Below, one piece after another: positions 1-60,773 of a DNA stretch of 60,773 bases; the first letter of the stretch is position 1; each line of letters starts with the position of its first letter. Source of the stretch: Synergistaceae bacterium. Lineage in GTDB: Bacteria; Synergistota; Synergistia; Synergistales; Aminobacteriaceae. The notes under the pieces are model-generated. The model had not been told where the DNA came from. It saw only the letters and a list, made by a program, of their open reading frames with translations, and did no database searches. The position numbers were made by a program, and so were the translations under genes. The stretch covers positions 1 through 60,773 of the forward strand of contig JAAYLU010000027.1 in the NCBI GenBank assembly GCA_012521675.1. Direction: 5' to 3'.

Positions 1-1191
1 GGCGACGAAGTTCTGTATCTCGCGCGCCCTGTCTCCGAGGACCCTGACCTCCTTCGCTGACTCCTCGGCGTTGACCGCTGCCTTCTTGGTGCTAGCCACG
101 GCCCTTCCTATGGCCTTCACTCCGTCCTCTCCGGCCGTGCGGGCCTGGTCGACCTCTGCCGCCATGTCGGTGCTCTTCTGCGCGGATGACTGTGCGCCGC
201 TTGCCACCTCCTCGACCGATGCGGTTATCTCCTCGGTTGCTGCGGCCAAATTCTCCATCTGGGACGATACGTCGTCTGCGCCCGCGCGGGACTCCTCGAC
301 CCCGGCGTTGGCCTCCTGCGCCAGGGCGGAGAACTCCTCCGCGGTCTCGCCGAGCCTATTCGCATCTCCCAGGATGTTCATGATAAACTCGCTCATCGCC
401 CTCTCGATTGCGATGGTGCACTCCACCATCTCGGCTATCTCGTTCTTCCTGTAGTTCGTCAGCCAGGCCTTGGATGAGTCGAAGGTCACGTCCAGTTCGG
501 CTATCTTGCGAAGGATGTCCATGACAGCACTCAGAGGCCGAACTATCGCCCTCTCGGTGAGGTACCCTGTCATGAGGCCGATCAGAATTGCTGCAATTGC
601 TGTAATCAGAAGCAAACGCAAGGCCGCGCCTATGTGCCTCTCGCTCTCCTCGTTGGCCTCCGCGGCGGACTTTACGCAGTAGGCGGATAGGTCCACCAAG
701 CCGTCGTTAAAGGCGTCCAGAGGCGCCTCGGCCGTCTCTACGTAGAGCCTGTACGCCTCCTCGTCGCGGTTCTGCTTCAGCAGCTTCATCACCTCGTCCG
801 TGGCCCGACGATACTCGGCGAGATGGGAGTTGGTCTCCGCCAGCCGCTTGGACTCGTACTCGTCCAGATCCGCGTCGGCGTAGTTCTTCAGGTTTTCGTT
901 GTTCAAAATCCTACGCCTCTCGATATCCTGCATGAGGGCATTATCCTCTGCCTCGTCCTGGGTGAGCATCATGAACAGCAGGTTACCCCGTATGACGTTG
1001 ACGTTGGCCCTTGCGTCGTTCATCCACTGGATGGGGAGCAGCCCTCTCTCGTACATCATCCCCAGGTCCTCCCCGGCTGCGATCAGGCGCGTGTAGCCCA
1101 CCCACGAGGCGATCGCGGTGAAAAGACAGAGCAGAATAGTGAGGAAGACTAGGCGCTTCCTGATTGTGAGGTTTCGATAAAAACTCATCAT
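1..1191 (-). CDS. methyl-accepting chemotaxis protein, C-terminus cut by window edge
   Basis: Membrane chemoreceptor that would signal to CheA/CheW. The 397 codons present begin ATG ATG with an AAGGAG nine bases upstream of 1191. The order seen is: a transmembrane helix at about residues 12-30; an extracytoplasmic four-helix-bundle type region rich in charged residues, to about 190; a second transmembrane helix with an LLLITAIAAILIGL core; a HAMP linker; and the start of the signalling coiled coil with repeated Ala, Glu and Ser residues (VEEVASGAQSSAQ) typical of methylation helices. The reading frame is open to base 1, so the conserved hairpin tip lies outside. A good promoter lies about 180 bases upstream. 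The ligand cannot be told from the sequence. Confidence 0.9.
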   Translation of the reverse strand, partial: MMSFYRNLTIRKRLVFLTILLCLFTAIASWVGYTRLIAAGEDLGMMYERGLLPIQWMNDARANVNVIRGNLLFMMLTQDEAEDNALMQDIERRRILNNENLKNYADADLDEYESKRLAETNSHLAEYRRATDEVMKLLKQNRDEEAYRLYVETAEAPLDAFNDGLVDLSAYCVKSAAEANEESERHIGAALRLLLITAIAAILIGLMTGYLTERAIVRPLSAVMDILRKIAELDVTFDSSKAWLTNYRKNEIAEMVECTIAIERAMSEFIMNILGDANRLGETAEEFSALAQEANAGVEESRAGADDVSSQMENLAAATEEITASVEEVASGAQSSAQKSTDMAAEVDQARTAGEDGVKAIGRAVASTKKAAVNAEESAKEVRVLGDRAREIQNFVA

Positions 1192-1367
1192 GCTGTATCA
1201 CTCCTTGTATGGTTTTCTCCGTTGTCAAAAAGCATTACCGGAATAAGCAGTCCTTGACATGCGATAATGACCGTCGAAGTCAAAGAGGCTGCCGTCCGTA
1301 GGGCAAGACTGTGCGGATAGGGTGCCGCCAGCGCGGGCAACGCCCACCGTGAAACCGTTGCCGCGGT

Positions 1368-1396
1368 ATTATATATGAGGGGGAAAACTTGATCAA
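1368..1396 (-). promoter_or_regulatory. sigma-70 promoter for the chemoreceptor at 1-1191
   Basis: Read on the minus strand, TTGATC (1396-1391) is followed after exactly 17 bases by TATAAT (1373-1368), a perfect -10 box. Transcription would start near 1361, leaving an untranslated leader of about 170 bases before the ATG at 1191. No other strong promoter was seen in this 263-base gap. Confidence 0.7.
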
Positions 1397-1454
1397 GGAA
1401 AAAATATGACAAGAAAAGAATTGTGAGGGAATGTGATGGCGCGGCGGCGGACGC

Positions 1455-3479
1455 CTAAAAGCTGTTGACCTCGTTGAGGGCCTTTATCTCCTCCATGACG
1501 AGGTCGCGTATATGATCGTCCATCGCCTGTTTCTGGGGGGCGAAACGGCGCTTGAGGTTGTCGCTCAGGGCTTCTTCGAGGCTTTTTTCCAGGGACGCGA
1601 TCCGTCTGTCGCTCATCAGCAGGGAGGCGACCATGGGAGGGAGGTTTATCCTCTCCGAGATCTCCTTGAGCTGATCCCTGCTGTAGCGCAGCAACACCCA
1701 GCCGGCGGTCGCGCCGAGCAGGGCGCCGGTGAACAGGCCGATCGGGCCCGTCGTGATGAGGGCCGCGCCGGATCCACCGCAGAGCATGGCGGCTCCGGCG
1801 GCTAGGAAGCTGCCCACCGCCGTTCCGATGACGTCGAGCATTCCGTCGGCGGCGGGGGTCCTGACCCGAAGCAGAGGCTCGGCAAGCTGCTCGGGGAAGG
1901 CTATCTTCACCTCGTTCCACGGGAATGCGATGCCGTGTGAGGTGAACCATTCGGTCATAAGCCCTTTGACCTCCTCCTGCAGCACATCGAGGAAGTGGTC
2001 TACGACGTGGGCCAGGTGCGCCCGGGCTACCGGCTCGGCCGACGTGGTCCTCTGGTCGACTCGGATCTGAAGCGCCGCGAGAGAGCCTCCCAGCTCGCGA
2101 AACTCCATCAGCAGCGGCACTATCTCCCCCCGGAAGAAGATGTCGATGGTCACGGACGCGAGGCGTCTCTCCACGTGCTTGAGGATTTTTGCCGTCAGGG
2201 CGCTGAGCTTGACATCTATGAAACTCTGCAGTTCGCTCTGCAGGGCGTTGCGGGCTGCGGTGAAGCGCTCCTTGAGCGCGGGCAGCAACGATATGCCCAG
2301 CGCGATCACCGCGTAGGGGCGGTCGCTGCGCACGATGGAGTCCTGTTCGCGGGGGGGGATCTCCGAGTTTAGCACCTCCTTGACGAAGGGCCACTGGCTG
2401 CTTCCTCCGGCGAGGATTATCACGGATATGCGCTCGCGGTCGATTTTTCCGCTTCGGAGGCCGAGCAGGAGCCTGCTTCTGAACCAGTCGAACAGGTCTA
2501 TCTCCCTGCCGGGGAGGGGCGCGTCCCCCTCCTGTGCCAGAAAGTTGTAGGGCGAGGAGTGCCCCCGTCCGCGGAGATCCGGGACTACTCCCTTGGAATG
2601 CCGAATGAAGGTCCTTGAGGGGCAGTACTGAGCACCTCTGCGGAGGAACTCGCTCCAGGTCATGTTCTCGATCTTGCCGTATTCGACGAACCTCTTGGAG
2701 ATCTTCTCGCTTCTGTCGCGAGTCATGGAGCGGGAGAAAAACTCCTTCAGCTCGCGGCAGAGGTTGGTCAGCACGTAGTAGGAGGTCCCCCGCGACTCCA
2801 GTTCAGACTCCAGCGACGGGTTCTGGTCGCAGAGCCACTGGAAGAAGAGGTCGTCGAACAGGCGTCCGCCGAGCAGCATGTCCCCCCAGGAGTGGACGAC
2901 CCGACCCCGCTCCAGAAAGGCGAAGTCGCAGGTACCGCCTCCGAAGTCCACGACCAGTACCCCGCCCAGGGCCGCGTCCACCGAGATGTCGCGCTGTTTC
3001 ATGTGGTAGAGGAGCGCTCCCTTGGGCTCGTCCACGAGGTGGAGCACGCCGAATCCCGCTATCTCCCCAGTCTGCTGCAGGGCAGCGCGAAACTGGGCGC
3101 TCGCCTCGCTCGGGACCCCGAAGAGTACGCGGCGTCTGAGCGGATCCAGGTCTATCCGCTGTTTTCTTGCCTCGGAGAGCAGGGCCACAAGGAAGTCGAC
3201 CGCGGCCGTCCTTGCCTCCTCGGAGCGGGCCAGGTCCGCCTTGAAGTTGGTCACCAACCTGTAGGAGCTGCGCTCCCTGGTGGTGGACTCGCCGAACTCG
3301 TCGAGGGCCGTCTGTCCGATGAGCGGAATCCGGCCCTTGCGGTAGAGGATGGCGGACGGGATTCCGTCCCTGCCGTCTCCGAAGTCGATGCTTATCGGGG
3401 AGGGGTCGTGCGCGGGGCATTTGGATAAGTAGGTTTTGGTGGTACCGAAATCCACTCCCAGCACAGAGAGACCGTTCAT
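1455..3479 (-). CDS. Hsp70-like ATPase with C-terminal glycine-rich hydrophobic segment
   Basis: A 674-residue protein of the actin/Hsp70 ATPase superfamily. The N-terminal half has the three nucleotide-binding signatures: phosphate-1 VLGVDFGTTKTYLSK (near 6-20), phosphate-2 VVDFGGGTCDFAF (near 200) and the adenosine motif IILAGGSSQWPF (near 365). The C-terminal half does not look like the DnaK substrate-binding domain. It is predicted mostly helical and holds a long glycine- and alanine-rich hydrophobic stretch at about 551-597 (GTAVGSFLAAGAAMLCGGSG and onward), followed by a charged helical tail. This suggests membrane insertion or association. The start overlaps the stop of the upstream membrane protein in an ATGA, so the two are probably translated together. 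The substrate is unknown; it is not DnaK. Confidence 0.8.
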   Translation of the reverse strand: MNGLSVLGVDFGTTKTYLSKCPAHDPSPISIDFGDGRDGIPSAILYRKGRIPLIGQTALDEFGESTTRERSSYRLVTNFKADLARSEEARTAAVDFLVALLSEARKQRIDLDPLRRRVLFGVPSEASAQFRAALQQTGEIAGFGVLHLVDEPKGALLYHMKQRDISVDAALGGVLVVDFGGGTCDFAFLERGRVVHSWGDMLLGGRLFDDLFFQWLCDQNPSLESELESRGTSYYVLTNLCRELKEFFSRSMTRDRSEKISKRFVEYGKIENMTWSEFLRRGAQYCPSRTFIRHSKGVVPDLRGRGHSSPYNFLAQEGDAPLPGREIDLFDWFRSRLLLGLRSGKIDRERISVIILAGGSSQWPFVKEVLNSEIPPREQDSIVRSDRPYAVIALGISLLPALKERFTAARNALQSELQSFIDVKLSALTAKILKHVERRLASVTIDIFFRGEIVPLLMEFRELGGSLAALQIRVDQRTTSAEPVARAHLAHVVDHFLDVLQEEVKGLMTEWFTSHGIAFPWNEVKIAFPEQLAEPLLRVRTPAADGMLDVIGTAVGSFLAAGAAMLCGGSGAALITTGPIGLFTGALLGATAGWVLLRYSRDQLKEISERINLPPMVASLLMSDRRIASLEKSLEEALSDNLKRRFAPQKQAMDDHIRDLVMEEIKALNEVNSF

Positions 3480-4546
3480 CTACGCCTCACCTTTCGAACA
3501 AGCCCCTTGGCCAAAAGGCGACCATCTTTGAACAGCGGGTTTCTCTCGACTCGGACCGCGTCGCCCGGGTCGATCGCGCCGAATGTCGCGTACTCCTCCG
3601 CCGAGTCCTCGTTCCAGATGAATACGGAGGCCGGGCTCTTGCCGGAGAAGCCGAAGTTCCTCACCGCGGTCGCCAGCTCCGCGACGCCCGCGGGCAGGTC
3701 GTCCTTCGGGGTTTCTTCAAGCGAGAGTATGATGGAGGCGAGCAGGGAGACGGCCTCGTCGTCACCGCTCCTGAAGGGGGCGGACTGAGACGCGGCCAGG
3801 AGAGCGACGCGCGACGCGCCCTCCGCCCAGGCCTCGAAGGTCCTTCTAGCGGACTCTTCGTGCTGCCTTCTGTCGAAGTGGACCTCGCGCCTCCCCAGGA
3901 ACAACAGCAAAAGAGCGAGCAGGGGGGCGAGCAGCAGTGCCGTGAAAGAGCCCTTGTCGGAGCGCAGCCGTCCCCAGCCCGCGCGGAAGGGGCGACCGCC
4001 CAGCAGTTTGACGACCTCTCCCGCCGCGGACAGGCCCAGCAGGGCGGAGAGAGACAGGAGCAGGGCGCGACTGTTGGCTAGGCCCAGTGTCAGCGCCACT
4101 CCCAGCATGGCGCCGCCGGGGGCGCCTATGAAGACGCCGGAGGGGCGGTTGTCGAGCATGAACCACGTCACGAACGGCATCAGGGCCATCCCGGCGAGGG
4201 CGCCGAGGGCCGCGCCGGTCGCGATTCTGACGGGAGGGACCTCTGACTTGGTCTCCGGTGCGGGGAGGACGAGGGGAGGGAGGCGTTCCTCCATGCGCAG
4301 CAGCATGATTGATCGGCGGGCGGCCGGCAAGGGCTCGTCCAAGGCCTTGTCCAGCAGGGAGGGAAGGAGTATCTCCGAGGCGGCCGCCTCTGCCTTTCGG
4401 ACGGCGACCTCCACTTCGCTCGCGCACGGGACCTCTCCGAGCGGAAGGTGGGAGAAGTAGACGCGCATGCCCATGTCCACCGCGCGTCGCCTGCATTCCT
4501 CTTCCTTTTTAAGTGTGATGACGGGCGTCCTTCTCCTGATGCCCAT
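3476..4546 (-). CDS. membrane protein partner of the Hsp70-like ATPase
   Basis: Not recognised as a named family. The 356-residue start at 4546 is chosen because a GGGGGG run lies about eight bases upstream and because a longer frame would run into the preceding gene. The first 110 residues are soluble and charged (a cytosolic domain with many Arg and Glu). A central region of about 100-250 carries four or five hydrophobic helices, including a glycine-zipper stretch GAALGALAGMALMPF and GAPGGAMLGVALTLGLA. The last 100 residues are again soluble and end in an Arg-rich tail (GLVRKVRRR). The stop overlaps the Hsp70-like gene by four bases. Co-translation and the shared glycine-zipper character suggest a two-part membrane complex; its task is unknown. 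Confidence 0.75.
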   Translation of the reverse strand: MGIRRRTPVITLKKEEECRRRAVDMGMRVYFSHLPLGEVPCASEVEVAVRKAEAAASEILLPSLLDKALDEPLPAARRSIMLLRMEERLPPLVLPAPETKSEVPPVRIATGAALGALAGMALMPFVTWFMLDNRPSGVFIGAPGGAMLGVALTLGLANSRALLLSLSALLGLSAAGEVVKLLGGRPFRAGWGRLRSDKGSFTALLLAPLLALLLLFLGRREVHFDRRQHEESARRTFEAWAEGASRVALLAASQSAPFRSGDDEAVSLLASIILSLEETPKDDLPAGVAELATAVRNFGFSGKSPASVFIWNEDSAEEYATFGAIDPGDAVRVERNPLFKDGRLLAKGLVRKVRRR

Positions 4547-4575
4547 TCCGCACCCCCCGCTGAAAACTACGTCGC

Positions 4576-5058
4576 TTAATGAGTCTCCTTCTTCACTTTG
4601 TCGATTATGCGCACAGCCTCCTCGGTCGCGAACCTTGTGAAATCCGCGCACCTGTCTCGAAGCCCCTTCTCCTCGAAGACGGCCATCCCCTCCGGGGTGC
4701 CGAGATCGCATCCGAGCAGCAGATGACAGTCGCGAGCTCCGAACTTGGCCTCGAAGGCCTCTACCAGGCAGCGAGTGGCACTCCTTGCAGTGTCAGGCGA
4801 GTCGCCCGGCTTCCTTCGCCCGAACGCCAGCCCGATCGCGAGCACGGCGCCGGTCAGAGCGCCGCAGGCACCGCATGTCCTGCCCATACCTCCGCACAGT
4901 CCGGTGGCTATCCTCGGCATGAGGTCCGATTCGATCCCCTGTACTCCGGCCAGGGCCATCAGGGAGCTCTCGGCGCAGCCAAGGCCGGACAGGAACATGC
5001 GAACCGCATCTTCGCCCACCTCGGGCGCCGACGCGGGTTTAAACGTAGTGTCGTCCAT
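4576..5058 (-). CDS. C_GCAxxG_C_C family redox-type protein
   Basis: A 160-residue member of the C_GCAxxG_C_C family, small proteins with several conserved cysteines thought to act in redox or metal chemistry. Visible family features are GLGCAESSL near residue 27, the glycine- and cysteine-rich core GLCGGMGRTCGACGALTGA near 55-75, and later single cysteines in CHLLLGC and RCADF. The start at 5058 is preferred over one 25 codons upstream because GGGAGG sits six bases before it. It ends 29 bases before the membrane-protein gene at 4546 and is probably cotranscribed with the Hsp70-like pair. The biochemical role of the family is not settled. Confidence 0.8.
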   Translation of the reverse strand: MDDTTFKPASAPEVGEDAVRMFLSGLGCAESSLMALAGVQGIESDLMPRIATGLCGGMGRTCGACGALTGAVLAIGLAFGRRKPGDSPDTARSATRCLVEAFEAKFGARDCHLLLGCDLGTPEGMAVFEEKGLRDRCADFTRFATEEAVRIIDKVKKETH

Positions 5059-5140
5059 CTCTACCTCCCGTACCGAAGCGTGTGTATGACGCTTTTGTTT
5101 CAGAACAATAGCATGAATCGACACGCCCCGCAAGAATCGC

Positions 5141-5356
5141 CTACTTGAAGAACGGGATCAAAGTGCGCTTTTCGCTGATCCACTGGATGGCCAGAGAGTC
5201 GGTCCAGGATTTTGAAGGGTTCAGTACAAGGTCCAGCGCGACCGCGAGGATGACTATTCCGACGCAGATAAGCACGGTTAAAACCAGAAGGCGTATCTGC
5301 CTGACCAGGGTCGAATCTCTCTCTCTCTTCTTCGACTTGCCCTTTCCTTCGGTCAT
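5141..5356 (-). CDS. small single-span membrane protein, unknown function
   Basis: A 71-residue protein. Two ATGs are possible, at 5365 and 5356. The second is chosen because the only Shine-Dalgarno-like run, GGGAG, directly abuts the first ATG but lies nine bases before the second. The N-terminus is very basic (KGKSKKRERDS), followed by one hydrophobic helix near 20-42 (LLVLTVLICVGIVILAVAL) and a short tail ending in IPFFK, so the positive-inside rule puts the tail outside. It lies just downstream of the chemoreceptor terminator and 82 bases before the C_GCAxxG protein. No family was recognised. Confidence 0.6.
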   Translation of the reverse strand: MTEGKGKSKKRERDSTLVRQIRLLVLTVLICVGIVILAVALDLVLNPSKSWTDSLAIQWISEKRTLIPFFK

Positions 5357-5398
5357 GATGCTCATCTCCCTTTACGCGCCTCATATCTCGCGCGTAGT

Positions 5399-5431
5399 AA
5401 AAAAGGAGAGGCGCACCGCGCGTCTCTCCTT
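5399..5431 (-). terminator. rho-independent terminator of the chemoreceptor at 5458
   Basis: On the minus strand the sequence forms a 12-base stem with one G-T wobble (AAGGAGAGACGC pairing with GCGCCTCTCCTT around a five-base loop). It runs straight into six T residues, 27 bases after the stop codon at 5458. Confidence 0.85.
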
Positions 5432-5457
5432 CGTGCCTTTCACCCTTTGTCCCGTCC

Positions 5458-7149
5458 TCAGACCTTGAACTGGCCGAGCTTGCTCTCCATCTCCTCCATG
5501 CCCTCCAGCAATGTTCCCGCCTGCGCCGTCACCGACTCGAAAGCCTGCCGGGCATCCCTCGCGGCCCTGTTGATGCCCTCTATGCTCGCGACTATGTCGG
5601 ACGTCCCCTGGGAGATGCTGTTCACAGCCTCCACCATCTCTATGTTGGACAAAGACTGGTTTCGCGCCAAGTCGGACACGGTGTTCAGCTCCTTGTCCAT
5701 CGACTCGAGCTCGTCCATGCTGGCCTTGAGCGTCTTTTGAAGCAGCTCGGTCTTCTCCACCACCGAGTGGAGTGTCTCCTCCTCCTCCTCCGTGGCCTTG
5801 ATCGACTCTCCGGCATACCCTGAGAGGGACTCCATCAGGCTGGAGATCTGCATGGCGGCCCTGTTGGATTCCTCGGCCAGCTTGCGCACCTCGTCGGCTA
5901 CCACTGCGAAGCCTCGCCCGGCCTCGCCCGCCCGGGCGGCCTCGATGGCGGCGTTCAGAGCAAGCAGGTTGGTCTGGTCGGCGAAGCCGGTGATGGCGCC
6001 GACGAACCCGGCTATGGAGTCCACCGCCTCGGCGAGGGCGGACATCTTGGCCCTGTTCTCCTTGGAGAGGGCGCTGACTGTGTTTATGTCGGTCACCGTC
6101 TCCTCCATCCTCTGAGCCACTTCTTTTGTGAACTCGAAAGTCTTGGCCGACGACTCCACGCACTCCCCGGCAGCCTTGGCCATCGCCAGCGCCGTGGCGG
6201 CCATCTCGCTGATGGCTGCGTTGGTCTGCTCGACGGAGGCCGCGTTGGACTCCGACAGGGCGACTATCTGCTGCACGGCCTCGGCGACCTGCTCGATGGA
6301 GTCCATGGACTCCTCCGAGAGGTTCGACATGGTGCGCGTCTCGTCCCCGACTCCCCGTGCGATGCCGATAACGTCCTTTACCAAGGTCGCCAGCTTCTCT
6401 ATGAACTGGTTCATTGATGCGCCCAGGTGGCCGACCTCGTCCTCTGTCCTAGTCTCTATGCTGACCGTCAGGTCGCCCTCCCCCTCGCCAAGGTCGCGGA
6501 CGACGTCCGTCATCTTCCTGAGGGGCGCGACCACCCTCAGCAGCATGATAACGGTGAGAATCATGACCACGACGGCGATCGCGAACGCCATAAGGGATAT
6601 CCGCCGGCCTATGGCCTTCTGCGAGGCGTCCGCCTCCTTGGAGAAGGATTCGATCAGTTCGTCCCTGGTCCTCTCGCTGGCCTTGGTGAGCTCCGCGAGG
6701 TAGGTGGTATCAAGCCCGACCTCGACCGATCCTATTTTCTTGCCGGCGCGCATGATGTCTGCCGTGAACGGCCTTGTCAGCTCGTTCTCCAGCTTCTCCC
6801 CGGCCATGGGGGAGTCGCTGTCGTCGTAGATGACGGCGTACGCCACGTTCGGCACGGTGAGCATGTCCGCGGCGTAGTCCCTGAGAGATTCCTCGTTGAA
6901 GTCCCAGAGGGGCGTCGCCGAGATCGAGGCGAGGTAGCCCGACATCGCCTCTCCGTAGCCTTGAGCGCTGCGCTCGTCGTTGGCATTCTTGTTCTCGATG
7001 TCGTCGTTGAGCATCTTCACCGCGACCTCTTCTACCGAGCAGGACATGGTGAACACCCCCCGTTGCGCCAGGAAAGCCAGAGAACCGGCCAGCACCACCA
7101 AGCCTGCCGCGATAAGCAAGCCGAGCTTTGCGACTATGCTTTTTGACAT
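5458..7149 (-). CDS. methyl-accepting chemotaxis protein
   Basis: A complete 563-residue chemoreceptor. The start at 7149 has GGAGG eight bases upstream; an in-frame ATG 48 bases earlier lacks this. Domains are: transmembrane helix 8-28; periplasmic sensor of about 155 residues with the pattern [14 protein letters not shown] near 79-92, common in Cache-like single sensor modules; transmembrane helix 184-204; HAMP 205-258; and a long signalling coiled coil. The conserved hairpin tip is present ([20 protein letters not shown], near 395-414, followed by [17 protein letters not shown]). There is no CheR-tethering pentapeptide at the C-terminus. The gene ends in a clear terminator, so it is probably monocistronic. 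The ligand is unknown. Confidence 0.95.
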
Positions 7150-7369
7150 GTGAATTACCTCCTCAACAGTGGTCGAATTGAATTCAATCATAGACAACGA
7201 TCGACCTACGCCAAGTCGTCCCCTTGAAAGAGGCGTACAGCAATCAAGTCGCGCGTCGCGAAAAGAAAGGTGTTTTCCTCATCATATTCATTATTTCTTG
7301 TTCGATATATATAGGATACAACTAAATCTTCGCCATAGCAACCTTTGCAGGTCAAGAAGAAAAAAGGAA

Positions 7370-7398
7370 TTGACATCCCGCAATTTACCGTATAAGAT
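7370..7398 (+). promoter_or_regulatory. promoter of the tetR-exporter operon
   Basis: TTGACA (7370-7375) is a perfect -35 box, followed after 17 bases by TAAGAT (7393-7398). A TATAAG at 7391 is an alternative -10. The expected start of transcription, near 7405, falls in the centre of the palindrome at 7396-7415. Confidence 0.75.
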
Positions 7399-7415
7399 AG
7401 TAATCAATTACTATC
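7396..7415. promoter_or_regulatory. TetR-type operator palindrome
   Basis: A perfect inverted repeat of two 9-base arms around a 2-base centre, GATAGTAATCAATTACTATC. It overlaps the -10 box and the likely transcription start of the tetR gene 16 bases downstream. Arms, spacing and position fit a dimeric TetR-family repressor binding its own promoter; the assignment is by inference, not by a known consensus. Confidence 0.75.
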
Positions 7416-7430
7416 TTTGGAGAGAGGGGA

Positions 7431-8042
7431 ATGGTTATGGCCAAGGGAAGAGGACTGCCCGCGGAGGAGCGGAGGGCTATGATAGTGGATGCCGTGCTGG
7501 AGCTGTCGTCTGAGCGAGACCCGGCGGAGATCACTACTGCGGCGATAGCGGAGCGCGTGGGGGTGACCCAGGGGGCGCTCTTCAGGCATTTCCCCAACAA
7601 GGAGTCGGTGTGGAGCGCGGCGCTGGAGAGGGTGGCCGGCATGATGCTGTCCGCTGTCGAGGGAAGCGTGAAGCGGACCGCATCGCCGCTTGAGGGGCTG
7701 GAGGCGGCTTTCTTTGCCACGGTTCGATTCGCGACTTCGCACCCGGGTGCGCCGCGCCTGCTGCTGAGCGAGCTGAGGCGCGGCGGCGAGGGGGAGGCGT
7801 CTCTTGTGGCTCGCTCGATGATGTTGCGCTACACGGGTTTGCTTAGGGAGCTGATAGACGAGGGCCTGGAGCGGGGGGAGATCCGCTCGGACGTTCAGCC
7901 GGACGCTGTGGCTCACTTCCTGGTCGGTGCAGTGCAGGGGCTTGCCATACAGTCGCTTATAGGCGGGGACGTGGGGATGGCGGTGCGCAACGCGCCAGGG
8001 GCCTTCGAGATATTTAGAAGAGGGGTGGAGGTGAGATCATGA
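7431..8042 (+). CDS. TetR/AcrR family transcriptional regulator
   Basis: A 203-residue repressor. The N-terminal TetR helix-turn-helix is clear: RAMIVDAVLELSSE, then ITTAAIAERVGVTQGALFRH and FPNKESVW, at about residues 15-60. The rest is the helical ligand-binding and dimerisation domain, in which no ligand can be read. GGAG lies eight bases before the ATG at 7431; an alternative ATG two codons later is also possible. The gene is first in a four-gene operon with an ABC exporter and overlaps the adaptor gene by four bases. The near-perfect palindrome on its promoter points to autoregulation, so it probably senses an exported compound. Confidence 0.92.
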   Translation: MVMAKGRGLPAEERRAMIVDAVLELSSERDPAEITTAAIAERVGVTQGALFRHFPNKESVWSAALERVAGMMLSAVEGSVKRTASPLEGLEAAFFATVRFATSHPGAPRLLLSELRRGGEGEASLVARSMMLRYTGLLRELIDEGLERGEIRSDVQPDAVAHFLVGAVQGLAIQSLIGGDVGMAVRNAPGAFEIFRRGVEVRS

Positions 8043-9223
8043 GAGCAGGCTCGGTTAAGGGGAGGACTCTGCTGCTCGCGTTCTTCGCGGCGGGACTCGT
8101 GGGGCTTCTGGCATACGTGATGGCAAATTCCGGGCCTCTTGCGCGCTTCCCTGTGACGGTGCAGGAGGTCGGCATCGGCACCGTGTCGCCGGCCCTGTAC
8201 GGCATAGGCGTGGTGGAGGCTCGTTCGATCCACAAGATCGGCGCGTCGTCCACGGGCAGGCTTACGATGCTCGAGGTTCAGCCGGGAGACCTGGTCACGG
8301 CGGGGCAGCTCCTGGGCGAGATCTCGCCGATCGATCTGGACGACAGGATAGAGGCCCAGCGCTCTTCGGTGAGGAGGTTGGAGTCCCTGGTGTCGGCGGC
8401 CGGGGCAAGGGTGGAGGAGACCGCTGCAAGGAAGAAGTACGCCGAGGCCCAGTCCACCAGGTATGACAACCTCCTTAAGTCCGACGCGGTCAGCGTTGAG
8501 GCGGCTGACGCCAAGAGGCAGGAGCGCCAGGTGACGGCGGCGGCGTGGGCATCGGCGAGGTCGGACGCGGAGGCCGCCCGTTCTGAGCTTACACGGGCGA
8601 AGGCGGAGCTTGACGGGATGCAGGCAAGGCGGGAGGATCTCAAGGTTTTCTCCCCGGTGGACGGGCTTGTGGCCGCTCGCGATGCCGAGCCGGGCGACGT
8701 GGTGGCCGCGGGACAGGCGTTCCTGCGGGTTGCGGACCTTGCGGAGCTGCGCGTGTCGGCCAGGTTCGACCAGTCCGGCGCGGAGGGGCTGGAGGCGGGG
8801 CTGCCCGCGGAGATCGTGGTGCGCTCGCGGCCCGGGGAGGTCTTCGCCGGGCGGATGCTGAGAGTAGAGCCGATGGCGGACTCGGTTACGGAGGAGATAA
8901 CCGCCAAGGTGGTGTTCGAGGCCCTTCCGCCTTCTTTACCTCCTCTAGGCGAGCTGGCGGAGGTCACTGTGCACCTGCCCGAGTCGCCGGAGGGGCCGGT
9001 TGTCCCGGACGCGGCGCTGCGTCTTCACGAGGGCCGGCTGGGCGTATGGATTATGGCCGACGGATCGGTATCGTTCAGGCCGGTGTCGGCGGGCAGGCGC
9101 GACCTGGACGGCAGAGTTCGCGTCCTTGAGGGGCTGGAGCCCGGCGAGCGCGTGGTGGTCTACAGCGCCAGGGCTCTGAAGCCGGGAAGCAGGGTGAAGG
9201 CAACGGAGGGGTGGGAAAGATGA
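8039..9223 (+). CDS. HlyD/RND-type periplasmic adaptor (membrane fusion) subunit
   Basis: A 394-residue adaptor linking an inner-membrane ABC exporter to an outer-membrane channel. A single N-terminal membrane anchor lies at about 11-30 (LLLAFFAAGLVGLLAYVMA). A lipoyl/biotinyl half-motif follows (LEVQPGDLVTAGQLLGEISP, near 79-98), then a coiled-coil hairpin of about 80 residues with many Ala, Glu and Arg, the second lipoyl half (VFSPVDGLVAARDAEPGDVV, near 204-223), and beta-barrel and membrane-proximal domains ending in EGLEPGERVVVYS. The start overlaps the tetR stop (ATGA) and the stop overlaps the permease start. No outer-membrane factor gene is nearby. Confidence 0.92.
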   Translation: MRAGSVKGRTLLLAFFAAGLVGLLAYVMANSGPLARFPVTVQEVGIGTVSPALYGIGVVEARSIHKIGASSTGRLTMLEVQPGDLVTAGQLLGEISPIDLDDRIEAQRSSVRRLESLVSAAGARVEETAARKKYAEAQSTRYDNLLKSDAVSVEAADAKRQERQVTAAAWASARSDAEAARSELTRAKAELDGMQARREDLKVFSPVDGLVAARDAEPGDVVAAGQAFLRVADLAELRVSARFDQSGAEGLEAGLPAEIVVRSRPGEVFAGRMLRVEPMADSVTEEITAKVVFEALPPSLPPLGELAEVTVHLPESPEGPVVPDAALRLHEGRLGVWIMADGSVSFRPVSAGRRDLDGRVRVLEGLEPGERVVVYSARALKPGSRVKATEGWER

Positions 9224-10410
9224 TCAGCCTGGCCGGCAGGGACATACTGCACGGATGGGGAAAGTTCGTGCTCACCAGCGTGGGGCTCGGTCTGCTCATC
9301 GGGGTGACCCTGACTATGGGCGGGGTCTACCGCGGGATGGTGGACGACGCCAGGGTCCTGCTGGACAACAGCGGCGCCGACCTGTGGATAGTGCAGAAGG
9401 ACACTCTCGGCCCCTACGCGGAACCGTCCAGCATCTACGACGATCTGCTGCGCAGCGTGCTGACCGTGCCGGGGGTGGAGAGAGCCGCCAACGTCACCTA
9501 CCTGACCACCCAGGTGAGGCGCGGCGACGAGGACACGAGGGTGATGGTCGCGGGGATCGACCCGCACGACCCGGCCGCGCCCGGTCGTCCCGGGTACCTG
9601 GTCGCGGGGCGGCACATTTCGCGCGGGCACTACGAGGCTGTCGCCGACGAGGCGTCCGGCTTCCGCCTCGGGGACGAGATACGCATCCGCAGGAACCTTT
9701 ACAGGGTTGTGGGGATCACGAGGCGCATGGTCTCATCCGGGGGGGACCCGATGGTCTTCATACCGCTGAAAGACGCACAGGAAGCCCAGTTCATGAAGGA
9801 CAACGACGCCATCCTTCAGCAGAGGAGGCGGACCGAGGCGAACCCGGCGTTCAACGGGCCGGGCTCGCTGGAGGGCGTGATAGCCTCGCAGAGCGCCAAT
9901 CCCTACGTGAACGCGGTGCTCGCGAGAGTCCGGCCGGGGACCGATCCGGAGGTTGCAGCGTCGCACATCCGCAGGTGGCTGCGACACGAGGTCTACACCA
10001 GGGAGCAGATGGAGGATATTATGCTGGGCAAGCTGATCGCCACGTCGTCAAAGCAGATCGCGATGCTGCTGGTGATTCTTGCGGTGGTCAGCGCGGCGAT
10101 CGTCGCGTTCATCATCTACACTCTCACCCTCGGCAAGATCCGCGAGATAGCGGTGCTCAAGCTGATCGGCACCAGGAACCGCACGATAATCGGGATGATC
10201 CTGCAGCAGGCGCTGGCGCTCGGCGCCTTGGGTTTCGCGATAGGGGAGATCTCGGCCACCTTCTGGGGACCGGCCTTTCCGAAGTACGTGCTGCTGGAGC
10301 CGAGGGACGCCTTGACCGGCTTTGTATCGGTGATGGCTATGTGCTCCTTCGCCAGCCTGATCGCGATACGTGTCGCGGTGGGCGTCGACCCGGCGGAGGC
10401 CATAGGGTAG
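9220..10410 (+). CDS. MacB/DevC-type ABC exporter permease
   Basis: A 396-residue permease of the FtsX/MacB type. The ATG at 9220 is chosen over a GTG at 9211 because GGAGGGG lies eight bases before it and it forms an ATGA overlap with the adaptor gene. Transmembrane helix 1 is near 18-38. It is followed by a periplasmic domain of about 230 residues and three clustered helices near 273-395 (MLLVILAVVSAAIVAFIIYT; ALALGALGFAIGEISATFW; FVSVMAMCSFASLIAIRVAV), the standard FtsX layout. The conserved cytosolic loop KIREIAVLKLIGTRNRTI, which contacts the ATPase, precedes helix 3. It is translationally coupled to the adaptor and lies five bases before the ATPase. Confidence 0.9.
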   Translation: MISLAGRDILHGWGKFVLTSVGLGLLIGVTLTMGGVYRGMVDDARVLLDNSGADLWIVQKDTLGPYAEPSSIYDDLLRSVLTVPGVERAANVTYLTTQVRRGDEDTRVMVAGIDPHDPAAPGRPGYLVAGRHISRGHYEAVADEASGFRLGDEIRIRRNLYRVVGITRRMVSSGGDPMVFIPLKDAQEAQFMKDNDAILQQRRRTEANPAFNGPGSLEGVIASQSANPYVNAVLARVRPGTDPEVAASHIRRWLRHEVYTREQMEDIMLGKLIATSSKQIAMLLVILAVVSAAIVAFIIYTLTLGKIREIAVLKLIGTRNRTIIGMILQQALALGALGFAIGEISATFWGPAFPKYVLLEPRDALTGFVSVMAMCSFASLIAIRVAVGVDPAEAIG

Positions 10411-10415
10411 CGGCC

Positions 10416-11153
10416 ATGGGAAGGCTCGACGGAATAAGGATAGAGGGGCTGAGGAAGCGCTACGGCGCGGGGGACACGGCGGTGGACGCTCTCAAGGGTG
10501 TGGACATGGAGGTGGCGCCGGGAGAGGTGGTGGGGCTGATCGGGCCGTCCGGCTCGGGCAAGAGCACCCTGCTGAAGTGCCTGGGAGCGGTGATAGAGCC
10601 GACGGGGGGCAGGATGACCCTCGACGGGACGCCGATCTACGACGACGGGTGGAAGATCCGCGACCTGAGTGCGCTCAGGAGGGACAGCATAGGGTTCGTC
10701 TTCCAGGCGCCCTACCTGATCCCGTTCTTGAACGCTTTGGACAATGTGGCCCTGGTCCCGATGCTGGCCGGGTATTCCGACGGCGACTCCCGCAGGAGGG
10801 CCGCGGAGCTGCTGGAGGCGCTGGGCGTCTCGCACAGGGCTGAGGCGATGCCGTCGCAACTGTCGGGGGGCGAGCAGCAGAGGGTGGCGATAGCAAGGGC
10901 GCTGGCCAACAGGCCGCCGGTGATACTGGCGGACGAACCCACCGCGCCTCTAGACAGCGAGCGAGCTCTGTCGGTGATCGGCATTCTGAACTCGATGGCG
11001 CGCCAGTACGAGACGGCGGTGATAGTGGTCACCCACGACGAGAAGATCATCCCGACCTTCCGCAGGATCTACAGGATCCGCGACGGGAGGACGGTTGAGG
11101 AGGCCGGCGAGGGGAGGCCGGTTCAGAGCGCAGACATAGCGAGCCAGGAGTGA
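10416..11153 (+). CDS. ABC exporter ATP-binding subunit (MacB/LolD/DevA type)
   Basis: A 245-residue ATPase with Walker A GPSGSGKST (near 44-52), a Q-loop in VFQAPYLIPF, signature LSGGEQQR, Walker B VILADEPTAPLDS and the switch histidine in VIVVTHDEK. It closes the tetR-adaptor-permease-ATPase operon and powers export through the adjacent permease. The arrangement matches DevBCA/MacAB-like exporters, which move lipids, peptides or macrolides. Which substrate applies here cannot be told. A palindromic repeat copy follows 35 bases after the stop. Confidence 0.93.
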   Translation: MGRLDGIRIEGLRKRYGAGDTAVDALKGVDMEVAPGEVVGLIGPSGSGKSTLLKCLGAVIEPTGGRMTLDGTPIYDDGWKIRDLSALRRDSIGFVFQAPYLIPFLNALDNVALVPMLAGYSDGDSRRRAAELLEALGVSHRAEAMPSQLSGGEQQRVAIARALANRPPVILADEPTAPLDSERALSVIGILNSMARQYETAVIVVTHDEKIIPTFRRIYRIRDGRTVEEAGEGRPVQSADIASQE

Positions 11154-11188
11154 CAAAAGTTGCCGGGCGGTGGATGACGATTTCCTGC

Positions 11189-11275
11189 CATCCCGAGGAA
11201 CCCGCCTCCAACCCGAGATCCCTCGCGTTCGCTCGGGCGGCATGTTTCTGGCCGCCTTCCCCAGCGCTCGGGATG
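11189..11275. repeat. palindromic intergenic repeat, copy 1
   Basis: Lies between two convergent genes. Its ends are inverted copies (CATCCCGAG at 11189 and CTCGGGATG ending at 11275), and it contains the family core GAGATCCCTCG and a GGCGGC/GCCGCC hairpin. It may terminate transcription from both sides. Confidence 0.65.
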
Positions 11276-11287
11276 ATAGCGAAATCC

Positions 11288-12640
11288 CTACCTCTCCACT
11301 ATCCTCCTGCAGGCGTCTCTGAGGCACTCGCTTAGGGTGGGGTGGGAGTGGACGGCGTTGGCTACGTCGTCGGCGGTCATGCGTTTTGCCACCGCCAGTG
11401 TCGCCTCTCCCAGCACCGACGCGGCCTCGGGGCCCATGATGTGGATTCCGAGCAGCACTCTGTCCTCGGCGCGGGCTACCACCTTGACGAAGCCGTCGCC
11501 TGCGCCCATGGCCAGCGCCATGCCGTTGGCGGCGAAGTAGGCCCTGGCGGTGACTATCTCCAGGCCTCGCGCCTTTGCCTCCTCCTCGGTGAGGCCGACT
11601 GTGCCTATCTCGGGGTCGATGAATACGCAGGCGGGGACGGCATCCGGGTCTACCCGGTAGACGCCGCCCGTCATGTCCTCTACCGCGGCCTGGGCGTGGT
11701 ACTCGGCCAGGTGGGCCAGCATGGCGCCGCCGGTGCAGTCGCCTATGGCCCAGACTCCGTCGACGGAGGTCCTCATGGCCTCGTCGACCGCAATCGCGCC
11801 CCTCTCGACGCGGACGGGGCTGTCCTCCAGGCCGAAGCCGTCTAGTATGGGGGTCATGCTGGACGCGACGAGCAGCCGGTCGCACCTCTCCTCGAAGGGC
11901 TCGTCCTTCGTGGTCCCTCGGATCAGAAGGCCGTCGCCGTCGGGGATCGCCTCGGAGAGCCTGACGTAGTCGCTCATGGGCACGCCGCGCTTTTTAAGCG
12001 TCTGGATGACCTTCTTCTTCAGGTCGTTGTCCAGCCGCCTTAGCACCTGGTCGGAGTGCTTTAGCAGGATGACTCTTTTGCCCAGCTCCTGCAGCATCAT
12101 GAGCATCTCGATCGCTATGACGCCCGCGCCAAGCACCGCGACAACGCCGACGTCTCTGTTGCGCTCCGGATCCCATAGCTGCGGGTCGACTATCGCGTGG
12201 TCGCCGGTGAGGACCTGCGGCAGGTCGTTGCCCTGGAAGCCCGGCACCACGGACCTGGCGCCGGTGGCGAGAAGCAGTCTCTTTGCGGTTATCTCCTCCT
12301 CGCTGTCGTCGGACCGAACGGTGATCTTTTTCTCGCCCTCCCACCGGGTCACCAGGGCGGCGCCCCGATATGTCTTGACCTTGGCCATGCGAAGCTCGGT
12401 GGCCGATCCCTGGCGCAGCTTGCCGACGACGGACTCCAGCCGCTCCCACAGGCCCGCTCGCTCGCCCCTGCCGCCGATTATGTGCGAGTAGAGAGCCTTG
12501 GTCGGGATGCATCCCCGGTTGAGGCAGACTCCGCCCAGCCGATCCTTCTCTATCAGCGCTACTCTCATCCCCCTGCGCGACGCGAGGGCGGCCGCCCTCA
12601 TGCCGCCGGGGCCCCCGCCTATGACTGCCAGATCGTACAT
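11288..12640 (-). CDS. lpdA: dihydrolipoyl dehydrogenase
   Basis: A 450-residue E3/L-protein that reoxidises the dihydrolipoyl arm of GcvH with NAD+. It has the FAD-binding [10 protein letters not shown] near 9-18, the redox-active disulfide in [15 protein letters not shown] near 40-54, the NAD-binding region [13 protein letters not shown], the second FAD contact [14 protein letters not shown] and the C-terminal active-site [10 protein letters not shown]. The start at 12640 (MYDLAVIGG) is supported by AGGAG seven bases upstream; an in-frame ATG six codons earlier is less likely. It follows gcvPB but is separated from it by a terminator, so its expression is probably only partly tied to the operon. 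Confidence 0.95.
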
Positions 12641-12661
12641 GTTCAATCTCCTTCCCATGAT

Positions 12662-12686
12662 AAAAAAGGGGGGCGAGAGGCCCCCC
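12662..12686 (-). terminator. terminator between gcvPB and lpdA
   Basis: On the minus strand a 7-base G/C stem (GGGGGGC with GCCCCCC around a five-base loop) is followed by six T residues. It lies 27-51 bases after the gcvPB stop and upstream of lpdA, so it may set the ratio of L-protein to the other glycine cleavage proteins. Confidence 0.85.
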
Positions 12687-12712
12687 CTGGTGCATCGAAC
12701 CGTGGAGCGGGC

Positions 12713-14188
12713 CTAATCCTCGAACTGCCAGGTGAGGATCGGGTTTCTGGCTGCCGTGGTCTCGTCCGGGCGGGATACGGGCGCGTTGAGCGGCATCTGG
12801 TGGAAGGGTTCCGCCCCCTCTGCCCTGGCCTTCGCCACTATCTGCTCCATCGCCTCGGCGAACCGGTCGAGCGTCTCCTGAGACTCGGTCTCCGTCGGCT
12901 CCACCATGAGAGCCTCCGGGACTATCAGGGGGAAGTAGACGGTCGGCGGGTGATATCCCGCGTCTATCAGGGCCTTTGCGACGTCGAGGCTGCTGACCCC
13001 GGTCTCCTGCTTCAGCGGGCCGCCGTTGAGCACGAACTCGTGCATGCAGTAGTCCTTGTGGGCCAGTGGGTAGAGGTGCGCCAGCTTAGCCGCAAGGTAG
13101 TTGGCGTTGAGCACCGCTGTCTCCGACGCATCCTTCAGTCCTTCCGCGCCCATGGTCATTATGTAGGTGTAGGCGCGCACGAGGACTCCGAAGTTTCCGA
13201 AGAAGCTGCGCACCCTTCCTATGGTCAGAGGATGCTTCTCCCTGCCCTCGAGCAGGTACTCGTCCATCTCCTCGTCGTGAGCTATCACGGGTGTCGGCAG
13301 GAAGGGGACGAGCACGTCCTTGACTCCTACCGCACCGGAGCCCGGGCCGCCGCCGCCGTGCGGCGTGCTGAAGGTCTTGTGCAGGTTGAGGTGCAGCACG
13401 TCGAAGCCCATGTCGCCGGGGCGGGCCTTGCCCATGATTGCGTTCAGGTTGGCGCCGTCGTAGTAGACGAGGCCCCCCGCCTCGTGGACCGTCTCCGTCA
13501 GCCCCAGTATGTTGCGCTCGAAGACACCGAGCGTGTTCGGGTTGGTCAGCATCAGGGCCGCGACCTTGTCGTCCATCATGGACTTGAGCGCGTCCAGATC
13601 GACCATGCCCTGGTCGTCCGAGGGCACCTCGACCGTTTCGAAGCCGGTCACGGTGGCGGACGCCGGGTTGGTACCGTGGGCCGCGTCAGGGACTACCACC
13701 TTGACCCTGTCGTGGTCGCCGCGGCTCTCGTGCCAGGCCTTGATCATCATCAGCCCGGTCTGTTCCCCGTGGGCGCCGGCCGCGGGCTGAAGGGTGAACG
13801 TGTCCATGCCTGTTATCTCGGAAAGCATCACGCCGAGATCGTACATCAGCTGCAGCGCCCCCTGGACGGTCTCGATCGGCTGCAGCGGGTGTATGCGCGT
13901 GAAGCCGGTCATACGCGCAGCCAGCTCGTTCACCTTGGGGTTGTATTTCATAGTGCATGATCCGAGGGGGTAGAAGCCCTCGTCCACCGAGTAGTTCATC
14001 CTGGAGAGGCCGGTGAAGTGGCGCACCACGTCGATCTCGGCCATCTCGGGAAGCCTCGGGGCCTCCGACCGCGCGCGCCCCTTGAGAGCGGAGGCGCAGT
14101 CTACCTCGGGCACGTCGAGCTTCGGTAGGGCGTAACCCACTCTGCCGGGTCTGCTCGTCTCGAAAAGGGTCTCCATAGTCCGCTTCAT
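12713..14188 (-). CDS. gcvPB: glycine dehydrogenase (decarboxylating) subunit 2
   Basis: The 491-residue PLP-carrying half of the split P-protein, which decarboxylates glycine and passes the aminomethyl group to the lipoyl arm of GcvH. Family features are [12 protein letters not shown] near 72-83, the glycine-rich PAAGAHGE, and the PLP lysine in [17 protein letters not shown]. Length is as expected for the split type. The start overlaps the gcvPA stop in ATGA, so the two subunits are made together. An AUG four codons later is possible. It is the last operon gene before the terminator. Confidence 0.96.
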
Positions 14189-15537
14189 TCCTCGTCACCT
14201 CCCGCCACCGATACCATGTAGTCGATCTCGTCGCTGGTGCGGCTCTCGGTCACCGCGAGCAACCAGGCGTTTTTCAGCTCCGGGTGGAGCTCGCCAAGGT
14301 CCAATCCTCCGACGACGCCGGCGTCCAGCAACCTCTCGTTGAGGGTCGCAGGCGGCTCGTCGCAGATCAGCACCGTCTCACGAAACACGGGAGCGTCCGG
14401 GAAGGCCCGGCGGAACTTGCCGGTCTTCTCCAGCTGATCGACCGCATAGGCGGTCTTGGCGATTATCTGCTCTCCGGCCTCGCGCAGGCCCTTCGGCCCC
14501 ATCAGAGACAGGTAGACGGAGGCCGCGACTATGCAGAGGTTCTGGTTGGAACAGATGTTGGAGGTCGCCTTCTCCCTGCGGATGTGCTGCTCGCGCGCCT
14601 GCAGGGTGAGCACGAAGGTGCGCCTGCCCTGGCTGTCCGTGGTCTGGCCGCAGATTCTGCCCGGCATGCGCCGCATCAGGGGCTTGTTGACGGCGAAGAA
14701 GCCGAACGCGGGCCCCCCGAAGTTCATCGGGTTGCCGACCGTCTGGCCGTCCCCTACGACTATGTCCGCGCCGAGCTTGCCCGGGGCCTCTATCGTGCCG
14801 AGGGCGAGCAGGTCGGTACAGGCTATCAGCAGGCCGCCCGCCTTGTGAAGAGAGTCGGCCAGCGGCTTTATGTCCTCCAGGACGCCGAAGAAGTTGGGCG
14901 TCTGCACCACCAGGGCAGCGACATCTCCGGCCGCGAGCGATTTCTCCAGCTCCGCTGCGTCGATCGCGCCCTTTTTGTGAGCCAGCTCGACATACTCCAG
15001 CTTCCTGCTCCAGCAGTATGTGCGCAATGTCTCCCTCGTCTGGGGATGAACGTTGTCGCCGCACAGCACCTTGCGCTTCTTCGTCGCGACGGATGCCACC
15101 ACCGCGGCCTCGGCGGCCGCAGTTGCCCCGTCGTACATGGACGCGTTGGCTATCTCCATCCCGGTCAGCTCACAGACCATGGTCTGGTACTGGAAGATGG
15201 CCTGCAGGGTTCCCTGCGCCACCTCCGGCTGATAGGGGGTATAGCTGGTGGTGAACTCCCCTCGCGAGATCAGGCTGTCCACCGCGGAGGGGATGAAATG
15301 GTCATACACGCCCGCACCCAGGAAGCAGATAGCGTCGTCCATCGTCAGGTTCCAGGCGGCGAGGCTACGCAGATCGTTGATTATCTCCATCTCTGACATG
15401 GGACCCGGCAGGTCGGAGGGGGTCTTCTGGCGGACCTGCGACGGAATGCCCGAGAAGAGCTCTTCGACGCTCGCGGCGCCGATGGTCTGAAGCATCCGGC
15501 GCCTGTCGTCGTCCGTCGTCGGTATGTAGCGATTCAT
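14185..15537 (-). CDS. gcvPA: glycine dehydrogenase (decarboxylating) subunit 1
   Basis: The 450-residue partner of GcvPB in the split P-protein of the glycine cleavage system. It shows the family N-terminus [29 protein letters not shown] near 108, [20 protein letters not shown] near 136-155 and [14 protein letters not shown] near 170. It lacks the PLP lysine, as this subunit does. GGAG lies seven bases before the ATG. It is 14 bases after gcvH and overlaps gcvPB by four bases. The split form is usual in anaerobes and Gram-positive bacteria, unlike the fused P-protein of proteobacteria. Confidence 0.96.
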
Positions 15538-15551
15538 GTCCTTTCTCCCTT

Positions 15552-15950
15552 CTAAGATCCTTCCGCTTCCAGCTCCTCGAGCAGTTTAGCGTAGGCCGCC
15601 GCGTCCAGCAGCTTGTCCGCTTCGGACGGGTCGGCAACCTCAAGCTTGGCCAGCCAGTTGGCGTAGGCGTCCTGGTTGACGAGCTCCGGTGCTCCGTCAA
15701 GCTCCTCGTTGACCTCGGCCACCTTGCCGGACACGGGGCTGAAGACGTCGTTGGCGCCCTTGACCGATTCGATGACTATGAAGTCGTCCCCGGCCGCCAC
15801 CTCGTCGCCGACCTCGGGCAGCTCGACGTAGACCACGTCGCCCATCGCGTTCTGGGCGTAGTCAGTGACTCCGACCGTTCCTATGTTGCCCTCGATCTTG
15901 ATCCACTCGTGATCCTTGGTATAGCGAAGATCCTCCGGTATTTTCGACAT
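15552..15950 (-). CDS. gcvH: glycine cleavage system H protein
   Basis: The 132-residue lipoyl carrier that shuttles the aminomethyl intermediate between P, T and L proteins. The lipoylated lysine is Lys64 in the motif ESVKGANDVFSP. The N-terminal YTKDHEWIKIEG and GVTDYAQNAMGDVVYVELPE match the family closely. GGGAGG lies ten bases upstream of the ATG. Lys64 would be charged by the LplA encoded two genes upstream in the same operon. Confidence 0.97.
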   Translation of the reverse strand: MSKIPEDLRYTKDHEWIKIEGNIGTVGVTDYAQNAMGDVVYVELPEVGDEVAAGDDFIVIESVKGANDVFSPVSGKVAEVNEELDGAPELVNQDAYANWLAKLEVADPSEADKLLDAAAYAKLLEELEAEGS

Positions 15951-15994
15951 TACTCATCGACCTCCCTGGTTATCGTTTTTTACGGGCCGAGGCC

Positions 15995-17098
15995 CTATTT
16001 TCCCCTGGCATAGTAGGGGCGCTTGATGACGACGGCCTTTTTGAGCTTGCCGCGAATGTCTATCCACAGGTTTTCTCCCTCGGCCGGCGCCGGCATCTCG
16101 ACATAGCAGGACGCGATGTTGGCGTCAAGCGACGGGGCGTAGCCTCCGGACGTAACGTGGCCTATTACGCGGCCGGACTCGTCGGCGACCGGCATGTCCT
16201 GCCTGGGCACTCCCTTGTCCAGGAGCCTCGTAGGCACTACTCGGTGCTTGAGGCCCTCGTCCTTCTGACGCTTGAGCGAGTCGCGCCCTATGAAGCCGCC
16301 CGGTTTGTCCAGCTTGACGAAGAAGCCGTACCCGGCCTCCAGCGGGCCGATCTTGTCGGTGAACTCGTGACCATACAGGGGCAGACCTGCCTCGAATCGC
16401 AGACTGTCGCGAGCCCCCAGTCCGATGGGGATCAGCCCGTGCCCCTCGCCGGCCTTCATCACGACGTCCCAGATATCGGCACCCTTGTCCCAGTCGACGT
16501 AGATCTCGAATCCGTCCTCGCCCGTGTAGCCGGTCCTGCTGACTATCGCGGGAATTCCGCCGACCGACACTCCGTCGATGAAGTAAAAGAGCTTCAGCGA
16601 CGCCGGGTCGAAATCGGCGATCTTCGCCATGATGGCCTCCGCCTCCGGGCCCTGCAGCGCGACCTCGGCGGTGCGGGGCGAGATGTCCTCCATGGAGACG
16701 CCGTCCGCGGGCAGGTGCGACTTGAGCCACTCCAGGTCCTTCGCGGTGTTGGCCGCGTTCACCACCAGCAGGTGCTTCGTCCGGGAGTAGCGGTAGACAA
16801 GCAGATCGTCCACCACGCCGCCGGACTCGTTGCACATGATGTTGTACTGTATCTGGTTGTCGTTCATGGCCGCGACATCGTTGGACAGCAGCGAGGAGAG
16901 CCATTCCTCCGCGCGCGGGCCCTCGACGATGACCTCCCCCATGTGGGAGACGTCGAACAGGCCGGCCTTCGACCTCACGTTCAGGTGCTCCGTCTTTATA
17001 CCGGCGGACTCGTACTGCACCGGCAGCTCCCAGCCGCCGTAGTCCACCATCCTGCCTCCCGCTGCGACGTGCCTCTCGTACATCGGAGTTCTCTTCAT
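15995..17098 (-). CDS. gcvT: aminomethyltransferase (glycine cleavage T protein)
   Basis: A 367-residue folate-dependent T-protein that releases ammonia and makes methylene-tetrahydrofolate from the GcvH-bound intermediate. It has MVDYGGWELPVQY near 18-30, AGLFDVSHMGE near 45-55, the NDNQIQYN stretch, SRTGYTGEDGFE near 190-200 and GLGARDSLRFEAGLPLYGHE. The start at 17098 is fixed by AAAGGAGG seven bases upstream and an ATGA overlap with lplA. A longer in-frame extension into lplA has no support. Confidence 0.96.
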   Translation of the reverse strand: MKRTPMYERHVAAGGRMVDYGGWELPVQYESAGIKTEHLNVRSKAGLFDVSHMGEVIVEGPRAEEWLSSLLSNDVAAMNDNQIQYNIMCNESGGVVDDLLVYRYSRTKHLLVVNAANTAKDLEWLKSHLPADGVSMEDISPRTAEVALQGPEAEAIMAKIADFDPASLKLFYFIDGVSVGGIPAIVSRTGYTGEDGFEIYVDWDKGADIWDVVMKAGEGHGLIPIGLGARDSLRFEAGLPLYGHEFTDKIGPLEAGYGFFVKLDKPGGFIGRDSLKRQKDEGLKHRVVPTRLLDKGVPRQDMPVADESGRVIGHVTSGGYAPSLDANIASCYVEMPAPAEGENLWIDIRGKLKKAVVIKRPYYARGK

Positions 17099-18108
17099 TC
17101 GCCTTCCTCCTTTGTTCTGCCAATAGGGGCCTCTTGAAGCCAGCCCGCCACATCCTCCATCTCCGGGACGCCGGGGAAGCGCGCGCGAACCGCCTTCGCG
17201 ATCTGATCCCACGAGAAGGGCAGCCCGTTCAGCGCCCCGGCAAGCGACAAAATCATCTCCCCGTCCATAGCGTCGGAGAAGACCCGTGTGCCGTCGGTCA
17301 CCCCGCCCGGCGCGTCGAACCGTAAATCCACGCCCCCCCACGGGAAGCGTGTCGAAACCGAAACCGTGCATTCCGATGCCCTGCCGTAGCGCCACTCGAC
17401 GCCGCTGTACTTGGCGTAAAGACGCTCGAACTCCTCCCCCTCGGGCGCGGCCTCGTCCCTGCGCACTTTTGATTGAGAATAGGTCGCCAAGAAGGACTCC
17501 TCCAGCGCATCCATCAGGGATGCGAGCTCCAGGCCCGGGCGGACGTCCGCGAGGTTGGCGACGCGCGAGGCGACGGAGCCCACTCCCTTGGACTTCAGCT
17601 TCTCCGGGTCGACGTTCAGGTAGCGGGACATCATGGACATGTCAACCGACAACAGCAAAGTGCCGTGGTGCAGCCCTCTGTCCCTTGTAATCTGCCAGGC
17701 GTTGCCCGAAAACTTGCGCCCGCCGACGGCGAGGTCGTTGCGCCCGGAGAACTCCGCGTCTATCCCGAGAGAGCGAAGCGCATCCAGCACGACACCGAGC
17801 TGGCGCTCCATGCTGTAAAACCTGCGGGGTACGATGAAGGAGAAGTTGAGGTTCCCGAGGTCGTGGTAGACCGCCCCGCCCCCGGAGGAGCGGCGCGCGA
17901 GCCTGCCGCCCTCGGCTTCCAGCAGGTCCAGCCGGCACTCGCTCCACGCGTTCTGGTTGCGCCCGATCACCACCGTGTGAGCGTTGCGCCACAGGTAGAA
18001 TATGACCTCGTCGTCGGCGCATTCACCCATGAGCAGCTCCTCACGGGACAGGTTCCCCCACGGGTCGGTGTCGGGCGAGCGCACCAGTCGCGCAGTGCCT
18101 GCAGTCAT
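17095..18108 (-). CDS. lplA: lipoate-protein ligase A
   Basis: A 337-residue ligase that activates free lipoate with ATP and attaches it to GcvH. The N-terminal catalytic domain carries the family signatures RRSSGGGAVYHDLGNLNFSF near 92-111 and VGGRKFSGNAWQ near 147-158, which includes the conserved lysine. A C-terminal accessory domain completes the long form. GGAGGG lies seven bases before the ATG. As first gene of the operon it couples lipoate scavenging to glycine cleavage, which suggests the cell depends on salvaged lipoate, since no lipA or lipB is seen in the window. Confidence 0.93.
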   Translation of the reverse strand: MTAGTARLVRSPDTDPWGNLSREELLMGECADDEVIFYLWRNAHTVVIGRNQNAWSECRLDLLEAEGGRLARRSSGGGAVYHDLGNLNFSFIVPRRFYSMERQLGVVLDALRSLGIDAEFSGRNDLAVGGRKFSGNAWQITRDRGLHHGTLLLSVDMSMMSRYLNVDPEKLKSKGVGSVASRVANLADVRPGLELASLMDALEESFLATYSQSKVRRDEAAPEGEEFERLYAKYSGVEWRYGRASECTVSVSTRFPWGGVDLRFDAPGGVTDGTRVFSDAMDGEMILSLAGALNGLPFSWDQIAKAVRARFPGVPEMEDVAGWLQEAPIGRTKEEGE

Positions 18109-18178
18109 CCTCTCGCCCTCCCCCTTTCTGACAATTCATATTAGCACAAGGGCGGGCGGGAGGCCAGAGCGTAAGCCT

Positions 18179-18310
18179 GTCATCCCGACGACCAGCGGGA
18201 GGAGGGATCTCGACCCTGGTGTCTCAAACCCGAGATCCCTCCGCGCTGCGCGCGTTCGGGACGACAAGGGTACTGTCATCCTGACGACCGAAGGGAGGAA
18301 GGATCTCAAC
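18179..18310. repeat. palindromic intergenic repeat, copy 2 plus a partial copy
   Basis: A hairpin-forming element of about 87 bases (18179-18265). The outer ends are GTCATCCCGA and TCGGGACGAC; an inner stem GGAGGGATCTCG (18201-18212) pairs with CGAGATCCCTCC (18231-18242). A second, shorter copy starting GTCATCCTGA follows at 18274. It separates the fur-like gene from the lplA operon. No glycine riboswitch was recognised here. Confidence 0.75.
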
Positions 18311-18327
18311 AGCGATCCTTCAATCCT

Positions 18328-18855
18328 CTACCGGAAGCGTCTCATGCCTCGGCAGCGGCGGCCGTGGCAGGCGCCTCTGCGGCCTCGTGGGCCTTCCATT
18401 CTTTGATCTTCCTCGTTTGCGCACTTTTCGCACAGGCCCGACAGCGCCATGGACTGGGGAAGCAGTTCAAGCCCCGCCTCGGAGAGCCATCGCTCCAGCG
18501 TTTGTTGCTTCTCCTGCTCGCCGTCCAGTTGGAAAACCTCGCCGCACACACGACAGAATGCCGTCAGGTGAATTTTTTGCTTGGGTACGTCCAGCCTGAA
18601 TTCGCCGTCGTTCAGGTATATGATGTTGACCATGCCCATCTCGCCCAACAGGTTTAGGGTGCGGTAGATGGTGGCTATTCCTATGGATGGATCCGCCTCC
18701 CGCGTCCTCTCCCAGATATCCTGGACGGACGTGGTCTTTCCCAGAAATTCGGCTATGATATGAAAGAGAGTCTCTCTCTGGGCGGTGAGGCGCAGCCCCC
18801 TGTCCCTGAGCTTACGCATGAACAAGTCCATAGAGCCGGCGGTTTCGTCTGCCAT
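18328..18855 (-). CDS. Fur-family metal- or peroxide-responsive repressor
   Basis: A 175-residue Fur/PerR/Zur-type regulator. The winged helix is clear (LRLTAQRETLFHII near 20-33; then SIGIATIYRTLNLLGEMG), and two structural zinc CxxC pairs are present (CRVCG and CEKC). The usual His cluster before the first CxxC is reduced to KIHLTAFC, so the metal cannot be assigned. The start at 18855 has GGAGGG eight bases upstream. It is divergent from the DUF5320 operon, whose promoter carries a Fur-type box. The last 20-odd residues are Arg-rich; another frame over the same bases would give an Ala/Glu-rich tail ending at 18342, so a late frameshift is possible. Confidence 0.88.
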   Translation of the reverse strand: MADETAGSMDLFMRKLRDRGLRLTAQRETLFHIIAEFLGKTTSVQDIWERTREADPSIGIATIYRTLNLLGEMGMVNIIYLNDGEFRLDVPKQKIHLTAFCRVCGEVFQLDGEQEKQQTLERWLSEAGLELLPQSMALSGLCEKCANEEDQRMEGPRGRRGACHGRRCRGMRRFR

Positions 18856-18888
18856 TATCCAATCCCTCCGGAAAATTTGTTTTTCCCC

Positions 18889-18918
18889 TTGACATGATGC
18901 CACAGAATGGTGTAGAAT
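18889..18918 (+). promoter_or_regulatory. promoter of the DUF5320/ferredoxin-ATPase operon
   Basis: TTGACA (18889-18894), 18 bases, then TAGAAT (18913-18918). The expected start point near 18925 lies at the edge of the Fur-type box, a typical repression layout. Confidence 0.75.
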
Positions 18919-18923
18919 GCAAC

Positions 18924-18938
18924 TGATAATTATTATCA
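18924..18938. promoter_or_regulatory. Fur-type operator, 7-1-7 palindrome
   Basis: TGATAATTATTATCA is a perfect 7-1-7 inverted repeat identical to the classical Bacillus-type Fur box core TGATAATNATTATCA. It lies at the transcription start of the plus-strand operon and 69 bases upstream of the divergent Fur-family start, so one site could control both directions. Confidence 0.82.
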
Positions 18939-18959
18939 AAGATGAAGGAGGAGATTTCT

Positions 18960-19271
18960 ATGCCTGGAAGGGATAGAACTGGACCGCTCGGACAGGGCCC
19001 GATGACGGGTTGGGGGCGTGGATTTTGCGGCCGGGGCGCTTACGCTGGAGCCGGTTTCTTCGGCGGACGCGGGTGGCGCGGCCGGGGCTGCGGCTGGGGC
19101 TGGGGTTATGGCCGGGGGCGCGGCTGGGGTACGGGAATGCCCATGGGCGGAGTGTGGCAGGAGCCTATGAGCGAGGCTGAGGAGCGGGCGATGATGGAGC
19201 AAGAGCTCGCGATGACGGAGGCCAGGGCGAATGAACTTCGAGCCAGGCTTGGAAGGGAAGGCGACGAGTAG
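18960..19271 (+). CDS. DUF5320 family glycine/arginine-rich protein
   Basis: A 103-residue protein with the DUF5320 opening MPGRDRTGPLGQGPMTGWG, then a Gly/Arg/Trp-rich low-complexity middle (about 20-62), and a charged helical end with coiled-coil character (EAEERAMMEQELAMTEA). The start at 18960 is set by AAGGAGG eight bases upstream. The family is regularly found beside NifX-like proteins and ferredoxin-fused ATPases in anaerobes, as here. Its function is unknown; a scaffold or regulatory role in metal-cluster chemistry is only a guess. It is first in the Fur-boxed operon and shares one base with the next gene. Confidence 0.85.
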   Translation: MPGRDRTGPLGQGPMTGWGRGFCGRGAYAGAGFFGGRGWRGRGCGWGWGYGRGRGWGTGMPMGGVWQEPMSEAEERAMMEQELAMTEARANELRARLGREGDE

Positions 19272-19633
19272 TGAAAAAGGCGGCTGTGGCTCTGGACGGA
19301 GGGGTTGTCTCCGAGCATTTCGGAAGGACGAGGGAGTTTCTGTTCGTCACGATAGAGGACGGCAAGGAGACGAAGCGCGAGCTTCTGGCCCCTCCGGGCG
19401 GGGAACATGTTCCCGGGCTCTTCCCCAACTGGGTGAAGAGCATGGGGGCGGATACCGTGGTCGCGGGGGGCATGGGAGCACAGGCGAAGAACCTGTTCCG
19501 GTCGTTCGGGATAGAGATCTGCACCGTCCCCCCGATGGACGCCGAAAGCGCCGTGAAGGCCCTGTTGTCCGGCTCGCTCGAGTCCGTCGATAAGGAGTGC
19601 GACCACGGGCACGGCCGCACCTGCGGAAAATGA
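19271..19633 (+). CDS. NifX/NifB-like dinitrogenase iron-molybdenum cofactor family protein
   Basis: A 120-residue single-domain protein of the NifB C-terminal/NifX/NafY superfamily. Features are AVALDGGVVSEHFGRTREFL near 5-24, GADTVVAGGMGAQAKNLF near 60-77 and a Cys/His-rich C-terminal tail (KECDHGHGRTCGK) that could bind metal. Translation starts at a GTG that shares its first base with the previous stop. No nitrogenase genes are in the window, and stand-alone members occur in many non-fixing anaerobes next to MinD-like ATPases, so a general iron-sulfur cluster role is more likely than nitrogen fixation. Confidence 0.85.
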   Translation: MKKAAVALDGGVVSEHFGRTREFLFVTIEDGKETKRELLAPPGGEHVPGLFPNWVKSMGADTVVAGGMGAQAKNLFRSFGIEICTVPPMDAESAVKALLSGSLESVDKECDHGHGRTCGK

Positions 19634-20472
19634 AGATCGCCGTAGCCAGCGGCAAGGGAGGCGCGGGCAAGACCAGCATCGCGGCCTCCCTTGTTCTTGG
19701 CAGACCGGGGTCGCTGGCCATGGACCTCGATGTCGAGGAGCCCAACCTGGGGATTTTGCTAGACTTCAAAGGAGGCTCCGAGCGGCCGGTGCTTCAGCCT
19801 GTCGCCAGTCTGGACCCGGACCTGTGCTCCGGCTGCGGTCGGTGCGCCCAGGCGTGCGAGTTCGGCGCCCTTGCGTGGTTCGGCTCCGGCCTGCCGGTGA
19901 TCAACGAGTTTCTCTGCCACGGCTGCGGCGTCTGCCCGCTGGTCTGCCCGACGGGGGCGATGAGCGAGCGCGACCGAGAGGTGGGCAGGATCAGGTCCGG
20001 CACCGCCGCCGGCGGGCCCTTCATCGAGGGTCGCCTGAAGGTAGGCAGCGTCAGCACGGTGCACGTAATAGAGGAGACGATGCGCGCCGCCGAGGAGTTC
20101 GGCGAGCGCTACTGGATAATGGATGGGCCTCCGGGCGTGTCTTGCCCGGCTGCGACGGTGCTGCGCGCTGCGGATGCGGCGCTGATGGTGGCCGAGCCGA
20201 CTCCGTTCGGCCTGTCCGACCTGGCGAGCGTGCTGGAGGTGGCGTCGGACCTTAAGAAGCCCGCGGCCGTGGTGGTGAACAAGGCAGGGCTGGGAGAGAG
20301 GCCGCTGGACGACCTGTGCAGGCGCTTCTCCGTGGAGGTGCTTGAGAGCTTTCCGTTCAGTCGCGCCGCGGCTGCGACGGGAGCGTTGGGTAAATGTCCG
20401 TACAACACCGACGCGGACTGGGCCGCCAGGACGGAAAGGCTATGGCGAGAGATGGAGAGGGTATTCTCATGA
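19630..20472 (+). CDS. MinD/Mrp-type P-loop ATPase with inserted 2[4Fe-4S] ferredoxin domain
   Basis: A 280-residue protein. The deviant Walker A GKGGAGKTS is near residues 8-16; two CxxCxxCxxxC clusters (Cys66, 69, 72, 76 and Cys96, 99, 102, 106) form a bacterial-type ferredoxin insert; the switch II sequence DGPPGVSCPA follows. This is the standard arrangement of the anaerobe nucleotide-binding/ferredoxin family. The ATG overlaps the preceding stop (ATGA), and its stop overlaps the next start. It probably forms a heterodimer with the homologous neighbour, as such genes nearly always come in pairs. Proposed work is ATP-driven cluster transfer or electron transfer; the partner protein is unknown. 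Confidence 0.9.
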   Translation: MKIAVASGKGGAGKTSIAASLVLGRPGSLAMDLDVEEPNLGILLDFKGGSERPVLQPVASLDPDLCSGCGRCAQACEFGALAWFGSGLPVINEFLCHGCGVCPLVCPTGAMSERDREVGRIRSGTAAGGPFIEGRLKVGSVSTVHVIEETMRAAEEFGERYWIMDGPPGVSCPAATVLRAADAALMVAEPTPFGLSDLASVLEVASDLKKPAAVVVNKAGLGERPLDDLCRRFSVEVLESFPFSRAAAATGALGKCPYNTDADWAARTERLWREMERVFS

Positions 20473-21683
20473 GCCCATTCGAGATCGTGATGGTCAGCGG
20501 CAAGGGCGGGACGGGAAAGACCACTCTGACCGCGTGCTTCGCCGCGCTGGCCGAGGGGCCGCGTGTGCTGGCGGATGCGGACGTGGATGCGCCGAACCTC
20601 GGCATCATCCTGTCGCCCCGAGAGACGGAGAGCCGTCCCTTCTTCGGTATGAAGGTGGCTCACGTGGACGAGGCTCGCTGCACCGGGTGCGGCGAGTGCC
20701 TGCGCTTCTGTCGCTTCGGGTCCATCCTGATGAAGGACGGAAAGGCCGTGGTGGACCCGGGCTTCTGCGAGGGGTGCGGCGGCTGTCTGCTGGTGTGCCC
20801 GGAGGGGTGCATAGAAAAGAGGGCTTTTCAGCGGGGGGTGCTGAAACGCGGTGAGACGGACTTCGGCCCGATGTGGCACGCGCGCCTTGCGCCGGGGGGA
20901 GAGAACTCCGGCATGCTGGTGGCGTTGGTGCGCAAGGAGGCCAGGCAAGAGGCCACTGAGCTGAAAGCGCCGCTGATTCTTGTCGACGGGCCGCCCGGAG
21001 TGGGCTGCCCCGCGACGTCCTCCCTCACGGGGGCCGGGCTGGCGGTGCTGGTCGTCGAGCCGTCTCGTTCCGCCCTCGCGGATCTGCGGCGGGTGATCGA
21101 CCTGTGCGGGACCCTGTCGCTGCCCTTTGGAATAGCTATAAACAGGTGGGACATATCCCCGGTGGTAACGGAGGAGATCCGCTCCGTCTGCGAAGCGGAG
21201 GGGTGGCCGATTCTCGGGGCCGTCCCGTTCGACGAGAAGATCACCCGGGCTACGAGCGACGGCCGAATCCCGGTGGAGGAGATGGGGCGACCGCTCGTGG
21301 AACTGTGGCGAGCGATTTTACAGAGAGGAAGTGCTAAAAACATGACCAAGATCAAGATAGGAATACCGTCCCTCGGGGCGGAGACGTCCAGCGCGGTCGC
21401 GGACCGTTTCGCGCGCGCTCCCTGGTTCGTAGTTGCAGACGAGAGCGGAAAGGTGCTCGAGTCCTTCGAGGGGACTGGTGCCGACGAGGCTCACGGGGCC
21501 GCGACTAAGATGCTGACGACCCTCTCGGAGAAGGGGGTCTCCGTGCTGCTGGTTCCGCGCCTCGGGCCTAATGCCATCAATTTCGCCAAGCAGGCGGGGA
21601 TGAGCGCGTTCTGCGCGGAGGGGCTGACCGTCGCGGACGCATTGGCGAAGCACACGGAGGGCAAGCTCGAGAAACTTCTTTAG
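20469..21683 (+). CDS. ferredoxin-inserted MinD/Mrp ATPase fused to a NifX-like domain
   Basis: A 404-residue fusion. Residues 1-285 repeat the architecture of the upstream gene: Walker A GKGGTGKTT near 11-19, cysteine clusters at 71, 74, 77, 81 and 100, 103, 106, 110, and DGPPGVGCPA near 173-182. Residues 292-404 are a second protein family, NifX/NifB-like (IKIGIPSLGAETSSAVADRF), with no stop between. An ATG at residue 292 (base 21342) has a GAGAGG about 13 bases upstream, so a free NifX-like product may also be made. The ATG overlaps the previous stop by four bases. The fusion physically links the ATPase to the domain encoded separately at 19271. Confidence 0.88.
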   Translation: MSPFEIVMVSGKGGTGKTTLTACFAALAEGPRVLADADVDAPNLGIILSPRETESRPFFGMKVAHVDEARCTGCGECLRFCRFGSILMKDGKAVVDPGFCEGCGGCLLVCPEGCIEKRAFQRGVLKRGETDFGPMWHARLAPGGENSGMLVALVRKEARQEATELKAPLILVDGPPGVGCPATSSLTGAGLAVLVVEPSRSALADLRRVIDLCGTLSLPFGIAINRWDISPVVTEEIRSVCEAEGWPILGAVPFDEKITRATSDGRIPVEEMGRPLVELWRAILQRGSAKNMTKIKIGIPSLGAETSSAVADRFARAPWFVVADESGKVLESFEGTGADEAHGAATKMLTTLSEKGVSVLLVPRLGPNAINFAKQAGMSAFCAEGLTVADALAKHTEGKLEKLL

Positions 21684-21736
21684 TGATTGGTGTAAAATAG
21701 GCGCATAAAAAACACTGAAAAGAGGCGAACCTCGTT

Positions 21737-22501
21737 TTGACACTACCACCAAAAAGCGACAAAAAGGGCATCAAACGAATCTACGCCGTCGGCAGCGGCA
21801 AGGGCGGCGTGGGCAAGAGCTCGGTAACGTCCCTGTTGGCTCTGGCGGAATCTCGCCAGGGCAAGAGCGTCGGCATACTGGACGCGGACATCACGGGCCC
21901 GTCCATACCCACCTTCTTCGGCCTGAAGAAGTTCCCGTTCGGCAACGCCGACGGGATAGAGCCGCCCGCGACACGCACCGGCATACGGGTCATCTCCATG
22001 AACCTGCTGCTGGACGACCCGGCCAAGCCCGTCGTCTGGCGCGGTCCGCTGCTCGGCAGCGCCGTCAGCCAGTTTTTCAACGACGTGCAGTGGGGCGATC
22101 TGGACGTGCTCTTCGTCGACCTGCCTCCAGGGACGGCCGACGCTGTGCTGACCGCGATGCAGACTATCCCGCTGGACGGTTTCCTGCTGGTGACGTCACC
22201 GCAGGAGCTGGCGTCGCTGGTGGTGCGCAAGGCCGCGAGAATGGCCGAGATGATGGACATCCCGCTGGTTGGCGTGCTGGAGAACATGAGCGAGATTCGC
22301 TGCCCTCACTGCGGCGAGCGCATAGAACTGTTCGGAGGCAGCCACTCGGCCGCACTCACGGAGGAGCTGAAGGTCCCCTTCTGGGGAAGCCTCTCCCTGG
22401 ACCCGCGCCTGGCGGAGCTGGGCGACGCGGGGCGAATCGAGGAGTACGACGACTCGGCAGTCTTCTCCGTGCTGGAGAAGGGCTTGGAGGGGCTGCTGTA
22501 G
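21737..22501 (+). CDS. Mrp/ApbC-family iron-sulfur cluster carrier ATPase
   Basis: A 254-residue P-loop ATPase. Walker A is GSGKGGVGKSS near 19-29, followed by ILDADITGPSIP and VDLPPGTADAVLT, and the C-terminal CPHC (in MSEIRCPHCGERIELFG) that holds a bridging [4Fe-4S] cluster in the ApbC/Nbp35 family. There is no ferredoxin insert, unlike the two ATPases before it. Translation seems to start at TTG (21737), with AGAGG 11 bases upstream; no ATG fits. It is 53 bases after the fusion gene and probably in the same operon, which ends in a strong terminator. Confidence 0.9.
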   Translation: MTLPPKSDKKGIKRIYAVGSGKGGVGKSSVTSLLALAESRQGKSVGILDADITGPSIPTFFGLKKFPFGNADGIEPPATRTGIRVISMNLLLDDPAKPVVWRGPLLGSAVSQFFNDVQWGDLDVLFVDLPPGTADAVLTAMQTIPLDGFLLVTSPQELASLVVRKAARMAEMMDIPLVGVLENMSEIRCPHCGERIELFGGSHSAALTEELKVPFWGSLSLDPRLAELGDAGRIEEYDDSAVFSVLEKGLEGLL

Positions 22502-22531
22502 AGGCCTCCTGATCATCGTCGTTCCATAACG

Positions 22532-22597
22532 GTCATCCCGAGCGTAGCGAGGGATCTCGGTCTGCCGGCGCTGGTCGACCGAGATCCCTCCCTTTTT
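22532..22597 (+). terminator. palindromic repeat copy 3 acting as terminator
   Basis: The repeat family opening GTCATCCCGA is at 22532. A perfect 14-base stem follows, GAGGGATCTCGGTC (22549-22562) pairing with GACCGAGATCCCTC (22577-22590), then CCTTTTT on the plus strand. It lies about 30 bases after the Mrp gene stop, so this copy of the repeat probably serves as a rho-independent terminator for the operon. Confidence 0.8.
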
Positions 22598-22603
22598 GCT
22601 CCG

Positions 22604-24292
22604 CTACTTCAACTCGTACGGCCAGGCCATCGCGCCTCCCTCGAGGATCGCAACGTCCTCCCTGTTGTTTCCCCTGAATATCGCCACCGCGTCCCACGCG
22701 CGCGCGGAGATCTTGCAGAAGGCAACGACTTCCCTGCCCTCCGGAACCTCGGAGAGACGAGCGCGAAGCTGCCCCAGCGGGATGTTGATGAAGTCGTAGG
22801 GCAGACGCCCCTGCTGGTCCAGCTCCTGCGGGGAGCGCACATCAAGCAGAACGGGCGGTTCGCTCTCCTCCATGCGGGCCTTGAGCTCGACAGGGGAGTA
22901 GGTCTTCACCAGGCCATCCATCTTGTTCCTGAGGGTATTGGCCGCGTGGGTGGTCGGATCGAGAGCGGTTGCGAAGGGCGGCGCGTAGGCGAAGTCAGCG
23001 TCGGCCAGCATGTCCACCGTCATGCCGGAGGAGATGCCCGCGACGATGGAGTCCAGCCTCTTGTCGATCACGCCGTTGCCCATGAACTGGGCGCCTATCA
23101 CTAATCGCGACCTCCTGTCGGCGACGAGGCGTATGGTCATATCACCCATCCCCGGCATGAAGTGCGGGCGATCCGGCTCCTCCACGATCACGCTGACCGG
23201 GTCGAAACCGGCGGCGCGCGCCTGCTCCTCGTTGAGTCCCGTCTTGCCGATGGTCAGGTGAAACAGCTTCAAAATGGCGGTGCCGATGACCCCGGCGAAG
23301 CGCGAGGGTAGCCCGGCGATGTTGTCGGCAATCACACGGCCCTGGCGGTTCGCGGTGGAGCCCATAGGCTGCCAGACGGACTTCTCCGTCAGGATGTTCT
23401 TGGACTGGACGCAGTCACCCCCCGCGAAGATGAACGGATCACTGGTGCGAAGGCACTCGTCGACCACGATGGTTCCGTTGGCGTGTAGCTCCAACCCAGC
23501 CTCTTTGGCAAGAACCGTGTTGGGACGGATCCCGACCGCCATCAGCACCATATCGGCCGGCAGCTCTCGCTTGTCGGTCTTGACGGCCTTGACTACGCCG
23601 CCCTCTCCGATTATCTCTACGACCTTCTCGCCGCCGTAGAAGCCCACGCCCTTCTGCTTCAGCACCTTTGCTACCCTAAGGCCGAAGTCCTCGCCTATAA
23701 GCGCCGGCAGCGGTGTTGGCTGAATATCGGCCACCGAGACCGAGATGCCTCTGTCGGCCAGCGCCTCCACGACCTCCATGCCGATCAGGCCGCCGCCGAT
23801 GATCACAGCCGACTTGACGCTGCCCGCATCGATCGCGGACTTCATCGCCATCGCGTCCGGCATCGTCCACAGGGTGAACACCCGGTTCAGGTCCACGCCG
23901 GGGATCGGGGGGCGGATGGGCGACGCCCCGGTGGCCAGCACGAGTTCATCGTAGGGGAAGAGGCACTCCTCGCCGGTACCCGTGTTCGTCGCCTTGACCA
24001 CCTTGTGCTCCTTGTCGATGCGCGTTGCCAGGCAGGATGTGTGAACGGTCACGTTCTTCACGTTGCGGAAAAAGTTGGCGTCGCGCACTATGCCCAGCGG
24101 AGTGCAGACCAGGTCCTTGTACTCCTTCACCACGTCGCCCACGAAATAGGGAAAGCCGCACCCGGCGACGCTGAGGTGCTCTCCCCGCTCCAGTATCGTG
24201 ATCTCGTATTCGGGCGCCAGCCGCGCCAGCCTGGCGGCCGCCTTCGCGCCGCACGCCACCCCTCCTATAATCAGGACCTTCTTCTTGCTCAT
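22604..24292 (-). CDS. CoA-disulfide reductase-like FAD/NAD(P) oxidoreductase fused to rhodanese
   Basis: A 562-residue two-part enzyme. Residues 1-450 are a single-cysteine flavin disulfide reductase: FAD-binding GGVACGAKAAARLARL near 10-25, redox Cys45 in SVAGCGFPYF, NAD-binding IIGGGLIGMEVVEAL, and FIFAGGDCV. Residues about 465-562 are a rhodanese domain with catalytic Cys526 in the loop CKISARA. This matches CoA-disulfide reductase-rhodanese and Npsr-type enzymes, which reduce CoA disulfides, CoA persulfides or polysulfide with NAD(P)H. The order of domains and length are usual. A sulfur-respiration or persulfide-handling role is inferred. It is monocistronic, convergent with the Mrp operon. 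Confidence 0.92.
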   Translation of the reverse strand: MSKKKVLIIGGVACGAKAAARLARLAPEYEITILERGEHLSVAGCGFPYFVGDVVKEYKDLVCTPLGIVRDANFFRNVKNVTVHTSCLATRIDKEHKVVKATNTGTGEECLFPYDELVLATGASPIRPPIPGVDLNRVFTLWTMPDAMAMKSAIDAGSVKSAVIIGGGLIGMEVVEALADRGISVSVADIQPTPLPALIGEDFGLRVAKVLKQKGVGFYGGEKVVEIIGEGGVVKAVKTDKRELPADMVLMAVGIRPNTVLAKEAGLELHANGTIVVDECLRTSDPFIFAGGDCVQSKNILTEKSVWQPMGSTANRQGRVIADNIAGLPSRFAGVIGTAILKLFHLTIGKTGLNEEQARAAGFDPVSVIVEEPDRPHFMPGMGDMTIRLVADRRSRLVIGAQFMGNGVIDKRLDSIVAGISSGMTVDMLADADFAYAPPFATALDPTTHAANTLRNKMDGLVKTYSPVELKARMEESEPPVLLDVRSPQELDQQGRLPYDFINIPLGQLRARLSEVPEGREVVAFCKISARAWDAVAIFRGNNREDVAILEGGAMAWPYELK

Positions 24293-24604
24293 CTTAATAA
24301 TCGCCTGCCTTTTAGGGAGTCCGCGGCCGTAAAGTGCGATGTGGTATAGATCATCGCCGCAGCGTGTTGTACCCCCCTATGGTATTGCAAGAAAAGCGAT
24401 TTGTCTATACCGGTCTTGTGTCATAATAGCCACGTCCAGTATCATGAACATCGTCGATCCATGAGGCCAATTCTTACGCGACCGAAGTGGAGGGAGAGAT
24501 AGAGGCCCGCTTCGGCGCCTCAAGCATCATAACGACTCATCTTGAGCCGAATTGAGAGCGGCGGCCTGTCTCCGAGACTGCCGGCTGAAGGAGTGTGCGA
24601 CCGT
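24293..24604. other. 312-base divergent intergenic region
   Basis: Lies between divergent starts of the CoA-disulfide reductase and the PTS permease. It holds an 8-base inverted repeat, GGTATAGA (24342-24349) and TCTATACC (24404-24411), about 54 bases apart, which would place a similar weak -10-like sequence facing each gene. A weak plus-strand promoter candidate, TTGTCT (24401) with TAATAG 17 bases later, is also present. No antiterminator target, riboswitch or further gene was seen. Confidence 0.4.
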
Positions 24605-26026
24605 ATGGAAATGAACGCGGCGTATGTCGGAAGGATCCTGGAGCTTCTAGGCGGGAGGGAGAATGTCTGCTCGGTTGCGAACTGCATGACTCGACTTCGT
24701 ATTCGGCTGAAGGACGCCTCGAGGACGGACGTGGCCGGTCTGAAGGCTCTGGAGGGCGTTCTGGGCGTGGTCGAGGGGGAGACTCTTCAGGTCGTCGTCG
24801 GACCGGGAAGGGCGAAGAGGGTCGCGGATATCCTCGTCGGGGAGTTCGGAGTCGCGTGCGGCGGCGCGGCCGTCGGCGACCGGGTGGAGAAGAAGAGGGA
24901 CGCCAGGCGGGAAGTTAAGAGAGGGCCTTTCAAGACTGCCCTGGAGACTATCGCCGCCATCTTCGTCCCGCTCATCCCGGCGATCATCGCGTCCGGCATC
25001 TTCAACGGGCTGGGCGGCCTCCTCGACACAATGCTGAAACAGCAGCTGGTCGCGGGCGCGGGCTGGGAGTTCGGTCGGTCCATCTGCCAGCTCGTCGGAG
25101 CCTCTTTCCTAGGCTACTTCGCCATATTCACCGGAGTAAACGCGGCCAGGTGCTTCGGCGCGACGGAGGCGCTGGGCGGCATGACCGGCGCAATGACAGC
25201 GGGGGCCCAGATCAACGAGATCTCGCAACTGCTCGGACTTTTCGACCCGGACGTACCGCTCAACTCCATCCTCACCACGGGCAAGGGCGGCGTCATCGGA
25301 GTGATACTTGGCGTGTATATTCTTGCCAAGGTGGAGAAGCGTTTGCGAAAGATGGTCCCCAACGTGCTCGACCTGATTCTGACACCGCTTGTCGCGCTTC
25401 TCGTCGTCGCGCTGGGCATGGTCTTCGTCGTGATGCCCGTCTCTGGCTACTTCTCGGACTGGCTGGTCGACGCTCTCTCCCTTATCATCAACTCCGGAAG
25501 CGCGGCTGTGAGCATAGTCTCGGGCTACGTTCTCGCCGCTCTCTTCCTCCCGATGGTGCTACTGGGGCTGCACCACGGCTTGATCCCCATCTACGCCATC
25601 CAGCTTCAGACCTTCGGGGGTGTCTCGTTGTTTCCGGTGCTGGCGATGTCCGGGGGAGGGCAGGTCGGAGCGGCGGCCGCCATCTGGCTGAAGGCGCGAA
25701 ACACAAAAAACTCCCGAATCCGGAGCGTGATAGCCGGAGCGCTTCCGGCGGGCTTGCTAGGAATCGGAGAGCCTCTTATCTACGGCGTCACGCTTCCAAT
25801 GGGGAAACCGTTCATAACCGCCGGTCTGGGCGCCGGGTTCGGCGGAGCGTACGTCATGGCGACCGGCGTGATGGCCACGTCGTGGGGGCCGTCCGGGCTG
25901 CTGGCGCTTCCCATGATGCAGCCGGGCAGCATGCTGAACTACCTCGCGGGGATTCTGATCTCCTACGTCGGAGGCTTCCTTATAACCTGGATCTTCGTGA
26001 AGGAGTCCGATGTGGCCGGTGCGTAG
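24605..26026 (+). CDS. PTS EIIBC permease, glucose/sucrose/MurNAc superfamily
   Basis: A 474-residue sugar-transporting phosphotransferase component. The EIIB domain (about 1-85) has the phosphorylated Cys27 in SVANCMTRLRIRL. The EIIC domain (about 105-470) has some ten hydrophobic helices and the sugar-site motif GIGEPLIYGVTLP near 396. AAGGAG lies 11 bases before the ATG at 24605; a second ATG two codons later is possible. There is no EIIA domain or gene beside it, as in MurP-type systems that borrow EIIA from another permease. The motifs alone do not settle the sugar; MurNAc, sucrose or trehalose are possible. No sugar-phosphate hydrolase is adjacent. Confidence 0.9.
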   Translation: MEMNAAYVGRILELLGGRENVCSVANCMTRLRIRLKDASRTDVAGLKALEGVLGVVEGETLQVVVGPGRAKRVADILVGEFGVACGGAAVGDRVEKKRDARREVKRGPFKTALETIAAIFVPLIPAIIASGIFNGLGGLLDTMLKQQLVAGAGWEFGRSICQLVGASFLGYFAIFTGVNAARCFGATEALGGMTGAMTAGAQINEISQLLGLFDPDVPLNSILTTGKGGVIGVILGVYILAKVEKRLRKMVPNVLDLILTPLVALLVVALGMVFVVMPVSGYFSDWLVDALSLIINSGSAAVSIVSGYVLAALFLPMVLLGLHHGLIPIYAIQLQTFGGVSLFPVLAMSGGGQVGAAAAIWLKARNTKNSRIRSVIAGALPAGLLGIGEPLIYGVTLPMGKPFITAGLGAGFGGAYVMATGVMATSWGPSGLLALPMMQPGSMLNYLAGILISYVGGFLITWIFVKESDVAGA

Positions 26027-26054
26027 ACAGGGCGCGGTCGGAAGGAGGGTTGTG

Positions 26055-26465
26055 TCAAGAGCCTTTCGCAAAAGTCGAATTCAGACAGTAGCACCTTGAA
26101 AATCGGCTCTGCTGTAGCTTACCCATGATATGTGTCAGCTGAGAGAGCGCGTACCGAAGCCGGGCCGCAACAAGCACCAATGCCGCTTTGCTGTCCGGAA
26201 AGCTCCCTACTACGTTGGTTTTTCTCCGGATCTCCCTGTTCAAACGCTCAAGAGCGCTTTCCCGTGACTCCTGGGAGAAGATCGCACGAAGCATTCGACC
26301 GACTTCTTCCGTCTTGTCCTTGGGAACGTCCTTCAGCGCGTTGCATTCGAAGTGGACGACACACTGCTGCCAGGTTGCTCCGGTAAACCGAGTGTCACAT
26401 TGTTTCGGTTCAAACCCTATCCACTCAAAATCAGAAGGAGCCTCTTGAAGAGCTTTTTAATGGCG
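26055..26465 (-). pseudogene. IS256-family transposase remnant
   Basis: Read on the minus strand, the fragment GATWQQCVVHFECNALKDVP and the segment ALERLNREIRRKTNVVGSFP are hallmarks of IS256/mutator transposases. In intact enzymes these two blocks are separated by well over 100 residues; here the chain jumps from FSQESRES to ALERLN, so roughly 60 or more residues are deleted, and the N-terminal half is missing. No terminal inverted repeats were found. It is the remains of an insertion. Confidence 0.8.
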
Positions 26466-26787
26466 GGGAAACCGGATTTCGACTTCCCAAGGAATATTTG
26501 GAATCCCTTGTGTCCCACTGGACGTAAGAAGGAACCTTGTAAAACATCAGCTTGTGCCTAACAGATCGACTTCCTTCTTTGCGAACTACCGAGAATTCCT
26601 CGGTAGTTGCCTCCTGAATCAATTCGCCTTCTTCATAGATGTTTTTCAGGTGAAGGGAGATATTGTCCACAGAGCACTGAAACAACCGAGCCATATCTAC
26701 CTGCGTCATCCACAGAGTTTCGTTGACCAGGCGAACATCTACTTTTGTCAGCCCGTCATCGGTGGCGTATCTGTTTTCGTTGGTCGG
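26431..26787 (-). pseudogene. rhuM-family N-terminal fragment
   Basis: Resembles the start of RhuM-type proteins: RYATDDGLTKVDVRLVNETL, then WMTQVDMARLFQCSVDNISL and HLKNIYEEGELI, then VRKEGSRSVRHKLMFY. After that point the family similarity stops and the frame runs into unrelated sequence joined to the transposase remnant, ending at 26431. No good start codon precedes the conserved part. A normal RhuM is two to three times longer, so this is a truncated relic. RhuM genes travel in accessory islands. Confidence 0.7.
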
Positions 26788-26840
26788 AAGGAGTCGCGTA
26801 CGACGTTGAGCTCGTCGATTATCATTAAGGAGTGTGCAGT

Positions 26841-27149
26841 ATGAAAAAACTCGATCCCGTGACGCCGGGGGAGCTTCTGCTCGAGGAGTTTCTGCAACCG
26901 ATGGGAATCAGCCGATACCGTCTTGCCAGAGAGATTGGAGTTCCCCCGCAGCGCATCGGGGAGATCGTCGCCGGGAAACGCTCGGTGACAGCGGACACCG
27001 ACTTAAGGCTGTGCAGGTTTTTCGGGCTGTCCAACGGCTATTGGCTGCGCGCCCAGGCCGCGTACGATACCGAAGTCGCAGAAAGAACGCTGGCCCCTGT
27101 ACTGCAAAAGATCAGACCCTGGGCGGAGCGTTCGGCGCAGAGGGCTTAG
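26841..27149 (+). CDS. higA: HigA-family antitoxin (XRE-type), without a toxin partner
   Basis: A 102-residue helix-turn-helix protein of the HigA/VapI addiction-module antidote family. It has PVTPGELLLEEFLQPMGIS near 5-23, YRLAREIGVPPQRIGEIVAG near 25-44, KRSVTADTDLRLCRFFGLSN and GYWLRAQAAYD. AAGGAG lies eight bases before the ATG. In higBA loci the HigB toxin gene comes first; here the upstream DNA is the rhuM and IS256 debris on the other strand, and no toxin frame is seen on either side. It may persist as a stand-alone regulator or be a leftover of a broken module. Confidence 0.88.
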   Translation: MKKLDPVTPGELLLEEFLQPMGISRYRLAREIGVPPQRIGEIVAGKRSVTADTDLRLCRFFGLSNGYWLRAQAAYDTEVAERTLAPVLQKIRPWAERSAQRA

Positions 27150-27200
27150 ACCCGAGGACGGCGCGGGCTTCCTTTTCGGGACAACAGGCATAAAAACACA

Positions 27201-27235
27201 GAGCGGGCGGAGCCGTTTCGAGGCCCCGGCCGCTC
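27201..27235. terminator. possible bidirectional terminator hairpin
   Basis: GAGCGG (27201-27206) pairs with CCGCTC (27230-27235), with further imperfect G/C pairing inside. On the minus strand a T-run (TTTTT) follows after five bases. It lies between the end of higA and the end of the convergent O-acylation operon. Confidence 0.4.
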
Positions 27236-27308
27236 TTCAATCCGTCCGAAGGGCGCGCGAACACTTGTGTGGTTCCGAACGGGCGTTCCTTTACCTCGTT
27301 CAGGTTGT

Positions 27309-28373
27309 TCAATCGCCGTCTTGTCCCGTCAGATTGTCGCGGAGGAAGACCAGGTGTTCCTCCAGGTTTTCTGGCGTCACTCTCACACCGAATTCCTCGA
27401 ACTCGTCGTCGATCGGCAGACCGTAAATTCTACGAATTATCGCCCTGCACACCAACGGCGAGTAGTGATGGGCATCCTTGTAGTTAAAATTATTCATGGT
27501 CACATCATTGTGGTACATGAAATTCCAGACCTCGCCGAAGACCTCAACCACCCCGGAGATCCACCTTGTGTAATCATCCAGCCTCCCTTCCTCGATTAAT
27601 AGCCGGAGCAGGTTAGAGCTGACTGGAGTGGTGAATACGATGAACCTCGTGTCCGGGAAGGCTTCTTTCAGCTCGGTGAATGTCGGCCTGAGATCGAGGT
27701 ATTCGTAGGTTTTGCCGTAGACCTGTTCTCGATATCTAGCTACGTCTGAGGCAACAGAGTTGAGAATAGCATTTTCTGGTCTAGGAATGGGCATTTGTCG
27801 TCCGAATATTTTTCTATTACCTCGTTCGTATGCGTCAAGGAGGTCTCTCGTTATAAGATCCCGCTTGATGTTAGAGAGTGAGCGACGAAGAAGAGACATG
27901 CTGAACAGAGTTCTATATCGATAGCCGGGCAGAGCCGCGTTTTTTACGTATTCCTCTGGATGAGAGAAGCTCCCGGGGTTTGCTCCGTTCGTTTCGGCAA
28001 AACTTAGCCCCAATACCATGGTTATGATGGGTTTTGTGTCCCCCTCAGAAATAAACCGAAGGTACGGCAGGAATTCCGACGACCTCATGCTACTGGTCGA
28101 GAAATTAAAGGCATTTCCCGGAACATCTCTTGGGTCAGTATAAGTTACTCGGCTGTTGCCCAAGATTAACGTGTCGTAAGCGTGATTATTGAACGTCAGA
28201 AAATTAGTCTTTTGCTGTCGTTCGTCAAAACCGGTCTGATAGCGCCCTATCAGAATCTCATGATCGAAGCACCAGTAGGGGTCCACCATGTAGTTCAATA
28301 GGGGGACCGGTACTATGAGAATTACGGCAGCTATGAATATCTGCAAGATCCTCTTCCTGTAAAAGTTCTTCAT
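27309..28373 (-). CDS. membrane-anchored SGNH-like protein of a polysaccharide O-acylation system
   Basis: A 354-residue protein with one N-terminal membrane anchor (ILQIFIAAVILIVPVPLL, near 9-26) and a large extracytoplasmic domain. It carries an SGNH-type block I variant DTLILGNSRVTY near 66-77 and a late D-x-x-H pair in YKDAHHYSPLVCRAI, as in AlgX/AlgJ-like partners of MBOAT acyltransferases. It would receive or transfer acyl groups onto an exported polysaccharide. An alternative start at 28388 would share one base with the upstream stop (TGATG), but has no ribosome site; GGGGG lies eight bases before the ATG at 28373. The last gene of the pair; the polymer is unknown. Confidence 0.7.
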   Translation of the reverse strand: MKNFYRKRILQIFIAAVILIVPVPLLNYMVDPYWCFDHEILIGRYQTGFDERQQKTNFLTFNNHAYDTLILGNSRVTYTDPRDVPGNAFNFSTSSMRSSEFLPYLRFISEGDTKPIITMVLGLSFAETNGANPGSFSHPEEYVKNAALPGYRYRTLFSMSLLRRSLSNIKRDLITRDLLDAYERGNRKIFGRQMPIPRPENAILNSVASDVARYREQVYGKTYEYLDLRPTFTELKEAFPDTRFIVFTTPVSSNLLRLLIEEGRLDDYTRWISGVVEVFGEVWNFMYHNDVTMNNFNYKDAHHYSPLVCRAIIRRIYGLPIDDEFEEFGVRVTPENLEEHLVFLRDNLTGQDGD

Positions 28374-28387
28374 CCCCCTGGCCCCCA

Positions 28388-29885
28388 TCAGAATTGAAAA
28401 TACAGGAACTCGGAAATCCGGTCCAGCGAGCAGACGCTCATCGCCAAGATCAATCCTAAAAACATGGCGTGTGCGAGCGTGAGCTTGTTTCGTCTGAAGC
28501 GGCTTTGCGTCCATTCGAAGCTGTTGGGCAGAGAGATCACCACCAGGGTGCAGGCGGCAAGCACGAGCACCTGCCACTTGCCCGCGACCAGTGCCCACGT
28601 GTTCGGCCATTCGATTTTGACGCCCATTGAGAGGAGGGAATCGCGAAGCCACGGAAACGGCGCCCAGTGCGGAGGTAGAATTGTTCCGTTAAGGCCGACC
28701 ATGCCGGAGAGTATCTCCCACGACCGGGCGAATGACGTGGACCTAAAGAAGACCCACGCGAAGACGACTGAGAGGAAGGTGGTCAGCCAGTATATTGGAA
28801 CAAGTATACGGGGGGGGGGTAATCTTCAAAGTGGAAACCATCCTTCTGTAGGTATGGTTGATCACCAGGTAAATTCCGTGAAGCCCGCCCCACACGACGA
28901 AGTTCCAGGATGCCCCGTGCCATAGCCCCCCGAGCAGCATGGTGATCATGATGTTGATGTTTCTGCGCACCTTGCCGCAGCGATTCCCGCCGAGAGGGAT
29001 GTAGAGGTAGTCGCGCAGGAAGGATGAGAGGGTGATGTGCCATCGGCGCCAGAAGTCGCTTATCGACAGAGCCTTGTAGGGGGAGTTGAAGTTGATGGCC
29101 AATTCGATGTTGAACAGCCGGCCGAGCCCCACAGCCATGTCCGAGTAGCCGGAGAAGTCGAAGTAGATTTGAAAGGTATAGGATAGAACTCCCCCCCACG
29201 CCTCTACCAGGGTCAATGTGTCGCCCGAGTCAAACACAGCCGCGACCCAGGGTGAGAGTGTGTCGGCTATCACGACCTTTTTGAAGAGCCCGAGCGCGAG
29301 GAGGGCTATCCCAATGGCAGTGTTGCGGTAGCTCATGCCGAAGGTGCGCAGCCGTCCGAACTGGGGAAGTATATCCTCGTAGCGGACTATGGGCCCCGCT
29401 ATGAGCTGGGGAAAGAAGGTGACGAAGAGTGCGTACTGGGTGAACACGTGTTCTTTGGCGAGCCCCTTGGAGCAGTCGATCAAGTAGGCGATCTGCTGAA
29501 ATGTGAAAAAGGAGATGCCAAGCGGCAGGAATATGTCCCGCGCGACCCACTCTCTTCCGAAAATCCAGGCGATGTTCGAGATCATGAAATTCGCGTACTT
29601 GAAGTAGGCGATCAGCAGGAGGTTCACCGCTACTCCGCTATAAAGCCATATGTCCCTGCGACGGCCGGAAGATCGCTCGATCAGCCGCCCCCAAGAGTAG
29701 TTGAACAGGATGGAGAAGAGGATGAGGAAGAAAAAAGGCGGATTCCAGTAGGAGTAGAAAACGAACGAAGCTACCAGCAGGACAGCCAAAGCGACGTCGA
29801 TCACACGCGCCCTGCAGGCCAGCCGGAAGAGAATCCAGGTTATGGGCAGAAAGACAAACAGGAACTCGAATGAGTTGAATAACAG
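28388..29885 (-). CDS. AlgI-like MBOAT O-acyltransferase, out of frame at a C10 run
   Basis: A multi-spanning acyltransferase that moves acetyl or similar groups across the membrane for surface polysaccharide. Diagnostic blocks are FFPQLIAGPIVRYEDILPQF, DFSGYSDMAVGLGRLFNIEL, FWRRWHITLSSFLRDYLYIP and the catalytic-His segment LGGLWHGASWNFVVWGGLHG. As sequenced, the frame leaves the family sequence at a run of ten C (minus strand, 28819-28810) and stops at 28743, giving 380 residues. With nine C it would continue in the family frame (RILVPIYWLTTFLSVVFAWV and onward) to a stop at 28388, giving 471 residues. The start is placed at a CTG (29885) nine bases after GGAGG because the family-typical LFNSFEFLFVFLP begins there; a GTG at 29804 would cut it off. 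Confidence 0.75.
28810..28819. repeat. ten-base homopolymer (G on plus, C on minus) inside the MBOAT gene
   Basis: The only homopolymer of this length noticed in the window. It lies in the coding strand as C10 between the sixth and seventh predicted helix regions. C9 (or C12) restores the full frame; C10 truncates it. The length and place fit either a slippage-driven on/off switch or a sequencing/assembly indel. Confidence 0.9.
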
Positions 29886-29973
29886 TTCAATTAGCCTCCA
29901 CTTCTCTTGGTCTGCAACGGCTCGTTATGCTCATTGCGGAGAGAAAAGCCAACAAGCACGAGATCCCTCCCCG

Positions 29974-30192
29974 TCACTCCATGCGGTGGAAGGAGGTGGT
30001 CTCGATGCGCTCGGACTCGCACAGGGCGCGGACACGTTCCTCCTCCTCGCAGGGGAAGTCGCAGGCCAGGCCACAGCTTGCGGAGATGCTGCGCGGCACG
30101 GGGACTATCTTCGCCTTAATCCCGTGTTTGCGGCATACCCGCTCGAACAGGACGGCCATGCTGGTTATCTCGAACGTCGCCAGGCAGCGCAT
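29974..30192 (-). CDS. DUF3343 family small protein
   Basis: A 72-residue protein with the DUF3343 pattern: LATFEITSMAVLFERVCRKH near 4-23, KIVPVPRSISASCGLACDF near 28-46. The conserved SCG cysteine is the likely functional residue; the family is annotated as putative selenium/sulfur carrier-like, without firm proof. It starts 11 bases after the larC stop and so probably belongs to the same transcript. The ribosome site is weak. Confidence 0.8.
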   Translation of the reverse strand: MRCLATFEITSMAVLFERVCRKHGIKAKIVPVPRSISASCGLACDFPCEEEERVRALCESERIETTSFHRME

Positions 30193-30202
30193 ACCGTTAT
30201 CT

Positions 30203-31426
30203 TTATTCGTCGCCGTACTCGGCTAGAAGCAGCTCGCGCATATCGGACAGGGGTATGTTTTGCTCGGCGGACATGCGGCTCACGTCCTCGTACTCCGGGT
30301 TGACCCGGGTTCCGTCGCCGGTGCGGGCGATCTTGTAGCGGGCCCTGCCCCATTTCGTCTCCCTCTCGACGACCTCCGCGTTCGCCTTGAGCCTCCGAAC
30401 CGTGTGCATCCGCACTCCCAGAGTGGTGGTCTCTCGGATGATCAGCCGGGCGAACTTCTCCTCCGACCCGAGGTTGCACAGGCAACCAAGAGTCGTCGCC
30501 GGACGGCCCTTCTTCATGAGGATGGGGGTCGCCCAAGCGTCCAGGGCGCCCTCGGCCATCAGCCTCTCGATCACGGGGGAGTAGTACTGAGGGTTCATGT
30601 CGTCGATGTTGGTCTCGATTATTACCCCTGAGTCGCGAAGGAAGCCGTCCTCGGCGGTCTCGTCCGCCTCAAGCAGCATCACTCGCAGGACGTTGGGTAT
30701 GTCGCTCTCCCTGTCGCCCGCTCCCTTGCCGCTTGCGAGCAGCTTTCCGTTCGGGATGGGGCCGAACGACTCGGCCAGCATTCGGACCAGCAGAGCTCCC
30801 GTCGGAGTGACCCTCTCCATGGGGCCTCCCTCGACCCTGACCGGCAGGCCTTCGAGCAGCTCCGCTGTGGCGGGAGCCGGTACGGGAAGAATCCCGTGGG
30901 CGCACTTTATCGTGCCGTGCCCTACGTTCAGCGGCGACGAGACGACCCTGTCGACCTCTGCCATCTCCAGCAAGACGAAGGCGCCGATTATGTCCACTAT
31001 GGAGTCGATGGCGCCGACCTCGTGGAAGTGTACCTCCTCGGGGGGCATGCCGTGCACCTTGCCTTCGGCCTCGGCCAGCAGGCGAAACGCCTTGACACTG
31101 CGTTCCTTCACCTGGAGCGACAACGGGCTTGCGTCGATTATCGCGAGTATGTCTGACAAACCTCTGTGAGGGTGGTCCTCGAAGGACGCAACATTAACCT
31201 TGGCCGCCGCGATCCCTCCCCGCGAGGTGCGGGCTACGGTTATCGACGGGTGCTTCCGCGGGCCCTCGCCGTGGTGGTGAGAATGATGGCCATGTCCTTG
31301 CGGAAAGAGCACTAGCTCCCGCATTGTCCGAAGGAACTCGGCCTCGTCCAGTCCAAGGTCCAGCATAGCGCCTAGGAACATGTCCCCCGCGATGCCGGCG
31401 AAGCAGTCGAGGTAGAGCGTTCTCAT
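30203..31426 (-). CDS. larC: LarC-type nickel insertion protein
   Basis: A 407-residue LarC/DUF111 protein. In lactate racemase maturation LarC is a CTP-dependent cyclometallase that puts nickel into the pincer cofactor. It shows the family opening MRTLYLDCFAGIAGDMFLGA, the His-rich loop GHGHHSHHHGEG near 45-56, PPEEVHFHEVGAIDSIVDI near 110-128 and the C-terminal IETNIDDMNPQYYSPVIERL. The start at 31426 has GGAGG six bases upstream and overlaps the previous stop. LarA, LarB and LarE are not in the window. Some bacteria carry LarC for other LarA-like enzymes, so the target is open. Confidence 0.92.
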   Translation of the reverse strand: MRTLYLDCFAGIAGDMFLGAMLDLGLDEAEFLRTMRELVLFPQGHGHHSHHHGEGPRKHPSITVARTSRGGIAAAKVNVASFEDHPHRGLSDILAIIDASPLSLQVKERSVKAFRLLAEAEGKVHGMPPEEVHFHEVGAIDSIVDIIGAFVLLEMAEVDRVVSSPLNVGHGTIKCAHGILPVPAPATAELLEGLPVRVEGGPMERVTPTGALLVRMLAESFGPIPNGKLLASGKGAGDRESDIPNVLRVMLLEADETAEDGFLRDSGVIIETNIDDMNPQYYSPVIERLMAEGALDAWATPILMKKGRPATTLGCLCNLGSEEKFARLIIRETTTLGVRMHTVRRLKANAEVVERETKWGRARYKIARTGDGTRVNPEYEDVSRMSAEQNIPLSDMRELLLAEYGDE

Positions 31427-32007
31427 TCGACGACCTCCAACTCCATGTCCTTGGTGCACTGCTTCCCGGAGGTATTGTCCACCACTACCCACGATAGCAC
31501 ATGCTTGCCTACCGGCCACTCGGACAGGTCCAGGATGACGGTGAACCACACGTCGCGGACGCGGCTCTTCAGGATGTGCTCGTGGCTGATGATGCCCTTG
31601 TCCTCCGCCACGACCTTTCCCTTGTCGTCCTTTACGAGCAGGTCGAGGGAGAGGCTGATATGATATTGGTCGTCCTTGATTCCCAGCTTGAAGTTGTCCA
31701 CCTCGAGGTAGACCGTCGGCTTGTCGGCCTTCTTGAAGACGCTGGTTTCCTCCTCGGTGTAGAGTCCGTATCCCCGCACCTCCTTGACGAAAAGGCCTTT
31801 TAGGAAGACTATTTCATCGGGGTTTTGCCCGGCGGCGGACTCGCCCGCTTGGGCGGCGGCCGTGCAGACGAGGACGGCGGCGAGGATTATGAGAATATGT
31901 TTGATAAACGGCGTGCTTCCCGTGGAAGCGCAGCCCCTCCGAGTTGAAAGGAACGGCGATAGTGTCACAGTATGCAGCCCCCTTGAAAAAGAAGTTTTGA
32001 TCTCCAA
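31423..32007 (-). CDS. secreted protein of unknown function
   Basis: Up to 194 residues. A hydrophobic signal sequence (HILIILAAVLVCTAAAQA) sits around residues 37-54 of the longest frame, which is too far from an ATG at 32007 to be typical. The true start may be a GTG at 31968 (VTLSPFLS) or another alternative codon; none has a clear ribosome site. The mature part is a beta-rich domain of about 135 residues with an alternating pattern (TVYLEVDNFKLGIKDDQYHI) and no cysteine pair except one near the end. No family was recognised. It overlaps larC in an ATGA, so a link with nickel-cofactor maturation or a shared substrate is possible. Confidence 0.65.
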   Translation of the reverse strand: MEIKTSFSRGLHTVTLSPFLSTRRGCASTGSTPFIKHILIILAAVLVCTAAAQAGESAAGQNPDEIVFLKGLFVKEVRGYGLYTEEETSVFKKADKPTVYLEVDNFKLGIKDDQYHISLSLDLLVKDDKGKVVAEDKGIISHEHILKSRVRDVWFTVILDLSEWPVGKHVLSWVVVDNTSGKQCTKDMELEVVE

Positions 32008-32155
32008 GGCATTATATAGGCTTTTTCATCCTCGGGCTAGGGAATTTTACGGTTTTCCGGGAGAAAAGACCTTTTTGTTGAGCCGAAATACCCGTTTCAT
32101 CAAATGCAAAGGTCACGATATTGCAGGGACCTCACGACAGGCGAGGAGAGTGCGC

Positions 32156-32809
32156 ATGAAGATAGGCTATTCGGAAGAACTGCTTTTTCTTGAAGACGAG
32201 ACCGATTGTATCGGCTCGGACGGACGCATCCGCGGATTCTTCGACGGGGCGTCGCGAGGAAACCCGGGCGACGCCGGTGCGGGGGCTCTGCTGGTCGATG
32301 CGTTGGGCGAGGTGATCTGGAGCTGCGCCAGGCCGCTGGGGAGGAGGACGAACAACGAGGCGGAGTACGATGCCCTGATCATCCTGCTGGAGGAGATCCG
32401 CGAGCGGGGGCTGAGGTCGGTCGCTATAAGCGGGGACAGCAGCCTGGTTGTCAAGCAGGTCACAGGCGCGTGGAAGATAAAAGAACCTCGCCTCAGGCCG
32501 CTTGCCGAGCGGGCGCTGGAACTGCTGACGGAGACAGAAAGCTCCCTGTCGTGGGTCCCGAGGGAGGAGAACAGGGAGGCTGACAGACTCTCCAACCAGG
32601 CCATCGATGGAGAGAAGCGAAGTCGAGCGACCGACGCTTCTCCTTTTCCGGCAGAGAGGTTGGAGCATGTAGCCGGAGGAATTTACATAGCCCACGGAAG
32701 CGAGGACTACGCTGTGGATCTCGTCCACGGGGCCTGTACCTGTCCGTCGTTTCAGCACAGGAGATGCTGCAAGCATCTGGACGCCGCCAGGAGGCTTGCC
32801 GAGGGTTAA
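32156..32809 (+). CDS. ribonuclease H-like protein with C-terminal SWIM zinc finger
   Basis: A 217-residue protein. Residues 25-150 form an RNase H fold of the prokaryotic type-1 (archaeal-like) kind, with catalytic acids Asp30 in FFDGASRGNPG, Glu70 in RRTNNEAEYDAL, Asp94 in ISGDSSLVVKQ and Asp143 in READRLSNQAI. Residues about 165-217 add a SWIM-type zinc finger, with the CxC...CxH pattern made by Cys194, Cys196, Cys205 and His207 (CTCPSFQHRRCCKHLDA). GAGGAG lies seven bases before the ATG. It would cut RNA in RNA-DNA hybrids; the finger may add nucleic-acid binding. It converges on and overlaps the ABC ATPase gene by four bases. Confidence 0.85.
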   Translation: MKIGYSEELLFLEDETDCIGSDGRIRGFFDGASRGNPGDAGAGALLVDALGEVIWSCARPLGRRTNNEAEYDALIILLEEIRERGLRSVAISGDSSLVVKQVTGAWKIKEPRLRPLAERALELLTETESSLSWVPREENREADRLSNQAIDGEKRSRATDASPFPAERLEHVAGGIYIAHGSEDYAVDLVHGACTCPSFQHRRCCKHLDAARRLAEG

Positions 32810-33597
32810 AACCGGTCCTTCAGCAGCGGGGTGAGCCTCGGCAGGGCCGAGGCGAGCGCACGGGTGTAGGAATGTCGCGGCGAGTCGAGAAATCCCGCCG
32901 TGGAACCCTCCTCTACGAGGACTCCCTTGTGCAGTACAATCCCCCTGGCGGCGGCCCTTCGCGCCAGGAAGAGATCGTGCGTTACGAAGATCATGGACAT
33001 GCCCGCCCTCTGCCTCTCGCCGAGTATCTCCAGGATCTCACCCCTGGTCGACGCGTCCTGCATGCTGGTGGGCTCGTCGCACAGAAGAAGCTCCGGCTCC
33101 AGGACGAGCGCCCTCGCCAGTGCGACCCTCTGGCGCTGCCCTCCGGAGAGGGACAGGCGCACCTTAGACGACATCAGCTCGGTTCCGAGGCCGAGCTCCT
33201 CCAGGAGCGACCTGGCGCGTCTCTCGCCCTCCCGCCTCTCTCCCCGGCCCTTTACGATGAGCCACGGCTCCATGACCGCCTCCAGCACGGTGAGCGAAGG
33301 AGGCAGAGCGCCGTAGGGGTCCTGCGGGACCACCGAACAGCGCTGCCTCAGCCCGGTCAGCCTCTCGCCGTGTGCGCTCCGCAGGTCGACGCCGAAGAGG
33401 GAGACGCTGCCCGAGTCGGGCTCGACGTGCGCCGAGATGCACCTGAGAAGGGTGGTCTTGCCGCTGCCGGACTCGCCTATTACCGAAAGGCTTTCCCCAC
33501 GCTCCAGTTTGAACGAGGCACCGTCAAGGGCCCTGACCCGCCCTCTGCCGCCGGGGCGGAGGAAGTCCACGACGAGGCCGTCCACCTCGAGGATCAT
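32806..33597 (-). CDS. dipeptide/nickel-type ABC importer ATPase (DppF/OppF-like)
   Basis: A 263-residue ATPase. Walker A GESGSGKTT near 41-49, Q-loop VVPQDPYGAL, signature LSGGQRQRV, Walker B LLLCDEPTSMQDAS and the switch His in FVTHDL. The C-terminal SPRHSYTRALASALPRL is the oligopeptide-family extension, though without the cysteine cluster that binds iron-sulfur in some members. It is the last gene of a five-gene importer operon, overlapping the DppD-like ATPase by four bases. Confidence 0.92.
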   Translation of the reverse strand: MILEVDGLVVDFLRPGGRGRVRALDGASFKLERGESLSVIGESGSGKTTLLRCISAHVEPDSGSVSLFGVDLRSAHGERLTGLRQRCSVVPQDPYGALPPSLTVLEAVMEPWLIVKGRGERREGERRARSLLEELGLGTELMSSKVRLSLSGGQRQRVALARALVLEPELLLCDEPTSMQDASTRGEILEILGERQRAGMSMIFVTHDLFLARRAAARGIVLHKGVLVEEGSTAGFLDSPRHSYTRALASALPRLTPLLKDRF

Positions 33598-34394
33598 CGC
33601 TCTCCCTCCCTCTCAAGATCGAGCAGGGCATTCACCAGCTCGGCGGAATGCTCGCTTTTCGGGCGGGCGACTATCTCCCCCGGGGTTCCCTCCTCGGCCA
33701 GTTCCCCATCCTTCATAATCAGCAGGCGCGAGCAGGCGGACGCCGCCAGCGGCAGATCGTGAGAGACCAGCAGCATTCCAACCCCGCTTGACTCCACCAG
33801 CCCCTTCAGCTCGTCTATGATCGCCTTTTGCGTGACCACGTCAAGCGCGGTGGTAGGTTCGTCGCACAGCAGCCAGTCCGGGTCGCACGCCAGTGCCAGG
33901 GCGATGGCGGCCCTCTGCTTCTGTCCCCCCGAGAGCTCGTGGGGATAGCGGTCCGCGCAGGAGGGGTCCAAGCCCGCAGAGGCGAACAGCCTCTCCGTCC
34001 TCTCACTCGCCGCTTGCCCCGTCATCCCCAGGTGGATGTCAAGCACCTCCTCCACGTGAGCGCCGACGGTGATCACGGGCGTGAAGGAGTTCATCGCGCC
34101 CTGCGGGACGATGGCGATCCTGCGCCAGCGCAGTTCGTTCAGCTCGTCCTCGTTTAATGAGAGCAGGTTCGTTCCGTCGAGCAGTATCTCGCCGCCGACC
34201 CTGGTGCCCGCGGGCAATAGCCCCGGTATCGACATCAGCACGGTGCTCTTGCCGCTTCCCGACTCGCCCGCCAACGCGCAGAGCTCGCCCTTTCTCAACG
34301 TCAGAGAGAGCCCCCTGACCGCCTCCGTCTCGCTCCCCGCACCCCGGTCGGTCGCTCGCGTGTAGGTCACCGACAGGTCTCTTATCTCGATCAT
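33594..34394 (-). CDS. dipeptide/nickel-type ABC importer ATPase (DppD/OppD-like)
   Basis: A 266-residue ATPase. The start at 34394 (MIEIRDLSVTY) overlaps the permease stop by four bases. Walker A GESGSGKST near 45-53, Q-loop IVPQGAMNSFTPV, signature LSGGQKQRA, Walker B LLCDEPTTALD and switch His in LLVSHDL. It ends shorter than typical OppD, with a brief tail (HSAELVNALLDLEREGER). It pairs with the ATPase downstream to drive the two permeases upstream. Confidence 0.92.
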   Translation of the reverse strand: MIEIRDLSVTYTRATDRGAGSETEAVRGLSLTLRKGELCALAGESGSGKSTVLMSIPGLLPAGTRVGGEILLDGTNLLSLNEDELNELRWRRIAIVPQGAMNSFTPVITVGAHVEEVLDIHLGMTGQAASERTERLFASAGLDPSCADRYPHELSGGQKQRAAIALALACDPDWLLCDEPTTALDVVTQKAIIDELKGLVESSGVGMLLVSHDLPLAASACSRLLIMKDGELAEEGTPGEIVARPKSEHSAELVNALLDLEREGER

Positions 34395-35569
34395 CTCCGA
34401 GCCCCCCTCAGCCTCGGGTCCACCCTCTCCTCCAGGTGCTTGCCCAAATCCTGGAAGGCAAGGCAGAGCAGGGTTATTCCAAGCCCCGGAGGCAGCAGCA
34501 GCCACCATGCCCCGGCGGTGAAGGCCCCGAAGGAGTGGGCCTCGTGAAGCATCCTTCCCCAGGAGATCACGCGCGGGTCGGAAAGCCCGAGGAAGGAGAG
34601 CCCCGCCTCTGACAGGATCGCGCCAGGCACCCCGAGAGTCATGGTCGCCAGCAGCACCGGGAATGTCTCCGGCAGCAGATGCCTTCGCAGAATGTACCCG
34701 GAGCGCGCCCCCAGCCCGCGCAGCCCTTCGATATATGGCGCGTCCCTCAGGGAGAGGATCAGCGAGCGAACAGTCCGGGCCGTGCTCATCCATGAGAAGA
34801 CGGAGAGTATCAGCACCAGCTGCCACAGTCCCTTGCCCCACATGGCCGCCAGCGCCATCAGCACGGGCAGCAGAGGTATCGACAGCAGAAGGTCCACGAG
34901 CCTCATCGCCAGCACATCGGTCCATCCGCCGAGGTAGCCCGCGGCCAGCCCGACCGACGTCCCGAGGAAGGTAGCCAGAAGCGCCGCGAACAGGCCCACG
35001 ATGAGGGAGACGCGCACCCCGGCGGTGAAGAGCGCGGCGACGTCCCTTCCCCTCTGGTCGGTCCCCAGAAGCCCCCACCTTCCGCCCTCCAGCCTGATAG
35101 TCACCGAGCCATCGAAATCCCCGGCGCCCGAGACAGAGATGAGGTACTCTCCGCGCCGGTCGAACAGGGAGGCAGCGGCGTCCTTGAAGGGGGGCAGCCC
35201 AAGCGAGCGCTTGAAGGCTATGTCGCGGCCGTCGGCCCTGAAGCCTCCCGTCAGGGGGGCGAGCTGAAGGGGCGGCTCTCCCGGCTTTACGATCTCCACG
35301 AAGAGCCCTGTGTCGCCGGCCGAGTCGTCGACTGCGATCGAAAGACCCGAGGGCGGGGAGTAGCGCCAGTCGAGCGATAGCTCGGGCGTGTCGCGGTTCA
35401 GAGTCAGGCTGGTGGTGGGGGGCTGATCCCGGCTCAGCCACAGAGGCTTGCAGAAGGGGGAGGCCACCGGCTGGCCTGGCCGGTGGTCGAACAGACTCTC
35501 GCCGAAAAGGGCCAGGACGGTGAGGGCCAGGAGGCACCAGAAGCTCCATCTGCGAATAAGGCCGGTCAT
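34391..35569 (-). CDS. DppC/OppC-like permease with an extra extracytoplasmic domain
   Basis: A 392-residue permease. Helix 1 (FWCLLALTVLALFGESLF) is near 10-27. Then comes an inserted domain of about 120 residues, before the usual GLLGTDQRGRDVAALFTAG at about 167-185. The insert is soluble and beta-rich (SVTIRLEGGRWG, LFVEIVKPG). It carries no hydrophobic stretch, so it should lie outside the membrane. The remaining helices and the EAA-type loop (EGLRGLGARSGYILRRHLLP) are standard. Family members are usually near 300 residues, so the insert is a lineage feature that may contact the binding protein. Confidence 0.9.
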   Translation of the reverse strand: MTGLIRRWSFWCLLALTVLALFGESLFDHRPGQPVASPFCKPLWLSRDQPPTTSLTLNRDTPELSLDWRYSPPSGLSIAVDDSAGDTGLFVEIVKPGEPPLQLAPLTGGFRADGRDIAFKRSLGLPPFKDAAASLFDRRGEYLISVSGAGDFDGSVTIRLEGGRWGLLGTDQRGRDVAALFTAGVRVSLIVGLFAALLATFLGTSVGLAAGYLGGWTDVLAMRLVDLLLSIPLLPVLMALAAMWGKGLWQLVLILSVFSWMSTARTVRSLILSLRDAPYIEGLRGLGARSGYILRRHLLPETFPVLLATMTLGVPGAILSEAGLSFLGLSDPRVISWGRMLHEAHSFGAFTAGAWWLLLPPGLGITLLCLAFQDLGKHLEERVDPRLRGARR

Positions 35570-36537
35570 CGGGCGCTCCTCTCCATGCGCACTCTCGGGT
35601 CCGTGATGGGATAGAGAAGGTCGGCCAGGAGGTTGCAGGCCACGGTCAGCAGCGACAGCAGGAAGAAGGAGGCGCCCGCGGCGGGGTAGTCGTGCCCCGT
35701 GACGGCCTCCAGCAGAAAGCGACCCACTCCGTGCAGGGAGAAGACCGTCTCCGTGAGCACAGCGCCGGAGACTACGCCCGGCAGGGATAGAAGCAGCAGG
35801 GTCAGCAGCGTAGGCAGCATGGTCCTGAATACGTGCCCGAACAGGATTTTCCGGGCTGGAAGGCCCCTGGCCCGGGCCATCAGTACGAAGTCCTCGCCCA
35901 TAACCTTCACAGCCAGGTTGCGGACGTAGATGGCCCAGCCGCCGAAGCCGAGCAGGGTCAGGGAGAGCACGGGAAGCGCCATGTGCCGCGCGTAGTCAAG
36001 CGTCAGAGCTGCCAAACCGGCGGGGGGCGGAACGGAGAGGGTCCCCCGCAGCGGGAAGACGGGGATCATGGAGGCGAAGGCCATCAGCAGAAGCAGCTGC
36101 AGGAAGAAGGAGGGAAAGGAGAAGGAGAGTGCGCCGCTCCACAGCACGCACTTCTCAAGAAAACTCCCCCTGCGGAGAGCCGCCTTCATGCCTAGCCACG
36201 TGCCTATCGCCGCGGACAGAAGCAGGCTGCTTCCCAGCAGGGCGGCGGTATTGGGCACGCGGGAGCGAAGCTCGTCCGCCACCGGCCTGCCCGTCAGGAA
36301 GGAGACTCCGAAGTCGAACGACAGTGTGGACTTCACGTACAGCAGGAACTGGGTCGGCAGAGGCGTGTCAAGGCCGTATAGCTTCCGGAGCTGCTCCTTT
36401 GCCTCGGGGGAGAACGACGGGTCCATGACCGAGGCGACAGGGTCGCCCGGCATGATGCGGAAGAGCAGAAAGTTGAGCGCCAGCACCATGACGAGGACCA
36501 GCGCCGCTCCACTCAGCCTCCGAACCCAGTAGCCCAC
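35566..36537 (-). CDS. DppB/OppB-like permease
   Basis: A 323-residue permease with the family opening (LNFLLFRIMPGDPVASVMDP, near 21-40), six predicted helices and the EAA loop MGEDFVLMARARGLPARKIL. Translation begins at GTG (36537), eight bases after the stop of the binding protein; GGGCGG lies about ten bases upstream. It overlaps the DppC-like gene by four bases. The gene order binding protein, B, C, D, F matches dipeptide, oligopeptide and nickel importers. Confidence 0.92.
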   Translation of the reverse strand: MGYWVRRLSGAALVLVMVLALNFLLFRIMPGDPVASVMDPSFSPEAKEQLRKLYGLDTPLPTQFLLYVKSTLSFDFGVSFLTGRPVADELRSRVPNTAALLGSSLLLSAAIGTWLGMKAALRRGSFLEKCVLWSGALSFSFPSFFLQLLLLMAFASMIPVFPLRGTLSVPPPAGLAALTLDYARHMALPVLSLTLLGFGGWAIYVRNLAVKVMGEDFVLMARARGLPARKILFGHVFRTMLPTLLTLLLLSLPGVVSGAVLTETVFSLHGVGRFLLEAVTGHDYPAAGASFFLLSLLTVACNLLADLLYPITDPRVRMERSAR

Positions 36538-36544
36538 CTTGGCA

Positions 36545-38221
36545 TCACCGCCCGCCCAGCCAGAAATCCTCGTTGGAGGTCAGGTGAACGTACTCCCCCG
36601 GCTTGTACTCACGAAGGATGAACGGCCCGGAGCCGATCATCCGGGTGAGGGAGTAGTCCTCCTCGTGCTTAACCGACGCGGGGAGCCAGCTTCTCCAGTC
36701 GTCCACCTTCTCCACTATGTGCCTCGGCAGGACCGGGAGTCCGCCTATCCTGTGCAGATGCCAGAAGCTGACGTTCTTCATCGTCACTACCAGGGTGAGG
36801 TCGTCCGGCACCTCAACTCTCTCGATGTTGTCAACGTTATCGAAGTAACGTGGTGGCTTGTTCTCCCGCAGAAACTCGTAGGTATATGCCGCGTCGCGAG
36901 CGGTCAGCGGGTGTCCGTCGTGCCATTTGACTCCCTCGCGCAGGTGGAAGGTCAGCGTCGTGTGGTGACCGTTGCCCTCGTCCTCCGTGGTGACGGTCCA
37001 CGAGGTCGCCAGCCAAGGGATGGTCTCCAGGGTGTATGGATCGACTGCGATAAGGGCATCGTAGACCAGGCTCATCACCTGCCAGTCGTAGGCGGAGCTG
37101 GATGTGAACGGGTTGAGTGCCCTTGGTTCTTCCTCCTGCACCAGGTAGAGGGGGCGCATAGGGCCGGACGCCGGCTTCATCGAGAGCAAGCTCCAGATGT
37201 TGTCCGCGGTCGTCCTGTCCGTCACCAGGAAGTCCTTCCAGTCGCGCCTGACTGCGGAGACAGAGTATCTGCTGTAGATCGGAGCGACGGGGGCAAGGTC
37301 GACGAGGAGCCTCTGAGCGTCTGAGGCCGCGTCCAGCGCCGTGGTCGCGTCCGGGGCGAAGCGGAGGCGGTCCAGCTCCCTGTCGAGTTCCGGGTCCGAG
37401 ATGCCGGGGATGTTGTGCCCTCCCGGAATGTCCAGCTTCGAGGAGTAGAGGGAGTACAGCGAGTCCGGGTCGCGCGTCATCTGCCACGCAAGCACGTAGA
37501 GCTGAAAGTCACGCTCGTCCAGCCGCGACAGCATGGCGGAGAAGTCCATCGGCTCCGTGCTTACCGGTATGCCGATAGCGGTCAGCGCCTCGGCGGCCCT
37601 CACAGCCAGCTCCGCTGTGGTCGGGACGACAGCCGCGGTCGGGGAAAGTATCTTCTGGGGAGGAATCTTTCTTCCGTCGGGGGAGATCAGGACGCCGTCC
37701 GTGTCAAGGGTCCATCCAGCCTCGGCCAGTGCGGTTCGCGCTGCGTCGGGGTCGTACGGCCAGCCTTTGATCGTAGGGTCGAAGTAGGGAGATATGGGTG
37801 GAAGGAAGGTGGACAGAGGCTCGGCGTAACCTGCGAAGAGGTCTCGCACGATCTGCTCGCGTGGCAGCGCCTGCCACGCCGCCCGGCGAAGCTCGACCCG
37901 GTCCCACGGAAACTCCCTGTTATTGAAGCCCAGGAAGAAGCCGTGAAAGCCCGCCGCAAGGGAGAGGTCCACGTTGGTGTCGTCGGCGAGAGTATCTACG
38001 TCCACCGGCCTGTGAAGGTTGCCGAGGATGTCGACCTGCCCGTTTCGGAGCGCCATTATCTGCGCGTCCGGGTCCCTGATTATCACCAGGTAGAGGTCCT
38101 TTATCTTCGGTGCGGAGTAGCTCTTCGGGTCGAAGTCCGAGTAAGACCATCCGGGATGGGGCGACAGAACAGAGAAGAGAAGCACGGCGAGTGCGAGAGC
38201 GCTCAGGAAATGTCTTTTCAT
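36545..38221 (-). CDS. SBP_bac_5-family peptide-binding protein with its two halves in swapped order
   Basis: A 558-residue binding protein for the importer encoded downstream. A signal peptide (FLSALALAVLLFSVLSPHPG) covers about 1-26. In ordinary family members the order is an N-terminal part (LxYDxLV..., then the REGVKWHDG signature, ending near SNEDFW) followed by a part starting PKIKDLYLVII and ALRNGQVDIL. Here the second part comes first (residues about 38-360) and the first part last: RALNPFTSSSAYDWQ at 367, LTFHLREGVKWHDGHPLTAR near 423-442, and a C-terminal end at TSNEDFWLGGR. The present C-terminus would join the mature N-terminus as the usual internal sequence. All parts of the fold appear present, so it is probably functional. 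Other possibility: an assembly rearrangement. Confidence 0.85.
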   Translation of the reverse strand: MKRHFLSALALAVLLFSVLSPHPGWSYSDFDPKSYSAPKIKDLYLVIIRDPDAQIMALRNGQVDILGNLHRPVDVDTLADDTNVDLSLAAGFHGFFLGFNNREFPWDRVELRRAAWQALPREQIVRDLFAGYAEPLSTFLPPISPYFDPTIKGWPYDPDAARTALAEAGWTLDTDGVLISPDGRKIPPQKILSPTAAVVPTTAELAVRAAEALTAIGIPVSTEPMDFSAMLSRLDERDFQLYVLAWQMTRDPDSLYSLYSSKLDIPGGHNIPGISDPELDRELDRLRFAPDATTALDAASDAQRLLVDLAPVAPIYSRYSVSAVRRDWKDFLVTDRTTADNIWSLLSMKPASGPMRPLYLVQEEEPRALNPFTSSSAYDWQVMSLVYDALIAVDPYTLETIPWLATSWTVTTEDEGNGHHTTLTFHLREGVKWHDGHPLTARDAAYTYEFLRENKPPRYFDNVDNIERVEVPDDLTLVVTMKNVSFWHLHRIGGLPVLPRHIVEKVDDWRSWLPASVKHEEDYSLTRMIGSGPFILREYKPGEYVHLTSNEDFWLGGR

Positions 38222-38550
38222 AATGTGTCACGTCCTTTTGTATTATGAATGCCGAATAAAGCCTGTATTTCCGACTGCCCGGCCGGATCCCTCCTCGCCT
38301 GCGGCTCGTTCGGGACGACACTGCCAGCCTTCAGTCGTTTGCAGCTAAATCTTACCATCACACGCTCCGACAGTCGATATCGCGTTGCCCCTCGGCCGTT
38401 TGACGTTGACAACCGCATGGAATGCAGGATATCATGAACCGACCGAATAATCATGCTGAAGCAGGCGCGACATTCGCGCTGTTCTTTGCAGGTCGCGTCC
38501 GGGCGAATATGCGAATATCCGGAGCTACAACGGAGAGGGTGGAAGCCGGC
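38222..38550. other. 329-base divergent region with a partial palindromic repeat
   Basis: Between the divergent binding-protein and glycerol-kinase genes. A partial copy of the dispersed repeat is at 38285-38319 (GGATCCCTCC, then GTTCGGGACGAC). The glycerol-kinase promoter lies at 38406-38435. Upstream of the binding protein, AAGGA sits 11 bases before its ATG; its promoter was not identified with confidence. Confidence 0.5.
38406..38435 (+). promoter_or_regulatory. promoter of glpK
   Basis: TTGACA (38406-38411) is a perfect -35 box, with TATCAT (38430-38435) 18 bases downstream. Transcription would begin near 38443, about 108 bases before the ATG. Confidence 0.6.
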
Positions 38551-40059
38551 ATGTCAAAAAAGAAGTATGTCCTGGCGATCGACCAGGGTACCACCAGCAG
38601 CAGGGCGATAGTGTTCGACCTTGAGGGGACTCCTGTCAACTCGCACCAGATGGAGCACGAGCAGATCTTCCCCGCTCCCGGATGGGTGGAGCATAATGCG
38701 ATGGAGATCTGGTCGAGAGTGAGGGACGTCATACGCGAGGTCGTGGACAAGAACGGGGTCGGACCGGGCGCTATCGGCGCAATAGGGATAACCAACCAGC
38801 GAGAGACGACCGTCGTCTGGGACAAGAGCACCGGAAGGCCCGTGTGCAACGCGATCGTCTGGCAGTGCATGAGGACCCAGGACTTCTGCGAGGAGTGGAA
38901 AAAGGCACCCGGCTGGGAGGAAAAGGTTAACGACATCACCGGCCTGGTCATCAACCCTTACTTCTCCGGCACGAAGATAAAGTGGATACTGGACAACGTG
39001 CCCGGCGTCCGCGAGAGGGCCGAGGACGGAGAGGTCCTGTTCGGGAACATGGATACCTGGGTCACATGGAATCTCACCGGCGGCCCGGATGGAGGCGTCC
39101 ACGTAACCGACGTCACCAACGCCTCGCGTACCCTCCTTATGAACATAGAGACCCTGCAGTGGGATTCGGAGATGCTTGGCTTCCTCGGCATCCCCGAGGC
39201 TATGCTGCCTGCGATAAAGCCGAGCAGCCACGTCTACGGGTACACATCCGATAAAATTGCCGGCTCGGATATCCCCGTTTCCGGCATACTCGGCGATCAG
39301 CAGGCGGCTCTCTTCGGCCAGACCTGCTTTTCCCCCGGGGAGGCCAAGAACACCTACGGCACCGGCTGTTTCATGCTGCTGAACATCGGCGACAGGCCCG
39401 CGCGCTCGAAGAACGGGCTGCTCACCACAGTCGCCTACGGGCTGGAGGAGGGCAGTGCGGTCTATGCCCTCGAGGGCTCGATCGCCATCGCGGGCGCAGC
39501 GGTGCAGTGGCTTCGCGACAACCTGCGCCTGTTCGACGACGCCCCGGACTCGGAGTGGTTCGCGGGCAAGGTGGAGGACAGCGGTGGAATCTACTTCGTC
39601 CCCGCCTTCTCCGGGCTGTACGCCCCCTACTGGGACATGAGCGCTCGCGGGGCCGTGGTCGGCCTGACGCGGTACATCACTAAGGAGCACCTCATCCGTG
39701 CGACGCTTGAGAGCATCTGCTACCAGACTCGCGACGTGCAGGAGGCGATGGACGCCGACTCGGGCGTGCCGCTCAGTGCACTGAAGGTCGACGGTGGAGC
39801 CGTGAAGAACAACCTGCTGATGCAGATACAGGCCGATATCCTGGGCGTGCCGGTCATACGGCCGGTTGTGAACGAAACTACCGCCCTTGGTGCCGCTTAC
39901 GCCGCTGGGCTTGCGGCGGGCCTCTGGAGCAGCATGGACGAGCTGCGCAGCCATTGGAAGGCGGACAGGGAGTTCGGTCCGTCGCTGCCGGCCGACAGGC
40001 GCGATGAGATGTACGAGGGTTGGAAGAAGGCCGTGGACAAGTCCAGGGGCTGGGTCTGA
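38551..40059 (+). CDS. glpK: glycerol kinase
   Basis: A 502-residue FGGY kinase that makes sn-glycerol 3-phosphate. It has the N-terminal phosphate loop [15 protein letters not shown] near 8-22, [20 protein letters not shown] near 76-95, the glycerol-contacting [23 protein letters not shown] near 247 and the C-terminal [18 protein letters not shown]. The start is fixed by [13 protein letters not shown]; upstream in-frame codons are not conserved. In Gram-positive enzymes a His in HFYG is phosphorylated by HPr; here that loop reads [11 protein letters not shown], without the His, so HPr activation is unlikely although the HPr gene is next. No glpF or glpD is nearby. Confidence 0.96.
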
Positions 40060-40117
40060 CCCCGCCGCCCGGACATAGTCGCGACGCTCGACCTGACTCG
40101 GTGCAGGAGGATATACA

Positions 40118-40375
40118 ATGAGAAAAGAGGTCACGGTTCAAAATCCTCACGGGCTGCACGCCCGTCCGGCGGCGAAGTTTGTCCAGGCCGCTTCGTCGGC
40201 GCCCGGAGAGGTGAAGATAGAGAAGGGAGGCAAGGAGGCGAACGCCAAGAGCATCCTGTCTATCATGTCGCTTGGCGTTTCGAAGGGGGACACGGTGGCG
40301 CTCTCCGCGGACGGGGAGGGAGCTGAGGAGCTGTTGTCGGCGCTCGAGGAGATATTAGTCAAGGGTACGGAGTGA
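40118..40375 (+). CDS. ptsH: phosphocarrier protein HPr
   Basis: An 85-residue PTS carrier that moves phosphate from enzyme I to EIIA domains. The active-site His14 lies in HGLHARPAAKF, and the regulatory serine (Ser45) in NAKSILSIMSLGVSKGD. Having this serine suggests that an HPr kinase exists, though none is in the window. AGGAGG lies seven bases before the ATG. It is 58 bases downstream of glpK and probably cotranscribed. Enzyme I is not nearby. The only other PTS gene in the window is the EIIBC permease at 24605. Confidence 0.95.
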   Translation: MRKEVTVQNPHGLHARPAAKFVQAASSAPGEVKIEKGGKEANAKSILSIMSLGVSKGDTVALSADGEGAEELLSALEEILVKGTE

Positions 40376-40400
40376 CATAGGTTGGAGTTTTTAGTAAAAT
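40372..40400 (+). promoter_or_regulatory. promoter of the TRAP operon
   Basis: GTGACA (40372-40377), 17 bases, TAAAAT (40395-40400). The -35 box overlaps the HPr stop codon. The start near 40407 leaves a leader of about 73 bases, with AAGGAG before the dctP-like ATG. Confidence 0.55.
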
Positions 40401-40479
40401 GTAGTGTGCCGGCCCGAGCGGACAGGTCGCTGAAAGCCGGCGAAGAGCCCCACATCATACAGCAAGGAGAGTGTTGTGA

Positions 40480-41484
40480 ATGAAACGGAGAGTTAGTACT
40501 GTAATCGTGCTTCTTGTGTGCCTGCTTTTCACAGCGGCGGGAGCGGCCAGCGCTTCGGACTACAAGCTGGTGCTGCGACTCAGCCACGTCTTCTCCCCCG
40601 ACGAGCAGTTGACCAAGTCGATGGACTGGGTGGCCGAGAGGATCTACAATAGGACGAACGGCGCAATCGAGATTCAGACCTTCCCGCAGGCGCAGATAGC
40701 AGTCTACAAGGACGGGATGGAGCAGGTCGTGCGCGGTGCGGACTTCATCTCGGTGGAGGACCCGTCCTACGTCGGAGACTACGTTCCGGACTTCATAGCG
40801 CTGGTCGGGCCGATGCTCTACAACTCGTACGACGAGTATGTCGAGATCATAAAGACCGACCTCGTGCAGGACATGATCAAGAGGGCCGAGGAAAAAGGGA
40901 TCAAGATACTGGCGCTCGAGTACGTGTTCGGCTTCCGCAACGTCATCACCAACAAGCTGGTCGAGAGGCCCGAGGACCTCAAGGGCGTGAAGATCCGCAC
41001 CCCCGGAAGCCAGCTCTTCATCCAGACCCTGACCGAGATGGGCGCGACCGTCACCCCCCTTCCCTGGGCGGAGACCCTTCCCGGCGTGCAGCAGGGCATA
41101 GTGGACGGGATCGAGGGCTCGGAGTTCACCAACATAGGAACGAAGGTCTATGAGCTGCTCAAGAACGTCGCCCGCACGCAGCACTTCCTCGGCACCTGCG
41201 GAGTCTACATCTCCACCCAGGTGTGGGACAAGATCCCGGAGGAGTACCGCGAGATCGTAGCCGACGAGTTCACCAAGGGTGCGCTCGAGATGGTCGATAT
41301 CGGCAAGAGGGACCTCGGCGAGGTAACGGAGAAGCTGGAGTCCTACGGAGTCAAGTTCAACGAGGTCGACAAGAAGGCCTTCGTCGAGGCCACCAAGAGC
41401 ATCTACGAGACCTTCCCCGGTCTGACGCCCGGCATCTACGACAGGCTCCAGGAGGAGCTCGAGAAGATCAGGGAGAGACTTTAA
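40480..41484 (+). CDS. TRAP transporter substrate-binding protein (DctP family)
   Basis: A 334-residue periplasmic protein. A signal peptide (VIVLLVCLLFTAAGAASA) ends near residue 26. The DctP features are LRLSHVFSPDEQLTKSMDWV near 31-50, the conserved ligand-binding arginine in LKGVKIRTPGSQLFIQTLTE near 167-186 and PLPWAETLPGVQQGIVDGIE near 194-213. The arginine normally pairs with a carboxylate, so an organic acid is the likely ligand; which one cannot be read. It heads the P-Q-M operon and has its own promoter after the HPr gene. Confidence 0.93.
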   Translation: MKRRVSTVIVLLVCLLFTAAGAASASDYKLVLRLSHVFSPDEQLTKSMDWVAERIYNRTNGAIEIQTFPQAQIAVYKDGMEQVVRGADFISVEDPSYVGDYVPDFIALVGPMLYNSYDEYVEIIKTDLVQDMIKRAEEKGIKILALEYVFGFRNVITNKLVERPEDLKGVKIRTPGSQLFIQTLTEMGATVTPLPWAETLPGVQQGIVDGIEGSEFTNIGTKVYELLKNVARTQHFLGTCGVYISTQVWDKIPEEYREIVADEFTKGALEMVDIGKRDLGEVTEKLESYGVKFNEVDKKAFVEATKSIYETFPGLTPGIYDRLQEELEKIRERL

Positions 41485-41642
41485 CCCGACAGGCGGGACG
41501 GCGACCGGCGGTACGGATGCTCCGGTCGTTGTGTCGTGCATGTAGAAACTGAGCTGTCGCAGAAGTCTTGGAGATTGTTACGATCGGTGCGGCAGGGCGA
41601 TCTCGCCCTGCCGCGGGTTCATCCAGTGAGGGGTTGCCTGCC

Positions 41643-42131
41643 ATGAAAAAAATCGTGCGCACGATCCTCGTCTACGCCGAGGAGATAGTAAGCGCGTTCT
41701 TCATAAGCATCACCGTGAGCATGGTCATAGTGAACGTCTTCTTCCGATATGTGCTCAACAGGGGGATATTCTGGTCGGAGGAGGTGGCCACCATCGCCTT
41801 CGTGTGGAGCGTCTTCGTCGGTGCGGCGGCCTGCCACAAGCACAAGATGCACATAAGCATCGACCTCTTCTCCAGGCTGGCCCCAAAGCCGCTGAAAAAA
41901 TCGGTCAGGATGCTCGCACATCTGATCATGATAGTCCTCAACACATACATAGTCTACCTGAGCGTCGTCTTCGTGCGGGCCTCATCGATCAAGCCGACCG
42001 CGGTGCTCGGCATCTCGTCCAGTTATGTCAGCTCGGCCGTGCTGGTCGGCTTCGCCCTGATGACGATCCACTCGGTGGGCTTCTTCTTCAAGGAGCTGCG
42101 CGGCGGCATGCCCGCGGAGGAGGGAGCCTGA
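41643..42131 (+). CDS. TRAP transporter small membrane subunit (DctQ family)
   Basis: A 162-residue protein with four predicted helices (AFFISITVSMVIVNVFFRYV; EVATIAFVWSVFVGAAACHK; the region from MLAHLIMIVLNTYIVYLSVV; and AVLVGFALMTIHSVGFFF) and the family sequence RYVLNRGIFWSEEVATIAFV. GAGGGG lies nine bases before the ATG at 41643. It sits 158 bases after the binding protein and shares one base with the DctM start (TGATG). Confidence 0.92.
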   Translation: MKKIVRTILVYAEEIVSAFFISITVSMVIVNVFFRYVLNRGIFWSEEVATIAFVWSVFVGAAACHKHKMHISIDLFSRLAPKPLKKSVRMLAHLIMIVLNTYIVYLSVVFVRASSIKPTAVLGISSSYVSSAVLVGFALMTIHSVGFFFKELRGGMPAEEGA

Positions 42132-43414
42132 TGGAGTTTCTGCCCGTCGTCGTGGTCTTCGTGCTCTACTTCTCCGGCATCCCGATCGCCTTCGCCCTGT
42201 TCGGGGCCGCGCTGTCCTACTTCACATTCATCAACACGGGAAGCCCGGTGGACCTTATACTGCAGCGCTTCATCACCAGCACCGCCTCCTTCCCGCTGCT
42301 CGCCGTTCCCTTCTTCATAATGGCCGGCTCGGTCATGAACTACGCCGGGATAAGCAACCGGCTCATGAGCATGGCGGACGTGCTCACCGGACACATGACC
42401 GGGGGGCTCGCCCAGGTGAATGTCATGCTCAGCACGCTCATGGGCGGTGTTACAGGCTCGGCCAACGCCGACGCCGCGATGGAGAGCAAGATCCTGGTGC
42501 CGGAGATGGTCGCCAGGGGGTACGACAAGGCCTTCTCCGCTGCCATCACAGCCGCCTCGTCCGCGATAGCCCCCGTCATACCGCCGGGGATCAACCTGAT
42601 AATCTACGCCCTGATAGCACGGGTGTCGGTGGACAAGATCTTCATGGGAGGCTACGTCCCGGGGCTGATCATGTGCTGCTCGCTGATGATCGCGGTTCAC
42701 TTCATCTCCAAGAGAAGGGGATACAAGCCCTCGCGCGAGAAGAGGGCGACATTCGGAGAGGTGATGCGCCAGCTCCGCCAGTCCGGCTGGGCCCTCTTCA
42801 TGCCGCTCGGCATCATCCTGGGCCTCCGCTTCGGCATGTTCACACCCACGGAGGCGGGCGCCGTCGCTGTGGTCTACTGCGTGCTTGTGGGCTTCTTCGT
42901 CTACCGCGAGCTGCGACCGCACCACTTCATCGAGGTGCTCAAAGACACGGTCTACGGCACAAGCACCGTGCTGCTGGTCATAGTCGCGGCGTCGGTGTTC
43001 GGCTACTACATGAGCTGGGAGCGCATACCGCAGACCATGGCGAGACTGCTGCTCGACATAGCCGACAACAAGTATGCCATGCTCATGGTGATAAACGTGC
43101 TGCTGCTGATACTCGGGATGTTCCTGGAGGGGGGCGCCCTGATGATCATACTGGCGCCGCTGCTGGTCCCTGTGGTCACGGGGCTGGGCGTCGATCCGCT
43201 TCACTTCGGCCTTGTGATAATCGTCAACATAATGATAGGCGGTATCACCCCGCCCTTCGGGTCCATGATGTTCACCACCTGCGGGATCACCGGAGTGGCG
43301 ATACCCGACTTTGTCAGGGAGAGCATACCGTTCATAATAGCGCTCATCATCGCCCTGATCATAATAACGTACATCCCGGCTCTGACGCTCTTCCTGCCGG
43401 GACTGCTGGGCTAG
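42131..43414 (+). CDS. TRAP transporter large membrane subunit (DctM family)
   Basis: A 427-residue transport subunit of about 12 helices. Family features are the N-terminal SGIPIAFALFGAALSYF, AVPFFIMAGSVMNYAGISNR near 60-79, GGVTGSANADAAMESKILVP, the loop AAITAASSAIAPVIPPGINL near 141-160 and GLVIIVNIMIGGITPPFGSM near 357-376. Sodium-driven import is the family rule. Its start shares one base with the DctQ stop, and the glycerophosphodiesterase gene begins two bases after its stop. Confidence 0.94.
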   Translation: MEFLPVVVVFVLYFSGIPIAFALFGAALSYFTFINTGSPVDLILQRFITSTASFPLLAVPFFIMAGSVMNYAGISNRLMSMADVLTGHMTGGLAQVNVMLSTLMGGVTGSANADAAMESKILVPEMVARGYDKAFSAAITAASSAIAPVIPPGINLIIYALIARVSVDKIFMGGYVPGLIMCCSLMIAVHFISKRRGYKPSREKRATFGEVMRQLRQSGWALFMPLGIILGLRFGMFTPTEAGAVAVVYCVLVGFFVYRELRPHHFIEVLKDTVYGTSTVLLVIVAASVFGYYMSWERIPQTMARLLLDIADNKYAMLMVINVLLLILGMFLEGGALMIILAPLLVPVVTGLGVDPLHFGLVIIVNIMIGGITPPFGSMMFTTCGITGVAIPDFVRESIPFIIALIIALIIITYIPALTLFLPGLLG

Positions 43415-43416
43415 CC

Positions 43417-44142
43417 ATGCTGGTGTTCGGACACAGGGGGGCGTCGGGTTATGCCCCGGAGAACACGCTTCCCGCCTTCGAACTGGGGATAAAGCAGGGC
43501 TGCAACGGATTCGAGTTCGACGTGCAGCTCACATTGGACGGGGTCGCGGTCGTGATCCACGACTGGGATGTCGACCGCACCACGGACGGCTCGGGCGAAG
43601 TGCGCGCCCTGGACTACGAGGAGATACTCTCCCTCGACGCAGGGTCGTGGTTCGGCCCGCAGTTCGCCGGAGCGCGAGTGCCGCGCCTGGAGGAGCTGTT
43701 CGAACTGATCCCGGAGGGAATGCCGCTGAATCTCGAGATGAAGACCCGCCCCGGCGACCGTCCGGGGCTGGAGGAGCATGTTGCGTCTTTGATACAGGAG
43801 TACGACAAGACGGGGAGCGTCATAGTCTCATCCTTCAACCACGGGAGCCTGGTGGAGCTTCACAGGATCGCCCCGGAGATAAAGAAGGGACTCCTGTACG
43901 AGGGAGTGCTGGTCTCGCCGCTCGCCTACGGGAGGCGCGTAGTGCCGGACCTGTTGTACAGCTTGCACCCATGCCACGACTACGTGGATAGCTCCACGAC
44001 GGAATCGGCGCACCGAGAAGGCGTCAAGGTCGCCTGCTGGACGGTTAACGAACCGGACAGAGCCCTGGAGCTGAAGCGGATGGGTGTGGACATAGCGATA
44101 ACCAATTACCCGGACAGGCTGCTGGCCGCGCTGGAGGATTGA
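43417..44142 (+). CDS. glycerophosphodiester phosphodiesterase
   Basis: A 241-residue GDPD that would cut glycerophosphodiesters to glycerol 3-phosphate and an alcohol. The catalytic entry HRGASGYAPENTLPAF near 6-21, EFDVQLTLDGVAVVIHDWDV near 33-52, DRTTDGSGEVR and NLEMKTRPG hold the acid and His residues of the metal site. There is no signal peptide, so it is cytoplasmic. It begins two bases after the DctM stop, which couples it to the TRAP operon, and the glycerol kinase upstream makes the same product, so shared glycerol-phosphate metabolism is plausible. Confidence 0.93.
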   Translation: MLVFGHRGASGYAPENTLPAFELGIKQGCNGFEFDVQLTLDGVAVVIHDWDVDRTTDGSGEVRALDYEEILSLDAGSWFGPQFAGARVPRLEELFELIPEGMPLNLEMKTRPGDRPGLEEHVASLIQEYDKTGSVIVSSFNHGSLVELHRIAPEIKKGLLYEGVLVSPLAYGRRVVPDLLYSLHPCHDYVDSSTTESAHREGVKVACWTVNEPDRALELKRMGVDIAITNYPDRLLAALED

Positions 44143-44188
44143 ATCGTCATCCCGACTGAATTAAATACTCTCACGGAGGTAATCTGAA

Positions 44189-45238
44189 ATGCGCTCTTTC
44201 GCACTAGCCGGCTGCGGCCGGATCAGTAAAAACCACATAGACACCTTGGGCGAACTTGAAAAAGAGGGCCGGGCGAAGCTCGTAGCCTGCTACGACTCCA
44301 TCCCCGCGTTGGCCGATTCGGTCGCCGAGGCCACGGGCTGCCGCGCCTTCAGGTCGATCGACGAGATGCTTGAGTCCGTCCCGGGCGGCGTGCTCACGAT
44401 ATGCACCCCTTCCGGCCTGCACCCTGCCCACGTCGAGACCGCCGCCCGTCACGGTGTCCATGCCCTGTCGGAGAAGCCCGCCGGGACCAGCCTGGAGGCG
44501 GTCGACCGAGCCATCGACGCGTGCGACGAAAACGGAGTCTCATACTTCATAGTCAAGCAGAACCGATTCAACAAGACCGTAGCCCTCGTCAGACAGGCGC
44601 TGGAGGCCGGGCGCTTCGGCCGCCTCTACCTGCTGTCCTCCAACGTCTACTGGAGCCGCCCGCAGGACTACTACGACCTGGCCCGCTGGCGCGGGACCTG
44701 GGAGCTCGACGGGGGCGCGCTAACCAACCAGGCGTCGCACTACGTGGACATAATCCAGTGGATGGGAGGCGCCGTCGAGTCCGTCCAGGCCTTATCCGCC
44801 ACTCTCGCTCGCCGCATCGAGGCCGAGGACACCATTGTCGTCAACCTCAAGTACCGCAGCGGCGCGCTCGGCAGCATCAACGTCACCAATCTCGTCTATC
44901 CCAAGAACCTCGAGGGCAGCCTCACCCTGCTGGGCGAGCGAGGCACAGTGCGCATCGGCGGTGTCGCCCTCAACAAAATCGAGCATTGGGAGTTCGACTC
45001 GCCCGACCCCATGGACAGCCGGATAGACGAGGTCAACACCGACCCTGACAGCGTGTACGGCTTCGGACACCTGCCCTACTATCGCCACGTACTCGATGCT
45101 CTCGACGGCAAGGAACAGGCGCTGCTCACCGGTCGCGAGGGCCGCAAGAGCGTGGAGATAATCCAGGCTGCCTATGAATCCGCCCGAACCGGCGAGGCGG
45201 TGAGGTTAAAGGGAAGAAGAGCGAAGGGAAGCCGCTGA
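44189..45238 (+). CDS. Gfo/Idh/MocA-family NAD-dependent dehydrogenase
   Basis: A 349-residue sugar-type dehydrogenase. The N-terminal Rossmann fold has GCGRISKNHIDTL near 8-20 and the family EKPAGTS near 95-101, where Lys96 is catalytic. The C-terminal domain includes LDGGALTNQASHYVDIIQWM near 173-192 with the conserved His. It is closest in feel to WlbA-type UDP-N-acetylhexosamine 3-dehydrogenases of surface-sugar pathways, but a polyol or inositol substrate is possible. GGAGG lies nine bases before the ATG, 46 bases after the GDPD gene, so it may end that operon; a strong hairpin follows. Confidence 0.9.
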   Translation: MRSFALAGCGRISKNHIDTLGELEKEGRAKLVACYDSIPALADSVAEATGCRAFRSIDEMLESVPGGVLTICTPSGLHPAHVETAARHGVHALSEKPAGTSLEAVDRAIDACDENGVSYFIVKQNRFNKTVALVRQALEAGRFGRLYLLSSNVYWSRPQDYYDLARWRGTWELDGGALTNQASHYVDIIQWMGGAVESVQALSATLARRIEAEDTIVVNLKYRSGALGSINVTNLVYPKNLEGSLTLLGERGTVRIGGVALNKIEHWEFDSPDPMDSRIDEVNTDPDSVYGFGHLPYYRHVLDALDGKEQALLTGREGRKSVEIIQAAYESARTGEAVRLKGRRAKGSR

Positions 45239-45242
45239 TAGA

Positions 45243-45298
45243 ACGAGCACAGCCACCATCGTCATCCCGAACGAGCATAGCCACTATTGTCATCCCGA
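45243..45298. repeat. tandem pair of 28-base units of the GTCATCCCGA family
   Basis: Two head-to-tail 28-base copies (45243-45270 and 45271-45298) that differ at only a few positions. Each contains CATCCCGA followed by a GAGC-nn-AGC block. The same period and core recur in the V-ATPase cluster at 58189-58293. A further partial copy with GAGGGATCT follows to about 45315. Confidence 0.75.
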
Positions 45299-45322
45299 AT
45301 GAACATGAGGGATCTAAGCAGG

Positions 45323-45366
45323 CGACACGAACGGACGCTTTTCCGTTCGTGTCGTTCACTTTTCCC
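45323..45366 (+). terminator. strong hairpin terminator after the dehydrogenase gene
   Basis: A 13-base perfect stem: CGACACGAACGGA (45323-45335) pairs with TCCGTTCGTGTCG (45342-45354) around a six-base loop. A short T-run (CACTTTTCC) follows on the plus strand. It sits between two converging operons and could serve both. Confidence 0.6.
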
Positions 45367-45391
45367 GAGGAGCGCAGCGAAGAGGGTCCGC

Positions 45392-46246
45392 TCAGACTTC
45401 CTTTCTGCTGACCCACAGGTTGGCGACCGCGAAGATCGACGTGCCCGCTATCAGCAGGAAGGAGATCGCGTTTATCACCGGGGTGGAGCCGTCGCGTACC
45501 TGCATGTACATGTTTATCGGCAGGGTGGCCTGCGACCCCACGGTGAAGACGGTCGTGTTGAAGTTCTCGAACGACATCAGGAAGGCGACCGCCGCTCCAC
45601 CGACTATCGAGGGCCTCAGGTACTTCAGCGTGACGTACCACAGCACCTCGGCCCGGTTCGCGCCTAAATTGTACGCGGCCTCCTCCAGCGAGCGGTCGAA
45701 CTTCTTCAGCCTCGCGGAGACCACAAGCGCCACGATTGTCGAGATGAAGGACGACTGCCCCAGCACCACCAGCCAGAAGCCGGGCGCGAGCCACCTGATG
45801 TAGATCCCGAGTGCGTCCTCGATCATTATCCCCGCCGTGTTCGCGAACATCAGTATGGATATGCCGAGGATCACTCCGGGGATGACCAGCGGGGCTATCA
45901 TCAGGAAGTAGAGAGCCCCCTTGAAGCGAAAGTCCTCCTGCTCGAACAGAAAGGCGGCGCAGGTCCCTAGGAAGGTCGAGATGACGGTCACAGCCAAAGC
46001 GGTTCTGAACGACGTGGCTATGCTGCGCAGGTTGATCTGGTCTTTGAATATGCCTAGCTTCTTCGGCCCTTCGCCGAAGAACCAGTCGAGGGTGAACCCC
46101 TCCCACGGCAGCGACGGGTACATGGAGTCGTTGAAGGCCAGCACCATCGTCACGATCAGCGGTGCGAACAGGATGACGAAGTAGAGGGCCATGAATACGC
46201 GAAAACCGATGTCGTATCTCCTGGAGGTTGGAAGCGACCTGATCAT
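45392..46246 (-). CDS. potC: polyamine-type ABC importer permease (PotC-like)
   Basis: A 284-residue permease with six predicted helices. The N-terminal FMALYFVILFAPLIVTMVLA and FNDSMYPSLPWEGFTLDWF are typical of PotC. The EAA loop SLEEAAYNLGANRAEVLWYV lies near 188-207. It is the last gene of the potDABC operon and overlaps potB by four bases. Related permeases serve putrescine, spermidine or iron; the PotD sequence favours polyamines. Confidence 0.9.
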   Translation of the reverse strand: MIRSLPTSRRYDIGFRVFMALYFVILFAPLIVTMVLAFNDSMYPSLPWEGFTLDWFFGEGPKKLGIFKDQINLRSIATSFRTALAVTVISTFLGTCAAFLFEQEDFRFKGALYFLMIAPLVIPGVILGISILMFANTAGIMIEDALGIYIRWLAPGFWLVVLGQSSFISTIVALVVSARLKKFDRSLEEAAYNLGANRAEVLWYVTLKYLRPSIVGGAAVAFLMSFENFNTTVFTVGSQATLPINMYMQVRDGSTPVINAISFLLIAGTSIFAVANLWVSRKEV

Positions 46247-47088
46247 TTGACCACATCCTTCAGCTTCTGGCCGGTGAGCTTGAGTCCGAGCCAGATGATG
46301 AGCGAGGAGAGCAGCAGCAGTAGGAAGCCGAACGCCGCCCCCTGGTTCCAGTTGAAGTAGAGGATTATCTGGTTGTAGATCTGCTCCGTGAACCAGAGCG
46401 AGTTCTTCCCGCCCATCAGGTTCGGCGTCAGGTAGCTCCCCAGCGCCAGCATGAACACGATTATCCCGCCCGAGACCAGGCCCGGCGCGCAGTGGGGGAT
46501 GATGATCGTGCGCCAGATAGCGGTCTTCGACGCCCCAAGATCGTAGGCCGCCTCGATGAGCGCGTCGTCCAGCGCGTCCATGACCCCTATCACCGGTACC
46601 ACCATGAAGAGCATGCTCGTGTAGACCAGCCCCATCACCATGGTCACGTCGTTGTACAGCATCTCCACCGGCTTGTCGATCAGGCCAAGCGATACGAAAA
46701 GTTGATTGATGACGCCGCTCTCGCGCAGCAGGATTATCCAGCCGTAGACCCTGATCAGCTCGCTCACCCAGAAGGGGACCAGCACCAGCAGCATCAGAAA
46801 ACCGCTTGCTCGCACCTTCGCGACCTTGGTGATGTAGAAGGCCACAGGCAACGCCAGGGCCATCGCCACGAAGGTCACCAGGATGGAGTAGCCCGCCGTT
46901 CGTACGAAGGTCAGCCAGTAGATGGGCTCCTTGAAGAAGGCCGAGTAGTTGACCATGGTGAAGCCGTCGCTGCCCGAGGAGGAGAAGGAGAGGCGCAGCA
47001 ACTCCAGGTGGGGCAGCACTATCAGCAGGCCGAGCCAGAGGGCCACGGGAGTGAAGAAGAAGTAGAACCCCGCCCTGCTACTCTTCAT
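46243..47088 (-). CDS. potB: polyamine-type ABC importer permease (PotB-like)
   Basis: A 281-residue permease. The opening FFFTPVALWLGLLIVLPHLE near 10-29, the helix LVTFVAMALALPVAFYITKV, and the EAA loop LIEAAYDLGASKTAIWRTII near 195-214 fit PotB. It starts 11 bases inside the end of potA and overlaps potC by four bases. Confidence 0.9.
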   Translation of the reverse strand: MKSSRAGFYFFFTPVALWLGLLIVLPHLELLRLSFSSSGSDGFTMVNYSAFFKEPIYWLTFVRTAGYSILVTFVAMALALPVAFYITKVAKVRASGFLMLLVLVPFWVSELIRVYGWIILLRESGVINQLFVSLGLIDKPVEMLYNDVTMVMGLVYTSMLFMVVPVIGVMDALDDALIEAAYDLGASKTAIWRTIIIPHCAPGLVSGGIIVFMLALGSYLTPNLMGGKNSLWFTEQIYNQIILYFNWNQGAAFGFLLLLLSSLIIWLGLKLTGQKLKDVVK

Positions 47089-48187
47089 CGTACATCTTCC
47101 AGTCTTCGGCGGGGAAGCAGAGGGAAGCGGACGGGTTCCATCCCACGCGAATCCTGTCCCTCGCCCTTATGTGGTCGAACTGCCTGGTCTGCGGCAGGGC
47201 GACGGTAAACTCGTCCGGAGATCCGTCAGGGGAGACCAGCAGGCGGCTGTTGCCTCCGTCGAACAGGATAGCTTTAACGGCGACCGGCAGGGAGTTGAAG
47301 CGCTCGTCCTCCTCCGGCGGGTTGATGACCATCGACTCGGGCCGCACGAAGAGGTCGTATGACGCCTCTTCGTCGACGCCGCCGTCCGGCTCGGGGACCT
47401 TCAGGCCGAACCGGCCGGAGTAGTTGGCGAGGATCTTCCCGTCGCTCCTGCGCAGAGTCACCGGCAGCTTGTTGTTCGCGCCGACGAACTGGGCCACGAA
47501 GGAGGAGCGGGGCGAATGGTAAAGCTCCTGCGGCGAGCCTATCTGCTCGAAGATCCCGTTGTTCATCACGGCGACCGTGTCGCTCATGACCATCGCCTCG
47601 GACTGGTCGTGAGTTATGTAGACGAAGGTCGTCCCCACCTTGGACTGAAGCGCCTTCAGCTCTACCTTCATGTGCTCGCGCAGCTTCGCGTCCAGTGCGC
47701 CGAGCGGTTCGTCAAGCAGCAGCACCGCGGGCTCCAGCACGAGGCAGCGCGCTATGGCTATTCTCTGCTTCTGCCCGCCGGAGAGCTGGTGTATCTCCTT
47801 CTTACCTGAGCCGGGAAGGCCGACCCGCTCGAGCATGTCCTCGACCTTGCGTTCTACGGATGTCCCCTTCTCGCCGCGGCGGCGGAGGCCGAAGGCCACG
47901 TTTTCGAAGACGTTCATCATGGGAAAGAGGGCCAGGTTCTGAAAGACCAGGTTCACCGGGCGCCTGTTCGGCGCGACTCCTTCCATATCGACGTCGTTAA
48001 GCAGAATCGTCCCCTCGTCCTGCCGGTAAAACCCGGCTATCATCCTCAGCAGGGTGGTCTTGCCGCAGCCGGAAGGGCCGAGTATGGAGAAGAAGCTGCC
48101 GTCCTCTACGTCGAAGGATACTCCATCAACCGCTGTGAAGCTGCCGAAGCGCTTCGTCAGGTTACGAATGGAGAGAGCGTTTTGCAT
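47078..48187 (-). CDS. potA: polyamine-type ABC importer ATPase (PotA-like)
   Basis: A 369-residue ATPase. Walker A GPSGCGKTT near 37-45, Q-loop VFQNLALFP, signature LSGGQKQRI, Walker B LLLDEPLGALD and switch His in YITHDQSEA. The C-terminal 130 residues form the TOBE-type regulatory domain usual in PotA. It lies 72 bases after potD and overlaps potB by 11 bases. Confidence 0.93.
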   Translation of the reverse strand: MQNALSIRNLTKRFGSFTAVDGVSFDVEDGSFFSILGPSGCGKTTLLRMIAGFYRQDEGTILLNDVDMEGVAPNRRPVNLVFQNLALFPMMNVFENVAFGLRRRGEKGTSVERKVEDMLERVGLPGSGKKEIHQLSGGQKQRIAIARCLVLEPAVLLLDEPLGALDAKLREHMKVELKALQSKVGTTFVYITHDQSEAMVMSDTVAVMNNGIFEQIGSPQELYHSPRSSFVAQFVGANNKLPVTLRRSDGKILANYSGRFGLKVPEPDGGVDEEASYDLFVRPESMVINPPEEDERFNSLPVAVKAILFDGGNSRLLVSPDGSPDEFTVALPQTRQFDHIRARDRIRVGWNPSASLCFPAEDWKMYDEE

Positions 48188-48259
48188 GGGCGGTCACCTC
48201 TGAAGGGAGACCGGCGACGGTCCTTCGTCCGAAGTCCGCCGCCGGTCCGTTGTATCGGC

Positions 48260-49327
48260 CTATCTGGCCGCTTTTATCTTGTCGAGGGTCTTACCCTCCA
48301 TCTCCTCTATGCCCGCCGGAACGGTCGGGTACCAGTTGATATTCGCCAGTACCTCGGGCGGCAGGCCGCGCTCGAAGTTAGCCTTGATCTCCTCGTCCAG
48401 GAACTTCACCGCGTCCTTGGACGCAGTCGCGTAGGTCTCGAGGTTGGTGTAAAGTGCCGCGTTCTCCGGGCGGAGCATGAAGTTGATGTACTTGTAGGCC
48501 GCCTCCACGTTCTCCGAGCGAGCCGGGATCGCGAATGTGTCGACCCACGCCAGGGCGCCGCTCTCGGGGGCAAGATAGTCGATGTCGGGGTTCTCCGCGT
48601 GCAGCTTCCAACCCGCCTGCTCCCACGCCGACGCTGCCCACACCTCGCCGGAGCGAAGAAGCTGAAGCAGCTGGTCGCCGTTGTCCCAGTAGGTCTTGAC
48701 CGCAGGCTTGCCCTCGATCAGCACCTTCTCCATCTCGTCGAGGAACTTCTGGTACTCCTCGGGCTTGTCGTAGAGGGAGAACGGGTCGTATCCGAGCGAG
48801 AAGCCCATGCCTATGAGGGTCGGCCTCTTCATCCTGTAGGAGACCCTGGCCTCATACTTCGGGTCAAGCAGATCCTTGAAGTCCTTGATGTCAGGCGCGA
48901 GCTTCCTGTTGAGCACCAGCCCCTCGGTGCCGTAGATGTGCGGCACGGCGTAGGACTCCCCGTTCACTAAGGTGTTCTTCTTGACCGCCTCCAGCAGGGA
49001 GGGGTCGATCTGGTCGACTTCGATCTTCGAGTAGTCGATCGGCTGGTAGATCCCGTACTGCTCGACCACGGAGGAGATACGGTCCTGAGACGGCTGGGCG
49101 AGGTCGAAGCCTCCGCCCCGGGTCGCCCGCAGCTTGCTGATCATCTCCTCGTTGTTGCTCAGGGTGATCTCCACCTGGATGCCCGTCTCCTCGGTGAACT
49201 TGTCCACCAGCTCCTGAGGAGCGTATCCGGACCAGGTGATCACCCGCAGCACGGATGCCTCCGAAACTCCCGCCAGCAGAGGCAGGGTCAGGGCGATGAC
49301 GCAGAACGCTGTCAACAACCTCTTCAT
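48260..49327 (-). CDS. potD: polyamine-type periplasmic binding protein (PotD-like)
   Basis: A 355-residue binding protein with signal peptide (FCVIALTLPLLAGVSEA, ending near residue 24). The mature start VLRVITWSGYAPQELVDKFT, the segment SNNEEMISKLRATRGGGFDL near 58-77 and AWEQAGWKLHAENPDIDYLA resemble PotD/PotF-type proteins. The start at 49327 has GGAGG seven bases upstream. The ligand is probably spermidine or putrescine; the binding acids were not verified residue by residue. It leads the operon behind a clear promoter. Confidence 0.9.
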   Translation of the reverse strand: MKRLLTAFCVIALTLPLLAGVSEASVLRVITWSGYAPQELVDKFTEETGIQVEITLSNNEEMISKLRATRGGGFDLAQPSQDRISSVVEQYGIYQPIDYSKIEVDQIDPSLLEAVKKNTLVNGESYAVPHIYGTEGLVLNRKLAPDIKDFKDLLDPKYEARVSYRMKRPTLIGMGFSLGYDPFSLYDKPEEYQKFLDEMEKVLIEGKPAVKTYWDNGDQLLQLLRSGEVWAASAWEQAGWKLHAENPDIDYLAPESGALAWVDTFAIPARSENVEAAYKYINFMLRPENAALYTNLETYATASKDAVKFLDEEIKANFERGLPPEVLANINWYPTVPAGIEEMEGKTLDKIKAAR

Positions 49328-49410
49328 ACAAATCCCTCCTATTTTAAAAATATTGGGAAAGCGCCGACAAACCGACCTATGAATCGACTTGTGGCGTCGT
49401 CCGCTTATTA

Positions 49411-49439
49411 ATTCTAGTTGCATCGTTCGGTGAAGTCAA
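49411..49439 (-). promoter_or_regulatory. promoter of the potDABC operon
   Basis: On the minus strand TTGACT (49439-49434), 17 bases, TAGAAT (49416-49411). The start near 49404 leaves about 77 bases before the potD ATG. Confidence 0.75.
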
Positions 49440-49488
49440 CAGAAAAATGTCGCCGAGGTCCTAAAGAGAGGTGGCGCCTGCGGCGAAC

Positions 49489-49929
49489 TTATCGCTTTCG
49501 CAGGAGGTCCAGGATGAAGATCACGCCCCCGAGGCAGAGGAGGATGTCGGCTACATTCACAGTGAGCGGGCCGACCTTTAACCAGTCTACCACGTGGCCG
49601 TAAGTGAGCCTGTCCGCAATGTTCCCGGCGGCGCCCGCATACAACAGGGGCCAGGCGATCGAGCCGCGCATGTCCGTCAATATCCTGTGCATCGCGGCCA
49701 GTAGCAGAATGGCGGAGATGCTCATAAGCAGCGCCATGTTCGGCGAGGAACGGAGGAAGGAGAAGGCGACCCCCCGGTTGAAGCGGAGGGCCAGTGAGAG
49801 CAGGCCGGCTTTGCCTCCCTCGAGGGTCGCCGGTGTCGGTTCCAGAGTGGCCAGAGCCCACTTGCCGAGGACCAGGTGAGCCGTCAGGCCGGCCGCGAAG
49901 AGCGGAAGGCTCGCGTAACGCCTCGTCAT
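49489..49929 (-). CDS. lspA: lipoprotein signal peptidase
   Basis: A 146-residue signal peptidase II that cleaves prolipoproteins after lipidation. Four predicted helices carry the family boxes LRFNRGVAFSFLR near 49-60, GNIADRLTYGHVVDWL near 102-117 and NVADILLCLGG near 125-135. The catalytic aspartates are Asp106 and Asp128. The start overlaps the HD-GYP stop in ATGA. It is the third gene of an operon with two signalling genes, an unusual place for this housekeeping enzyme. Confidence 0.93.
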   Translation of the reverse strand: MTRRYASLPLFAAGLTAHLVLGKWALATLEPTPATLEGGKAGLLSLALRFNRGVAFSFLRSSPNMALLMSISAILLLAAMHRILTDMRGSIAWPLLYAGAAGNIADRLTYGHVVDWLKVGPLTVNVADILLCLGGVIFILDLLRKR

Positions 49930-52145
49930 CTCCGAGGCGGCGAGTGGAAGTAGTGGGTGTCCCGCTCGTCCTTGTACTCCTCGAAGACTGCCTCGAACTC
50001 ATGGGCCACTCGCTCGAAGGCCCTGAGCACTGCGGGATCGAAGTGTTCGGGGTTCACCCTGCCGTCCCCCACGAGGATTATCCTCATCGACTCCTCGTGA
50101 CTCAGGGGTGGCTTGTACGACCTAGCCGAGCGCAGGGCGTCGTAGATGTCCGCTATGGTGGCGATGCGCCCCTCCCAGGGTATCTCTTCTCCGCGCAGGC
50201 CGAACGGGTAGCCGCTTCCGTCCCACTTCTCGTGGTGGGTGAGGCAGACGTTCCTGGCCATTTTCAGCCAAGAGGCGTCCCCCAGTATGTCCGCTCCCCA
50301 CTGGGGGTGCTTCTTTATCTCCTCGAACTCCTCCTCTGTGAGGGGGCCGGGCTTCACCAGTATCCCGTGGGGAATCTTGAGCTTGCCTATGTCGTGAAGG
50401 CGCGCAAACAGTGCTATATCGGCCTGTTCGGCAGCGTTCCTACCTATTTCCCTAGCGAGCAGGCGGCAGTACTCGCCTATGCGATCGATATGAGCCTCCG
50501 TCTCGTCGTGGTATATCCCGGTTACGAACTGAAGTTTCTCGGCCAGGTAAGCGTAGGACGCCTTCACCTCTCGCCTCAGCTTCTCGCCGTGGACCAGTCC
50601 GCCGAGGAAGGATGCGACCGGTCCCAGCGTCTCGATCATGAAAGAGTCCTTCCTCATCGGCCTGTCGAAGGCGATCTCGAGCACTCCCTCCTCCTCGCCC
50701 GCCTGGAAGAGAGGGATGAGCAGCTCGCTTCTCACCATGGGGTGAACGGGATAAGCGGTCGGGTGCGCTTGAACGTCCTCCACCCATACGGGGGTCTTCG
50801 CCAGGATGCTCTCCGCCGCGGCCAACCCGGTCTTTTTGACGACGCTGTTTGCCGTGAGCTCCCCGTTGTAGCCCTCCCAGGCCGCCAGCCTGAAATAGTC
50901 CCCCTCGACGGTTGTGATGAGGACTCCGAACGCGTCGAGATCATACAGAAGGGTGTTCAGCGTGGACGATATGGCACCCTCCACGTCCTGCGACCGAGCG
51001 AAGGAGCGGGAGTACTCCAGGGTGCGCTCCCAGAGACTCTCCCTTCCGCGCAGCTTGTTGTTCACCTGCTCCAGTTCCTGGTTCATGGCCTCCGTCTCCT
51101 GGTTGAAGGCGGAGAGCTCCTCCTGCTGGTGCAGGATCACCTCGAAGAGGTTTTTGAGGTGGCCCACGAACTGGTTCGTCTCCTTGACCATCGATGGTTT
51201 AAAGTCAGAGAAGCGGTTCGTTATGGTAAAAAGTGCCTCTGCGCCCCTGAGGGTGTCCCTGGCGTCTATCTGCGAGAGCTGAAAGCTCATCTCGTTCGCA
51301 AGCCTCTCTATTCTCGTTATGCTGCTCAGCACGCTCTTCTGCCAAAGTGCGAGCAGCAGCAGGAGAGCCGCGAGCGCGACGACGAAGAGTGCGCTGGCCG
51401 AGAAGATCGATGACACGGACGAGGCCACGAGCGGCAGGAGGGGGTATGCCATGCTGAAAGTGAGGCCGTAGACCAATGACTCCTGCCTCAGCATGACCCA
51501 TGATCCCTGGTACGACTTGACCATCTCCCATCCTTCCTTGGCCGTATCCTTCTGAAAGATGAACCCGCGCGCCATCAGATGCTTAGACAATGCGGGGGAC
51601 ACCTGCGCCTCTCCCAGCCATACTATCTGTCCGACGTTGTTGGAGATTATCGGTATAAGGGAGTGGTCGCCCAGGCTGTTCAGCTCGTCGAAGTCGAGCC
51701 TGATAGCTGCGAAGACATCTTTTCCCATGACGTTGCGCACGCCGGTCAGAAGGTTGCGCCCGTAGACGTCGACCAGGTCGCTCACCTGCCACTCCTTAGA
51801 CAGCAGCTCCTCCGAAAGAGCCATTCCCTCGTGAAGCCAGCCCTTCAGCACCCTCCCGACCCTGTCGCCATCGAGGACCGCGGCGACGAGCACGTCCAGA
51901 CCCGTGTCGCAGGTATCCGCCCCTCCTACGATGGCGCGAAGCCCCTCCTCCCTCTTCTCTGCCTGTTTGCGCAGCATCAGGGAGGCCATCTGCAGAGCGT
52001 AGTCGCCCTGCTTCTCTATGACTCCGAGCTGGGCCTGGATCTTCGAATAGAGGCTTATAGCGCCCTGGACACAGAATATGATCACAAGGCACAATACGAC
52101 AAATGAAAACAGGGGTTTTATGGAGAAGCTCAGACGATCCTTCAC
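49926..52145 (-). CDS. membrane-bound HD-GYP phosphodiesterase with GAF domain
   Basis: A 739-residue signalling protein. Order: transmembrane helix near 10-32; an extracytoplasmic sensor of about 210 residues; transmembrane helix near 245-270 (FVVALAALLLLLALW); a HAMP-like linker; a coiled coil near 330-375; a GAF-type domain near 380-520; and an HD-GYP domain to about 720 with the metal-site ARLHDIGKLKIPHGILVKPG and the full HHEKWDGSGYPFGLRGEEIP. It should degrade cyclic di-GMP in response to an outside cue. It is translationally coupled to the binding-protein gene upstream and to lspA downstream. Confidence 0.93.
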   Translation of the reverse strand: MKDRLSFSIKPLFSFVVLCLVIIFCVQGAISLYSKIQAQLGVIEKQGDYALQMASLMLRKQAEKREEGLRAIVGGADTCDTGLDVLVAAVLDGDRVGRVLKGWLHEGMALSEELLSKEWQVSDLVDVYGRNLLTGVRNVMGKDVFAAIRLDFDELNSLGDHSLIPIISNNVGQIVWLGEAQVSPALSKHLMARGFIFQKDTAKEGWEMVKSYQGSWVMLRQESLVYGLTFSMAYPLLPLVASSVSSIFSASALFVVALAALLLLLALWQKSVLSSITRIERLANEMSFQLSQIDARDTLRGAEALFTITNRFSDFKPSMVKETNQFVGHLKNLFEVILHQQEELSAFNQETEAMNQELEQVNNKLRGRESLWERTLEYSRSFARSQDVEGAISSTLNTLLYDLDAFGVLITTVEGDYFRLAAWEGYNGELTANSVVKKTGLAAAESILAKTPVWVEDVQAHPTAYPVHPMVRSELLIPLFQAGEEEGVLEIAFDRPMRKDSFMIETLGPVASFLGGLVHGEKLRREVKASYAYLAEKLQFVTGIYHDETEAHIDRIGEYCRLLAREIGRNAAEQADIALFARLHDIGKLKIPHGILVKPGPLTEEEFEEIKKHPQWGADILGDASWLKMARNVCLTHHEKWDGSGYPFGLRGEEIPWEGRIATIADIYDALRSARSYKPPLSHEESMRIILVGDGRVNPEHFDPAVLRAFERVAHEFEAVFEEYKDERDTHYFHSPPRR

Positions 52146-53287
52146 GGCACCACCCCTCCCGGGCGGGCAGAAGATGATGTATCGGAGGCTGCGCCGCCCC
52201 TTGCCCAGTGGCCCGATCTCAGGGTGAATATCTGCCCCCTATGGCGGAGATCTCCGTTTTTATCCACGGGAAACACGCCTCCGATGGTCTCCACTGATTC
52301 CAACTCGGACAGAGCGGTGGCGACGGCCTGTTTATCGCTCGACCCGGACATCTTCACCGCCGCGTCGAGCATCGCCACCGTGTCGTAGCCGATCGCCAGG
52401 ATCATCCGAGGGATGCTGGATGTGTAGGTATTTCTGACGAACCGGACAAACTCGTTACCGGGAGAATCCCAGGCGATGTCCGTGTAGGACGCCGTGAACG
52501 CCCCGTCGCCGAGCGGACCCGCAAGAAGGGGAATCCTGTGCGACACGGCCCAGTTGGAGAGGAAAACGGGGATGCCGGGAAAACGGTGGCGCAGTTCCCG
52601 CAGCGCCACGGAACAGAGCCAGTCCGGCAGGACAAGCAAAACCGCATCCATGTCCTGCGCATAATCTTGCAGGTCCTCGATGCGAGTCTTCAGATCGCTG
52701 CTGAAGGAGACGATCTTTAGGGGCGGGGTGCCTATCGCCGACTGGAAATCTCGGATGAAGTCCTGGACGTGAGAGGCCGCAAAACCGCTGACTATGACGG
52801 CATAAGCCTTGATGCCCCTGTCGCGGGCCTCTTCGCCCAGCTCCCTGCCGCCGTTCTCGGGGCGGGGTCGGAACACTAGATCATCCGGCCGGGCAAGGCT
52901 GTGCCCGGAGGCCAGGCTTATAAAGGATATGCCCTGTCTCCTGGAGGCGTCCGCCAGTAGCGACGCGAAGGGAGCATTGATGCCCCCTATAACTGCGGCG
53001 GATTTTCTGGCCGCCGCCCTCTCTATGGCATTATAGACGTTCATATCGGACTCTCGTGTCGGGATGAAACGGTGTGTCTTCGAGCGAGCATTGAAGAATT
53101 CCATGGCCAGGACGACCGACTGCAGTGCCTGCTTGGAAACAACCGCTCCCGAGATATCCTTGTCGTCGTAGAACAGAGTCACCGGCACCTCGAGTCTATC
53201 GTCGGAAAAAAAGAAACCTGCGATAAAGATCGCCGCGAAAAGAATACCGACCGCTGCAGCGATGGTTGCAATAGCGCGTATTCTCAT
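52142..53287 (-). CDS. membrane-anchored periplasmic-binding-protein-like sensor (type 1 fold)
   Basis: A 381-residue protein resembling leucine/branched-chain amino-acid receptors (Peripla_BP_6). An uncleaved-looking anchor (AAAVGILFAAIFIAGFFFS) lies near 10-28. The binding fold includes KSAAVIGGINAPFASLLADA, a hinge-type pattern, and AIGYDTVAMLDAAVKMSG. GAGGG lies six bases before the ATG at 53287. No transporter genes accompany it; instead its stop overlaps the start of the HD-GYP gene. This suggests it presents a ligand to that protein's extracytoplasmic domain. The ligand is unknown. Confidence 0.82.
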   Translation of the reverse strand: MRIRAIATIAAAVGILFAAIFIAGFFFSDDRLEVPVTLFYDDKDISGAVVSKQALQSVVLAMEFFNARSKTHRFIPTRESDMNVYNAIERAAARKSAAVIGGINAPFASLLADASRRQGISFISLASGHSLARPDDLVFRPRPENGGRELGEEARDRGIKAYAVIVSGFAASHVQDFIRDFQSAIGTPPLKIVSFSSDLKTRIEDLQDYAQDMDAVLLVLPDWLCSVALRELRHRFPGIPVFLSNWAVSHRIPLLAGPLGDGAFTASYTDIAWDSPGNEFVRFVRNTYTSSIPRMILAIGYDTVAMLDAAVKMSGSSDKQAVATALSELESVETIGGVFPVDKNGDLRHRGQIFTLRSGHWARGGAASDTSSSARPGGVVP

Positions 53288-53387
53288 AGAACACCCTCTT
53301 TTCTCCAGGGGCTTCAACCTGTCCAATCTCGGGCCCGAAAAAGCGGAAACGCATTTTCGAGGGAGAAGATTTGAACAGAACTCGACT

Positions 53388-53396
53388 ATTATAGCA
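53388..53396 (-). promoter_or_regulatory. extended -10 promoter of the sensor/HD-GYP/lspA operon
   Basis: On the minus strand TGCTATAAT (53396-53388) is a perfect TATAAT with an upstream TGn extension. No convincing -35 box precedes it, which extended -10 promoters do not always need. It lies about 100 bases before the ATG at 53287. Confidence 0.6.
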
Positions 53397-53560
53397 AAGC
53401 TTTCACACAATGAGTCTGTCGTAAAAGCCTCCCGAACGACCGCATTATTGACAGTCATGACGAACATATACCGATCAGCCGCATTGTAAAACACAAGAAG
53501 CCCCGGTGCAAGACCCATCCTGAGTAGGGACCAAGGTCCCTCCGAGGCTGCGCATCGTTC

Positions 53561-53597
53561 CGTCATCCCGACGACTGCAGGGAGGAGGGATCTCCCG
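53561..53597. repeat. palindromic intergenic repeat, partial copy
   Basis: Begins CGTCATCCCGACGACTGCAG and includes GGAGGAGGGATCTCCCG. It abuts the stop codon of the V-ATPase B gene at 53598. Upstream in the same 310-base gap (53288-53597) a small hairpin GGGACCAAGGTCCC is present; nothing else was seen there apart from the extended -10 promoter. Confidence 0.65.
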
Positions 53598-54971
53598 CTA
53601 CTCCCTCCTGATGAACCTCGCAAGGTCGTCCATCGACAGGTGCGTCAGCTCTTGCACCGGAAGGGTGGAGAGCAGATCCCAGCCCATGTCGAGGGACTGC
53701 GCTATCTCGCGGCTCTCCGTCGCCCCCTGGCTCAGGAATCCTCTCTCGAAGGCCTCTCCGAAGGCCAGCGACTGCTGGTCCGCCTTGCTCAGCTCGTCCG
53801 CGCCGACCACGCCGGCGAGCGCTCTCACCTCGTGCACTCTGCTGTATGAGGCGAACAGCTGCCCGGCGAGGTTGGGGTGGTCTTCTCTTGTGTATCCGTG
53901 TCCTATACCGTCCTTCATCAGGCGCGACAGGCTCGGCAGTATCTCGACCGGCGGGTAGATTCCCCGCGCCTCCAGCTCCCGCGACAGGACTATCTGTCCC
54001 TCGGTGATGAAGCCCGTCAGGTCGGGCACGGGGTGGGTTATGTCGTCGTTGGGCATGGTCAGTATCGGGATCTGGGTCACGCTGCCGCGCCCGTTGCGCA
54101 GGACTCCGGCCCTCTCGTACAGTGACGCAAGGTCGCTGTACAGGTACGAGGGGTACCCCTTGCGGCTGGGCACCTCTCCCCTCGCGACCGACAGCTCTCG
54201 CAGCGCCTCGCAGTAGCTGGTCATGTCGGTCATTATCACCAGCACGTGCATCCCGAGGTCGAAGGCCAGGTATTCCGCGGTCGTCAGCGCCAGCCTCGGC
54301 GTGGCGATACGCTCCACGGGCGGGTCGTCCGCCAGGTTCAGGAAGAGGACCAGGTTGGTCCCGTGCCCCCCGGCGGTCAGCCTGTCCCTGAAGTATGCCG
54401 CGTCGTCGTGCTTTATCCCTATCCCCGCGAAGACCACGGCGAAGTTCTCGGCCCCGGCGAGCTTGGACTGGGTCGCGATCTGCACGGCGAGCGAATTGTG
54501 CGGCAGACCGTTGCCGGAGAATATCGGCAGCTTCTGCCCGCGTATCAGGGTCAACAGCACGTCGATGGAGGAGATCCCGGTGGAGATGAAGTCCCTCGGG
54601 TACTCCCTTCCCATCGGGTTGATCGCCGCGCCTCCCACCGGCCTTCGCACTCCGCCCAGCACCGGGCCGCAGTCGTCCAGCGGTGCCCCCAGCCCGGAGA
54701 AGGTCCGTCCCAGCATGGCGGGGGAGAGGGATATCTCCAGCTCCCGCCCCGTGAACCGTACCGAGGTCGCCGCGGGCGAAAGCCCCTCGGTCCCCGAGAA
54801 CACCTGCACGAGGGTCGCCTTGTCGCTGACAAGCACCACTCGCCCCGCGCGCGGCGTTCCGTCGGGCGAGCGCACCTCGACAATCTCGTCGAAGCTCGCG
54901 TGGGGTATTTCCCCCAGCATCACGAAAGGGCCGGATATACTCCTCACTCCGACATACTCGGCATCGCTCAT
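53598..54971 (-). CDS. atpB: V-type ATP synthase/ATPase subunit B
   Basis: A 457-residue regulatory, non-catalytic nucleotide-binding subunit of the V1 headpiece. It has GRTFSGLGAPLDDCGPVLGG near 88-107, PIFSGNGLPHNSLAVQIATQ near 152-171 (no full P-loop, as normal for B), and MPNDDITHPVPDLTGFITEG near 315-334. It overlaps the A subunit by four bases. It is the last V-ATPase gene in the window; the D subunit that usually follows is not there. Confidence 0.96.
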   Translation of the reverse strand: MSDAEYVGVRSISGPFVMLGEIPHASFDEIVEVRSPDGTPRAGRVVLVSDKATLVQVFSGTEGLSPAATSVRFTGRELEISLSPAMLGRTFSGLGAPLDDCGPVLGGVRRPVGGAAINPMGREYPRDFISTGISSIDVLLTLIRGQKLPIFSGNGLPHNSLAVQIATQSKLAGAENFAVVFAGIGIKHDDAAYFRDRLTAGGHGTNLVLFLNLADDPPVERIATPRLALTTAEYLAFDLGMHVLVIMTDMTSYCEALRELSVARGEVPSRKGYPSYLYSDLASLYERAGVLRNGRGSVTQIPILTMPNDDITHPVPDLTGFITEGQIVLSRELEARGIYPPVEILPSLSRLMKDGIGHGYTREDHPNLAGQLFASYSRVHEVRALAGVVGADELSKADQQSLAFGEAFERGFLSQGATESREIAQSLDMGWDLLSTLPVQELTHLSMDDLARFIRRE

Positions 54972-56761
54972 CTCAATCCCACGCTCCCCGCCGCTCGCGT
55001 GGCCAGACGCTCGCGGTCAATCTCCATCATTCGCCTGAGCAGCCTTCTCTTCAGGTCGTCGAACGCCTCCGGCTCCTCCCAGGGCAGCTCCCTGAGGTGC
55101 GCCAGCTCCACCAGCTCGTCCATCTTCCTGAGTGGCGACAGGGGACATCCACGCGCCAGAAGCCTTTTCGCCCTCTCGTGGAAGTCCAGCATGATGCTCA
55201 GGATCGCGATCCCCTTCGGCGGGGGACAGTAGGAGTCCGTTCCGAAGGCCCCCTGCTGCAGGTAGCCGTTTTTCAGCAGCGACGCAGTCAGGGCTGTCAG
55301 TTTCTGATCGTCGGGGAGCACGTCCTCTCCTACAAGCCTGATGATCTGCTGTATGGAGTCGTCCTCCGCCAGCAGAGCCCGCGCCTTGTCGCGCAGAATT
55401 CCCCAGGAGGAGTCGACGTTGGACTCGTACCAGTCCTTAACCTCGTCGCCGTACTCGCTGTAGGAGTCGGTCCAGCTTATCGCCGGGAAGTGGCGAGACC
55501 GCGCCAGCTGCTGGTCCAGCGCCCAGAAGCAGCGGATGAAGCGCTTGGTGTGCCTGGTCACCGGCTCGGTGAAATCGCCCCCCGGAGGGGAGACCGCGCC
55601 AATTATCGAGATGCTCCCCTCGAACCCGCCCAGCGTGGACACCCTCCCCGCCCTCTCGTAGAACTCGGCTATCCTGGTCGGCAGATAGGCCGGGAAGCCC
55701 TCCTCCGCAGGTATCTCGCCCAGCCGCCCGGATATCTCTCGCAGGGCCTCCGCCCAGCGGGAGGTCGAGTCGGCCATAAGAGCAACGTCGTAGCCCATGT
55801 CCCGGTAGTACTCCGCTATGGTGATGCCTGTGTAGATGGATGCCTCTCGCGCCGCCACCGGCATGTTCGACGTGTTGGCTATCAGCACCGTGCGCTCCAT
55901 CAACGGCCTGCCCGAGCGAGGATCCTCAAGGACGGGGAACTCCTCCAGCACCTGGGTCATCTCGTTTCCCCGCTCGCCGCAGCCTATGTAGACGACTATC
56001 TGGGCGTCGCTCCACTTGGCCAGCTGGTGCTGAGTTACTGTCTTGCCCGTGCCGAATCCGCCCGGAATTGCCGCGACGCCTCCCTTCGAGATGGGGAAGA
56101 GACCGTCGATCACCCTCTGACCGGTGAGCAGCGGCTCGTCGGGGAGCAGACGCTCCGCGACCGGGCGCGGTGTGCGCACCGGCCAGTTGGAGATCATCGG
56201 TACGACTCGACTGCGCCCTCTGCCGTCGCGCAGGCGGGCGACCGCCTCCGTCCCCCTGTGGAAGCCGGCCGGCAGGATGGAGACTATCTCCCCCTCAACC
56301 CCCGGCGGGGTCATTATCCGGTGTTCGACCAGCGCTGTCTCGCGGATCACGGCCAGAGGCGTGCCCTCGGTGACCACGTCGCCGACCTTCCCGAGAGGAG
56401 TCACCTCCCAGGATGCGTCAGGGTCGAGCTGGAAGATCGAAGTGCCGCGCGAGATGAAGGCGCCCTCTTTCTCAAGCAGCTTGCCCAACGGGCGTCCGAT
56501 GCCGTCGAAGATCGAGCCCAGCAGACCGGGCCCGAGAGCCATCGACAGGGGCGCGCCGGAGCCCTCCACCGGCTCGCCGGCGCGGAGCCCGGTCGTCTCC
56601 TCGTAGATCTGGATGACCGCCTCGTCCCCGTCCAGCCGGATTATCTCGCCGAGCAGTGCGAGCTCCCCCGCGCGCACCATCTCCCTCATGAAGAACTCCC
56701 TCATGCCGGATGCACGCACCACGGGGCCGTTGACTGAGACTATCCTTCCAGCGTTTCTCAT
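54968..56761 (-). CDS. atpA: V-type ATP synthase/ATPase catalytic subunit A
   Basis: A 597-residue catalytic subunit. The P-loop is PGGFGTGKTVTQHQLAKWSD near 234-253, followed by YIGCGERGNEMTQVLEEFPV, ADSTSRWAEALREISGRLGE and the A-specific insertion with GAVSPPGGDFTEPVTRHTKR. The N-terminal GRIVSVNGPVVRASGM begins directly at the ATG. It lies ten bases after atpE and overlaps atpB by four bases. Coupling ion (H+ or Na+) is not readable from this subunit. Confidence 0.97.
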   Translation of the reverse strand: MRNAGRIVSVNGPVVRASGMREFFMREMVRAGELALLGEIIRLDGDEAVIQIYEETTGLRAGEPVEGSGAPLSMALGPGLLGSIFDGIGRPLGKLLEKEGAFISRGTSIFQLDPDASWEVTPLGKVGDVVTEGTPLAVIRETALVEHRIMTPPGVEGEIVSILPAGFHRGTEAVARLRDGRGRSRVVPMISNWPVRTPRPVAERLLPDEPLLTGQRVIDGLFPISKGGVAAIPGGFGTGKTVTQHQLAKWSDAQIVVYIGCGERGNEMTQVLEEFPVLEDPRSGRPLMERTVLIANTSNMPVAAREASIYTGITIAEYYRDMGYDVALMADSTSRWAEALREISGRLGEIPAEEGFPAYLPTRIAEFYERAGRVSTLGGFEGSISIIGAVSPPGGDFTEPVTRHTKRFIRCFWALDQQLARSRHFPAISWTDSYSEYGDEVKDWYESNVDSSWGILRDKARALLAEDDSIQQIIRLVGEDVLPDDQKLTALTASLLKNGYLQQGAFGTDSYCPPPKGIAILSIMLDFHERAKRLLARGCPLSPLRKMDELVELAHLRELPWEEPEAFDDLKRRLLRRMMEIDRERLATRAAGSVGLR

Positions 56762-56771
56762 GACCAGCTCC

Positions 56772-57419
56772 TCATAGGGCCGCCAGGAGGCGCTCCGCCA
56801 GGGCCTCCTTCATCTCCATGGATACGTTGTGCCAGTCCGCCCTCGAGCGCCACGATCCGTCCGGCGCCTCCAGAAGGACCCCTCCGGTGATGGCGGCGGG
56901 GGCGGGGTTGTACTCGAACTTGGGCCCCGGCAGCAGGGCGGCCGCCCTTCGCACGACCTCCCTGCCCAGGTGGGCGTCCTCCGCCGCCACGGAGAGCTTT
57001 ATCACGCTTCCGGGCTGCAGGCCGGAAGCCGCGGACACCGCCAAGCCGGCCAGTATATCGATGTAGTTTTCGTGGTAGCGGAGCGCGGTAAGTTCGTGCT
57101 GCAGCATCATAATTGCCTCGTCCAGCAGGCTGTTCTGCAGGCGCAGCCTCTCCTTGCCTCGTGCCGCCTCGGCTCCGGCTATCTGCCTCTTTGCTATCTC
57201 CTCGGCTCGCCTTACGGCCTCCGAGTGGATCTGCTCCACCAGGCGTTCGACTTCCGCGCTCCTCTCCTCGAACATCGAGGCGGCCTCGCGCCTCGCTGTC
57301 TCCAGTATCGCGTCCCCCTCCTCGTCGCCGTGCTTCAGCAACAGGCTCTTAAGGGACGACAGCTTCTCCGGATTGCCAAGCTCGTAGCTCTTTCCGGCGG
57401 ATGTCGAAATCTCGGTCAA
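56772..57419 (-). CDS. atpE: V-type ATPase subunit E (peripheral stalk)
   Basis: A 215-residue stalk subunit. The first half is a long charged helix (EERSAEVERLVEQIHSEAVR and RRAEEIAKRQIAGAEAARGK), followed by a globular domain with ITGGVLLEAPDGSW. It overlaps the F-subunit gene by four bases. In this cluster E comes after F, not after K as in many related operons. Confidence 0.88.
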   Translation of the reverse strand: MTEISTSAGKSYELGNPEKLSSLKSLLLKHGDEEGDAILETARREAASMFEERSAEVERLVEQIHSEAVRRAEEIAKRQIAGAEAARGKERLRLQNSLLDEAIMMLQHELTALRYHENYIDILAGLAVSAASGLQPGSVIKLSVAAEDAHLGREVVRRAAALLPGPKFEYNPAPAAITGGVLLEAPDGSWRSRADWHNVSMEMKEALAERLLAAL

Positions 57420-57730
57420 TTTATCCTCACTCCTATCGCCTCGCGGATGTACCGCGTCAGAAAGTCCGCCTCCCGCCGTGCGCCGTGCCTGTCCGGGATG
57501 ATCACGAGCAGGGGGAGCTCCTCTCGCTCGCGCAGGGACTTCACCATGGCCGGAACCTGCTCCGCCGCCCTCTCGGTCATCACGAGCACACCGACGTCGT
57601 GACGCCTGGTCAGCACGTCCTCCACTGCGGCGGCCGTCTCGTCCGCGCCGACGGCCAGCACGCCGGGGATCCCGGCGAGCCGTAGCAGCACCAGAGAATC
57701 GTGGTTGTCACTGACGAGAAAGCCCTTCAT
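57416..57730 (-). CDS. atpF: V-type ATPase subunit F (central stalk)
   Basis: A 104-residue Rossmann-like subunit: GFLVSDNHDSLVLLRLAGIP near 3-22, then DVGVLVMTERAAEQVPAMVK and LPLLVIIPDR. Size and pattern fit V-ATPase F. It is three bases after atpK and overlaps atpE by four. Confidence 0.92.
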   Translation of the reverse strand: MKGFLVSDNHDSLVLLRLAGIPGVLAVGADETAAAVEDVLTRRHDVGVLVMTERAAEQVPAMVKSLREREELPLLVIIPDRHGARREADFLTRYIREAIGVRIN

Positions 57731-57733
57731 CCG

Positions 57734-58150
57734 CTAAAGCTTGCCCAGTATCAGCAGGGAGACTATCACGCCGTAGATGGCGATTCCCTCCGCCAGCCCA
57801 AGGTAGATCAGGGTGGTGCCCAGCATAGCTGGCTTCTCGCCCACTACTCCCAGCGCCGCCGCTCCCACCACGGCCACCGCTATCCCCGCGCCCAAACAGG
57901 CCAGTCCCGTGGCCAGGCTCGCTCCCAGGAAGCCGAGCCCCGCCGCCGCGCCCGTCGCGATAGATTCCGCCTCCGCCGCCGAGGCCGCCGTGGAGATTGT
58001 CAGAGCGGCCGACAGGGCGAGCAGGACGAGCATGCTCAGCATGAAGAGCGCGAGCACGGCCCTTGGGCGGCGTATCGTCCTCCCCCGGAGGAGCCTGCCG
58101 GCAGCACAGGTGGCCAAGGCTCCGGCGACCAAAAGAATTGCACCAGTCAT
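57734..58150 (-). CDS. atpK: V-type ATPase proteolipid subunit K (c ring)
   Basis: A 138-residue ring subunit with four predicted helices. The first pair is ILLVAGALATCAAGRLL and a second hydrophobic stretch; the second pair forms the ion-carrying hairpin with GFLGASLATGLACLGAGIAV and IYLGLAEGIAIYGVIVSLLI, whose Glu is the ion carboxylate. Ligand residues found in known Na+ rings (a Gln in the first helix, Thr/Ser after the Glu) are not obvious here, so H+ may be the ion. The start at 58150 is set by AGGAGG nine bases upstream. Confidence 0.9.
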   Translation of the reverse strand: MTGAILLVAGALATCAAGRLLRGRTIRRPRAVLALFMLSMLVLLALSAALTISTAASAAEAESIATGAAAGLGFLGASLATGLACLGAGIAVAVVGAAALGVVGEKPAMLGTTLIYLGLAEGIAIYGVIVSLLILGKL

Positions 58151-58188
58151 ATTTATTAACCTCCTAGACAAAGGTCGGATCCCTCGTC

Positions 58189-58293
58189 GCTGCGCTCCTC
58201 GGGATGACGTAAAAAAGCTGCGCTCCTCGGGATGACGTAAAAAAGCTGTGCTCCGCGGGATGACGTAAAAAAAGCTGTGCTCCTCGAGACGAC
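58189..58293. repeat. tandem 28-base repeats between the V-ATPase I and K genes
   Basis: Three full head-to-tail units (58189-58216, 58217-58244, 58245-58273) and a partial fourth. Each ends in a run of six or seven A and contains CTCCTCGGGATGACG, the reverse complement of the dispersed repeat core. Units 1 and 2 are identical; units 3 and 4 have a few changes. They fill most of the 165-base gap inside the ATPase operon. Confidence 0.9.
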
Positions 58294-58315
58294 TTGCACG
58301 CGGAGAGTGGCGTCC

Positions 58316-60271
58316 CTACTCGCTCCGCCATGTGACGGGGCGAAATGGCGCGCCCCCTCCGTGGTAGAACTTGCCGAAGAACTCGTAGTACTCCAGTCGC
58401 AAAGTCTGTATAAAGACTATCAGCCCCTCCAGCCCAACTATGATGGCGTTTCCGACGATCAGCACCGCCGCGCGGAAGAGCGCCCCGCCGGGCAGGGAGT
58501 GGACCATGTCGCTCAGCATGAACACCGCCGCCGACAGCCCTGCGTGGTTCAGCGCGAAGGCCGCCAGTCTGACGAACGACGCCGTGTTGCTCAGGAACGA
58601 CAGCAGGGAGTGGAAGACCGAGAAGGTGTGAACCACGGCGCCCTCTGCACCCTCCTGCGGGCCGAAGATCAGCCTCTCCAGCACCCCGCCGAACAGGATC
58701 ACCAAGAAGAGAAAACCCGCAGCGGCGGACAGGGCGGTCGGCACTCCGCCGGACGTGAAGGCGATCAGCCCTGCGGCCGCGGCGGTCCAGTAGAAGAGCA
58801 GCCCCGCGACCCCCTCGCCTCCGAACAGCATCTTGCCAATACGTCCCTTTCGCCACTGGGCTATGATGTTGATCAGCACTCCCAAACTCATGAAGGCCAC
58901 CCCGGCGAACAGGGACGTCTGGATCAGGCGGTCTATCCCGTGCATCGGAGAGGTCCAGAGCGACGGCAGGATCTCCTCGGAGCCGAAGACGCTGCCGTAG
59001 AGGAAGCCGAACAGCATCGCCGCGACCCCCGCTATTCCTATCACGGAGGCGAAGGCGCGATTCATGACCCCCCTTCTCTCCATGAGCCATGCCCCTGCGG
59101 TCAGAAGCAGGCCGTGCCCGACGTCGCCGAACATGAAGCCGAAGAAGAGGCAGAAGCTGAGCGCAACCATCGGTGACGGGTCGGTCTCGCCGTAGGACGG
59201 CAGGCTGTACAGGGCGACTATCTCCTGGAAGGTCCGCACCAGGAAGTTGTTCTTCAGCAGGGTCGGCAGAGTCCGACCGCGGCCCTCGAGCTCCACGTCG
59301 CTCTCGGTCAGCAAAAGGGTATCCGGCCCGACCTGGTCCAAGATCTCCTCGACCTTTGGCAGGGTGGGGGCGGGGATCACGCCCGACAGTACGAAGATCT
59401 CCCCTATCTCCCCCCGTTCGCGGCACAGGGAGTAGACCCTCTGCATCGTGAACACCGAACAGTAGAGTTTCTCCAGTTCCGTCCTGTGCTTCTCAAGGTA
59501 GTTCCTGGGCGCCTCGCTCACGGCGCGCGCCTCCCGCGACAGGGCGGACGTCTCCTCCTTCAGGCGCTCGCGAAGGTTCTCGCCCGCGCCTTCGAACACC
59601 TCGCCGAGCTCGTACTCCACCATCTGCAGCGAGCGGAAGAGTTTTTGAGCCTCCGGGTGGTAGCTGCGCGAGCAGAAGATGACCGCGAGCACGTACCCCT
59701 TGTCCTCCACCACTGGAAAAGCCAGCAGGGGGGTTACGTCCTCCATCTCCTCCAGTCGCTTGTAGCTATCGGCGGTCAGCCTGCCGAACGTGATGGACAG
59801 GTAGCGAGGCTTCAGCGCCTGCTCGACCCCCCGTCCCGCGGCCGCGAGCTCGTCCAGGAAGATGCCCGCAGCGGTCAGCTTGTCGGTCTTCTCCTCGATC
59901 GCCTCGGAGCGCTCCCTCCACTGGGCGAGCATTCTCTGAAGGGATTTCACCTGCTCGGATGCCTCCTCGATAGAGAGGGACGGAATGCTCCTGGCGCAGC
60001 CCTCGCCTCTTGCCTCGCTCGTGGACGTCTCCGGATCGGGCGGCGACTCCCCCGGGATCAGCCTGAACACGGAGTTCAAACTGTCCAGCAGTTCGTCGTA
60101 GGGGTTGCCGCGGAACGACACGACCCTCGCGAACCTTCCTCCCTGCCTGCCGAGGACGGAGTGAAGGGGCGTCGGTTCGAAGTTCCCCAGGGAGAGCAGT
60201 TCTGCCGAGACAAGCTCGATCTCTTTTCTGGGGCCCACCATGGAGACCCCCATCATCTCTACGACGGCCAC
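58316..60271 (-). CDS. atpI: V-type ATPase subunit I (membrane stator)
   Basis: A 651-residue stator subunit. The N-terminal half (about 1-350) is cytosolic and coiled-coil rich; the C-terminal half has seven or eight helices. Family features are FCLFFGFMFGDVGHGLLLTA near 386-405, the region SFLSNTASFVRLAAFALNHA near 560-579 containing the essential Arg that works against the ring Glu, and GLIVFIQTLRLEYYEFFGKF near the end. It overlaps the C-subunit gene by 13 bases and is followed by tandem repeats before atpK. Confidence 0.94.
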   Translation of the reverse strand: MAVVEMMGVSMVGPRKEIELVSAELLSLGNFEPTPLHSVLGRQGGRFARVVSFRGNPYDELLDSLNSVFRLIPGESPPDPETSTSEARGEGCARSIPSLSIEEASEQVKSLQRMLAQWRERSEAIEEKTDKLTAAGIFLDELAAAGRGVEQALKPRYLSITFGRLTADSYKRLEEMEDVTPLLAFPVVEDKGYVLAVIFCSRSYHPEAQKLFRSLQMVEYELGEVFEGAGENLRERLKEETSALSREARAVSEAPRNYLEKHRTELEKLYCSVFTMQRVYSLCRERGEIGEIFVLSGVIPAPTLPKVEEILDQVGPDTLLLTESDVELEGRGRTLPTLLKNNFLVRTFQEIVALYSLPSYGETDPSPMVALSFCLFFGFMFGDVGHGLLLTAGAWLMERRGVMNRAFASVIGIAGVAAMLFGFLYGSVFGSEEILPSLWTSPMHGIDRLIQTSLFAGVAFMSLGVLINIIAQWRKGRIGKMLFGGEGVAGLLFYWTAAAAGLIAFTSGGVPTALSAAAGFLFLVILFGGVLERLIFGPQEGAEGAVVHTFSVFHSLLSFLSNTASFVRLAAFALNHAGLSAAVFMLSDMVHSLPGGALFRAAVLIVGNAIIVGLEGLIVFIQTLRLEYYEFFGKFYHGGGAPFRPVTWRSE

Positions 60272-60773
60272 TCTTTTCCTCCCTCCCTTCCAGCCGCGCC
60301 GGCACCCGGATTGATGAGAAAGCCACGCAGCCTCCGTGTATCGTAATGATACCGCACTCCTTCAATGATGGTGAACAGATCCTTTACCTCCAACTCTCTC
60401 AGCGTCAAGTACGCCAATGGCACGTGAACACCCGCCGATCCCGACCGGAAGATCTCAGAGGCAGCGCTCCACAGGAACCGGTACAGGTCGTGCTCAAGCT
60501 CCATCTCCACCAACGATACGGCCGTCGCGTCCCCGCCCGGGGCGTCCTCCGGGAAGGCCGCTCCGTAGCGGCTCTCCCTCATCAGCGCGACCATCGACCC
60601 AGCGTCCGGCGCGAAGGCGAAGGTGGTCAGCGCCTCGAAGCCGAGCCTGTATCTAACGGGCAGGGTCATCGCCAGCGCCTCCTCCGGCGACATCCTGAAG
60701 AACCTCCTGCCTCGATAGATCCAGTAGATGTTGATCAGGTCCACCCTGACGCCGAACAGCCGCCTCACCCACC
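60259..60773 (-). CDS. atpC: V-type ATPase subunit C, N-terminus outside window
   Basis: The last 171 codons of the C subunit, which connects ring and central stalk. It has LINIYWIYRGRRFFRMSPEE near the window edge, the later LYRFLWSAASEIFRSGSAGV and the conserved ending PLAYLTLRELEVKDLFTIIE with GVRYHYDTRRLRGFLINPG. In many operons C follows E; here it stands before I. Confidence 0.88.
   Translation of the reverse strand, partial: WVRRLFGVRVDLINIYWIYRGRRFFRMSPEEALAMTLPVRYRLGFEALTTFAFAPDAGSMVALMRESRYGAAFPEDAPGGDATAVSLVEMELEHDLYRFLWSAASEIFRSGSAGVHVPLAYLTLRELEVKDLFTIIEGVRYHYDTRRLRGFLINPGAGAAGREGGKEWPS

Follow-up and report, generated by a model that had tools for sequence, protein, structure and literature searches.

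Does the gene at positions 36545-38221 (minus strand) encode a transporter binding protein in which the halves have truly changed places, or a normal protein that only appears in disorder? The window, i.e., the whole stretch of 60,773 nucleotides of Synergistaceae DNA that was analysed, had been the subject of a sequence-only reading. This described an ORF of 558 aa with swapped halves, whose ends matched the two sides of one internal point with seemingly nothing lost, located in an intact importer operon, and took it for a natural circular permutation. A family comparison placing the halves in the standard order, or related genomes with the normal order, would have refuted it. Naming the N-terminal, middle and C-terminal thirds of canonical SBP_bac_5 proteins A, B1 and B2, the features of the locus are the following:

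36545..38221, minus strand: circularly permuted SBP_bac_5 peptide-binding protein (permuted SBP), 558 aa, block order B1-B2-A (class I)
38144..38221, minus strand: signal peptide, residues 1 to about 26, without lipobox (from the sequence and a pattern check; cleavage site inferred)
37676..38116, minus strand: block B1, residues 36-182, the middle third of canonical SBP_bac_5
37187..37675, minus strand: block B2, residues 183-345, the C-terminal third
37124..37195, minus strand: linker fusing the old C- and N-termini, residues about 343-366 (W343 to about A366)
36548..37171, minus strand: block A, residues 351-558, the N-terminal third, with NEDFWLGGR as last residues
35566..36537, minus strand: DppB/Opp4B-type permease
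34391..35569, minus strand: DppC/Opp4C-type permease, its periplasmic loop between TM1 and TM2 enlarged
35054..35494, minus strand: DppC region with an inserted periplasmic beta-sandwich domain of ~95 aa, conserved with the permuted SBP
33594..34394, minus strand: DppD-type ATPase
32806..33597, minus strand: DppF-type ATPase

The clearest evidence for the exchange of places comes from the family profiles. PF00496 matched the protein with 246.5 bits (curated cut-off 32.4) in two swapped pieces, residues 35-261 (37439-38119, minus strand) corresponding to profile positions 143-362 and residues 400-557 (36551-37024, minus strand) to positions 2-144. Three further SBP_bac_5 genes detected in this genome have the normal order and match in one piece each (PF00496 1-365, 2-367 and 2-348). 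Ten SBP models of NCBIfam also match the permuted SBP, none of them over its cut-off; seven do so in two stretches, which were swapped wherever both halves could be compared between models. Against the PDB, phmmer aligned the protein with AppA (1xoc) in swapped stretches (residues 424-556 with 83-210, and 47-281 with 221-452), and DppA and NikA were likewise matched in two stretches of swapped order. AppA was the top PDB match both by sequence (phmmer) and by fold (Foldseek). Once the halves had been rejoined as A+B, 1328 plasmid records were matched at ≥80% coverage instead of 170, and the best E-value against plasmid SBPs improved from 4e-22 (native order, two pieces) to 9e-44 (one piece). 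The rejoined query also gave a single match through the joint in Synergistota SBPs of normal order, e.g., 10-499 in G112.

The mature N-terminus, near SYSAPKIKDL, and the C-terminal NEDFWLGGR correspond to the sequences on either side of a single point inside the canonical protein, and no residues have been lost or doubled. Of the 26 class I proteins measured, 25 have a spacing of 25 residues between the last Trp of B2 and the LNP of A; in the remaining one the Trp is replaced. By analogy with OppA and DppA, both old termini as well as the new cut site would be located in domain I, so that a short linker would be enough to bridge the old ends. The window protein is a genuine natural circular permutant, with the halves of one canonical protein in the order B-A and not A-B. 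As for the earlier claims, the swapped halves held in the Pfam, NCBIfam and PDB comparisons, which produced no refutation; the single internal point with nothing lost and the intact operon (all five genes are intact) held as well, and the permutation reading is supported. Only the start of block A, put at about residue 368, had to be corrected, to about residue 351, with the linker at about residues 343-366.

It could be argued that a normal gene had been scrambled by tandem-repeat misassembly, or otherwise by an assembly or annotation artefact, and the window does belong to a draft genome of 121 contigs. However, the same order, with unchanged linker length, was present in 108 of 188 Synergistota genomes (46 of 63 genera), nearly always as one collinear match and also in single-contig genomes (G021, G022, G030, G032, G136 and G137), which leaves practically no room for an artefact. 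A broader search, in which exact peptides of one sequence were run against 84,980 species genomes, turned up 20 relatives, all of them Synergistota and matched over nearly the whole protein. Thus related genomes, the other check proposed for the sequence-only reading, showed the swapped and not the normal order, in 20 Synergistota loci as well as in the 108 genomes. Since this was the only broad scan and used exact peptides of one sequence, class I proteins outside Synergistota remain possible. In a family alignment of 20 rows (the window and 19 loci) identity to the window was 40-78%, without any gap at the joint.

The dN/dS values between the window and L007 or L008 lay between 0.09 and 0.19 for each of the blocks, and the fusion linker gave 0.017 (window versus L007); both halves are under purifying selection. 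The distribution along the phylum and these values indicate that the permuted SBP is old, selected for protein function and, as inferred from the distribution, mainly inherited vertically. At the threshold of the search of 188 Synergistota genomes, no genome of the basal families f11 and f12 contained it. Where the permuted SBP was missing, a search for normal-order orthologues in Synergistota genomes recovered only SBPs of ~30% identity, some in differently arranged operons. Scanning viral contigs with the family alignment gave no match, and a query across the B2-A junction gave only weak matches in phage records, the best-covering one being MT838128. A few copies (G118:C1:1106303-1107912, G115:C113 and L026:158-1598) look broken, with stop codons or a split between frames; they appear to be decaying, or sequencing errors, and we can offer either only as a possibility.

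The AlphaFold2 model obtained with the family alignment as input (pLDDT 86.5, pTM 0.81) predicts that the permuted SBP probably takes the usual two-lobed clam fold, an inference that rests on this model only. Its 50 best Foldseek matches were cluster C SBPs, AppA, DppA and NikA among them. Only ~300 columns were aligned, as expected for a permutant, because Foldseek follows the sequence order and is not permutation-aware; the model was not superposed on a solved structure.

The permuted SBP heads an operon SBP-DppB-DppC-DppD-DppF, a layout kept in nearly all loci examined, and has the secretion and operon traits of SBP_bac_5 proteins: the signal peptide in its sequence and DppB, C, D and F downstream. 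It belongs to the same family as AppA, DppA, OppA and NikA (PF00496, cluster C) over both halves and has the same operon partners, but is cyclically permuted, with new ends between A and B and the old ones joined by the 25-residue linker. Among the closest known systems is the Opp4/App importer (AppABCDF), which has the same operon layout, and Opp4 was the best NCBIfam model for the SBP, DppB and DppC. Nevertheless, the scores were far below the curated equivalog cut-offs (130.7 of 650, 207.7 of 450 and 195.8 of 350 bits for Opp4A, B and C), and the window differs in its permuted SBP and in the enlarged DppC loop domain. The most likely role of the permuted SBP is that of an ordinary oligopeptide-binding protein of an App/Opp4-type importer, peptide binding and import being inferred without any experiment.

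Downstream of the operon there are a gene for LarC (nickel pincer cofactor biosynthesis, 30206-31420) and one for a small, apparently secreted protein without family (31423-32007), a relative of which is also found near the operon in Acetomicrobium (L018, L113). A transporter of nickel or of a metallophore, instead of peptides, could be considered given the NikA models and structures among the SBP matches and the neighboring LarC gene. We consider this unlikely: the best subfamily model for SBP, DppB and DppC was the oligopeptide one, Opp4, and the association with LarC was seen in only one other locus, the closely related L007. In one lineage (L103/L013, about 4339-5976) the permuted SBP is an orphan, located between an ankyrin-repeat gene and unrelated genes with no DppBCDF adjoining.

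The partner permease carries a trait of its own. With the permuted SBP, the DppC core is preceded mostly by about 160-170 residues, versus mostly 56-90 in normal-order operons (L061 and L102, with higher values, have an uncertain start codon position). The additional stretch is a conserved periplasmic module of ~95 aa with the motif DGRDMxFKxxLGLPP, predicted to be a beta-sandwich (pLDDT 82), for which there was no confident relative in the PDB (best E 0.004) and no Pfam family. A profile of the insert was positive in 106 of the 188 Synergistota genomes. Insert and permuted SBP were both found in 105 genomes and both missing in 79, with the SBP alone in three and the insert alone in one, an agreement of 184 out of 188 that was also seen within families and genera. 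The Fisher p of 3e-48 for this co-occurrence is overstated because the genomes are related. The only genome with the insert and no permuted SBP found (G099:C62:4018-4419) is an 82% complete draft, possibly with a missing contig. In the absence of docking data, we infer that the insert is one of the parts in contact with the permuted SBP and probably takes part in the docking. The Dpp system of Escherichia coli (DppABCDF; PMC12136057) also has two permeases, two ATPases and an SBP capping DppB/DppC, but its DppC has ~73 aa before the core versus ~162 in the window. The scoop motif that enters the SBP cleft there belongs to DppB (PMC12136057).

Natural circular permutants of transporter binding proteins appear to be very rare. 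In the open-access literature searched there was no report of a permuted SBP_bac_5 protein, and the only SBP precedent was TpMglB-2 (Tp0684) of Treponema pallidum, a type I SBP that is circularly permuted in nature and for which a Type Ic or Cluster Bc has been proposed (PMC4990184). Like the window protein, it is a permuted importer binding protein, conserved in a clade and located in a transporter gene cluster. However, TpMglB-2 is a lipoprotein with the Type I (cluster B) sugar-binding fold in which only strands of the N-lobe have moved, whereas the window SBP is of cluster C and matches PF00496 and AppA, DppA and NikA, not MglB. Lipoprotein tethering, an idea offered for TpMglB-2, was rejected as the reason for the class I permutation, since only one of 21 class I sequences showed the lipobox pattern.

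A second class of permutants (class II, order B2-A-B1) came to light among the SBPs of plasmids when a query spanning the B2-A joint was used. In the protein of Maritalea myrionectae, positions 24-390 correspond to window residues 183-555 and positions 389-536 to window residues 35-182. With this protein as query, 46 plasmid records had one place covering ≥80%, the best of them in Halobacteria and Alphaproteobacteria; the survey was limited to plasmids and Synergistota. In the class II operons examined permeases and ATPases adjoin the SBP. Some of the plasmid loci (L114-L117, L122-L130) are beside genes of dipeptide epimerase, D-aminoacylase or M28 peptidase. One Synergistota genome, G176, carries both classes, and its class II copy (G176:C273:49652-51244) is 42% identical to that of Nitratireductor, possibly by horizontal transfer or contamination. 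The class II DppC proteins mostly have no enlarged loop, so that permutation does not generally require the insert. The exception is Nitratireductor, whose DppC of 557 aa (L122:7613-9286) has an insertion of ~270 aa between TM1 and TM2, the same loop as in Synergistota, with a weak tachylectin match.

Together with the canonical order, classes I and II complete the three possible cyclic orders of A, B1 and B2, all of which occur in nature. A receptor of ~520 residues is thus available in every cyclic order, in two domains of life, and related operons of canonical order can be compared with it. Nature has in this way set up an experiment on the tolerance of a large fold to new ends, on the emergence and spread of permutants, and on the question of whether the membrane partner must change with them (the DppC domain). 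Neither the phylum-wide distribution, nor the matching domain in the permease, nor the second class formed part of the sequence-only reading. Further permutants may be hidden, because profile searches give two separate matches and annotation says only "substrate-binding protein".

For the origin of class I, the likely ancestor would be a tandem fused copy, A-B-A-B, that later acquired new start and stop positions. Such permutation by duplication is the simplest route (PMC3320104), and we infer it here; no A-B-A-B intermediate was found among the loci examined, an absence that leaves this route possible. The mature chain starts in the middle of the canonical fold at SYSAPKIKDLYLV, continues to the old C-terminus, passes over the short linker, whose length is fixed, into the old N-terminus, and finishes where it began, at NEDFWLGGR. 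Once folded, the protein would capture peptides in the periplasm and dock on DppBC as usual, probably with participation of the enlarged DppC loop domain, all of which is inferred.

Alternatively, halves from different parent SBPs could have been fused in swapped order by domain shuffling. Both halves are on average only about 16-29% identical to the sampled normal-order SBPs, their identities to normal SBPs are uncorrelated (Spearman 0.16, uninformative at such divergence) and the tree of the A half is poorly resolved. Against this, class I is monophyletic in the trees of both halves, the larger group around it has App/Opp4-like normal operons (L095/L096, L118) in common between the two trees, the joints show neither loss nor duplication of residues, and the operon fits one family, Opp4. 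Shuffling seems to us very improbable. We consider instead, with high confidence, that this App/Opp4-type ABC importer has a cluster C oligopeptide-binding protein that is truly circularly permuted, by nature, and functional; the fold, the peptide binding, the docking role of the insert and the duplication route are inferred.

Whether classes I and II come from one ancestral fusion of the old C- and N-termini, with new ends placed differently, or from two independent permutations was not resolved by several trees and four AU tests. The tree of the DppB+DppC core joins both classes (95/81, and 94% of bootstrap trees), excluding 18 normal-order operons; the linkers are of about equal length (25 residues in class I, 22-27 in class II) and a FastTree of the SBP joins the classes at 0.86. 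On the other hand, neither a careful SBP tree without the linker nor a quick concatenated tree joins them, AU tests leave both placements open (p 0.16, 0.17 and 0.23) and the class I branch is long. At present neither history can be preferred. A bolder reading would be that one App/Opp4-type head-to-tail fusion founded a lineage with migrating ends (class I in Synergistota; class II in Halobacteria, Alphaproteobacteria and one Synergistota genome), and that the DppC domain of Synergistota co-evolved to recognise the permuted SBP. If true, Synergistota would have an importer with an altered interface between binding protein and permease, although the balance tips against this combined proposal. 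In the DppB+DppC core tree, the normal operons nearest to classes I and II were those of G017/G018, Cytobacillus and Streptomyces.
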